A DNA stretch of 37,778 nucleotides. Source: Lachnospiraceae bacterium (GTDB lineage: Bacteria > Bacillota > Clostridia > Lachnospirales > Lachnospiraceae). Each line of letters opens with the position of its first letter. Position 1 is the stretch's first letter. The stretch lies in the NCBI GenBank assembly GCA_017513005.1, contig JAFWDM010000112.1:1-37778 (forward strand), read 5' to 3'. Shown here in pieces: positions 1 through 37,778 of the stretch. Position numbers and translations under genes: made by a program. The notes under the pieces are model-generated. The model had not been told where the DNA came from, did no database searches, and was given only the letters and a program-made list of their open reading frames with translations.

Positions 1-44
1 AAAAATTCGAGGGATGTTTCACGTGAAACATCCCTCGAATTTTT
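1..44. terminator. Perfect palindrome: bidirectional terminator with parS at its centre
   Basis: All 44 bases form a perfect inverted repeat. The outer arms are AAAAATTCGAGGGA and its complement, and the centre is the 16-bp parS site. A transcript from either strand would fold into a stem of about 20 bp ending in five U residues, so it should act as a terminator for the minus-strand peptidase gene and for anything arriving from the left. The palindrome starts at the window edge, so its true left limit is unknown. Confidence 0.8.
15..30. other. parS: parS centromere site 1 (ParB/Spo0J binding)
   Basis: The sequence TGTTTCACGTGAAACA is an exact palindromic match to the bacterial parS consensus bound by ParB/Spo0J. 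It is the innermost part of the 44-bp palindrome. Sites of this kind cluster near replication origins, and this one lies about 10 kb from the DnaA boxes. Confidence 0.93.
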
Positions 45-110
45 GGTTTCCTGAACCGCAGTATTTTCTCAGTTATTTTTGGCTTCCTGAATTGCAGTAT
101 TTTGCAGTAG
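40..110 (+). repeat. Two-copy tandem direct repeat of about 36 bp
   Basis: The segment 40-75 (TTTTTGGTTTCCTGAACCGC and the following bases) is repeated imperfectly at 76-110 (TTTTTGGCTTCCTGAATTGC and the following bases). It directly follows the parS terminator, in the non-coding gap after the S66 peptidase gene. I see no open reading frame with a ribosome binding site here. Confidence 0.6.
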
Positions 111-156
111 AAAATTTTCCTTCTTCTATAAGCGGTGGGATATTGCTTTCGTCCGG

Positions 157-183
157 CGCGCAGGACCCGCAAGTGCGTCTTGC
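157..183 (-). repeat. Interspersed hairpin repeat, divergent copy next to the S66 gene stop
   Basis: Read on the minus strand, this begins GCAAGACGCACTTGC and ends GGGTCCTGCGCG. It aligns without gaps over 27 nt with the repeats at 6150, 34146 and 36671, with roughly three quarters of positions identical. It starts one base after the peptidase stop codon. The half-sequence CGCGCAGGACCCGC recurs near 9006-9020 and 21174-21186. Confidence 0.5.
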
Positions 184-1227
184 TTATTTATCATAGTGAA
201 AGACTATTTTCTGCCGTACTGCATCAACTGTCGCATTCACTCCAAAAGGGATGATGCAGCGAGGGATTCCATGTCCTATATTAATGTTGCAGACGATCGG
301 GAGCTTCGGGTCATAAACGATCTTCTGCAGCAATTTTTTATAATCCTGCTCGTATATTTCATCCATAGGCTTTCCGACCAGGATTCCGCTGATCACGGAA
401 AAAATACCTGTCTCTTTTAATATTCCCAGGCACCTCTCATATTTCTCCGGATGCATCTGCTCTTCACTGGTTTCCAGAAGCAGGATTTTTCCTTTCCATT
501 CTTCCAGAGAAGGGAAAAGTCCGTATTTTTTTGCCAGTACAGGCATATCCTTATACCTGCTGCCATCAAACAAATCATAGAGGGAGTCCAGGCATCCCCT
601 GAGAATCTCTCCGGAAAAAACGGGCGGACCCTGCAACAATTCAAAACCTCTGTCCGGCCGGGATATCAATTTAGTTCCGATCCGCTCCTCTCCGAAATCC
701 GGTCTTGAAAGATACCAGATCGCGCTCGGCTCAATTTCACGGATCCTGCCTGTTGCAATAAGTTCCTCAAAATACTGTTTTGTGTAGGCCAGCATTTCTT
801 CTTCCAGCTCACAAGTATCTGTCAAAAAGGACTGCCCGTAAAAAGTGGGGATTCCGATCTTATGGAACATCAGATGATTGATCGTAGTATCTGAAAAGCC
901 CAGAAAGATCTTCCGGGAACCGCGGGCGGCTTCCTCTAATTCTCCGTTATCAAACAGATATGGAAGCAGTCTGTAGGTGTCATCTCCTCCGATCGCACAG
1001 AAGATCAGATCGATCTCCGGATCACGGAGTGCCTGCAGCAGATCTTCTGCACGGGCTTCAGGATGGTCTTTCAGATAGTCGATTCCCTTCATCGCGTTAG
1101 GCAGAAACTTAACATTCATTCCAAATTCCTGCAGCCGCCGCAATCCGATCTGCACCTCGTGGCACACAAACTTTTCTCCCATCAGGCCACTGGACAGGCT
1201 GACCAGGCCGACTGTTTTAACTTTCAT
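184..1227 (-). CDS. S66-family peptidase (LD-carboxypeptidase / MccF-like)
   Basis: This 347-residue protein is predicted to be a serine peptidase of family S66, which includes LD-carboxypeptidases that trim peptidoglycan tetrapeptides and MccF, which inactivates microcin C. The sequence shows the N-terminal pattern MKVKTVGLVSLSSG, the segment FCAIGGDDTYRLLPYL, the nucleophile motif GFSDTT (Ser112) and a late NINIGHGIPR with the expected histidine. The frame stays open upstream to an ATG at 1377 that lies inside parS. I prefer the start at 1227 because homology begins there and the length then fits the family, although the GGAA upstream is a weak ribosome binding site. It ends beside the parS terminator. 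Whether it acts on cell wall or on a peptide antibiotic cannot be told from sequence. Confidence 0.85.
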   Translation of the reverse strand: MKVKTVGLVSLSSGLMGEKFVCHEVQIGLRRLQEFGMNVKFLPNAMKGIDYLKDHPEARAEDLLQALRDPEIDLIFCAIGGDDTYRLLPYLFDNGELEEAARGSRKIFLGFSDTTINHLMFHKIGIPTFYGQSFLTDTCELEEEMLAYTKQYFEELIATGRIREIEPSAIWYLSRPDFGEERIGTKLISRPDRGFELLQGPPVFSGEILRGCLDSLYDLFDGSRYKDMPVLAKKYGLFPSLEEWKGKILLLETSEEQMHPEKYERCLGILKETGIFSVISGILVGKPMDEIYEQDYKKLLQKIVYDPKLPIVCNINIGHGIPRCIIPFGVNATVDAVRQKIVFHYDK

Positions 1228-1360
1228 AGTTTCCGCAGGAAGCATGTTATCAGATCTGCTGTTCACCGGCGCACTCCGGAAATCATCGGCTTTAAAAGCA
1301 TCAGGCCTATTAGAGGAAACAGACGCGCCATTTTGATCGTTTATTGTCCTATGATCTCTA

Positions 1361-1376
1361 TGTTTCACGTGAAACA
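1361..1376. other. parS: parS centromere site 2
   Basis: This is a second exact TGTTTCACGTGAAACA. Unlike sites 1 and 3 it has no extended flanking palindrome. It lies upstream of the peptidase start, between that start and a palindromic operator-like array at 1393-1414, so bound ParB could affect transcription of the peptidase gene. Confidence 0.93.
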
Positions 1377-1392
1377 TCCTTTCTTATTTAGC

Positions 1393-1414
1393 TAAGATTA
1401 TCTTAATCTAAGAT
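1393..1414. promoter_or_regulatory. Operator-like array of three TAAGAT half-sites
   Basis: The bases read TAAGAT, T, ATCTTA, ATC, TAAGAT. The first two half-sites form one perfect palindrome and the last two form another, sharing the middle half. The array is in the gap between yihY and the S66 peptidase gene, upstream of the peptidase. This is the usual look of a dimeric repressor site, but no cognate regulator can be named. Confidence 0.4.
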
Positions 1415-1525
1415 TTTCCGGGGGATTTTATTCTTCATTTCAGTCTTGGAATACGCGCGCAAAATAGAGAAATTCGCTTCATCGTGGCTGCTATGTATCT
1501 ATAATCTGTCGCATACAGTAAATGG

Positions 1526-2392
1526 TTATGTGGAGCATTCCCGGGATATTTTTACCTGAATAGCTCTGTTCAGAGAAGCCCCGTAAAACAGGAAGGTGAT
1601 GATGAATCTCAGCCACATGGACGCAAGGAATACGGCAGCAAGCGTCCCGTAAACAGTCGACAGTTTCCAAAACCGCGTGATAAAGTAGCCGAAAGCATTG
1701 GTAAACACGACCCATAAGACGGACGTCAGTACAGATCCCGGGAGCTGGTGGATGATTTTACGTTTTCCTGCCGGCAGAAAAGTGAATGTCATGACAATGA
1801 TCAGAGTCATGGCGGCAATCGTTATAATACCGCTGAACCGCAGGATCTGGTTGATCCTGTGACCGATCTGCTGCAGGGAAAGGAAGGTAAATATCCTCGT
1901 GACCAGATCCTTGATCGGCGCCCTGAGCATCTGAAAAAAAAGCATGGACGGAATCAGCAGGGAGAACAGGATGGAATAAATGATTGCTTTTGGTTTATCC
2001 AGAAAATAGTTTCTCTGCGTATGATTGATCTTTTCCAGACCCGCCATCAGGGCAGAGACCCCGTGGGATCCCGACCAGAGGCATGTAAATGCGAAGGCAT
2101 AGATGACGATCGTTCCGGACTGACGGTTCAGATTCTTGATAATACTGACGATCGCCGTGCGGAGCTGGGGAATATCCGGCACCACTTTCATAAGAAAATT
2201 GCTTATATCATCTATGGAAAACCAGGGAAGAATATTGATGATGGAAATGATCATCATCAAAAAAGGAACAAAAGAGATCAGCAGATAATAGGTTGCATTT
2301 CCGGCATAGATACCCATTTCATGCTTTGTATACACTTCCACTGTACGTTTTAGTAGAGGAATGATCTCCTCCTTTTTTATGAATGATCTCAT
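1526..2392 (-). CDS. yihY: YihY/BrkB family inner-membrane protein
   Basis: This 288-residue integral membrane protein belongs to the YihY/virulence factor BrkB family, once mislabelled ribonuclease BN. About six hydrophobic segments are visible, including YYLLISFVPFLMMIISI near residue 30 and a C-terminal TLAAVFLASMWLRFIITFLF. The family signatures GNATYYLLISFVPF and YGTLAAV are present. AGGAGG sits just upstream of the ATG. The function is not established; transport or envelope roles have been suggested for relatives. It follows mnmG after a terminator containing parS, so it is probably transcribed separately. Confidence 0.85.
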   Translation of the reverse strand: MRSFIKKEEIIPLLKRTVEVYTKHEMGIYAGNATYYLLISFVPFLMMIISIINILPWFSIDDISNFLMKVVPDIPQLRTAIVSIIKNLNRQSGTIVIYAFAFTCLWSGSHGVSALMAGLEKINHTQRNYFLDKPKAIIYSILFSLLIPSMLFFQMLRAPIKDLVTRIFTFLSLQQIGHRINQILRFSGIITIAAMTLIIVMTFTFLPAGKRKIIHQLPGSVLTSVLWVVFTNAFGYFITRFWKLSTVYGTLAAVFLASMWLRFIITFLFYGASLNRAIQVKISRECST

Positions 2393-2435
2393 AAGAAGCC
2401 TCCTCTGAAAGCCAGGTAATCAAGAATATTATAAC

Positions 2436-2484
2436 AGAAAAAACGGCAGTAAAATGTTTCACGTGAAACAATTTTACTGCCGTT
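2436..2484 (-). terminator. mnmG terminator with parS in its stem-loop
   Basis: On the minus strand a stem AACGGCAGTAAAA pairs with TTTTACTGCCGTT across the parS site, with one bulged base at 2471. The parS palindrome extends the stem. The minus-strand reading continues into TTTTTT, the layout of a Rho-independent terminator for mnmG, 84 bases past its stop codon. Confidence 0.8.
2455..2470. other. parS: parS centromere site 3
   Basis: This is a third exact TGTTTCACGTGAAACA. It is about 1.1 kb from site 2 and 2.4 kb from site 1, and it forms the apex of the mnmG terminator hairpin. Three full matches within 2.5 kb make this a ParB loading zone, about 7.5-10 kb from the origin. Confidence 0.93.
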
Positions 2485-2567
2485 CCGGTTTTAGCAGATT
2501 ATGTATTCCGCCACATATAAAAGAATGCAGACCAACAAAAAATACCAGTGGACGGTCTGCGTTTATT

Positions 2568-4526
2568 TCACATCTTCCTGCCCCGATTCTTTTCCAGATA
2601 GATCAGGAGGACAGAGATATCAGCCGGAGTGACTCCGGAGATTCTGGAGGCCTGTCCGATGGAAGAGGGGAGAAATTCTTTCAGTTTCTGGCGCGCCTCA
2701 TTTCTGAGGCTCCCCACATCATCATAATTAATGGAGGCCGGAATCTTTTTGTGCTCCAGTTTTTCAAACTGCTGTACCTGTTTTTTCTGCCGGTCGATAT
2801 ATCCTTCGTACCGGATATTGATCTCGACCTGATCTGTGATGTCTTTTGAAAGAGCAGGGCGGTCAGGATCCAGGGCTGCGGTCTTTTCATAGGAGAGCTC
2901 CGGGCGGCAGATCAGCTCTGCCAGGGAGCAGGCAGTTTTGAGCGGTGCGGAGCCCAGTGAAGCCAGGATCTCCTGGTTTGAAGCAGCTGCGCCGATCCTG
3001 CTCTTTTTGAGCCTTTCTGTTTCTTCCCGGATCTTCCTTTCCTTAAAGCAGACATACTCGTACTGGTTCTGTGTGATGATTCCTTCCTCATATCCATACT
3101 TTCGCAGACGAAGGTCGGCATTGTCCTGGCGAAGCAGAAGGCGGTACTCTGCGCGGGATGTCATCATGCGGTAGGGTTCCCGATTATCCTTTGTCACAAG
3201 GTCATCGATCAGGACGCCGATATAGGCCTCCGACCGCTTCAGGACCAGCGGTTCCCTTCCCCGGATCATGTTGACGGCATTGATGCCGGCAATGAGTCCC
3301 TGCGCGGCAGCTTCTTCATAGCCGCTGCTGCCGTTAAACTGGCCGGCACAGAAGAGTCCGTCCACTGTCTTTGTCTCCAGGGAGAGTTTGAGCTGGTTGG
3401 CATTGATGCAGTCGTACTCGATCGCATAGGCATTCTTTACGATGACACAGTTTTCCAGACCGGGAACGGTGCGGTACATCTGCTGCTGAACGTCGTCCGG
3501 CATGGAGGAGGACATACCGTCCACATACACTTCATTGGTAGAACGCCCCTCCGGCTCAATGAAGACATGATGTCTGCTCTTATCACTGAACTTGACGACC
3601 TTGTCCTCGATCGAGGGGCAGTATCTGGGGCCGGTCCCTTCGATGATCCCCGCATAGATGGGAGACCGGTCCAGATTCTGCCGGATGACAGCATGTGTCT
3701 CCTCATTGGTGTAGGTGAGCCAGCAGGGGACCTGCTCGATCTGTACATCCGCCGGATCTGTGGAAAAGGAAAAGGGTACGACGACAGGATCGCCGGGCTG
3801 GATCTTCATCTTTGAATAATCCAGTGTCCTGCCGTCCATTCTGGCCGGTGTTCCGGTCTTGAACCGGCGCAGCGGGATGCCGAGCCTGTCCATGGCATTT
3901 TTAAGCCAGGTAGAGCGCTGCATGCCGCCGGGTCCCGTCTCTGTGATCGACTCGCCGACCAGGCATCTCGCATTGAGATAGGTCCCTGTGCAGATGATCA
4001 CCGCCCTGCAGGTATAGATCGTTCCCGTGTGGATCCTGACAGCTGCAACACGGGGTTTCCCGCCGGGTGAATCATTCCCGTTCTGAGAAGCCTCTGAACA
4101 GAGATCCGTCCGCAGGTATTCCTGAAGCTCCTGCTGTGTCAGGATGTCCGTGACCTCCGCCTGCCGGATCGTCAGGTTTTCCTGGTTTTCCAGGACCTGC
4201 CGCATGGATCTCGAATATTCCGCCTTATCCGCCTGGGTGCGCAGAGAATGTACAGCGGGCCCCTTGGAGATGTTCAGCATCTTTGACTGGATAAAAGTCT
4301 TGTCAATATTCTTTCCCATCTCGCCGCCGAGTGCGTCTATTTCACGTACCAGATGTCCTTTGGAAGACCCCCCGATATGGGGGTTGCAGGGCATCATGGC
4401 GATACTGTCCACATTCATGGTAAACAGGACCGTCCTGTATCCCAGACGGCTCCCCGCCAGTGCTGCCTCGCAGCCGGCATGCCCGGCTCCGATCACGCAG
4501 ATGTCTGTATCTATCGTATAAAGCAT
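2568..4526 (-). CDS. mnmG: tRNA uridine-5-carboxymethylaminomethyl modification enzyme, FAD subunit
   Basis: MnmG (GidA) acts with MnmE to install the carboxymethylaminomethyl group on wobble U34 of certain tRNAs, using FAD, NADH, glycine and methylene-tetrahydrofolate. The 652 residues match the usual length. The FAD-binding glycine motif [10 protein letters not shown] lies at residues 13-22, followed by [20 protein letters not shown], then [17 protein letters not shown] and the C-terminal helical domain with [24 protein letters not shown] lies 14 nt before the ATG, a rather long spacing with no better start nearby. mnmE is directly upstream on the same strand, with 126 nt between. The usual downstream rsmG is absent; a parS terminator and yihY follow instead. 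Confidence 0.97.
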
Positions 4527-4652
4527 ATCTGCAGTTATGACCTCCTGTTTATAAAAAATGTATGATGAAAACCCGGCACTGTTTCAGCTGTCAGCGGACC
4601 GTTTGTGCTGTTTTAAGGATATTATGATGTTAAGCTCAAAAGTGATATCACA

Positions 4653-6104
4653 TTATTTTCCCATGCAGAATTTTGAAAAGATCTCCTCCACGAGGTCATC
4701 CCCGACCGCATCCCCTGTGATCTTTCCCAGGCTGGCATAGGCATTCATGAGATCGATGGCAAAGAAATCTTCACTCATACCGGCCCGGATACTCTGCCGG
4801 ACTAGCTGCAGGGATTCGCAGGCCTCCCGGACTGCTTCCCGGTGACGGGCATTTGTGAGCAGGACGTCACTCTGGTGGGAGAGTTCCCCCATACGATACA
4901 TTTTCTCGATCCGGTCCCCCAAAAGGTCCGCACCCTCCCCTGTCCGGAGCGAGCACGTGAGAAAAGCATCCGCCTCCGGAAAAAAGGAATGAACTTGACC
5001 TGAATCTGTCACAGGAGGAAGGTCACTTTTATTCAAGAGCAGAATACATTTTCTGACGGCCGGTGCTTCCTCCTTCCACTGATGCAGAAGGGAAATAATG
5101 GACTGATCCTCCTGTGTGATCCCTGCGGAGGCATCGAGCAGATAGAGAACCAGCTCTGACTGACTGACGGCGGCCTTTGCCCGTTCGATCCCTATTTTTT
5201 CCACCTGGTCCTGTGTGTCGCGGATGCCGGCCGTATCCGTGACCCGCAGGGATATTCCCCGGATCCGGATGCTTTCCTGCAGGGTATCGCGGGTCGTTCC
5301 CGCGATCTCTGTCACGATCGCGCGGTCTGCCCCTGCGAGATAATTTAAAAGAGAAGACTTGCCGGCATTGGGCCTTCCGATGATTGCCGTCCGTATCCCC
5401 TCCTTGAGCACGGCCCCTTTTTCACCGATTTCCAGAAGGTCCTCCATCTGTGTCAGGGTCTTTTCACAGACCCCGTCCAGACGCTCCGGATAGCCCTCCA
5501 GATCCCCGGCATAGCTGTCGGGATCATCCAGGGCGGACTCAATAAAGGCCATCTCATATAAAAGAAGGGACCGGAGTTCATTCACCTTTTCGGAGATAGA
5601 GCCGGAAAGCTGCCCGATCGCCGTCCTGCGGGCGAATTCATTCTGCGAGGCGATGAGATCCATTACCGCCTCCGCCCTGGAGAGGTCGATCCTGCCACCT
5701 AAAAAAGCCCGCTTTGTAAACTCCCCCGGTTCCGCCATACGGGCGCCTGCCCGCAGGACCAGGTCCAGGATCCTCTCCAGCAGATAGATTCCCCCGTGGG
5801 AGTTGATCTCAACTGTATCCTCCGTAGTATAACTGTGAGGGGCACGGAATACGCTTACCATCACCTCATCCACGCGGTTCCCTGTTTCATCCTCTATATA
5901 GCCGAATGTGATCGTATTGGGCGCATGGGATGCAAGATCATGAAGACCCTTTGCGTTCACATAGAGTCCCTCGCAGATCCGGACCGCGTCCGGACCGCTC
6001 ACACGGATGATCCCGATCCCGGCCGTACTCATGGCCGTCGCCACAGCGGCGATCGTATCGTTGGGAGCTTCCTCCGTACAACCATATTCCGGATACATTT
6101 TCAT
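4653..6104 (-). CDS. mnmE: tRNA modification GTPase MnmE (TrmE)
   Basis: MnmE is the GTPase partner of MnmG in U34 tRNA modification. The 483 residues show the N-terminal folate-binding domain (TIAAVATAMSTAGIGIIRVSG), a helical domain, and an inserted G domain with P-loop GRPNAGKS at 243-250, DTAG at about 290 and NKSD at about 358. The C-terminus is FCMGK, whose cysteine belongs to the family C-x-G-K motif. The start has AGAGGT six bases upstream. jag ends in its own terminator, so mnmE probably has a separate promoter. A conserved hairpin repeat (6150-6190) lies in its presumed leader. Confidence 0.97.
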   Translation of the reverse strand: MKMYPEYGCTEEAPNDTIAAVATAMSTAGIGIIRVSGPDAVRICEGLYVNAKGLHDLASHAPNTITFGYIEDETGNRVDEVMVSVFRAPHSYTTEDTVEINSHGGIYLLERILDLVLRAGARMAEPGEFTKRAFLGGRIDLSRAEAVMDLIASQNEFARRTAIGQLSGSISEKVNELRSLLLYEMAFIESALDDPDSYAGDLEGYPERLDGVCEKTLTQMEDLLEIGEKGAVLKEGIRTAIIGRPNAGKSSLLNYLAGADRAIVTEIAGTTRDTLQESIRIRGISLRVTDTAGIRDTQDQVEKIGIERAKAAVSQSELVLYLLDASAGITQEDQSIISLLHQWKEEAPAVRKCILLLNKSDLPPVTDSGQVHSFFPEADAFLTCSLRTGEGADLLGDRIEKMYRMGELSHQSDVLLTNARHREAVREACESLQLVRQSIRAGMSEDFFAIDLMNAYASLGKITGDAVGDDLVEEIFSKFCMGK

Positions 6105-6149
6105 GGCAGACCTCTGTTTTCCTGGAACTGAATTGATGTTTACAAGATT

Positions 6150-6190
6150 TCAAGACTCGCCCGCGAGTTTTGCGCGATGAAGAATAAAAA
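6150..6190 (+). repeat. Interspersed hairpin repeat, copy A (upstream of mnmE)
   Basis: The core CAAGACTCGC pairs with GCGAGTTTTG to give a 9-bp stem with one G-U pair. It is followed by the conserved tail TGCGCGATGAAGAATAAA. Near-identical copies occur at 34146-34185 (upstream of the response regulator) and 36671-36710 (upstream of mutS2), always with the downstream gene on the minus strand and the repeat in the same orientation. Base changes in the arms tend to preserve pairing. I do not recognise a known family. Confidence 0.7.
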
Positions 6191-6241
6191 TCAAAAGATT
6201 CATGATGGATTTTGCATGATGTCTTTTAGAATTGCAAGAGT

Positions 6242-6274
6242 AAAAAAATGCCGCCTCAGAAATATGAGGCGGCA
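6242..6274 (-). terminator. Rho-independent terminator of the rpmH-jag operon
   Basis: TGCCGCCTCA (6249-6258) pairs perfectly with TGAGGCGGCA (6265-6274) around a six-base loop. The minus-strand transcript then runs into seven U residues. It lies about 58 bases past the jag stop codon and separates this operon from mnmE. Confidence 0.92.
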
Positions 6275-6331
6275 CGTTACTGAACAGACTGTCGCAAAAC
6301 CCGAATGTAACAGCGGCAGGATCTGTATTCT

Positions 6332-7396
6332 TTATGATTCCTTCATTGTCACGATGACCTTGCGGTAGGGTTCTTCTCCCTCACTGTAGGTCGTCACATA
6401 GCGGTCTCCCTGCAGAGCGGAGTGGATGATCCTCCTCTCATAGGGATTCATCGGTTCAAGAGCAACGCTGGTGCGGTTGCGCTTGACTTTGGAGGCGATG
6501 TTCTTTGCCAGGTTTTCCAGTGTCTTTTTGCGGCGCTCGCGGTAATTTTCCGTATCCGCCTTGACATGAATATATCCGTCCACGCCCTTATTGACTACTA
6601 AAGAGACCAGATACTGGAGGGAATCCAGCGTCTGTCCGCGCTTTCCGATCAGAACGCCCATGTTCTCTCCCTTCATATCGAGGGTGAGCATACCTGTCTC
6701 TTTGTCATAAACACTGCTGACTTCCGCCTCAAGATTCATGGCATGGAACACATCCATGAGGAAGGTGTCCGCCTTCTGACGGATCTCCTCGATCTGTTCA
6801 TCTGTCAGGGCCGGGACAGCGCTGCGCTTTTTCGGCACAGAAGCCTTCACAGGAACTCCGGTACTGGTGGAATCTGTACCCCTGGTATCAGAAACGGATC
6901 CTAAGGCTTCCTCTTTATCAGGGCGGCGGGACCTGCGATGTCCCCGTCCGCGGCCCGCGCTGCTCCTGCCGGGCCGCTCGGCAGATTTCTGTGCAGTTCC
7001 GGCTTCTTCTGCTGCAGCAGATCCGCTTTCATCCTTTGGAGCTGCAGCTGCGTCCTCTGTCCCCGAAGGAACAAGTCTTTCTTCTTTTTCGTCCTCCCGG
7101 TTTTTTTCTTTTTTTCCGGCTGCCTTTCCGGCAGGATCCTTTGCCTTTTTTTCTTCCCTGCCGCTCAGCACGTCACTGATGATCGCACTGGTGTCGATCT
7201 TAGCGATATCCTCAGCGCCGCTTCGGATCCTCGCACGGATCTTTGCCGCTCTGGCACCGATTCCCAGAAAACCGGCTTTTCCCTGCTCGAGCACCTCATA
7301 CTCAAGCCTCTCGCTGGGAACTCCCAGTTTCTGACAGGCCACCGTAATGGCATCGGAAACTGTACGCTCCGTGATTTCAATATATTCCTGAGACAT
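6332..7396 (-). CDS. jag: RNA-binding protein Jag / KhpB (SpoIIIJ-associated)
   Basis: Jag (KhpB, EloR) binds RNA and in Gram-positives links cell elongation control with YidC. It has 354 residues: a Jag-N domain at 1-58 with KAGFLGIGARAAKI, a long charged low-complexity linker at about 60-195 rich in Lys, Glu, Ala and Arg, a KH domain with the GKRG loop at 251-254, and an R3H domain with NPYERRIIH at 317-325. It is longer than many homologues because of the linker. The gene starts 20 bases past the yidC stop codon, and a terminator follows, so it is the last gene of the rpmH operon. Confidence 0.95.
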   Translation of the reverse strand: MSQEYIEITERTVSDAITVACQKLGVPSERLEYEVLEQGKAGFLGIGARAAKIRARIRSGAEDIAKIDTSAIISDVLSGREEKKAKDPAGKAAGKKEKNREDEKEERLVPSGTEDAAAAPKDESGSAAAEEAGTAQKSAERPGRSSAGRGRGHRRSRRPDKEEALGSVSDTRGTDSTSTGVPVKASVPKKRSAVPALTDEQIEEIRQKADTFLMDVFHAMNLEAEVSSVYDKETGMLTLDMKGENMGVLIGKRGQTLDSLQYLVSLVVNKGVDGYIHVKADTENYRERRKKTLENLAKNIASKVKRNRTSVALEPMNPYERRIIHSALQGDRYVTTYSEGEEPYRKVIVTMKES

Positions 7397-7416
7397 AGTT
7401 ATCCTCTCATATCTCC

Positions 7417-8730
7417 TTACTGTTCTGCAGAATCTCTGCCATACTCGTTAAAACGTCTCACCAGGTCCGCTTTGTAGGACATAGAATCCTCTTTGTATTT
7501 TTTCTGTTTCCGGTTCCGGTTCATTTCCTCGATCCGTTCTTCTTCCGCCTGGCTGAGCCTGGTGATGAGCCGGTTGTTCTGATTTCCTGCAACCCTTCTG
7601 GTCGCTCCGGCGATCTCGCTGGAGGAGGGAGCGGATTTTTCCTTCGCCTTCTCTTTTCTCTTTTCCGCCTTCGCCTTTGCCTTCTCGCTGTTCTTTTCGA
7701 CCATTTCATCAATATCCATCTTGTCGATGTGCTTATTGATGAAAACCTGCTGGATGCTGCGGACGACTGCGCCGAGGATCCAGTACAGGCCCATGCCGCT
7801 GGGCAGGGAGAAGCAGAATACGGCAGACATGACAGGCATCATGACATTCATGGTCTTCATGGTGCTTGCAGCCTGGTCATTGGCATCCGAAGCCGCCTGC
7901 GGCATCAGCTTGACATTCAGCCACTGTGTAAATGCAGCGAGCAGAGGAATGACCAGAGCGATGACGATCATAAAGCCCCCGCGTGCAAACATGGAGGAAG
8001 GAGATTCCGCAATGTTGATTCCCAGGAAGTTATTGTACTGGTTCAGCTTTGCGGTCGTCGTCGTGATATTTTCCGAAAGAGAGGACGCTTTTTCGGAAAG
8101 AGTCGCCCAGTCTGTTCTCTGGAACTTATTCAGGATATCGATAAAACTGTTCTTGATATTCGTATCGACACCGGCTTCCACAGCATTGGTCAGCTGTTTA
8201 GCGAAGGACGACACACTGGAGAAAAGATACTTTCCGTCGGCATCCTGCGAAAGAAGGATGCTGCCGGACGGATCGATCTCATAGATTTTGTCCACCAGAG
8301 GGAAAAATGCGTCCTTCACCAGGGGAAGGTAGGCCGGAATGTTGTAGAAAACACGATAGAGGGCGAACAGGATCGGCATCTGGATCAGAAGCTGCAGACA
8401 GCTTCCGGTCGTGGATACGCCGTATTTATCATAGACCTGCCTGATCTCCTCCTGCTGGGCTGTCACGGCATCATTATCTGTCCTGCCCTTATATTTTTTC
8501 TGGATCCTGTTGATCTCCGGCTGCATTTTTCTCTGCAGTTTGGAAAACTTCTGCTGGCGGATCGTCAGCGGCAGCATGGCCATGTAGATCAGGATCGTCA
8601 TGATAATGATCGACAGACCGATATTTGGAAGCCCGATCTTTCCCAGGATATAGAAAATCCCGTTCATGATGTAACCGATCAGTTCAGCGACCGGGCCTAT
8701 AATAAATGTTGTACTTTTCGTTAATAACAT
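7417..8730 (-). CDS. yidC: Membrane protein insertase YidC/OxaA
   Basis: YidC inserts and folds inner-membrane proteins, alone or with SecYEG. The 437-residue protein begins with a hydrophobic segment rather than a lipobox. Its core includes IGLSIIIMTILIYMAMLPLT, the cytoplasmic region RQQKFSKLQRKMQPE, CLQLLIQMPILFALYRVFYN, and late membrane segments such as MMPVMSAVFCFSLPSGMGLYW. The C-terminus is a long tail dense in Lys and Glu, a feature of YidC proteins that help dock ribosomes. AGGAGG precedes the ATG. It is flanked by yidD and jag in the standard operon order. The loop around residues 160-240 is long for a Gram-positive YidC. Confidence 0.95.
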   Translation of the reverse strand: MLLTKSTTFIIGPVAELIGYIMNGIFYILGKIGLPNIGLSIIIMTILIYMAMLPLTIRQQKFSKLQRKMQPEINRIQKKYKGRTDNDAVTAQQEEIRQVYDKYGVSTTGSCLQLLIQMPILFALYRVFYNIPAYLPLVKDAFFPLVDKIYEIDPSGSILLSQDADGKYLFSSVSSFAKQLTNAVEAGVDTNIKNSFIDILNKFQRTDWATLSEKASSLSENITTTTAKLNQYNNFLGINIAESPSSMFARGGFMIVIALVIPLLAAFTQWLNVKLMPQAASDANDQAASTMKTMNVMMPVMSAVFCFSLPSGMGLYWILGAVVRSIQQVFINKHIDKMDIDEMVEKNSEKAKAKAEKRKEKAKEKSAPSSSEIAGATRRVAGNQNNRLITRLSQAEEERIEEMNRNRKQKKYKEDSMSYKADLVRRFNEYGRDSAEQ

Positions 8731-8757
8731 GGGAGCTTTATTCCTCCTAAAAACAGA

Positions 8758-8967
8758 TCACGGAACCGGGTCATACCCTCCGCCCGACAGGGGATTGCAT
8801 CTTAAAATCCTCCATGCCGCCAGCGCCCCTCCCTTCAGGGCGCCATATTTTTCCACCGCCTCCAGTCCGTACTGGGAGCATGTGGGGATATACGGACACT
8901 TCGTACTTTTCATCGGGGAAAGATATTTCTGGTACATTCTGATAGAACGTGCCATCATTTTCTTCAT
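8758..8967 (-). CDS. yidD: Membrane protein insertion efficiency factor YidD
   Basis: YidD is a small protein proposed to aid YidC-dependent membrane insertion. The 69 residues contain the family hallmarks [26 protein letters not shown] and [18 protein letters not shown], with three conserved cysteines. AGAGGT lies just before the ATG. It sits between rnpA and yidC and ends 27 bases before yidC. A truncated relative of the interspersed repeat lies in the rnpA-yidD gap. Confidence 0.95.
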
Positions 8968-9003
8968 CTTTACCTCTCTCTATTTTGTGCAGAATGACTG
9001 ACA

Positions 9004-9020
9004 AGCGGGTCCTGCGCGCC
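9004..9020 (+). repeat. Partial copy of the interspersed repeat (rnpA-yidD gap)
   Basis: AGCGGGTCCTGCGCGCC matches the 3' half of the copy beside the S66 peptidase gene almost exactly (GCGGGTCCTGCGCG). The 5' half is not recognisable, so this is either a degenerate half-copy or a shorter related motif. Confidence 0.35.
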
Positions 9021-9053
9021 GTGGAGCAGACCAATGCGCGTTTTATTCACAGG

Positions 9054-9380
9054 TCATTTGCGGATCCCCGCCTTTTTGATCAGATGCAGCAGAGCATTCT
9101 CCATCCTGAAATAGCCGATCTCCTTTGCTCGCACGCGGGCAACAAATACAATATCATGTCCCGGGAGAAACTCCGTCTCATGGAGTCTGACTGCCTCCCG
9201 GATCAGGCGTGTCGTCCTGTGGCGGACAACACTGTTCCCGACCTTTTTACTCACGGAGATCCCGAACCTGTTCCCGTCCTTTCCATTGCCGCACACATAC
9301 ATGACGAGATGCCGGTTCACATAGGATTTTCCGTTTTGATAACAATTTTTAAAATCCGCGTTTTTCTTCAGAGATTCCAT
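9054..9380 (-). CDS. rnpA: Ribonuclease P protein component
   Basis: RnpA is the protein subunit of RNase P, which removes 5' leaders from precursor tRNAs. The 108 residues show ESLKKNADFKNCYQNGKSY at the N-terminus, FGISVSKKVGNSVVRHRTTRLIREA with the basic RNA-binding helix, and DIVFVARVRA. No good Shine-Dalgarno sequence precedes the chosen ATG and no better in-frame start exists before an upstream stop, so the exact start is uncertain. The gene follows rpmH, with a stem-loop between that may set the ratio of the two products. Confidence 0.95.
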   Translation of the reverse strand: MESLKKNADFKNCYQNGKSYVNRHLVMYVCGNGKDGNRFGISVSKKVGNSVVRHRTTRLIREAVRLHETEFLPGHDIVFVARVRAKEIGYFRMENALLHLIKKAGIRK

Positions 9381-9415
9381 TGATTCGAGATTCAGGTTTT
9401 TTTAATGATGAACAA

Positions 9416-9443
9416 AGAGCCATGCTGTATCCAGCATGACTCT
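9416..9443 (-). terminator. Stem-loop between rpmH and rnpA (partial terminator or attenuator)
   Basis: A 12-bp stem (9416-9427 with 9432-9443, one G-U pair) closes a four-base loop and is followed on the minus strand by the weak U-tract UUGUU. A second short stem lies at about 9454-9474 (GTCCGGA with TCCGGAC). This looks like a leaky terminator or a processing signal that lowers rnpA expression relative to rpmH. Confidence 0.5.
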
Positions 9444-9480
9444 CCTGTTTCCTGTCCGGATCGTATTCCGGACCTGACGG

Positions 9481-9618
9481 TCAGACTGCGATCTGCTTTC
9501 TGCCTTTGCGCCTGCGGGCGGAAAGAACCTTTCTTCCTCCCTTGGTTGCCATTCTGGACAAGAAGCCGTGTACTTTCGAACGCTGCCTTTTCTTAGGCTG
9601 ATAAGTCATCTTTGCCAT
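9481..9618 (-). CDS. rpmH: 50S ribosomal protein L34
   Basis: L34 is a small basic protein of the large ribosomal subunit. Translation of this segment gives 45 residues beginning [19 protein letters not shown] and continuing with [20 protein letters not shown], the unmistakable L34 pattern. The extra MAK at the start is common in Clostridia. AAGGAGG lies eight bases upstream of the ATG. It is the first gene of the leftward operon rpmH-rnpA-yidD-yidC-jag. Its promoter lies about 310 bases upstream. Confidence 0.97.
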
Positions 9619-9930
9619 TTATGTATCCTCCTTTATTCAATACTCTTCTTAATCTGATTAATTGAACTGAATTTGATTGTTCTAAAATGATTCCCCGACT
9701 GATCCCGATGAATCACTTTCCGGACTCTGTTCCTTACTGCGTGCGGCTGCCGGTAACAGAAAGAGTCCGCTCCCGAATAGTCGCATATCCCTTTTCCTCT
9801 GCATCCCCGGACAGGACCGGGCCTGCAGACGGGCATCCGGATCATCCTGTGCCGGCTGCTCCGGCACGATCTGGCAGATGCGGGTATGGTTGCTGTTTTC
9901 GGGCACACTTGCCCCATAAGGGCGCTAACA
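9619..9930 (-). promoter_or_regulatory. Long structured 5' leader of rpmH
   Basis: About 310 bases lie between the predicted rpmH promoter and its start codon with no convincing gene. Two clear hairpins are seen: GTGCCGG with CCGGCAC at 9849-9867, and a larger one at 9721-9769 in which CGGACTCT pairs with AGAGTCCG and an inner CTGTT pairs with AACAG. Such a leader suggests control at the RNA level. Two overlapping open frames here lack ribosome binding sites and homology. Confidence 0.5.
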
Positions 9931-9935
9931 GCAAA

Positions 9936-9964
9936 ATTATATATAAATCCCCTTCCTGCGTCAA
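9936..9964 (-). promoter_or_regulatory. rpmH operon promoter
   Basis: On the minus strand a -35 TTGACG (9959-9964) and a -10 TATAAT (9936-9941) are separated by exactly 17 bases. This is a near-consensus housekeeping sigma-factor promoter directed at rpmH. It lies right beside the first DnaA box (9972), so DnaA or origin proteins could affect it. Confidence 0.85.
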
Positions 9965-9971
9965 GAAAAAC

Positions 9972-10316
9972 TTATCCACATATTTTCCACGTCAAAATGT
10001 GGATAAAGTTGAAAACCTGTTCAGGACCGCACATCTATTCGACACAAAATATGGGAAAATAAATTTTTTTCAGACAAGATGTAGAAGAGAAAAAGTTATC
10101 CACATTTCCACAAAATCAGTATTTCACCAATTTGGCCTATCCACAAATTGTGCATAACTTGTGGATAACTGCACATTTATTCTCTGCATTCCCTTCAGAA
10201 CCGCGATTTTATACCTGTTTACATTGGGGATAACTCTTATTTTTATGCTTGTGAATGAATTTGATTTCAGGCGGTCCTACGGTTATCAACAAAGATATCC
10301 ACAAATTGTGGATATC
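9972..10316. other. oriC: oriC, DnaA-box cluster upstream of dnaA
   Basis: Full matches to TTATNCACA occur at 9972-9980 (+), 9998-10006 (-), 10096-10104 (+), 10149-10157 (-) and 10160-10168 (-). One-mismatch boxes occur at 10137-10145 (+), 10225-10233 (-), 10283-10291 (+), 10295-10303 (+) and 10307-10315 (-). The region is AT-rich, lacks genes, and marks the switch from leftward to rightward transcription. Together with boxes between dnaA and dnaN it resembles the bipartite Bacillus subtilis origin. Confidence 0.92.
10294..10316. promoter_or_regulatory. Palindromic double DnaA box at the dnaA promoter
   Basis: GATATCCACA and TGTGGATATC face each other across three bases. Each arm is a DnaA box with one mismatch. 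The site ends nine bases before the -35 element of dnaA, which suggests autorepression by DnaA. Confidence 0.6.
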
Positions 10317-10325
10317 TTGCCCCGT

Positions 10326-10354
10326 TTGAAGTTTCTTCCGATTTATTATATATT
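10326..10354 (+). promoter_or_regulatory. dnaA promoter
   Basis: TTGAAG (10326-10331) and TATATT (10349-10354) are separated by 17 bases. The predicted leader to the dnaA start codon is about 50 bases. It lies directly downstream of the palindromic DnaA-box pair. Confidence 0.7.
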
Positions 10355-10412
10355 TGTAACTGTTCGCTGAATCAATGATATCGTGGGTGAATATCCCTCC
10401 GGAGAAGAAAAA

Positions 10413-11774
10413 ATGAATGACGAAATCATCAGACAGAGATGGACGTGGATCAAAGAGCATATCCGCGAAGAATACCGTCTGTCCAATATATCCTACAAAA
10501 CCTGGATCGAAGGCCTGGAGATCGCAGAGATCGCCGATCATACCGTATATATCCGGATCCCGTCCGACAAGCCGATCATGCTCGATTATATTGTCAACAA
10601 CTACAGGGTCTTTTTTCAAATCACGATCACAGAGATGCTCGATGAGAACTATGATGTGGAGTTCCTTCTGACTGATGGTTCTGCGGAGAAGGAATCGCCT
10701 TCCGCCCCCCTTCCTGCCGTCAGCAGTCAGCAGATCGAGAACGCGAATCTGAACCCGAAATATCGTTTCGACACATTTATCGTCGGCAAAAACAACAATC
10801 TTGCCCAGTCGGCCTGTGTCGCTGTCGCGGAGTCTCCCGGCAATACCTACAACCCCCTCTTCCTGTACGGAGGTGCCGGTCTCGGAAAGACGCATCTGAT
10901 GCATTCGATCGGACATTATATTCTGGAGATGAATCCTTCCAAGAGGGTTTTGTATGTCACGAGCGAGCAGTTCACGAATGAAGTCATCGAATCGATCAGA
11001 AGCGGTAATGCTGCTTCGATGGCTCGCCTTCGCGACAAGTACAGGACCGTGGACGTCCTCCTCATCGATGATATCCAGTTTATAATAGGTAAAGAGTCCA
11101 CACAGGAGGAGTTTTTTCACACCTTCAACGAGCTTCACCAGGCGGGAAAGCAGATCGTGCTATCCTCCGACCGCCCCCCGCGCGAGATGGAAACACTCGA
11201 CGAGAGGTTCCGGTCCAGATTTGAGTGGGGCCTGATCGCAGACATCCAGCCGCCGGACTATGAGACAAGGATGGCCATCCTGCGGAAAAACATGGAAATC
11301 AACGGAAGACATCTGGACGATGAGATCCTGGAATATGTCGCGACGAATATAAAATCCAACATCCGGGAACTGGAAGGCGCCATCATCAAGATCATCGCCT
11401 ATTCACAGCTCAATAATGTAGAAGCGAATCTTACCAACGCAAGGGAGGCCATGAAGGACATCATCGATCCGGACAGTCAGAATGTCATCACACCGGAGAT
11501 GATCCTCCGCGTTGTCTGTGAGCACTACGACGTCCGGGCCGCCAACATTTTATCCAGGAAAAAGAACGCCTCGCTGGTGATCCCCCGTCAGGTCATCATG
11601 TACATCTGCAGGGAATATACCGATGCGACGCTCGATGCGATCGCAAAACTCCTCGGAAAGAGAGACCACTCCACAGTTATTTACGGTGTCGACAAAATCA
11701 AAAACGAGATGATCACAAACGGGGAACTTAGGGGGAACGTAGATGTGATCCTCAAAAAGCTGAACCTAGTATAA
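10413..11774 (+). CDS. dnaA: Chromosomal replication initiator protein DnaA
   Basis: DnaA is the AAA+ ATPase that binds DnaA boxes and opens the origin. The 453 residues contain the N-terminal DnaB/DnaD-interaction domain (SYKTWIEGL), Walker A GGAGLGKTH at about 153, Walker B LLIDDIQF at about 217, and the C-terminal domain IV helix-turn-helix with RDHSTVIYGVDKI. I start the gene at MNDEIIRQRW because GGAGAAG is well spaced before it and homologues begin there; an in-frame ATG at 10383 lacks this. DnaA boxes flank the gene on both sides. Confidence 0.97.
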   Translation: MNDEIIRQRWTWIKEHIREEYRLSNISYKTWIEGLEIAEIADHTVYIRIPSDKPIMLDYIVNNYRVFFQITITEMLDENYDVEFLLTDGSAEKESPSAPLPAVSSQQIENANLNPKYRFDTFIVGKNNNLAQSACVAVAESPGNTYNPLFLYGGAGLGKTHLMHSIGHYILEMNPSKRVLYVTSEQFTNEVIESIRSGNAASMARLRDKYRTVDVLLIDDIQFIIGKESTQEEFFHTFNELHQAGKQIVLSSDRPPREMETLDERFRSRFEWGLIADIQPPDYETRMAILRKNMEINGRHLDDEILEYVATNIKSNIRELEGAIIKIIAYSQLNNVEANLTNAREAMKDIIDPDSQNVITPEMILRVVCEHYDVRAANILSRKKNASLVIPRQVIMYICREYTDATLDAIAKLLGKRDHSTVIYGVDKIKNEMITNGELRGNVDVILKKLNLV

Positions 11775-11861
11775 AAACGGTCACTATCCGCGCCCTTTAA
11801 CCCGGGTTTCCAGGCAGGCCTGTACGGTAACGAATAATTCTCCGCTGTGGAATATTTTCCT

Positions 11862-12055
11862 TTTTCCACATGGATTTCCGCATGTTTTCCACAATCCCGC
11901 GGACCTTTCCGCAGCCCTGATAAGATTGTATTTTCAGGCCTGAAAGCGTATAATATAGGAAGTTATGCACATTTCAACATCCTATAATAATATGACTACG
12001 ATCTTATCTTTTATATCGCTCACGCATTTTTGATAAATTTTTTTGACAGAAAAGA
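11862..12055. other. Second oriC segment between dnaA and dnaN
   Basis: One-mismatch DnaA boxes TTTTCCACA lie at 11862-11870 and 11885-11893, and a full-consensus TTATGCACA lies at 11963-11971. After this box the sequence is strikingly AT-rich to 12055 (CTATAATAATATGA, TTATCTTTTATATCG, TTGATAAATTTTTTTGAC), a good candidate for the DNA unwinding element, as in Bacillus where unwinding occurs downstream of dnaA. Confidence 0.65.
11926..11954 (+). promoter_or_regulatory. dnaN promoter with a palindrome in the spacer
   Basis: TTGTAT (11926-11931) and TATAAT (11949-11954) are 17 bases apart. The spacer contains the perfect 14-bp palindrome TTTCAGGCCTGAAA (11932-11945). A consensus DnaA box begins nine bases past the -10, at about the expected transcription start. 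Confidence 0.75.
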
Positions 12056-12064
12056 GTATTTTCC

Positions 12065-13171
12065 ATGAAGATCAGAATATCCAAAGAAAACCTTATGAAG
12101 GCGATCCAGATCGTCTCCCGCGCCGTTCCTTCAAAAACGACCATGTCCATTCTGCAGTGCATCATGATCAATGCCTCCGGTGCAGAGATCTGTCTGGTGG
12201 CAAATGATATGGAACTGGGGATCCAGACGATCGCACAGGGAATCATCCTCGAGAGAGGTATGATCGCTGTTGATGCGCAGATCTTTTCCAATATAGTGCG
12301 CAAGCTCCCCGATTCGGATGTATCGATCGACACGATCGGCGAGAAGGTCATGATCCGCTGCGAGAATGCAAAGTTTGCCATCCTGGGCAGGGATGGAAGC
12401 GATTTTGCTTTTCTGCCGGAGATCGACAGGTCTGTGGGGATCCGGCTCTCCCAGTATACGCTGCGGGACATGATCACAAAAACGATCTTTTCCATCTCCA
12501 CCAACGAGAGCAACGGCATGATGACCGGCGAGCTTTTGGAGATTACAAACCATCATATCCGGATGGTCGCCCTCGACGGACACAGGATCGCAACGCGCAG
12601 GGCGGAACTGCGGGAGTTTTATGAAAACCGCAAGGTGATCATCCCCGGAAAGACGCTTACCGAGATCGGCAAGATCCTGGGCGGTGATACGGAAAAGGCA
12701 GCGGACCTCTTTTTCACTGATAAGCATATCCTCTTTGCCTTCGATGATACGATCGTCGTCTCCCGTCTGATCGAGGGAGAGTACTACAAAGTCGACAAGA
12801 TGCTCTCCAGCAATTACAAGACAAGGGTGATCTGCAGGCGGAGGGAGCTTCTGGACTGTCTGGACAGGGCGACGCTTCTGGTCAAGGAGGAGGATAAAAA
12901 ACCCGTCATTATCATGATCCGCGATGATGAGATGGAGCTGCGGATCAATACGACGCTCGGGAGCATGGATGAAGTGATCGCGATCCGCAAAGAGGGAGAA
13001 GATCTGAATATCGGCTTCAATCCCAAGTTCCTGATCGATGCGCTGCGTGTCATTGACGAGGAGGAGATCGCCATGTATCTGGTGAGCCCCAAGGCACCGT
13101 GCTTTATCCGGGATGCGGAGGACATGTACTGCTATCTGATCCTTCCGGTGAATTTTATTACCATAGATTGA
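12065..13171 (+). CDS. dnaN: DNA polymerase III beta subunit (sliding clamp)
   Basis: DnaN forms the dimeric ring that tethers DNA polymerase III and other factors to DNA. The 368 residues match the three-domain clamp fold: MKIRISKENLMKAIQIVSRAVPSK at the start, then LLEITNHHIRMVALDGHRIATRRAEL, and the terminal YCYLILPVNF that forms part of the ligand cleft. The ribosome binding site is weak (AAGAG). It follows dnaA in the standard order with its own promoter, and a putative second origin segment fills the gap before it. Confidence 0.97.
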   Translation: MKIRISKENLMKAIQIVSRAVPSKTTMSILQCIMINASGAEICLVANDMELGIQTIAQGIILERGMIAVDAQIFSNIVRKLPDSDVSIDTIGEKVMIRCENAKFAILGRDGSDFAFLPEIDRSVGIRLSQYTLRDMITKTIFSISTNESNGMMTGELLEITNHHIRMVALDGHRIATRRAELREFYENRKVIIPGKTLTEIGKILGGDTEKAADLFFTDKHILFAFDDTIVVSRLIEGEYYKVDKMLSSNYKTRVICRRRELLDCLDRATLLVKEEDKKPVIIMIRDDEMELRINTTLGSMDEVIAIRKEGEDLNIGFNPKFLIDALRVIDEEEIAMYLVSPKAPCFIRDAEDMYCYLILPVNFITID

Positions 13172-13269
13172 CAGCTGCAGTACAGCAATGCGAAGCTGTG
13201 CTGTAACGACTGATATACAGGCCGGGATTTTTGCCGGCAGGAAAAAGGCAGAAAAAGAGGCAGATTTTT

Positions 13270-13491
13270 ATGGAAAAAGAAATATCGATCCGGGATGAGT
13301 ATATCCGGCTGGGACAGGCGCTGAAGCTTGCGGGCCTTGCCCAGACGGGGATCGAGGCCAAGATCATGGTCACGGAGGGAGAAGTCCTGGTAAACGGAGA
13401 GACAGATACGCGGCGGGGCAGAAAGCTCCGCGACGGTGACAGGGTGGAGACAAAAGACGGTTCTTTTGTCGTCAGGAGCAGCCTGAAGTAA
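13270..13491 (+). CDS. yaaA: S4-domain RNA-binding protein YaaA
   Basis: This 73-residue protein is almost entirely an S4 RNA-binding domain: FIRL-like segment EYIRLGQALKLAGLAQTG, then AKIMVTEGEVLVNGETDTRRGRKLRDGD. Homologues between dnaN and recF in Firmicutes are called YaaA/RlbA and are linked to ribosome assembly in Bacillus. I chose the start at 13270 because AGAGG precedes it at good spacing, rather than the earlier in-frame ATG. A 7-bp stem (TACAGCA with TGCTGTA) lies in the dnaN-yaaA gap. Confidence 0.92.
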   Translation: MEKEISIRDEYIRLGQALKLAGLAQTGIEAKIMVTEGEVLVNGETDTRRGRKLRDGDRVETKDGSFVVRSSLK

Positions 13492-13525
13492 GGGACTGCT
13501 GCAGGGTATTTCTGATGGAGTATAT

Positions 13526-16770
<3,245 letters not shown>

Positions 16771-16790
16771 AAACAGCGAGGAAAAGCTGA

Positions 16791-16938
16791 ACGAATGCCG
16801 GGCTTGCCCGGGCATTCGTGAAGCCTTGACGAGCGTCCAAACATGAGGAAGGAGCCGTTTTGTGCATGATTTTTGCACAAAACGAGCGGAATCCGAATGT
16901 TCGGAGCAATGCGTGAGCGCCTCAGCGCGAAGCATTGC
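16791..16938. repeat. Array of four hairpins between gyrB and gyrA
   Basis: Four inverted repeats follow one another: ACGAATGCC with GGCATTCGT (16791-16819), CGTTTTGTGCA with TGCACAAAACG (16856-16884), CCGAA with TTCGG (about 16893-16904), and GCAATGC with GCATTGC enclosing GCGC-CTCA-GCGC (16906-16938). None is followed by a clear T-tract. The dense palindromes resemble REP-type intergenic elements. Confidence 0.65.
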
Positions 16939-16992
16939 GTAGTTTTTACACAAAAAAAGAAAAACTGTGCGGAAAACCCGAAAGGAAACAGG

Positions 16993-19518
16993 ATGGACGA
17001 CACTATTTTTGACCGCATACAGGAAGTAGACCTCAAAAAGACCATGGAGAGCTCCTACATCGACTACGCGATGAGCGTCATCGCGCAGCGCGCGCTTCCG
17101 GATGTCCGCGACGGTTTAAAACCCGTCCAGCGGCGCATTCTGTATGCCATGAGCGAGCTCAATAACGGTCCGGACAAGCCCCACAGAAAGTGCGCGCGTA
17201 TCGTCGGTGATACCATGGGTAAATATCATCCCCACGGAGACAGTTCGATCTACGGCGCGCTTGTCAATATGGCACAGCCCTGGTCGATGCGCTATACGCT
17301 TGTGGACGGCCACGGGAATTTCGGCAGTGTGGACGGAGACGGCGCGGCGGCCATGCGGTATACGGAAGCCCGCCTGACAAAGATCTCCATGGAGATGCTG
17401 GCGGATATCGGCAAGGATACCGTGACCTTTGTGCCCAACTTCGATGAGACGGAAAAAGAGCCGTCTGTCCTGCCCAGCCGTTTCCCGAACCTGCTGGTAA
17501 ACGGCACGACGGGCATTGCCGTCGGTATGGCGACGAATATCCCTCCGCACAATCTCCGGGAAGTTGTGGCCGGCGTGACGAAGATCATCGACAACCGGAT
17601 CGAGGAGGACAGAGATACAGAGATCACGGAGCTCCTGCCGATCATCAAGGCGCCTGATTTTCCCACCGGCGGCATCATCATGGGTACGTCCGGGGCGATG
17701 CAGGCCTATATGACCGGCAAGGGAAAAGTCATCACCCGCGCCGTGACGGACATCGAGGCGATGCAGAACGGGAAGCACCGCATTGTCGTCACGGAGCTCC
17801 CCTATCTGGTGAACAAGGCGAACCTGATCCAGAAGATCGCGGAGCTCGTCAAAAACAAGCGGATCGACGGCATCACGGACCTGCGGGACGAATCCGACCG
17901 CGAAGGTATGCGGGTCGTGATCGAACTGCGTCACGACGCCAATCCCAACGTCGTCCTGAACCGGCTGTTCAAACATACCCAGATGCAGGACACCTTCGGC
18001 ATCACCATGCTGGCCCTGGTCAACAACGAGCCCAAGGTCATGAACCTGCTGGATATGCTGATGCATTACCTGCGGCACCAGGAGGACGTGGTCACCCGCA
18101 GGACCCGGTATGACCTCAACAAGGCGGAGGAGCGGGATCATATCCTGCAAGGTCTGCTCATCGCTCTGGACAATATCGATGAAGTCGTCCATATCATCCG
18201 GCACAGCCCGAATGTGCAGGCGGCCAAGGCGGCTCTGACAGAGCGCTTCGGCCTCGATGACGTGCAGGCACAGGCCATCGTGGACATGCGTCTGCGGGCT
18301 CTGACAGGTCTGGAACGGGAAAAGCTGGAAAAAGAGCACCGGGATCTCCTGGCGCGGATCGAAGAGCTGAAGGAGATCCTCGCAGACCCGAAGAAGCTTC
18401 TCGCCGTGATCAAAGAGGAGATCAACGTGATCGCGGAGAAGTACGGGGACGACCGCCGCAGCCGTATCGAGGCCGATGCCGCGGACTTTGAGATCGAGGA
18501 CCTCATCAAAAACGAAAATGTCGTGGTGGCCCGGACATCCCTCGGCTATATCAAGCGCATGACGGAGGACAATTTCCGGGTGCAGGGCCGCGGCGGCCGG
18601 GGCATAAAAGGAATCCAGACGCTGGAGAACGACTATATCGAGGATCTTCTGATGACGAGGACCCACGATTATATCATGTTCTTCACCAGCATGGGCCGCG
18701 CCTACCGCATGAAGACCTATAAGATCCCGGAGGCGGGAAGGAATTCCCGGGGTACGGCGATCGTGAACCTCCTGGATCTGCAGCCGGGGGAAAAGATCAC
18801 GGCTGTCATCCCCATCATGGATGAGAATGAGGAACGGAACAATCTTTTCATGGCGACCAGAAACGGCACAGTGAAAAAGACTCCGCTGTCCGCATTTGCG
18901 AATATCCACAACAAGGGCATCATCGCCATCCTCCTCAGGGAGGGGGACGAGCTGATCGATGTCAAGCAGACCAATGCCGAAAACGATATCTTCCTCGTGA
19001 CGAAATCAGGCATGTGCATCCGGTTTAAGGAGACGGATGTCCGTTCCATGGGCAGGGTCTCCAGCGGTGTGAGGGGCATGGATCTGGCCGAAGGTGATGA
19101 GATCGTCGGCATGCAGATCGACACCCAGGGGGATTCCCTTTTATTTGCCACAGAGAACGGCATGGGCAAACGCACATCCCTGGACGAGTTCCGCAGACAG
19201 AGCCGGGGCGGAAAGGGCCTCAAATGCTACCAGATCACGGAGAGGACCGGAAAGCTGATCGGGGTAAAGGCAGTCACCGATGAGCAGGAGGTCATGATGA
19301 TCAACACGGCCGGCATCATCATCCAGCTGCGCGCGAGTGATTTCAACCCGATCGGCCGCATCACCCAGGGCGTGAAGATGATGAACCTCGACGAAGGTGT
19401 AAAGGTTGTCAGGATCGCCAAGGTCCGCGGCAGTGTCACAGAAGATGCAGGAACCGGCGGAGAAAAAGGAGAAAATATCCCCGCAGGTGAAGAGAGCCCG
19501 GAGGAATCCGGATCCTGA
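16993..19518 (+). CDS. gyrA: DNA gyrase subunit A
   Basis: GyrA is the DNA-cleaving subunit of gyrase. The start [14 protein letters not shown] has AAAGGA at good spacing; the frame is open further upstream through the hairpin array, but that part has no homology. The 841 residues show [31 protein letters not shown], the quinolone-resistance region [17 protein letters not shown] (Ser84, Gly88), the catalytic tyrosine in [11 protein letters not shown] (Tyr123), and the GyrA box QGRGGRG at 531-537 that wraps DNA. A glycine replaces the acidic residue found at E. coli position 87. An acidic tail rich in Glu and Gly ends the protein. Confidence 0.97.
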
Positions 19519-19576
19519 AAGTGAAAAAAATGAGGTTATTTCATTCAAACCTGTACAATAACCGCTAAAATATGGC

Positions 19577-19605
19577 TTGCCTGTTTGGGCAATATTGCAT
19601 AAAAT
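19577..19605 (+). promoter_or_regulatory. Candidate thlA promoter
   Basis: TTGCCT (19577-19582) and TAAAAT (19600-19605) are 17 bases apart. The -35 match is moderate. It would give a leader of about 175 bases before thlA. The rest of the gyrA-thlA gap (19519-19787) shows two GATATC sites around 19718-19736 and nothing else I can interpret. Confidence 0.4.
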
Positions 19606-19787
19606 AATTAGAGAAGATTTTAACGATGTTCTATCAGAGCAGTCCGCAGTGCTGTTTTTACGTGGTTCTGCTTTCTGACAATTGTCTGGTTAAAATACCC
19701 TGTGGTCGTTCAATAGGATATCAGAAAATGATATCATCATTGAAAAATACAAAAGATACTTTTTAAAATGGCAAAGGAGGAAAACTT

Positions 19788-20972
19788 ATGTCTAAGAAAG
19801 TTGTTATTGCGGGTGCATGCCGTACTGCGATCGGTAAGATGGGCGGAGCTCTGTCCAATACTCCTGCTACGGAGCTCGGTGCGATCGTTATCAAGGAAGC
19901 TCTGAAGCGTGCGAATGTACCCGCTGACCAGGTAGATGAAGTTATCATGGGCTGTGTCATCCAGGCTTCCCAGGGACAGAACGTGGCACGTCAGTGCACC
20001 CTCAAGGCAGGCCTCCCTGTTACCTGCCCCGCTGTCACCATCAACGTAGTCTGCGGTTCCGGCCTCAATGCCATCAACATGGCTGCAGAGATGATCAAGG
20101 CAGGCGATGCGGACATCGTCGTTGCAGGCGGCACAGAGAACATGTCCATGGCTCCCTTCGCTCTTGAGAAGGGCCGTTTCGGTTATCGTATGAATAACGG
20201 CGTTCTGGTCGACACCATGATCAAGGATGCGCTGTGGGATGCTTTCAATAACTACCACATGATCAAGACTGCCGACAACGTAGCTGAGGAGTGGGGCCTG
20301 ACCCGCCAGGAGCTCGATGAGTTCGCAGCAAACAGCCAGCAGAAGGCCGTTACCGCGCAGGAGAACGGTTGGTTCGACAAGGAGATCGTTCCTGTCGAGA
20401 TCAAAGAGAAGAAGAAAACCGTTATCTTCGACAAGGATGAAGGTCCTCGTCCCGGCACGACTGCAGAGTCCCTTTCCGGCATGAAGCCCATCAACAAGGA
20501 TGGTTTTGTCACAGCCGGTAATGCCTCCGGTATCAATGACGGTGCGGCAGCTGTCGTCGTCATGAGCGAAGAGAAGGCAAAAGAGCTCGGTGTCAAGGCA
20601 CAGGTCGAGTGGATCGGCGGCTGCCTCGGCGGCGTAGATCCCCGCATCATGGGCGTAGGCCCTGTGGAATCCACCACAAAGCTCCTCAAGAGACTCAACA
20701 TGACCATCGATGACATCGATATCTATGAGGCAAATGAGGCATTTGCGGCACAGTCTGTCGCAGTCGGCAAAGACCTGAAGTTTGATCTTTCCAAGCTGAA
20801 CATCACCGGCGGTGCGATTGCTCTCGGACATCCCGTAGGCGCTTCCGGCTGCCGTATCTTCGTCACCCTTGTCCACAACATGGAGAGGACCGGCGCAAAG
20901 ACCGGTCTTGCAACGCTCTGCATCGGCGGCGGCATGGGCTGCTCCCTGATCTGCAAGGCTTACGAGGGCTGA
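19788..20972 (+). CDS. thlA: Acetyl-CoA acetyltransferase (thiolase)
   Basis: This enzyme condenses two acetyl-CoA to acetoacetyl-CoA, the first step of butyrate and related C4 pathways in Clostridia. The 394 residues align with biosynthetic thiolases: nucleophile Cys89 in VVCGSGLNAI, His348 in GHPVG and Cys378 in CIGGGMG. AAAGGAGG is ideally placed before the ATG. Its codon choice is visibly more restricted than its neighbours', as expected for a highly expressed gene. It stands alone, and two strong terminators follow, so no other butyrate genes are linked here. A degradative thiolase is possible but less likely from the close similarity to ThlA. Confidence 0.95.
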   Translation: MSKKVVIAGACRTAIGKMGGALSNTPATELGAIVIKEALKRANVPADQVDEVIMGCVIQASQGQNVARQCTLKAGLPVTCPAVTINVVCGSGLNAINMAAEMIKAGDADIVVAGGTENMSMAPFALEKGRFGYRMNNGVLVDTMIKDALWDAFNNYHMIKTADNVAEEWGLTRQELDEFAANSQQKAVTAQENGWFDKEIVPVEIKEKKKTVIFDKDEGPRPGTTAESLSGMKPINKDGFVTAGNASGINDGAAAVVVMSEEKAKELGVKAQVEWIGGCLGGVDPRIMGVGPVESTTKLLKRLNMTIDDIDIYEANEAFAAQSVAVGKDLKFDLSKLNITGGAIALGHPVGASGCRIFVTLVHNMERTGAKTGLATLCIGGGMGCSLICKAYEG

Positions 20973-21083
20973 TCAGAGAATATCCAGAGGTCCGGTCTTC
21001 ATTTTGAGCGTCTGTGATCGAAGACATTTATACTGTTTATGACCAGACGACGGGGATCAGAGCTGCATTGACAGACTCTGAAT

Positions 21084-21122
21084 AAAAAAACAGGATCGGC
21101 GTTATTGCCGATCCTGTTTTTC
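21084..21122. terminator. thlA terminator (first of a tandem pair)
   Basis: ACAGGATCGGC (21090-21100) pairs perfectly with GCCGATCCTGT (21107-21117) around a six-base loop, with A-runs and T-runs extending the stem to about 15 bp. It works in either direction by sequence and lies about 110 bases past the thlA stop codon. Confidence 0.92.
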
Positions 21123-21163
21123 GTACAGGCAGTTTATAACGGATTTTGCTGCTTTATACAGCG

Positions 21164-21213
21164 AAAATCCGACGCGCAGGACCCGCGTGAGGCCCTGTGC
21201 GTCGGATTTTTTT
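21164..21213. terminator. Second terminator, overlapping an interspersed-repeat relative
   Basis: A 17-bp stem pairs 21164-21180 with 21194-21210 (one G-U pair), followed on the plus strand by seven T residues. On the minus strand it can end the carboxypeptidase transcript, with four T residues. One arm contains GCGCAGGACCCGCG, the same half-motif as near 157 and 9006, so the terminator may have been built from that repeat. Confidence 0.88.
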
Positions 21214-21253
21214 CCGGGTTTATTACGGTTCATGGTTCTTATGCGGTTCACGA

Positions 21254-23623
21254 TTATCCCGGTCTGTGCTGCCTTTGGGATCCGTTCCCGGAAGTCCTTC
21301 GGCCGGAGGATCTGCCGTCGGAGGATCTGCTGTCGGAGGATCTGCCGTTGGAAGATCTGCTGTCGGAGGATCTTCCATTGGAAGTTCTTTGATTGAAGGA
21401 TCTGCCACCGGAAGGTCCGAGGTCTGTATACCTTTCTTCAAGAGATCGTTCCTGCAAAGACTGCTGCTGTGCGCGTGCTGCGCGGCGTCTTTTTCTGCTG
21501 CGGCGTCTTTTCAGTTCCGCAAAATAGCTGCGGATCCAGAAAATAACACAGAGGAGGAAGGCGGCAGCCAGCAGAAGCGGGACAAATAGAAGGATGTTCA
21601 GGTAGATGGAGCCGTGCGCGCCTGTATGTACGAGTGCAAAAAACAGGGATCGTATCCCATGGACCTCTTCAGGGACAGCAGGGCTTCCCGCCGCGCGGCT
21701 GCTGCCTTTCGGGAGGTTGACATCTGCTGTTTCGGAGGCGGCAGCGGTGCTGGCTGCATTGGAGGAAGTACCGGTATCTGCCGCTTCTGAAGAAGCTGTG
21801 CCGGTTTCTGCTTCAACCGTATTTACAGAGGGATCGAACAGTACATCGACAGTCCCCAGGTCGTACTCATGATATTTATATTGGATCCTGCCGAGGATCC
21901 GGGTACCGTCCTTTGCAGTATGCGAAGGGTCTTCCGGATTTTCCCCTGCTGTGTCAGCTGCCGCGCCGGGATCGTCCTGCGATGTATCATCTGTGGCTCC
22001 TGCAGAAGCAGTCTCTGCTGTCCCCTCATAGGTGAAAGGGATGATGGATGCTGTCAGATCCCGGAAGGAGGCATTTTTGGGAAGCATCAGGACGGCACTG
22101 CTGTCAATAGTAAAAGGGGGCCTGCTGTTTCCGAAAATATCTGTGCCGAATGAGAGAAAAGCACTGTCCTGCATTGTAAAGCGGTTTTCTTCGCGGGCGA
22201 CTCTGAACTCGTCAAAATTGTCATAGGCGTAGTCGAGCAGGTCGATCGTTTCATAATACTGGTAGGGAGGCTCTTCGCGCATGATCACGCAGATGAGCCG
22301 CTTTCCGTCACGTTCCGCGAAGGTGACCAATGTTTCCCTGGCTTCGTCGGTATATCCTGTCTTGCCGCCTGCCACATCGTCGCAGGTAATCACCCCGTTC
22401 AGAAAGGAATTGGTATTCCCGATCCAGAAATCATCCGGCTGGCCGTCACTTGCTTCAAAATGATAGTTAGTCTGTGACATGTACTCGATCAGATCGGGAT
22501 GGCGGTAGGCCTCGCGCGCGATCAGTGCCATATCGTAGGCACAGGTGTAATGGTCTTTGTCATGCAGCCCGTTTGTCGTGACGAAATGTGTATTCCGGCA
22601 TCCGAGTTCCTCCGCCCGCAGATTCATCAGGTTGACGAAGGCAGTTTCGCTCCCGGAAACGCGCTCCCCCAGAGCGACTGCCACTTCATTTGCGGAAGCG
22701 ACCATGAGCCCGTAGAGGGCCTCCTCCACCGTGATGGATTCATCGACATCCATCCCGATGTTGGAGCTTCCACGCTCGATCCCGAAAACAGCGTTTTCCG
22801 AAAACGTGATCTTGTCGGTCGGGCGCAGGTTCTCATAGGCAAGGAGGGCGGTCATGACCTTCGTGATGCTCGCCGGATACAGGTGCATATACATGTTTTT
22901 TGCATAGAGCACTTCCCCGCTGTCCGCGTCCATGACGACAGCACCCGCAGCGCCGATGGAAGGTCCCTGCGGCCATGCGGGATCTATATTGGTCTGGGGC
23001 GGCTGCGCCTTGTTGGCGGCGCGCTCTGCAGGCAGGTCCTCCACGCCTTCTTTTGTATAAATATACTTGAATTCCAGAGGAGAATCGTAGGGAGAAGAAG
23101 CAGCCGGGGTTCCCTCCTCATCGCTGTTTTCTTCGGTGCTTTTTTCTCCTGTACTGCCTTCCGTGGTACTCTCTGTATTTGTCTGCTGTGTCCCGGAACT
23201 GCTTGTCCCGGCATTCTCCGTTTTTGTCTGCTGTGTCCCGGAACTGCTTGTCCCGGCATTCTCTGTTTTTGTCTGCTGCGTCCCGGTGCCGTTTGTTCCG
23301 GCATTCTCCGTTTTTGTCTGCTGCGTCCCGGTGCCGTTTGTTCCGGCATTCTCCGTTTTTGTCTGCTGTGTCCCGGAACTGTTTGTCCCGGCGTTTTCCG
23401 GTGTTGCCTCGTCTGATCCGGTCTTTACTGCCTGTTCTTCGTTCCCGGTCTTTTTATCTTCCCCGGTGGTGTTTTCCGTACTTTTATTTGCTGCTTCCGC
23501 TTCTTTGAAAGGGGCGGCATCAGCTGCCATGGCAGGCTGCGGAATCGAAAGGGAGGAAGAAGCAGCAAGGACGGCAGCCAGAAGCAGGGCGGCGGTACGA
23601 TATTTATATCTCATTAAACTCAT
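21254..23623 (-). CDS. D-alanyl-D-alanine carboxypeptidase (S11) with repeat stalk and basic membrane tail
   Basis: This is a penicillin-binding protein of the DacA/DacF type that trims the terminal D-Ala of peptidoglycan stem peptides outside the cell. It has 789 residues, about twice the family norm. A signal peptide (residues 1-33) is followed by a Thr/Gly/Asn/Ser-rich stalk with five 15-residue repeats starting ENAGT (76-150). The catalytic domain has SITK (Ser252, Lys255), SAN (310-312) and KTG (421-423). A second low-complexity region, a membrane helix near 690-710 and an Arg/Ser-rich tail follow. So an extracellular enzyme is anchored at its C-terminus with a long basic cytoplasmic tail containing RSS-type repeats, which is unusual. 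AGGAAG precedes the ATG. A second in-frame Met is at residue 4. Confidence 0.9.
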   Translation of the reverse strand: MSLMRYKYRTAALLLAAVLAASSSLSIPQPAMAADAAPFKEAEAANKSTENTTGEDKKTGNEEQAVKTGSDEATPENAGTNSSGTQQTKTENAGTNGTGTQQTKTENAGTNGTGTQQTKTENAGTSSSGTQQTKTENAGTSSSGTQQTNTESTTEGSTGEKSTEENSDEEGTPAASSPYDSPLEFKYIYTKEGVEDLPAERAANKAQPPQTNIDPAWPQGPSIGAAGAVVMDADSGEVLYAKNMYMHLYPASITKVMTALLAYENLRPTDKITFSENAVFGIERGSSNIGMDVDESITVEEALYGLMVASANEVAVALGERVSGSETAFVNLMNLRAEELGCRNTHFVTTNGLHDKDHYTCAYDMALIAREAYRHPDLIEYMSQTNYHFEASDGQPDDFWIGNTNSFLNGVITCDDVAGGKTGYTDEARETLVTFAERDGKRLICVIMREEPPYQYYETIDLLDYAYDNFDEFRVAREENRFTMQDSAFLSFGTDIFGNSRPPFTIDSSAVLMLPKNASFRDLTASIIPFTYEGTAETASAGATDDTSQDDPGAAADTAGENPEDPSHTAKDGTRILGRIQYKYHEYDLGTVDVLFDPSVNTVEAETGTASSEAADTGTSSNAASTAAASETADVNLPKGSSRAAGSPAVPEEVHGIRSLFFALVHTGAHGSIYLNILLFVPLLLAAAFLLCVIFWIRSYFAELKRRRSRKRRRAARAQQQSLQERSLEERYTDLGPSGGRSFNQRTSNGRSSDSRSSNGRSSDSRSSDGRSSGRRTSGNGSQRQHRPG
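21290..21400 (-). repeat. 15-bp tandem repeats encoding the Arg/Ser tail
   Basis: Units resembling TCGGAGGATCTGCTG (plus strand) repeat about six times and encode repeats of the type DSRSSNGRSS at the C-terminus of the carboxypeptidase. The units remain multiples of three, so copy-number change would keep the frame. Confidence 0.7.
23174..23398 (-). repeat. Five 45-bp tandem repeats in the carboxypeptidase stalk
   Basis: Five units of 45 bp encode residues 76-150, each starting ENAGT and ending QQTKT or QQTNT. Units 2 and 3 encode identical peptides, as do units 4 and 5 apart from one residue, which points to recent duplication. Strains should differ in copy number. Confidence 0.9.
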
Positions 23624-23724
23624 CGGATCATATCTTCCTGTTATGGTATAAATGAATGATTGATCTTTTCATGCGCAGGACTCCCGGTATAGGAGAAATC
23701 TTTTATTCTGCCGGTCTTGTATCT

Positions 23725-24381
23725 TCAGGGATTGTCCTGTGTTCTTCTCCGGAGAATATATTTGCAGATCTTATTTCCTTTTTTTGAAAACTTTTCTTCG
23801 TATTCCGTCATGATATTTCCCACATTCATGACAGGATCATTGTGGAGGTCTCTGGTGATCTGCGCGATCTCAAACGCGCTCTGCGTGACTTCATCTACGG
23901 CGAATTCGAAGAGATCTTTGTTGTCGGTCTTGAACTCGATCACGCCTCCCTGCGCAAGGATCCGGTCATATCTGCGCAGGTATTCGGAGGATGGAAGGCG
24001 GCGCCTGGCGTGGCGCTCCTTGGGCCAGGGGTCGGAAAAATTGAGATAGATCTTTTCAATCTCTCCCTCTGCAAAATATGTATTGAGCAGTTCTGCGTCC
24101 CCTCGTATAAACACCAGGTTCTGAAGCTGGAGCTCCTCCTGTTTTTCCAGGCAGCGGAGCAGGACGCTGGAGTACTTTTCGATCCCTATATAATTGATCT
24201 CCGGGTGCTCCTGCGCGAGCTGCATGATAAACCGCCCCTTTCCTGTACCGATCTCCAGGTGGAGCGGATGGTCATTTTCAAAAACAGATTTCCATAAGCC
24301 GCATTTTTTCTCAGGTTCGTGGATGACCCAGGGGCTTGCGGCGATCGCATCGCGTGCTCCCGGAATATTTCTCAGTCTCAT
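23725..24381 (-). CDS. trmB: tRNA (guanine-N7-)-methyltransferase
   Basis: TrmB uses S-adenosylmethionine to make m7G46 in the variable loop of tRNAs. The 218 residues contain the SAM motif LEIGTGKGRFI near 42, YIGIEKYSSVL, and the family signature YLNFSDPWPKERHARRRL. AAAGG lies about ten bases before the ATG. The gene is on the same strand as the carboxypeptidase, about 100 bases upstream of it, with no obvious terminator between, so they may be cotranscribed. Confidence 0.95.
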   Translation of the reverse strand: MRLRNIPGARDAIAASPWVIHEPEKKCGLWKSVFENDHPLHLEIGTGKGRFIMQLAQEHPEINYIGIEKYSSVLLRCLEKQEELQLQNLVFIRGDAELLNTYFAEGEIEKIYLNFSDPWPKERHARRRLPSSEYLRRYDRILAQGGVIEFKTDNKDLFEFAVDEVTQSAFEIAQITRDLHNDPVMNVGNIMTEYEEKFSKKGNKICKYILRRRTQDNP

Positions 24382-24717
24382 ATTTTTCAGCCTTTTCGCT
24401 ATTATTCAGCCATTTTTTAAGTTTATGGTTCTTTGCAATCCTGTTAAAAGACACGCCCTCCCGAAAGGCGTGTACTGCAGTGCGATCATTATCAATTCTT
24501 ATTCAGAATAGGTATTCATTGTACCACATTTTTTCCTCTGTGTTATAATCGATTAGGATATTGAATATAAAAGAAATATGAAATAATAACCGGACAGTTT
24601 CAGTATTGCTAAAACAATTGAAAGACAGCCGGCGCATTCTCGTAAAGTCAGTATGAGACTTCACACAGTGATTGATACAGTCTGAAATTAATACAGTCTG
24701 AGAGGAATCATAAAATC
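24382..24717. other. Divergent intergenic region trmB / lipoprotein
   Basis: This 336-base AT-rich gap holds a hairpin ACACGCC with GGCGTGT (24451-24473), a -10-like TATAAT at 24544-24549 with TTGTAC 19 bases upstream, and two direct copies of ATACAGTCTGA at 24675-24685 and 24691-24701 just upstream of the lipoprotein ribosome binding site. The repeats could be regulator half-sites on one helical face (16-base period). No gene is convincing here. Confidence 0.4.
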
Positions 24718-25404
24718 GTGAAAAGCGGTAAAAACAGAATAAAGACAGTGAAATGGATACTGCTCCTGCTTTTTCTGTGCATTCTTTCCTCATGCAAAAG
24801 TACGGAGAACACGGATGCAAAAATCAGGATCCGGCTGGAGGAGTACAGCACGGGAAACGGGACAAGTGTGCAGATCCCGGAATTTTACTCGGAAAACGAG
24901 CAGCTGCAGCAGAGCATTCATGAGTTGGAGAGAGAGACAAAGAAGCTGCGCAGGATATATGAAAAAGCGAAGAAAAATAAAGACCATCTGGAAATGCGGT
25001 GCTATGTCAGCGATACAGAGGGATTTCCCCAGGTGACAGTCGTCTGGTATACCGCAGAGGAAGATACAAGGACATACAATCTGACGACTCTTTGTGCGGA
25101 TGAGAAGGAAGGGCTTCCTGTCACGTGCAGGGAGGCCCTGGTGAGGACCGGTATGCGGGGGGTGGATCTGTCCCTGCAGGTCGGAAAGCTGGCGCAGGAG
25201 GCGGATCTGAGAGGGGAGATCAGCTCCATGGAGATGCAGGGCTTTCGGATAGACGAAACCGGTATCGTGCGGGAAATCTATATGAAGCTTCTGATCAGGA
25301 TCGAAGAGGGGGAAGAGCAGGTTGAGGAAGAGCATTATTTCTCTTTTATTCCGGAGGAGGACAGGATCGTGAACCTCTCGGAGAGGGGGATTGATGTGCC
25401 GTAG
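24718..25404 (+). CDS. Predicted lipoprotein of unknown function
   Basis: I do not recognise a specific family. The 228-residue protein begins with GTG and carries a lipoprotein signal: basic start, hydrophobic stretch WILLLLFLCI, and lipobox LSSC with Cys26. A charged helical segment follows (residues about 65-95, rich in Glu, Lys and Arg). The C-terminal half has the alternation of a mixed alpha/beta domain and ends EEHYFSFIPEEDRIVNL. The pattern faintly recalls the extracellular domain of RsiV-type proteins (DUF3298), but I cannot confirm it. AGAGGA precedes the GTG. The gene stands alone and ends at a bidirectional terminator. Confidence 0.75.
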   Translation: MKSGKNRIKTVKWILLLLFLCILSSCKSTENTDAKIRIRLEEYSTGNGTSVQIPEFYSENEQLQQSIHELERETKKLRRIYEKAKKNKDHLEMRCYVSDTEGFPQVTVVWYTAEEDTRTYNLTTLCADEKEGLPVTCREALVRTGMRGVDLSLQVGKLAQEADLRGEISSMEMQGFRIDETGIVREIYMKLLIRIEEGEEQVEEEHYFSFIPEEDRIVNLSERGIDVP

Positions 25405-25430
25405 ATCTTCCGGAATCTGAAAAGAAAAGT

Positions 25431-25476
25431 AAAAACCACGAAGCTGCCTGTTTGCAGGACAGTTTCGTGGTTTTTT
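25431..25476. terminator. Bidirectional terminator between lipoprotein and acyl-CoA ligase genes
   Basis: AAAAACCACGAA pairs with TTCGTGGTTTTTT around an inner stem CTG/CCTG with CAGG/ACAG. It has A-runs and T-runs on opposite sides, so it can end both convergent transcripts. Confidence 0.9.
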
Positions 25477-25488
25477 ATTATTATTCTC

Positions 25489-27159
25489 TTATTTGCTGAT
25501 CTCTTCGATCTCTTCCTTTTGCTGCATCTCATTTTCTGCCGCAACGAGGAAGGCTGCTCCGTATTTTTCGCGGAGTTTGGGTTTTTCGATCTTGCCGGTG
25601 GGATTTCTGGGAACTTCGGCAAAAATGATCTTGCGGGGGCGCTTGTAGCGGGGGAGTTTTCTGCAGTACTGGTTGACCTCTTCTTCGGTACAGGTAAAGC
25701 CCTCTTTGACCTGGATGATCGCAGCTGCGATCTCGCCCAGACGCTTTTCGGGAAGGCCGATGACAGCGACGTCGTTGACCGGTTCGAAGGCATGCAGGAA
25801 ATCCTCGATCTGGACGGGGTAGATATTCTCGCCGCCGGTGATGATGACGTCCTTTTTGCGGTCTACCAGATAGTAGAAGCCGTCCTCGTCCTGCATGGCC
25901 ATATCTCCGGTGTAGAGCCAGCGGTCGTTGTCCAGGACCTCTTTGGTCGCCTCCGGGTTGTTGTAGTAGCAGATCATGACGCCGGGACCTTTGACGGCCA
26001 GTTCGCCGACCTCGCCCTGCGGCACCGGCTGACGGTTTTCATCAACGATCCTGCATTCCCACTTGTAGCCGGGGATGCCGATGGCCCCAACCTTGTGGAG
26101 ATTTTCCACGCCGAGATGGACACAGCCGGGTCCGAGGGATTCGGACAGGCCGTAGTTTGTGTCGTATTTGTGGTGCTGGAAATATTCCAGCCAGTGCTTG
26201 ATCATGGAGGGCGGGACAGGCTGTGCGCCGATGTGCATCAGGCGCCACTGGTCCAGCTCATAGTCTTCAAGCTTCACGCTGCCATTGTCGATGGCATCCA
26301 GGATATCCTGTGCCCAGGGGACGAGGAGCCAGACGACTGTGCAGTGTTCCCTGGATACAGTGTCCAGAATGACCTCGGGGGTCGTGCCGCGCAGCAGCAC
26401 TGCCCTGCCGCCGGAGACGAGGGAGCCGAACCAGTGCATCTTGGCGCCTGTGTGGTAGAGCGGCGGGATGCAGAGGAAGGTGTCGCCCCTCTGCTGGCCG
26501 TGATGTTTCTGCTCCATGATCGCGGCATGGGTGATCGCGCTGTGCTTGTGCAGGATCGCCTTGGGAAAGCCCGTGGTGCCGGAGGAGAAGTAGATGGCGC
26601 CGTAGTCGTCCTCGTCGATGGTAAGGCCGGGGGCCTTGCTGGAATAGTTGGCGGTCTGTGCGCCGAAATCCTCCGCGAAAGAGGGACAGGAGGATCCGAT
26701 ATACAGAAGGAGACGGTGCTGGATGATATTGTCCGCGATCTCTTCGACGCGCCCGACGAACTCAGGGCCGAAGATCAGGATGTCCGCTTCCGCCAGATTG
26801 ACGCAGTACTCGATCTCCTCCGCGGAATAGCGGAAGTTCAGCGGGACGGCGATCGCACCTGCCTTGAGCACGCCGAAATAGATCGGCAGCCAATCGAGGC
26901 AGTTCATGAGCAGGATCGCGACCTTGTCGCCCTTGACGATGCCGCGCGCGAGCAGGAAATTCGCGACGCGGTTGGCCTTTTCGTCAAATACAGCCCAGGT
27001 GATCTCTGTCCGGTAAGGAACCTCGCTCAGGGGCTGGATGAGTTCATACTCTTTCCAGGTCGTGAGACGGGGGACTTTTACCTCGGGGTTCAGTTCCACG
27101 AGGGCGATGTCATCCGGATATTCGCGGGCATTTTTTTCCAGAAAGTCTGTAATAACCAT
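25489..27159 (-). CDS. AMP-forming acyl-CoA synthetase / ligase
   Basis: This adenylate-forming enzyme is predicted to activate a carboxylic acid with ATP and join it to CoA. The 556 residues contain the P-loop YFSSGTTGFPKAI near 190, the aromatic-pocket motif YGLSE, the hinge region DRKKDVIITGGENIYP and the catalytic lysine in NPTGKIEKPK. It looks like the long- or medium-chain fatty acid ligase group, but substrate cannot be fixed from sequence. The start at 27159 follows AGGAGGAG at proper spacing; an earlier in-frame ATG at 27189 lies upstream of that site and is rejected. It is transcribed against replication, from a strong promoter and a structured leader. Confidence 0.9.
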   Translation of the reverse strand: MVITDFLEKNAREYPDDIALVELNPEVKVPRLTTWKEYELIQPLSEVPYRTEITWAVFDEKANRVANFLLARGIVKGDKVAILLMNCLDWLPIYFGVLKAGAIAVPLNFRYSAEEIEYCVNLAEADILIFGPEFVGRVEEIADNIIQHRLLLYIGSSCPSFAEDFGAQTANYSSKAPGLTIDEDDYGAIYFSSGTTGFPKAILHKHSAITHAAIMEQKHHGQQRGDTFLCIPPLYHTGAKMHWFGSLVSGGRAVLLRGTTPEVILDTVSREHCTVVWLLVPWAQDILDAIDNGSVKLEDYELDQWRLMHIGAQPVPPSMIKHWLEYFQHHKYDTNYGLSESLGPGCVHLGVENLHKVGAIGIPGYKWECRIVDENRQPVPQGEVGELAVKGPGVMICYYNNPEATKEVLDNDRWLYTGDMAMQDEDGFYYLVDRKKDVIITGGENIYPVQIEDFLHAFEPVNDVAVIGLPEKRLGEIAAAIIQVKEGFTCTEEEVNQYCRKLPRYKRPRKIIFAEVPRNPTGKIEKPKLREKYGAAFLVAAENEMQQKEEIEEISK

Positions 27160-27231
27160 GATGGTCTCCTCCTGTGTCCTGGTCTTCATTCATCATAAAA
27201 GCAGCGGAAAGCGTGCGTGAATGATTCTGTA

Positions 27232-27282
27232 CGCTTTAGTAAATTAAAGTGTTACGCGTCTACGCGTTTAAGCAGTAAAGCG
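27232..27282 (-). promoter_or_regulatory. Nested inverted repeats in the acyl-CoA ligase leader
   Basis: CGCTTTA (27232-27238) is inverted as TAAAGCG (27276-27282). Inside are two ACGCGT copies (27254-27259 and 27262-27267) that fold as ACGCG-TAGA-CGCGT. The block lies just past the predicted transcription start, where a repressor site or RNA structure would act. Confidence 0.5.
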
Positions 27283-27293
27283 AAACTTTCTAT

Positions 27294-27322
27294 ACTATAA
27301 GAAGTTGCCGGGAAAAAGTCAA
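27294..27322 (-). promoter_or_regulatory. Acyl-CoA ligase promoter
   Basis: On the minus strand TTGACT (27317-27322) and TATAGT (27294-27299) are separated by 17 bases. The match to the housekeeping consensus is strong. The leader to the start codon is about 130 bases and contains nested inverted repeats. Confidence 0.8.
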
Positions 27323-27365
27323 GATTAACTGCAGGTAATGAAGTAATTCATAATGAAGTAATGCA

Positions 27366-27869
27366 TCAGAAACTTCTGAGCTTTGCCTCCCGGGCGGCGT
27401 CTGTCACCCGGATATCGCGGATCTGTGCCGCATAGCTGTAGCTGTCACTCACGCGGACCTGCACGGTATCACCGGCCCGGTGTCCCAGCAGTGTTTTTCC
27501 CAGAGGGGACTCTACACTGATAAGGCCGTGGATCGAATCCTGCCGCATGGTGCTCACGATGGTATAGGTCTCTTCTTCATCATCCTCGGGAATGTAGATC
27601 GTCACCGTCTTGCCGACGCCCACCTCGTCCTTTGCGGAGGTATCGTCAATGACCCTGGCGGTCCGGATCATTCTCTCCAGGAAGCGGATCCGGCTTTCAT
27701 TGCGGTTTTTTTCCCGCTTCGCGGCATGGTATTCGAAATTTTCACTCAGGTCCCCGTGCGCTCTGGCCTCTTTGACATCTTCCAGAAGCTGCGGACGCAG
27801 TACCAGCTTGCGGTGTTCGATCTCTTTTTCCATTTCCGCGATATCATGTTCTGTCAGTTTGTTGTACAT
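27366..27869 (-). CDS. greA: Transcription elongation factor GreA
   Basis: GreA rescues backtracked RNA polymerase by stimulating transcript cleavage. The 167 residues comprise an N-terminal coiled coil with the acidic tip HGDLSENFEYHAAK, which reaches the polymerase active site, and a C-terminal FKBP-like domain with ISVESPLGKTLLGHRAGD. The start at MYNKLTEHD is supported by AAGGAG; the frame is open about 100 bases further but without homology. Its promoter shares a -35 hexamer with the divergent gene at 28098. Confidence 0.93.
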   Translation of the reverse strand: MYNKLTEHDIAEMEKEIEHRKLVLRPQLLEDVKEARAHGDLSENFEYHAAKREKNRNESRIRFLERMIRTARVIDDTSAKDEVGVGKTVTIYIPEDDEEETYTIVSTMRQDSIHGLISVESPLGKTLLGHRAGDTVQVRVSDSYSYAAQIRDIRVTDAAREAKLRSF

Positions 27870-27977
27870 GAAACTGTGCTCTCCTTGTGATTTCTGCGTA
27901 AGGTGCATCTTTGTTCCGGCAGAGGGATGAATGGGTCCGTTCCCTGTTTCCTCCCCCTGTAACGCCAAACGTGTTCC

Positions 27978-28007
27978 ATTCTAACACATTTCCGGTCTGT
28001 CTTGCAA
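27978..28007 (-). promoter_or_regulatory. greA promoter
   Basis: On the minus strand TTGCAA (28002-28007) and TAGAAT (27978-27983) are 18 bases apart. The -35 hexamer is self-complementary and is also the -35 of the divergent promoter at 28002-28030. Confidence 0.65.
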
Positions 28008-28030
28008 AGAACAGGGGGGAAAGATATAAT
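28002..28030 (+). promoter_or_regulatory. Promoter of the AIR-synthase-like gene, sharing its -35 with greA
   Basis: TTGCAA (28002-28007) and a perfect TATAAT (28025-28030) are separated by 17 bases. The start codon is about 60 bases downstream. Because TTGCAA reads the same on both strands, polymerase bound for one gene should exclude the other. Confidence 0.7.
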
Positions 28031-28097
28031 GAATATTTGTAGCTGAGTTGTGGAAATAATTCCGGACAGGAGCCGCCTGATCATAGGTGGAGAGAAT

Positions 28098-29210
28098 ATG
28101 AAGCTTCGATACGGAATCATTGATGAAAATGTCCTGAAACGGTCGGTGGAGGATGTGATTCTGCATGAGAGGCAGAGGATGTCCTTACGGGCGGGAAAAG
28201 AAGGTCCGCACAAAAGCCGGAAGGGCTGCACGGCAGAGAAGACTCCCGCAGGCTGTGCGGGAACGCTCGCAGTGATCAGAAAAATGAACAGCCTGGCAGC
28301 GGAGCAGGTCCGGGGAACCGTCTTTTCACCGGTGCTCTTTCTGCCTCCGGAAATAGAGGAGGAGACCCTGCGGGACCTTGTCAGCCAGATCTGTAAAACG
28401 GCCTTCCCCCTTGGCCTGACGATCCGCGGGGTCCATGCGGAGGTGACGGATGCCGTGACCCGGCCGATCGTCTGCGGGACGATGTCCGGAGAAGGGTTTT
28501 GCAGGGACCAGATCCCTGCGGAGAGAGATGCAGACCGGGAGATCCCGATGGCCGGAACAGCCGGAACATCAGGCAGGGAAATCCCGATAATCAGAACACC
28601 CGGTCAGGACATCATGACAGCCGGAACATCGGACATGGAGATCCTGATGGCCGGAACTGCGGGACTGGAGGGAACCTGGATCCTGTTAAAAGAGCATGAA
28701 AGAGAACTCCGTGCACGCTTTCCGGAATCTTTCCTGTTCCGGGTGGAAAAAAAGCGGGAGGAGCTCTGTGTCCTGGAGGCTGCAAAAACTGCGGCTGCAG
28801 CCGGCGTCCCGGTAATGGTAAGTCCGTCAGGCGGAGGTTTTTTTGCAGGGCTGTGGGATTTGTCCAAAAAAGCCGGATGCGGACTGGAGATCGATCTGCA
28901 GGCGGTTCCGATCCTGCAGGAGACGATCGAGATCACGGATCACTTCCAGATCCATCCCTACCGGATGCGGTCTGCCGGATGTCTCCTCATGGCTGCTCCT
29001 GACGCTGTCCGGATCAGACAGATCTTTTTTGATAAAGGGATCCCTGTCACAAGGATCGGCAGGCTTCTGCCCGGTAAAAGGGAGAAGATCCTCAGGAACG
29101 GAGAGGAGATCAGGTATCTGGACCGTCCTCAGGCGGATTCGCTGGATCTTTTTGAGAGAAAGATACGTACAGCATTTCAAAATGCAGAGCTTTTGAACGG
29201 CAGCTTTTGA
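28098..29210 (+). CDS. Degenerate AIR-synthase / HypE-like protein
   Basis: The C-terminal half resembles the AIR synthase (PurM)/HypE family, ATP-using enzymes of purine synthesis and hydrogenase maturation: AGLEGTWILLKEHERELR, then GGGFFAGLWDLSKKAGCG, LEIDLQAVPILQETIEI and HPYRMRSAGCLLMAAPD. The N-terminus also resembles clostridial members (LRYGIIDENVLKRSV). However, the glycine- and aspartate-rich nucleotide loop normally near residue 30 is missing, and where relatives carry a D-x-T-E-G-G motif this protein has SPSGGG. A repetitive insert occupies residues about 148-191. Of 370 residues, the fold may be kept while catalysis is doubtful. GGAGA precedes the chosen ATG. The lrp and aminotransferase genes follow. 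Confidence 0.65.
   Translation: MKLRYGIIDENVLKRSVEDVILHERQRMSLRAGKEGPHKSRKGCTAEKTPAGCAGTLAVIRKMNSLAAEQVRGTVFSPVLFLPPEIEEETLRDLVSQICKTAFPLGLTIRGVHAEVTDAVTRPIVCGTMSGEGFCRDQIPAERDADREIPMAGTAGTSGREIPIIRTPGQDIMTAGTSDMEILMAGTAGLEGTWILLKEHERELRARFPESFLFRVEKKREELCVLEAAKTAAAAGVPVMVSPSGGGFFAGLWDLSKKAGCGLEIDLQAVPILQETIEITDHFQIHPYRMRSAGCLLMAAPDAVRIRQIFFDKGIPVTRIGRLLPGKREKILRNGEEIRYLDRPQADSLDLFERKIRTAFQNAELLNGSF
28539..28670 (+). repeat. Imperfect in-frame repeats in the AIR-synthase-like gene
   Basis: Four related segments share the DNA words GAGATCCCGATGGCCGGAAC and ATGACAGCCGGAACATC and encode peptides such as MAGTAGTSGREIP and MTAGTSDMEIL. Unit lengths vary (about 39, 33, 27 and 33 bp) but are all multiples of three. 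Confidence 0.65.
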
Positions 29211-29229
29211 TTCACGATAAAAGGAACCG

Positions 29230-29360
29230 GATCAGAAACGATTCGAATCAGTAAAGAAACAGATCAAAAAAGAGCCGGATCAGAAAAAAAGATCAGAATA
29301 GAAACAAATCAAGAAAAGAAACAGATCAAGAAGGGAAACAGATTCAGAAAGGAAGCAGGG
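29230..29360 (+). repeat. Purine-rich degenerate repeats upstream of lrp
   Basis: Words like AGAAACAGATCAA recur with a period near 18 bases, most clearly at about 29296, 29314 and 29332. The strand is almost all A and G and has no stable structure. It fills the gap between the AIR-synthase-like gene and lrp and would form an unstructured leader. Confidence 0.6.
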
Positions 29361-29362
29361 AA

Positions 29363-29854
29363 ATGGATACTTTGAAGCAGAAGATTCTGACGATCATTGA
29401 GAAAAACAGCCGGATCGATATGAATGAGCTCGCAGTCCTTCTGGGCACCGGGGAGATCGAGGTGCTCAATGCCATGCAGGAGATGCAGGACGAAGGCATC
29501 ATCTGCGGGTACCACACGATGATCGACTGGGAGAAGACCGGGATCGAGCGTGTGACCGCCCTGATCGAGGTCCGTGTGACGCCGCAGCGCGGCAAGGGCT
29601 TTGACGACATCGCGGAAAGGATCTACAAGTATCCCGAGGTGGACTGCACCTATCTGATCTCCGGCGGCTATGACCTGATGGTCATTCTGGAGGGAAAGAC
29701 CCTGAAAGAGGTGTCCGGATTTGTGACCAACAAGCTCTCTACGCTCGACACGGTCATGAGCACGGCGACGCACTTTATCCTGAAAAAATACAAGGATCAT
29801 GGCACGATCATGACAAGAAAATATGAGGATCAGAGGGAAATGGTCTCTCCCTGA
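29363..29854 (+). CDS. Lrp/AsnC family transcriptional regulator
   Basis: This 163-residue protein belongs to the feast/famine regulators that sense amino acids or related ligands. The N-terminal helix-turn-helix (KQKILTIIEKNSRIDMNELAVLLGTGEIEVLNAMQEM) is followed by a C-terminal ligand-binding domain (about 65-145) with ALIEVRVTPQRGKGFDDIAERI and YLISGGYDLMVILEG. AGGG precedes the ATG. It lies 84 bases before an aminotransferase on the same strand, a pairing common in Clostridia. It probably controls that gene or amino acid metabolism more widely. Confidence 0.9.
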   Translation: MDTLKQKILTIIEKNSRIDMNELAVLLGTGEIEVLNAMQEMQDEGIICGYHTMIDWEKTGIERVTALIEVRVTPQRGKGFDDIAERIYKYPEVDCTYLISGGYDLMVILEGKTLKEVSGFVTNKLSTLDTVMSTATHFILKKYKDHGTIMTRKYEDQREMVSP

Positions 29855-29938
29855 CGATTTGTTCCGATTTAGTTCGAAGGCATTGTCCCGGAGGACGAGT
29901 GTCCGCCGGTCCATTCTGATGACACAGAGGATGAAGTG

Positions 29939-31117
29939 ATGGGAAAGAATACGTTACTGTCGGAGAAAACGGTGGGCCTCAAACCCTCCGGAATCCGCAA
30001 ATTTTTTGATATTGTCAGTGAGATGAAGGATGCGATCTCACTCGGTGTCGGCGAACCGGATTTCGATACGCCCTGGCATATCCGTGACGAGGGCATCTAT
30101 TCCCTGGAAAAGGGGCGCACCTTCTATACGTCGAATTCCGGCCTGCGGGATCTCCGGGAGGAGATCTGCACCTATATGAAGAATACGCAGGGTGTGGAAT
30201 ACCGGTGGGACAAGGAGGTGCTCATCACAGTGGGCGGCTCGGAGGCGATCGACCTCATGTTCCGCGCGATGATCAACGAGGGGGACGAAGTGCTGATCCC
30301 GCAGCCTTCCTATGTCTCCTATGAGCCCTGTGCGGTCCTCGCGGACGCGGTGCCGGTCGTCATCGACCTGAAAAATGAAAACCAGTTCCGCCTGAAGCCA
30401 GAGGAGCTGGAGGCCGCGATCACGCCCCGCTCCAAGATCCTGGTCCTGCCCTTCCCGAACAATCCCACCGGCGGGATCATGGAAAAAGAGGACCTGGAGG
30501 CCCTTGTGGATATCATCGTGAAAAACGACCTCTATGTTCTGTCCGATGAGATCTACGGAGAGCTGACCTACACGGGAAATCCCCATGTCTCCATTGCTTC
30601 TCTTCCCGGTATGAAGGAGAGGACAGTGGTGGTGAACGGGTTTTCCAAGGCCTATGCCATGACCGGCTGGCGCCTGGGCTATGCCTGCGGTCCGGAGGAA
30701 ATCATGGCGCAGATGACAAAGATCCACCAGTACGCCATCATGTGCGCGCCGACAACCAGCCAGTATGCAGCGGTCGAGGCCCTCAGAAACGGCGCCGACG
30801 ATGTCCGCAAGATGAGGGAGTCCTACAACGAGCGCCGCCGCTTCGTCCTGCATATGCTCGAGGAGATGGGTATCCCCTGCTTTGAGCCCATGGGTGCCTT
30901 CTATGTCTTTCCCTGCATCAAGGAATTCGGTCTGTCCAGCGAGGAGTTTGCCAACCGCCTGCTGGCGGAGGAAAAGGTGGCGATCGTGCCGGGCACGGCC
31001 TTCGGCGACAGCGGAGAAGGATTTTTGAGGATCTCCTATGCCTACTCCATCGACAACCTGCGCAGGGCCCTCAGCCGGCTCGAACGGTTTGTGACCAGAC
31101 TGCGGGAAAACAGCTGA
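29939..31117 (+). CDS. PLP-dependent aminotransferase, class I/II
   Basis: Predicted to transfer amino groups between an amino acid and a 2-oxo acid with pyridoxal phosphate. The 392 residues follow the fold type I pattern: SLGVGEPDFDTPWHI, GGSEAIDLMFRAM for phosphate binding, PNNPTGGIM, SDEIYGELTY, and the PLP lysine Lys237 in GFSKAYAMTGWRLGY, with the final Arg in FLRISYAYSIDNL. It is closest in appearance to aspartate/aromatic aminotransferases, but the substrate is not determined. AGAGGA favours the ATG at 29939, although a GTG one codon earlier is possible. It forms a unit with the lrp gene and ends at a terminator. Confidence 0.9.
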   Translation: MGKNTLLSEKTVGLKPSGIRKFFDIVSEMKDAISLGVGEPDFDTPWHIRDEGIYSLEKGRTFYTSNSGLRDLREEICTYMKNTQGVEYRWDKEVLITVGGSEAIDLMFRAMINEGDEVLIPQPSYVSYEPCAVLADAVPVVIDLKNENQFRLKPEELEAAITPRSKILVLPFPNNPTGGIMEKEDLEALVDIIVKNDLYVLSDEIYGELTYTGNPHVSIASLPGMKERTVVVNGFSKAYAMTGWRLGYACGPEEIMAQMTKIHQYAIMCAPTTSQYAAVEALRNGADDVRKMRESYNERRRFVLHMLEEMGIPCFEPMGAFYVFPCIKEFGLSSEEFANRLLAEEKVAIVPGTAFGDSGEGFLRISYAYSIDNLRRALSRLERFVTRLRENS

Positions 31118-31137
31118 CGAAAAAATGAAGGGAGACA

Positions 31138-31164
31138 GGGGCAGGTCCTCTGCCTCCTTTTTTT
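31138..31164 (+). terminator. Terminator of the lrp-aminotransferase unit
   Basis: GGGGCAG pairs with CTGCCTC (one G-U pair) around GTCCT and is followed by seven T residues (31158-31164). It lies 20 bases past the aminotransferase stop codon, so trmL needs its own promoter or read-through. Confidence 0.8.
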
Positions 31165-31194
31165 ACATTTACAGAGAGGAAAAGAGCAGACAGT

Positions 31195-31854
31195 ATGCAT
31201 ATCGTGTTGCATGAACCGGAAATACCGGGAAATACCGGAAACATCGGACGGACCTGTGCCGCGACCAATACACCTCTCCACCTGATCGAACCGCTCGGAT
31301 TTGAGATCACGGAGAAAAACCTGCGGCGGGCGGGACTGGACTACTGGGCACAGCTGGATGTCCGCCGGTACAGGGATTATGAGGATTTTCTTTTAGAGAA
31401 CTTCGGGGGTCCGGTGCAGGTGGAGACTGTGGTGAGACAGGTGGAGACTGTGCTGAGACAGGGGAAGACTGCAGTGAGTCACGTGGAGGCTGCGGTGAAA
31501 CAAAAAGACGCCGGGCTGCCGGAAAGACCGGCCGGAACTGCCGGAAAGGGGGCAGGACTCTCTGTCCGCGGACCCAGGCTCTGGTATGCGACGACCAAGG
31601 CGAAGCGCCTGTACTGTGAGGCGGATTTCGGTCCGGACGATTACATCATGTTCGGAAAGGAGAGCGCCGGGATCCCGGAGGAGATCCTGGTGGACCATGA
31701 AGATACCTGTATCCGGATCCCTATGGGATACGGGATCCGGTCACTGAACCTGTCCAACGCGGTGGCGGTCGTTTTATACGAGGCGCTGCGGCAGACAGGA
31801 TTTCCCGGCCTGGAGCGGCAGGGGGAGCTGCACAGGCTGAAATGGAAAGGTTGA
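31195..31854 (+). CDS. trmL: tRNA (cytidine/uridine-34-2'-O)-methyltransferase TrmL with an internal insertion
   Basis: TrmL is a knotted SPOUT methyltransferase that adds a 2'-O-methyl group at the wobble position of some leucine tRNAs. Family motifs are clear: HIVLHEPEIPGNTGNIGRTCAAT, LIEPLGFEI, LDYW, FGKESAGIPEEIL and IPMGYGIRSLNLSNAVAVVLYEA. The protein has 219 residues against about 155 normally, because some 50 residues (about 71-124) are inserted between DYEDFLLEN and PRLWYATTKA. The insert starts with four 7-residue repeats encoded by 21-bp units. It falls in a surface region before the knot, so activity may survive. AGAGG lies upstream of the ATG. Confidence 0.9.
   Translation: MHIVLHEPEIPGNTGNIGRTCAATNTPLHLIEPLGFEITEKNLRRAGLDYWAQLDVRRYRDYEDFLLENFGGPVQVETVVRQVETVLRQGKTAVSHVEAAVKQKDAGLPERPAGTAGKGAGLSVRGPRLWYATTKAKRLYCEADFGPDDYIMFGKESAGIPEEILVDHEDTCIRIPMGYGIRSLNLSNAVAVVLYEALRQTGFPGLERQGELHRLKWKG
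31417..31500 (+). repeat. Four 21-bp tandem repeats inside trmL
   Basis: Units starting CAGGTGGAGACTGTGGTGAGA (first unit shown in part as CAGGTGGAGACTGTG) occur four times in a row, with the first two differing by one base and the last two more divergent. They encode heptads like QVETVVR, so the insert could form a short helix. Confidence 0.9.
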
Positions 31855-31869
31855 AAGGAATACAGGGAA

Positions 31870-31892
31870 ACAGGAATAAAAGTTATTCCTGT
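31870..31892. terminator. Hairpin between convergent trmL and sensor kinase genes
   Basis: ACAGGAATAA and TTATTCCTGT form a perfect 10-bp stem around three bases. It overlaps the stop codon of the kinase gene. There is no T-tract on either side, so it may protect the convergent transcripts' 3' ends rather than terminate strongly. Confidence 0.45.
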
Positions 31893-33328
31893 TCGCCCAT
31901 GTCATTGAGCGCATCGTTTTTTTCCGAGCGGCGGAGGGTAAAGGTAAAGGTACTCCCGGCGCCCTCTGTGCTGACGAGGTTGATATTTTCATCGTGGGCG
32001 CGGATGATCTCGCGGACGATGGAGAGACCCAGGCCGGTGCCTTTTTTATCCTTGCCCCGGGAGAGGTCGGTCTTGTAGAAGCGGTCCCAGATGAGGCTCT
32101 GTTCCTCTTTCGGGATGCCGATCCCGCTGTCGCGCACGGACACGAAGACTGTTTCCCCCTTCTCAGTAGTCTCGATGGTGATGTCGGAATCCGGACGGCT
32201 GAATTTCAGGGCGTTGTCGACGAGGTTGTAGAGGACCTGCTGGATCTTGTCCAGGTCCGCATTGACATAGAGGATCTTTCCGGTCAGAAGGAGCTTTATA
32301 CGGATCTTGCGGGTGCGGCAGGTCTGCTCGAAGGAGGCGGCGACCCGGCGTATGACATCGTTGATGTCAAAATCTGTCCTCTGCAGTAGGATGCCTCCGG
32401 TGTTGAGGTTGTTCAGCGTCAGGAGCCCCTGCGTCAGCTTTGTCAGGCGGTCGGTCTCACTTAAAACAACGCCCAGATAATGCTCGTGGCGCTCCGGCGG
32501 GATGGTGCCGTCCAGCATGGCTTCGAGAAAACCGCGCATGGAGGTCAGGGGCGAGCGGAAATCGTGGGAGACATTGGCGATAAATTTTTTCTGGTCGTCC
32601 TCCGCGCGGGCGATGGTGTCCGCCATATAGCCCAGCGAAGCTGCGAGATAGCCCAGTTCATCCTCCCGCTCCACAGGAACGCGGTAGTGCATGTTGCCGA
32701 GCGCATACTGCTCCGCCGCCTTTATGATGCGCCGCAGCGGCATATAGAAGTACTGTGTAAAGAACAGCAGGATGATCAGAGAGAGCACCAGCAGGATGAT
32801 CAGCATCATCCAGGAGATATTGAGCATACTGTCGGCACTGCTGCGGACCGTGGACATGGGCAGATGAATGACTACATAGCCGCGGATCTTAAAAGAACCG
32901 GTAATGGGGGCGGTGACGCTCAGGACATCCTCCTTAAAAGAATTGAAAAAATTCCCGGTCGTATAGTAATTGCCCGCCGCGACGGTCGAGTCAAATCCCT
33001 CCACAATGGTCTCCTCGGAGGGATCAGGTGCCCGGCGGGAATTTACGATCATGCGCCCGGAGGGATTGAGGATCCAGATCTCGGTATCCATGTAGGAGGC
33101 GAGTGCTTCCATCTGGCTCTGCACAGTCTCCAGGGAAATCGTCGAATTATACAGATCCGAAGCGAAGGTATCCGAGATCCGGGAGGCTTCTCCATATAGT
33201 CTTCGCGCATTGTCCCGTATGCAGTACTCCGTGGTCAGACGGGAGACGACCGTGGCGACGGCAGTAAAGCCGAACAGTGCAAAGAGCAGGTAGGCGAGGA
33301 GAAAGCGTAAGTAAAGAGTTTTTCTCAT
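31883..33328 (-). CDS. Sensor histidine kinase, HAMP type
   Basis: This is the membrane sensor of a two-component system. The 481 residues show a first membrane helix (about 8-28), an extracytoplasmic sensor (30-170), a second helix (about 173-192), a HAMP linker, and the kinase core: His255 in ANVSHDFRSPLT, N box NLVDNALKFS, G boxes DSGIGIP and GTGLGLSIV. The order matches ResE/PhoR-like kinases. The sensor part has a PAS-like look (DTEIWILNPSGRMIVNSRR), but the signal is unknown. It begins two bases after the response regulator's stop codon and is surely cotranscribed. Confidence 0.93.
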   Translation of the reverse strand: MRKTLYLRFLLAYLLFALFGFTAVATVVSRLTTEYCIRDNARRLYGEASRISDTFASDLYNSTISLETVQSQMEALASYMDTEIWILNPSGRMIVNSRRAPDPSEETIVEGFDSTVAAGNYYTTGNFFNSFKEDVLSVTAPITGSFKIRGYVVIHLPMSTVRSSADSMLNISWMMLIILLVLSLIILLFFTQYFYMPLRRIIKAAEQYALGNMHYRVPVEREDELGYLAASLGYMADTIARAEDDQKKFIANVSHDFRSPLTSMRGFLEAMLDGTIPPERHEHYLGVVLSETDRLTKLTQGLLTLNNLNTGGILLQRTDFDINDVIRRVAASFEQTCRTRKIRIKLLLTGKILYVNADLDKIQQVLYNLVDNALKFSRPDSDITIETTEKGETVFVSVRDSGIGIPKEEQSLIWDRFYKTDLSRGKDKKGTGLGLSIVREIIRAHDENINLVSTEGAGSTFTFTLRRSEKNDALNDMGEQE

Positions 33329-33330
33329 AA

Positions 33331-34041
33331 TCAGCGCAATTCCTCAAATTTGTATCCGATTCCCCAGATGGTCGCGATCTTCCAGTTCGGGCTGGTGCCT
33401 GTCTTTTCCCGGATCCGTTTGATGTGCACGTCGACAGTCCGGGTGTCCCCGACATAATCGTAGCCCCAGATCTGGTCCAGGAGCTGCTCGCGGGTGAAGA
33501 CCCGGCCGGGTGAGGATGCAAGGAAATAGAAAAGCTCCAGTTCCTTGGGCGGCATGTCGATGCGTTTTCCCCGGCAGGTGACGGAGTAATTCGTCAGATT
33601 GATGGTGAGATCCGGATAGGAAACGATCTTGTCCGCGGGCTGCTGCGGCTCAGCCGCGGGGGCTGCCTGTGTCTTGTACCGGCGCAGGACCGCCTTGACC
33701 CTGGCGACCAGCTCCTTGGAGTCAAAGGGTTTTTCCATGTAGTCGTCCGCCCCCAGTTCCAGTCCCAGGACTTTGTCGAAGACCTCTCCCTTTGCGGAGA
33801 GCATGATGATGGGGATGTCCGATCCGGCGCGCACCTCCCGGCAGACCTGGTAACCGTCGATGCCCGGGAGCACGAGGTCCAGAAGGATCAGGTCCGGCTG
33901 GTAGGCCTGGACGGCCTGGAGGGCGGATTCGCCGTCTCCGGCGATCCGGGTATCAAAGCACTCCTTTGCCAGGTAGAGGCTGATGAGCTCGGCGATATTG
34001 GCATCGTCGTCGACGATGAGGATCTTGTTTTTAGAGACCAT
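33331..34041 (-). CDS. OmpR-family response regulator
   Basis: This DNA-binding regulator is the partner of the adjacent kinase. The 236 residues include a receiver domain with acidic pair DDD (11-13), phospho-acceptor Asp55 in LLDLVLPG and Lys104 in EKPF, a linker, and a winged-helix domain with PPKELELFYFLASSPGRVFTREQLLDQIWG. I start it at MVSKNKILIVDDD; the frame extends 36 codons upstream, through tandem repeats and to the edge of hairpin repeat copy B, without homology. AGGG lies ten bases before this ATG. Four 17-bp direct repeats precede the gene. Confidence 0.93.
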   Translation of the reverse strand: MVSKNKILIVDDDANIAELISLYLAKECFDTRIAGDGESALQAVQAYQPDLILLDLVLPGIDGYQVCREVRAGSDIPIIMLSAKGEVFDKVLGLELGADDYMEKPFDSKELVARVKAVLRRYKTQAAPAAEPQQPADKIVSYPDLTINLTNYSVTCRGKRIDMPPKELELFYFLASSPGRVFTREQLLDQIWGYDYVGDTRTVDVHIKRIREKTGTSPNWKIATIWGIGYKFEELR

Positions 34042-34061
34042 ACGTGTTTTCCCTGAAATGA

Positions 34062-34129
34062 ATATATTCCTGCAAAAATGCGTTTCTGTATTAAATACGT
34101 TCCTGCAATAAATACATGTCCGTAATAAA
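34062..34129 (-). repeat. Four 17-bp tandem repeats upstream of the response regulator
   Basis: Units resembling TACGTTCCTGCAATAAA (plus strand) occur four times end to end at 34062, 34079, 34096 and 34113. They begin 20 bases upstream of the regulator start codon. They could be binding sites for a regulator or just a minisatellite. Confidence 0.65.
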
Positions 34130-34145
34130 GGTGTCATTGAAATAT

Positions 34146-34185
34146 GCAAGACCTGCTCGCAAGTCTTGCGCGATGAAGAATAAAG
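34146..34185 (+). repeat. Interspersed hairpin repeat, copy B (mutS2 / response regulator gap)
   Basis: GCAAGAC and GTCTTGC form a 7-bp stem around ten bases and are followed by GCGATGAAGAATAAAG. The tail is identical to copy A for 15 bases. The element begins three bases after the mutS2 stop codon (minus-strand direction) and lies about 100 bases upstream of the response regulator start. Confidence 0.75.
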
Positions 34186-34188
34186 TGG

Positions 34189-36654
34189 TTACTCCCGCAG
34201 TGTGACGATGGTCACGCCGGCATCCCCCTCCCCGAAGTCGCCGAGTCGGTAGGATCTGATCCATTTCTGTTTGCGGAGGTACTGCTGGACGGCATTGCGG
34301 AGGGCGCCGGTGCCTTTTCCGTGGACGATGCGGACGCTCTGGAGATGGGACATCCGGGCTTCGTCCAGATATTTGTCGAGTCTGTAGACGGCGTCGTCCG
34401 TGGTCAGCCCCAGCAGATTCAGCTCCGGAGATACGGAGGATCCCCGGGAGAGATCCATTTTGCTGCCCGTTGAGGAGGCCCGGTCGGCATCCTGAAAAGC
34501 GCGCTTTATGGCGCTGCCGCCCTGTTTTCCGGATCCGACAGGCCTGCCGCCCGCGTCCAGGAGATTTCCGCTGACATCCTCGGCGAGGAGGATGAGATCG
34601 GAGAGTTCCACCTTACTCTGCAGGATCCCGCAGCGGACGCTGACCTTGCCGCTGCGGTCCGGAAGTGCGCTGACAGTACCGGTCAGGCCCATGGAGATGA
34701 CCTTCACGCGGTCTCCGACATGAAGATCCTGCGCGCGGACCTTTCTGCCGGCGGGCGCCGCCTCCGGTTTGCGCTTCACTTTGGCGTTTTTCTCATTGAC
34801 TTTATTGCGAAGCGCGGTGCGGGTCCGTTCCATGGAGGACAGATCGCCGGTCTTCGAGGCAGCCTTTCGCAGGTCGGAAATAGCCTGGTCGGCCTCCTCT
34901 TTGGCCTTTTCCAGGATCGTGCGCGCATCTTCGTTGGCTTTCTGCAGGAGCTCTTCGCGGCGCTTCTCAAACTGCTGCTCGCGGTCCCGAAGGGCCTTCT
35001 GCTCTTTTTCGAGCTGCGCGCGCAGGCGGTCGGATGCTTCTTTCTGTGCCCGCAGCTGCTGGCGGGATCTCTCCAGATCGGCGAGCAGGTCCTCGAAATT
35101 CTGCGCGTCCTGGCTGAGCTGCTCTTTTGCGGTCTCGATGATGTAGTTCGGCAGGCCGAGCTTCTGCGAGATGGCGAAGGCGTTGCTCTTGCCGGGGATG
35201 CCGACCATGAGCCTGTAGGTGGGCTGCAGGGTCTCCACATTGAACTCGCAGCTGGCGTTTACGATGCCCTCTGTGCGCATGGCGTAGGCCTTGAGCTCCG
35301 CGTAGTGGGTGGTCGCCAGCGTCCGGATCCTGCGCACGTGGCAGAAATTCAGGATCGCGATCGCCAGGGCCGCGCCCTCCGTGGGATCCGTGCCGGCTCC
35401 CAGTTCGTCAAAGAGGCACAGGCACTGCCTGTCGACGCGCCGGAAGATGTCCACGATCGTCTTCATGTGCGAGGAGAAGGTGGACAGGCTCTGCTCGATG
35501 CTCTGCTCGTCGCCGATATCGGCAAAGACATCCCGGAACAGGGAGAGCTCGCTCCTGTCGCCCGCCGGAATGTGGAGGCCCGCCATGCCCATCAGCTCGA
35601 AGAGGCCGACGGTCTTGAGCGTGACAGTCTTGCCGCCTGTGTTGGGACCGGTGATAATGACCATATCATAGCTGTCCCCGAGTTCGATATCGATGGGGAC
35701 GACCTTCTTTTTGTCGATCAGAGGGTGGCGGCCATGCCGGATATTGATATAGTACCTGTCATTGAAGACGGGGCGGGTGGCATTCTGCTCCATCGCAAGG
35801 TCCGCGCGGGCAAAGATAAAGTCCAGCTGCGTCATGTTCTTCGCATCGTCCTTGAGCTCCATGAGGTGTTCGCCCGCCTCGGCGGAGAGAGATGCGAGAA
35901 TCTTTTCGATCTCCTTCTTCTCCTGCAGGGCCAGTTCCCGCAGGGTATTGTTCAGCGTGACGATCGCGGCCGGCTCGATAAAGAGGGTGGAGCCTGTGGA
36001 GGACTGGTCGTGGATGAGGCCCGGGACCTGCGATTTGTATTCCGCTTTGACGGGGATGCAGTAACGGTCTCCGCGCATCGTGATCACATTGTCCTGCAGA
36101 AAAGAGGAGTAGGTCGTATTGACCATCTTTGCCAGCTGCTGGTGCACCCTGTCCCCTGTCAGCTGCATATCCCGCCGGATCCTGCGCAGTGCCGGCGAGG
36201 CATCATCCGCGACCTGGTCCTCTGAGAGAATACAGCGCCGGATCTGCGCCGAGAGCGAGGGCACCGGATAGAGGCAGTCAAAAAGATCAAAGAGCACGTC
36301 GGTGCCGGCGTCTGTGCGGTCCTCTTCTCCGCTCAGGCCATAGCTGCGGATCCTTCCCACGTTGTCCAGAAAGGAAGCCAGCTGCAGAAGCTCCGGCATG
36401 GACAGGGGGGATCCCACCGAGAGCGCCCCGAACATATAGCTGAAGTCGCGGTTGTTCCCGAAGGAGATCGATCCCTTCCGGAACAGATGAGCGAGCGCCG
36501 ATTCCGTCTGGGCCTGCGCATGCTCGATGTCAAAAAGATTGTCCATGGGCAGCAGGTCCCGGCACAGCTTTTTTCCCGGCTGTGAATCCGCGTGCTCCTC
36601 CAGACGGGCGATGATCTTGTCATATTCTACGATGTGAAGTACTTTTTCATTCAT
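34189..36654 (-). CDS. mutS2: MutS2 family ATPase / endonuclease
   Basis: MutS2 suppresses homologous recombination and, in Bacillus, acts on collided ribosomes. The 821 residues contain a MutS-type core, Walker A GPNTGGKT at 336-343, DELGAGTDPTEGAALA, a long coiled coil rich in Gln, Glu, Lys and Arg (about 515-610), and a C-terminal Smr domain with VRIVHGKGTGALR. The Smr motif usually written LDLRG is LNLLG here. I start at MNEKVLHIVEYDKII because AGGA is suitably placed and homologues start there; an earlier in-frame ATG at 36687 lies inside hairpin repeat copy C. The gene runs against replication. Confidence 0.95.
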   Translation of the reverse strand: MNEKVLHIVEYDKIIARLEEHADSQPGKKLCRDLLPMDNLFDIEHAQAQTESALAHLFRKGSISFGNNRDFSYMFGALSVGSPLSMPELLQLASFLDNVGRIRSYGLSGEEDRTDAGTDVLFDLFDCLYPVPSLSAQIRRCILSEDQVADDASPALRRIRRDMQLTGDRVHQQLAKMVNTTYSSFLQDNVITMRGDRYCIPVKAEYKSQVPGLIHDQSSTGSTLFIEPAAIVTLNNTLRELALQEKKEIEKILASLSAEAGEHLMELKDDAKNMTQLDFIFARADLAMEQNATRPVFNDRYYINIRHGRHPLIDKKKVVPIDIELGDSYDMVIITGPNTGGKTVTLKTVGLFELMGMAGLHIPAGDRSELSLFRDVFADIGDEQSIEQSLSTFSSHMKTIVDIFRRVDRQCLCLFDELGAGTDPTEGAALAIAILNFCHVRRIRTLATTHYAELKAYAMRTEGIVNASCEFNVETLQPTYRLMVGIPGKSNAFAISQKLGLPNYIIETAKEQLSQDAQNFEDLLADLERSRQQLRAQKEASDRLRAQLEKEQKALRDREQQFEKRREELLQKANEDARTILEKAKEEADQAISDLRKAASKTGDLSSMERTRTALRNKVNEKNAKVKRKPEAAPAGRKVRAQDLHVGDRVKVISMGLTGTVSALPDRSGKVSVRCGILQSKVELSDLILLAEDVSGNLLDAGGRPVGSGKQGGSAIKRAFQDADRASSTGSKMDLSRGSSVSPELNLLGLTTDDAVYRLDKYLDEARMSHLQSVRIVHGKGTGALRNAVQQYLRKQKWIRSYRLGDFGEGDAGVTIVTLRE

Positions 36655-36670
36655 ATGGATATCCTGTAAT

Positions 36671-36710
36671 CCAAGACTCACTCGCAAGTCTTGCGCGATG
36701 AAGATTAAAA
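36671..36710 (+). repeat. Interspersed hairpin repeat, copy C (upstream of mutS2)
   Basis: CAAGACT and AGTCTTG form a 7-bp stem around eight bases, followed by CGCGATGAAGATTAAAAA. Compared with copies A and B the core is changed at several positions but keeps paired arms and tail. It lies 17 bases upstream of the mutS2 start codon and thus inside the leader. Confidence 0.75.
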
Positions 36711-36715
36711 ACGGC

Positions 36716-36754
36716 AGGTTTTTTATGCAGCGGTTTTATGCAGTGATTTTATGC
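36716..36754 (-). repeat. Three 13-bp tandem repeats upstream of mutS2
   Basis: AGGTTTTTTATGC, AGCGGTTTTATGC and AGTGATTTTATGC follow each other exactly. They lie between hairpin repeat copy C and a -10-like TATACT (minus strand, about 36774-36779). Confidence 0.7.
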
Positions 36755-36796
36755 TTTACAGAGTGCTGACAGTAGTATAACACATTTGAAAAACAG

Positions 36797-36825
36797 TTTT
36801 CATTTTTTCCGGCAGAGAGTATACT
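36797..36825 (+). promoter_or_regulatory. Candidate promoter of the HtrA-like gene
   Basis: TTTTCA (36797-36802) and TATACT (36820-36825) are separated by 17 bases. The -35 match is modest. A leader of about 170 bases would contain the 24-bp tandem repeats. Confidence 0.45.
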
Positions 36826-36892
36826 GAAACGGAATTCCTGTCCGAAACAGTTCAAAGAGGGCGGTTTTGTCCGGCATACCATTTCATCAAGG

Positions 36893-36964
36893 AAATACAG
36901 GCAGATGCCATCAGAAAAATACAAACAGATGCTATCAAGGATATACAGGCAGATGTGTAAAACA
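36893..36964 (+). repeat. Three 24-bp tandem repeats upstream of the HtrA-like gene
   Basis: AAATACAGGCAGATGCCATC, AAATACAAACAGATGCTATC and ATATACAGGCAGATGTGTAA begin three consecutive units (36893, 36917 and 36941). The third is the most diverged. No gene is convincing here, though one frame stays open. Confidence 0.7.
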
Positions 36965-37002
36965 AATGAGCTTACAGCAGCTCTTCACTGTTAAAAAGAA
37001 AA

Positions 37003-37778
37003 ATGAAGGAAAAACAGGAAAAAGCAAGAATGGAAAAGGGCAGTTCTCCGGATCCGAAGACGCGAGGTACAGAAGCTTCTGCGGGCGGCCGGGCTGACGA
37101 GGCCAATACCGGGGACAGCTTCCTCAACACGCCGGAGGCGGATACCGGGGACATCGTGGATTTCATGCACGAGGAGATCAAAAAGCGCCCTGTGAACCGC
37201 AGGCGGCTGCTGCAGCAGGCGCGGGAGACCCTGGTGATTGCCATTGTGTTCGGCGTGGTTTCCTGCCTTGTCTTTGCGATCCTGCTGCCCGTTATCAACA
37301 ATATCCTGTATCCCGGAGAGGATACATCGCAGACCGTTGCTCTGCCGGAAGCCAAACCCAGTGAGGAACTTTCTCCGGAAAAACTGGTGGAGAGTGAGCG
37401 GGAGCGGGAAGCAACGGAAGAGCGGGCCTGGATCCGGGAGGAACTGGAAGGGATCCTGGATGAAAAGATCATCGGTGTGGAACAGCAGAAAAGGATCAGT
37501 GCGGCCCTGCAGGAGCTGGCGGCGAAAAGCAGCGGGATGCTTGTGACAGTCTCCGGCATCACCGAGGACACCGACTGGTTCAATGATGCATACGAAAACA
37601 GGAACACGACGATGGGCCTTGTGACAAAAAAAGCGGCGTCGGAAATCTATATTCTGACCCAGAGCCGGCGCATTGAGAATGCGCAGCGGGTCCTGGTGAC
37701 CTTCCACGACGGGACGGAGGCAACTGCGCAGATCGCAGGTTCCGATACCGCCACCGGGCTTTGCATGCTGACAGTGCC
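37003..37778 (+). CDS. HtrA-like membrane-anchored protein, probably inactive protease (partial)
   Basis: The frame is open to the window edge, giving the first 258 residues. There is an acidic cytoplasmic N-terminus, a membrane helix at about 76-100 (TLVIAIVFGVVSCLVFAILL), a charged coiled stretch (115-175) and the start of a trypsin-like domain: GMLVTVSG, IYILTQSRRIENAQRVLVTFHDG, and GSDTATGLCMLTV. In active HtrA proteases the first segment reads like ILTNYHVI with the catalytic His, and the last has Asp before L-A-V. Here both positions are replaced (Arg and Gly252). The catalytic Ser lies beyond the window. The start is uncertain: a second ATG is at 37030, and neither has a strong ribosome binding site. 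Confidence 0.65.
   Translation, partial: MKEKQEKARMEKGSSPDPKTRGTEASAGGRADEANTGDSFLNTPEADTGDIVDFMHEEIKKRPVNRRRLLQQARETLVIAIVFGVVSCLVFAILLPVINNILYPGEDTSQTVALPEAKPSEELSPEKLVESEREREATEERAWIREELEGILDEKIIGVEQQKRISAALQELAAKSSGMLVTVSGITEDTDWFNDAYENRNTTMGLVTKKAASEIYILTQSRRIENAQRVLVTFHDGTEATAQIAGSDTATGLCMLTV

Follow-up and report, generated by a model that had tools for sequence, protein, structure and literature searches.

What are the short hairpins that precede three minus-strand genes in this DNA, and do they control those genes? The first-pass annotation of the window (the whole 37,778-nt stretch that was analyzed) had reported three copies, located before mnmE, a response regulator gene and mutS2 in the same orientation, and had left a choice between a mobile palindromic element and a regulatory RNA or operator shared by the leaders. 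The minus strand does carry a copy at each of those places. A 31-nt core pattern (at most three mismatches) matches three times in the window compared to 0.00 expected from 100 shuffles, and a pattern for the right end of a longer form matches three times compared to 0.03 expected. The window contains three copies of the smallest class of the element described below and two or three decayed right-end fragments, for which scores are given with R1, a covariance model of the core of the longer form.

154..184, plus strand: probable decayed right-end fragment from a long-form copy (CGGCGCGCAGGACCCGC...GTCTTG); low R1 score of 12.9 bits, E 0.17
6149..6183, minus strand: copy A, element of 35 nt (TCTTCATCGCG-hairpin-TTGAA) with the mnmE ATG (6104) 44 nt downstream; mnmE by Pfam
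6151..6172, minus strand: hairpin of copy A, 10-bp stem with one A.C mismatch
6184..6188, minus strand: putative target (left cleavage site) of copy A, TTTAT
8991..9021, minus strand: probable decayed right-end fragment, 3' arm of the hairpin mostly gone; no R1 match
21170..21204, plus strand: possible right-end fragment, uncertain, now within a terminator-like hairpin followed by a T-run; R1 10.2 bits, E 0.72
34145..34179, minus strand: copy B, 35-nt element, between the mutS2 stop and the response regulator gene; genes by Pfam
34147..34168, minus strand: hairpin of copy B, 10 pairs
34180..34184, minus strand: putative target of copy B, TTTAT
36670..36704, minus strand: copy C, element of 35 nt with the mutS2 ATG (36654) 15 nt downstream
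36672..36693, minus strand: hairpin of copy C, 10 pairs with G.T
36705..36709, minus strand: putative target of copy C, TTTAA

Although each copy does lie before a gene, copy B is not simply part of a leader. Its TTTAT begins 4 nt past the stop of mutS2 (34189–36654), and 103 nt separate the end of the copy from the response regulator ATG (34041). The 9-bp stem described earlier for copy A corresponds to nine pairs and the A.C mismatch over 10 bp, whereas the 7-bp stems given for copies B and C extend to 10 pairs each, some of them G.T. When each 35-nt copy is folded by itself as single-stranded DNA, its stability is unremarkable relative to shuffled sequences (z = −0.47, −1.84 and −1.03). A terminator role for copies A to C was considered and rejected, as no T-run follows the hairpin.

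The sequence is dispersed through the genome to which the window belongs (2,676,249 bases in 130 contigs). The core pattern with up to three mismatches occurs at 21 places, including the three in the window, whereas a reversed control pattern gives 0. With at most one mismatch, the left end TTTATTCTTCATCGCGCA occurs 51 times, and the stretches of this genome that were examined hold 62 distinct left-end loci.

These loci bear directly on the possibility that the hairpin is a regulatory RNA or operator motif of gene leaders. Such a role would fit the placement of all three window copies before a gene in the same orientation, as well as a same-orientation copy in the mnmE leader of one congener (G028, L112). 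However, the other eight of nine congener mnmE loci (L108–L116, 360 nt upstream) have no copy, and neither do 12 of 13 mutS2 loci (L090–L102, up to 200 nt upstream, with L100 and L101 covering 70 and 127 nt only); the remaining mutS2 locus (L094) carries a long copy in inverted orientation. In the own genome, 49 of the 62 loci lie between two called genes that are co-directional (27), convergent (13) or divergent (9), compared to 70, 24 and 22 for all gaps of 40–600 nt in the same stretches. Neighboring genes are of leader type in 45 cases and of trailer type in 53, and they share the strand of the element in 48 cases and oppose it in 50. By these crude open reading frame (ORF) calls, which use ATG starts only, 8 of the 62 loci fall inside called ORFs; an earlier and looser count, with double counting, gave 21 of 79. 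There is consequently neither an enrichment in 5' leaders nor a preferred orientation, and chance could readily account for the placement of copies A to C before genes. Leader regulation is therefore very improbable, and the element most likely does not regulate adjacent genes and presumably serves no host function. One copy (G000:C117:12704, L270) lies well within a called 871-amino-acid ORF and is possibly an in-frame insertion.

The evidence is instead in agreement with the other suggestion of the first-pass annotation, a mobile element, since the sequence is dispersed and patchy in the genus, with sharp ends, a target-like motif, tandem copies and longer parents. Boundaries are sharp in 100 left and 87 right ends, which read TTTATT/CTTCATCGCGCA and GAGTCTTGAA, respectively (the slash marks the limit of similarity). 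Column frequencies place the limits at TTTATT/CTTCATC and TTGAA/, and the base after the right end is T in 54%. TTTATT precedes 44 of 53 copies in one count and 55 of 65 in another, and the window copies are preceded on their own strand by TTTAT (A and B) or TTTAA (C). No target duplication is detected at the tested offsets among 65 copies, where the best excess of identity over shuffled partners is 0.075.

Tandem copies help to define what belongs to the element. Six pattern matches include four clear junctions (L005, L007, L020 and L080), with the two others (L266 and L267) resembling chance matches. In the four, TTGAAT or TTGCAT runs straight into the second copy, and none of the pattern matches retains TTTATT. 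A fifth junction (L074) has one extra base. The replacement of TTTAT by TTGAA is expected if TTTAT is the target and TTGAA is the right cleavage site, and the junctions suggest that TTTAT lies outside the element. The simplest reading of these sequences is that cleavage occurs after TTTAT and after TTGAA. Alignment yielded no exact empty site: the mutS2 and mnmE neighborhoods of relatives, which are too distant for this purpose (about 77%–82% identity in mutS2), give presence or absence only, with spacers that cannot be aligned by eye. The sequence before TCAGTCGGAG is TTTAAC in 25 of the 49 pattern matches from other genera, a set that includes internal-strand and chance matches. A candidate guide, AATA, located 5' of the left hairpin and able to pair with TATT, was dropped as support because it has no working counterpart in the TTTAAC family.

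Copies with both ends (TTTATT to TTGAA) fall into size classes. Among 65 such copies, 25 are exactly 40 nt, 10 are 72–79 nt, six are 99–105 nt, 17 are 197–264 nt and seven have other lengths, although some of the longest (L025 and L033) end at chance right-end matches and one locus (L218) is counted twice. The proportions are biased, since 14 of the 25 copies of 40 nt come from loci retrieved with a short-form pattern (L001–L021). The window copies belong to the 40-nt class, which corresponds to a 35-nt element if TTTAT is the target. At the other extreme is a full-length form of about 205–240 nt comprising a left hairpin domain, the core and a right-end hairpin (examples are L070, L084, L061, L200, L202–L204, L215 and L217). 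Its left end is TCTTCATCGCGC, with the hairpin CCCGTGACTTCAGTCGTGGG followed by an internal hairpin, and its right-end hairpin is CAAGACTCGCGAGCGAGTCTTG, terminating in TTGAA. From left to right, a tip is followed by hairpin 1 and by a strand that recurs as hairpin 2; next comes AAACGCTCCGCGAGGATGCGCACGGATGCGG...CCCGCATCCGGCGCG, in this or a variant form, and finally the right hairpin. Classes of 72 nt and longer have a sub-terminal hairpin at each end, whereas the 35-nt class has one hairpin only. The short forms keep both ends and may have lost the interior by deletion between short direct repeats, such as CGCGCAA for a step from the 74-nt to the 40-nt class. Some copies have a right end without a left end. 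Between about 240 and 35 nt, the copies form a modular series. The element accounts for a class of intergenic hairpins that might be mistaken for regulatory leaders.

Other families in the same genus (L207, L212, L226 and L062) have the core and right hairpin in common but differ in their left parts, and TTTAACTCAGTCGGAG is a frequent left end outside the genus. At one locus (L292 in G426), two tandem left ends of the TTTAAC family stand upstream of a single core.

A miniature element with terminal inverted repeats, moved by a DDE transposase and ending in TTTATTCTTCATCGCG and its complement, could be proposed because long copies carry CGCGATGAAGAATAAA about 100 nt inward from the end. However, matches between copies run beyond that arm to the TTGAA end, the short forms lack a second arm and there is no duplication. 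The shared sequence beyond the arm largely refutes this proposal, which we regard as barely tenable.

The distribution of the element is patchy. The left end TTTATTCTTCATCGCGCA is present in 14 of 99 genomes: besides the own genome, these are 12 of 60 congeners, each with 1 to 74 matches, and one of 38 genomes from other families of the order, whose only hit carries a mismatch. With a full-length copy (L070) as query, 16 of 62 genomes of the genus match, own genome included (E 1e-6), although in two of them (G037 and G053) the match is limited to the right part or core. At E 0.001 with strict filters, R1 detects the core in 44 of 397 genomes of the family, representing 41 of 334 genera. The element is scattered in some species of its genus, and the folded core is common to elements in many other genera of the family. 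Searches of viral contigs (exact patterns) and of phages and plasmids (blastn) did not detect it, and no account of it was found in the open-licence PMC literature to the extent that its text was accessible. Three contigs of one congener (C30, C92 and C150 of G052) start, at position 2, at the same right-end base and share 53 nt at 100% identity, which suggests that near-identical copies broke the assembly.

The core is the best-conserved part across genera, and its helices change in a compensatory manner. A consensus fold of 20 aligned cores has 29 pairs, 13 of which show at least one two-sided change. The short form offers a weaker case. In the 40-nt class (41 rows, 38 distinct, after three chance-like rows of 44, L049, L193 and L228, were left out), 87.1% of the cells are paired compared to 84.9% in shuffled alignments. 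Two-sided changes occur in 5 of 10 pairs, which 70 of 500 shuffles also reach, whereas the covariation score of 0.185, versus 0.151, is reached by 0 of 500. The earlier observation that arm changes tend to keep pairing therefore applies weakly to the hairpins on which it was made and clearly to the core of the long form. Neither the window copies nor the full-length and core stretches match an Rfam family at the gathering score; the best match below it is Leu_leader in L062 (26.3 bits versus 50, E 0.0021). Absence from known families holds in this respect, but elements with ends of the IS200/IS605 type are already known as a kind. The core is a candidate noncoding RNA or single-strand recognition structure.

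We consider the hairpins to be, probably, the shortest class of a gene-less, non-autonomous mobile element related to the IS200/IS605 family, whose transposases are of the Y1 type. Accounts of these elements describe insertion 3' of a specific tetra- or pentanucleotide without duplication, sub-terminal hairpins and a preference for the lagging strand (PMC5934647; PMC7290912; PMC8612924). The element resembles IS608, ISDra2 and their PATE-like derivatives that consist of ends only (PMC7290912) in its retained left pentanucleotide, sub-terminal hairpins and lack of duplication, and related left and right cleavage sites would be a further likeness. Movement most likely occurs by single-strand transposition. 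A Y1 (HUH) transposase acting in trans would cut at TTTAT/ and TTGAA/ to release a single strand, and the excised circle would then insert 3' of a new TTTAT.

Similarity to elements that do encode such proteins is found at the ends. An IS605 element in another genus (L336 in G434) encodes proteins that match Y1_Tnp (5e-43) and TnpB (PF07282 and PF01385). Its left end lies at TTTAAC with the hairpin AAATCCCCCACC...GTAGGTGGTGGG, which is 84% identical over 38 nt to the left hairpin of the TTTAAC-family element (blastn E 3e-5, 35 loci) and shows a similar flanking complementarity, whereas its right end differs from that of the element. A similar hairpin is present at the right ends of TnpB elements in L249, L250 and L264 (E 1e-3 to 1e-4) and in L251 (E 0.06). 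The IS605 element of the own genome (L022, C121) has a left hairpin, GCGCATTCTCGTGACTTCAGTCGTGAGTTAGC, that resembles hairpin 1 of the element, and it seems to use TTGAA as its target.

If the G-rich strand marks the leading strand of replication, a bias toward G-rich copies is expected for a lagging-strand template. In other genera, 27 copies are on the G-rich strand, eight are on the C-rich strand and one is undecided (36 tested, p = 0.002; 28 to 8 with slightly different flanks), in a set where some genomes contribute more than one locus and the own genome contributes one (L286). No bias is present in the own genome (27 to 23), among the loci from the congener search (26 to 28, a few of them from the own genome) or in the 40-nt class (9 to 11), and the 10 decided full-length copies of the genus are divided 7 to 3 (p = 0.34). 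The missing bias in the own genus either counts against a relationship to IS200/IS605 or reflects age. Two further observations count against it: the single 35-nt hairpins are not unusually stable, and copies that have a right end without a left end also fit reverse transcription.

Unlike the autonomous IS200/IS605 elements, the element contains no tnpA in any copy, and no autonomous partner was found. Neither its right end nor its conserved multi-helix core is present, by end patterns and R1, on any Y1, TnpB or IscB locus examined (Y1_Tnp, 2 of 2 in the own genome and 30 of 45 in 13 congeners; RRXRR/IscB, 2 of 2; TnpB, 17 of 17 and 16 of 16). The reduction of the smallest class to one 35-nt hairpin is another difference. 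On contig C31 of the own genome, a distance of about 1.45 kb and a 348-amino-acid ORF separate the tnpA from a lone left end upstream of it that has no right end (L023); this end is read as unlinked to the gene. Finding the enzyme that moves the element would test how far elements consisting only of ends can spread when no autonomous parent is present.

A different single-copy transposase has also been considered. REP-like sequences processed by a RAYT (TnpA_REP) are, like the element, short intergenic hairpins present in tens of copies, some of them clustered (PMC6006769; PMC3116915). The 35-nt size, the single hairpin and the many intergenic copies would suit such an origin, and Y1 frames of RAYT length (254–317 amino acids, 10 of 45 matches) are present in six congeners (G009, G011, G014, G052, G058 and G060). 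However, six of these 10 loci were examined and have no copy; one (L148) has a left-end match with three mismatches and no element after it, and part of another (L158) reads N. The two Y1_Tnp matches of the own genome (E 6.8e-42 and 9.9e-33) are strong, as for the IS200 type, and neither is RAYT-like. Furthermore, the element has long modular parents and lacks the GT[AG]G foot (GTAG or GTGG) of REPs, and no inverted doublets like those of REPINs were seen (PMC6006769). Processing by a RAYT is thus quite unlikely.

The structured core raises another possibility, that it is an orphan guide RNA, a scaffold like a reRNA or omegaRNA for a TnpB-like nuclease acting in trans; the nuclease would select for both spread and retention of the element. 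The TnpB reRNA is described as located at the right end of IS605 elements, with a TAM at the left (PMC8612924). The core likewise terminates at the right end, the left TTTAT or TTTAA would serve as the TAM, and both the compensatory changes and the conservation of the core relative to the left ends are in keeping with such a role. Unlike these systems, the element has no TnpB gene. R1 finds no core beside TnpA, TnpB or IscB in 71 loci, save a 24.8-bit hit about 1.1 kb away on the other strand (L258), and 9 of 16 genomes with a core, some of them incomplete, gave no TnpB (PF07282) match. No Rfam family matches at its cut-off, and the structure could serve single-stranded DNA instead. A guide function is therefore doubtful, and similarly tentative is the broader proposal of family-wide, gene-less transposons whose putative structured-RNA cargo recruits a TnpB- or IscB-like nuclease in trans. 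If this proposal is true, then a noncoding element both moves and protects its own copies, and the 35-nt hairpins of the window are its stripped remains.

The window has other features of note. Clostridiales-1 RNA (RF01699; 16768–16948, plus strand, 103.5 bits) is the only Rfam family hit and lies away from the copies. Three perfect TGTTTCACGTGAAACA palindromes, which we take to be parS-like, occur at 15–30, 1361–1376 and 2455–2470 (0.00 expected), and TTATNCACA sites occur seven times compared to 0.50 expected, five of them at 9972–10168. Together with mnmE and jag, which are among the window genes identified by Pfam, these sites probably mark a replication origin region. Tandem repeats are present within long ORFs at 23120–23467 (45-nt spacing) and 21278–21412 (15-nt spacing).
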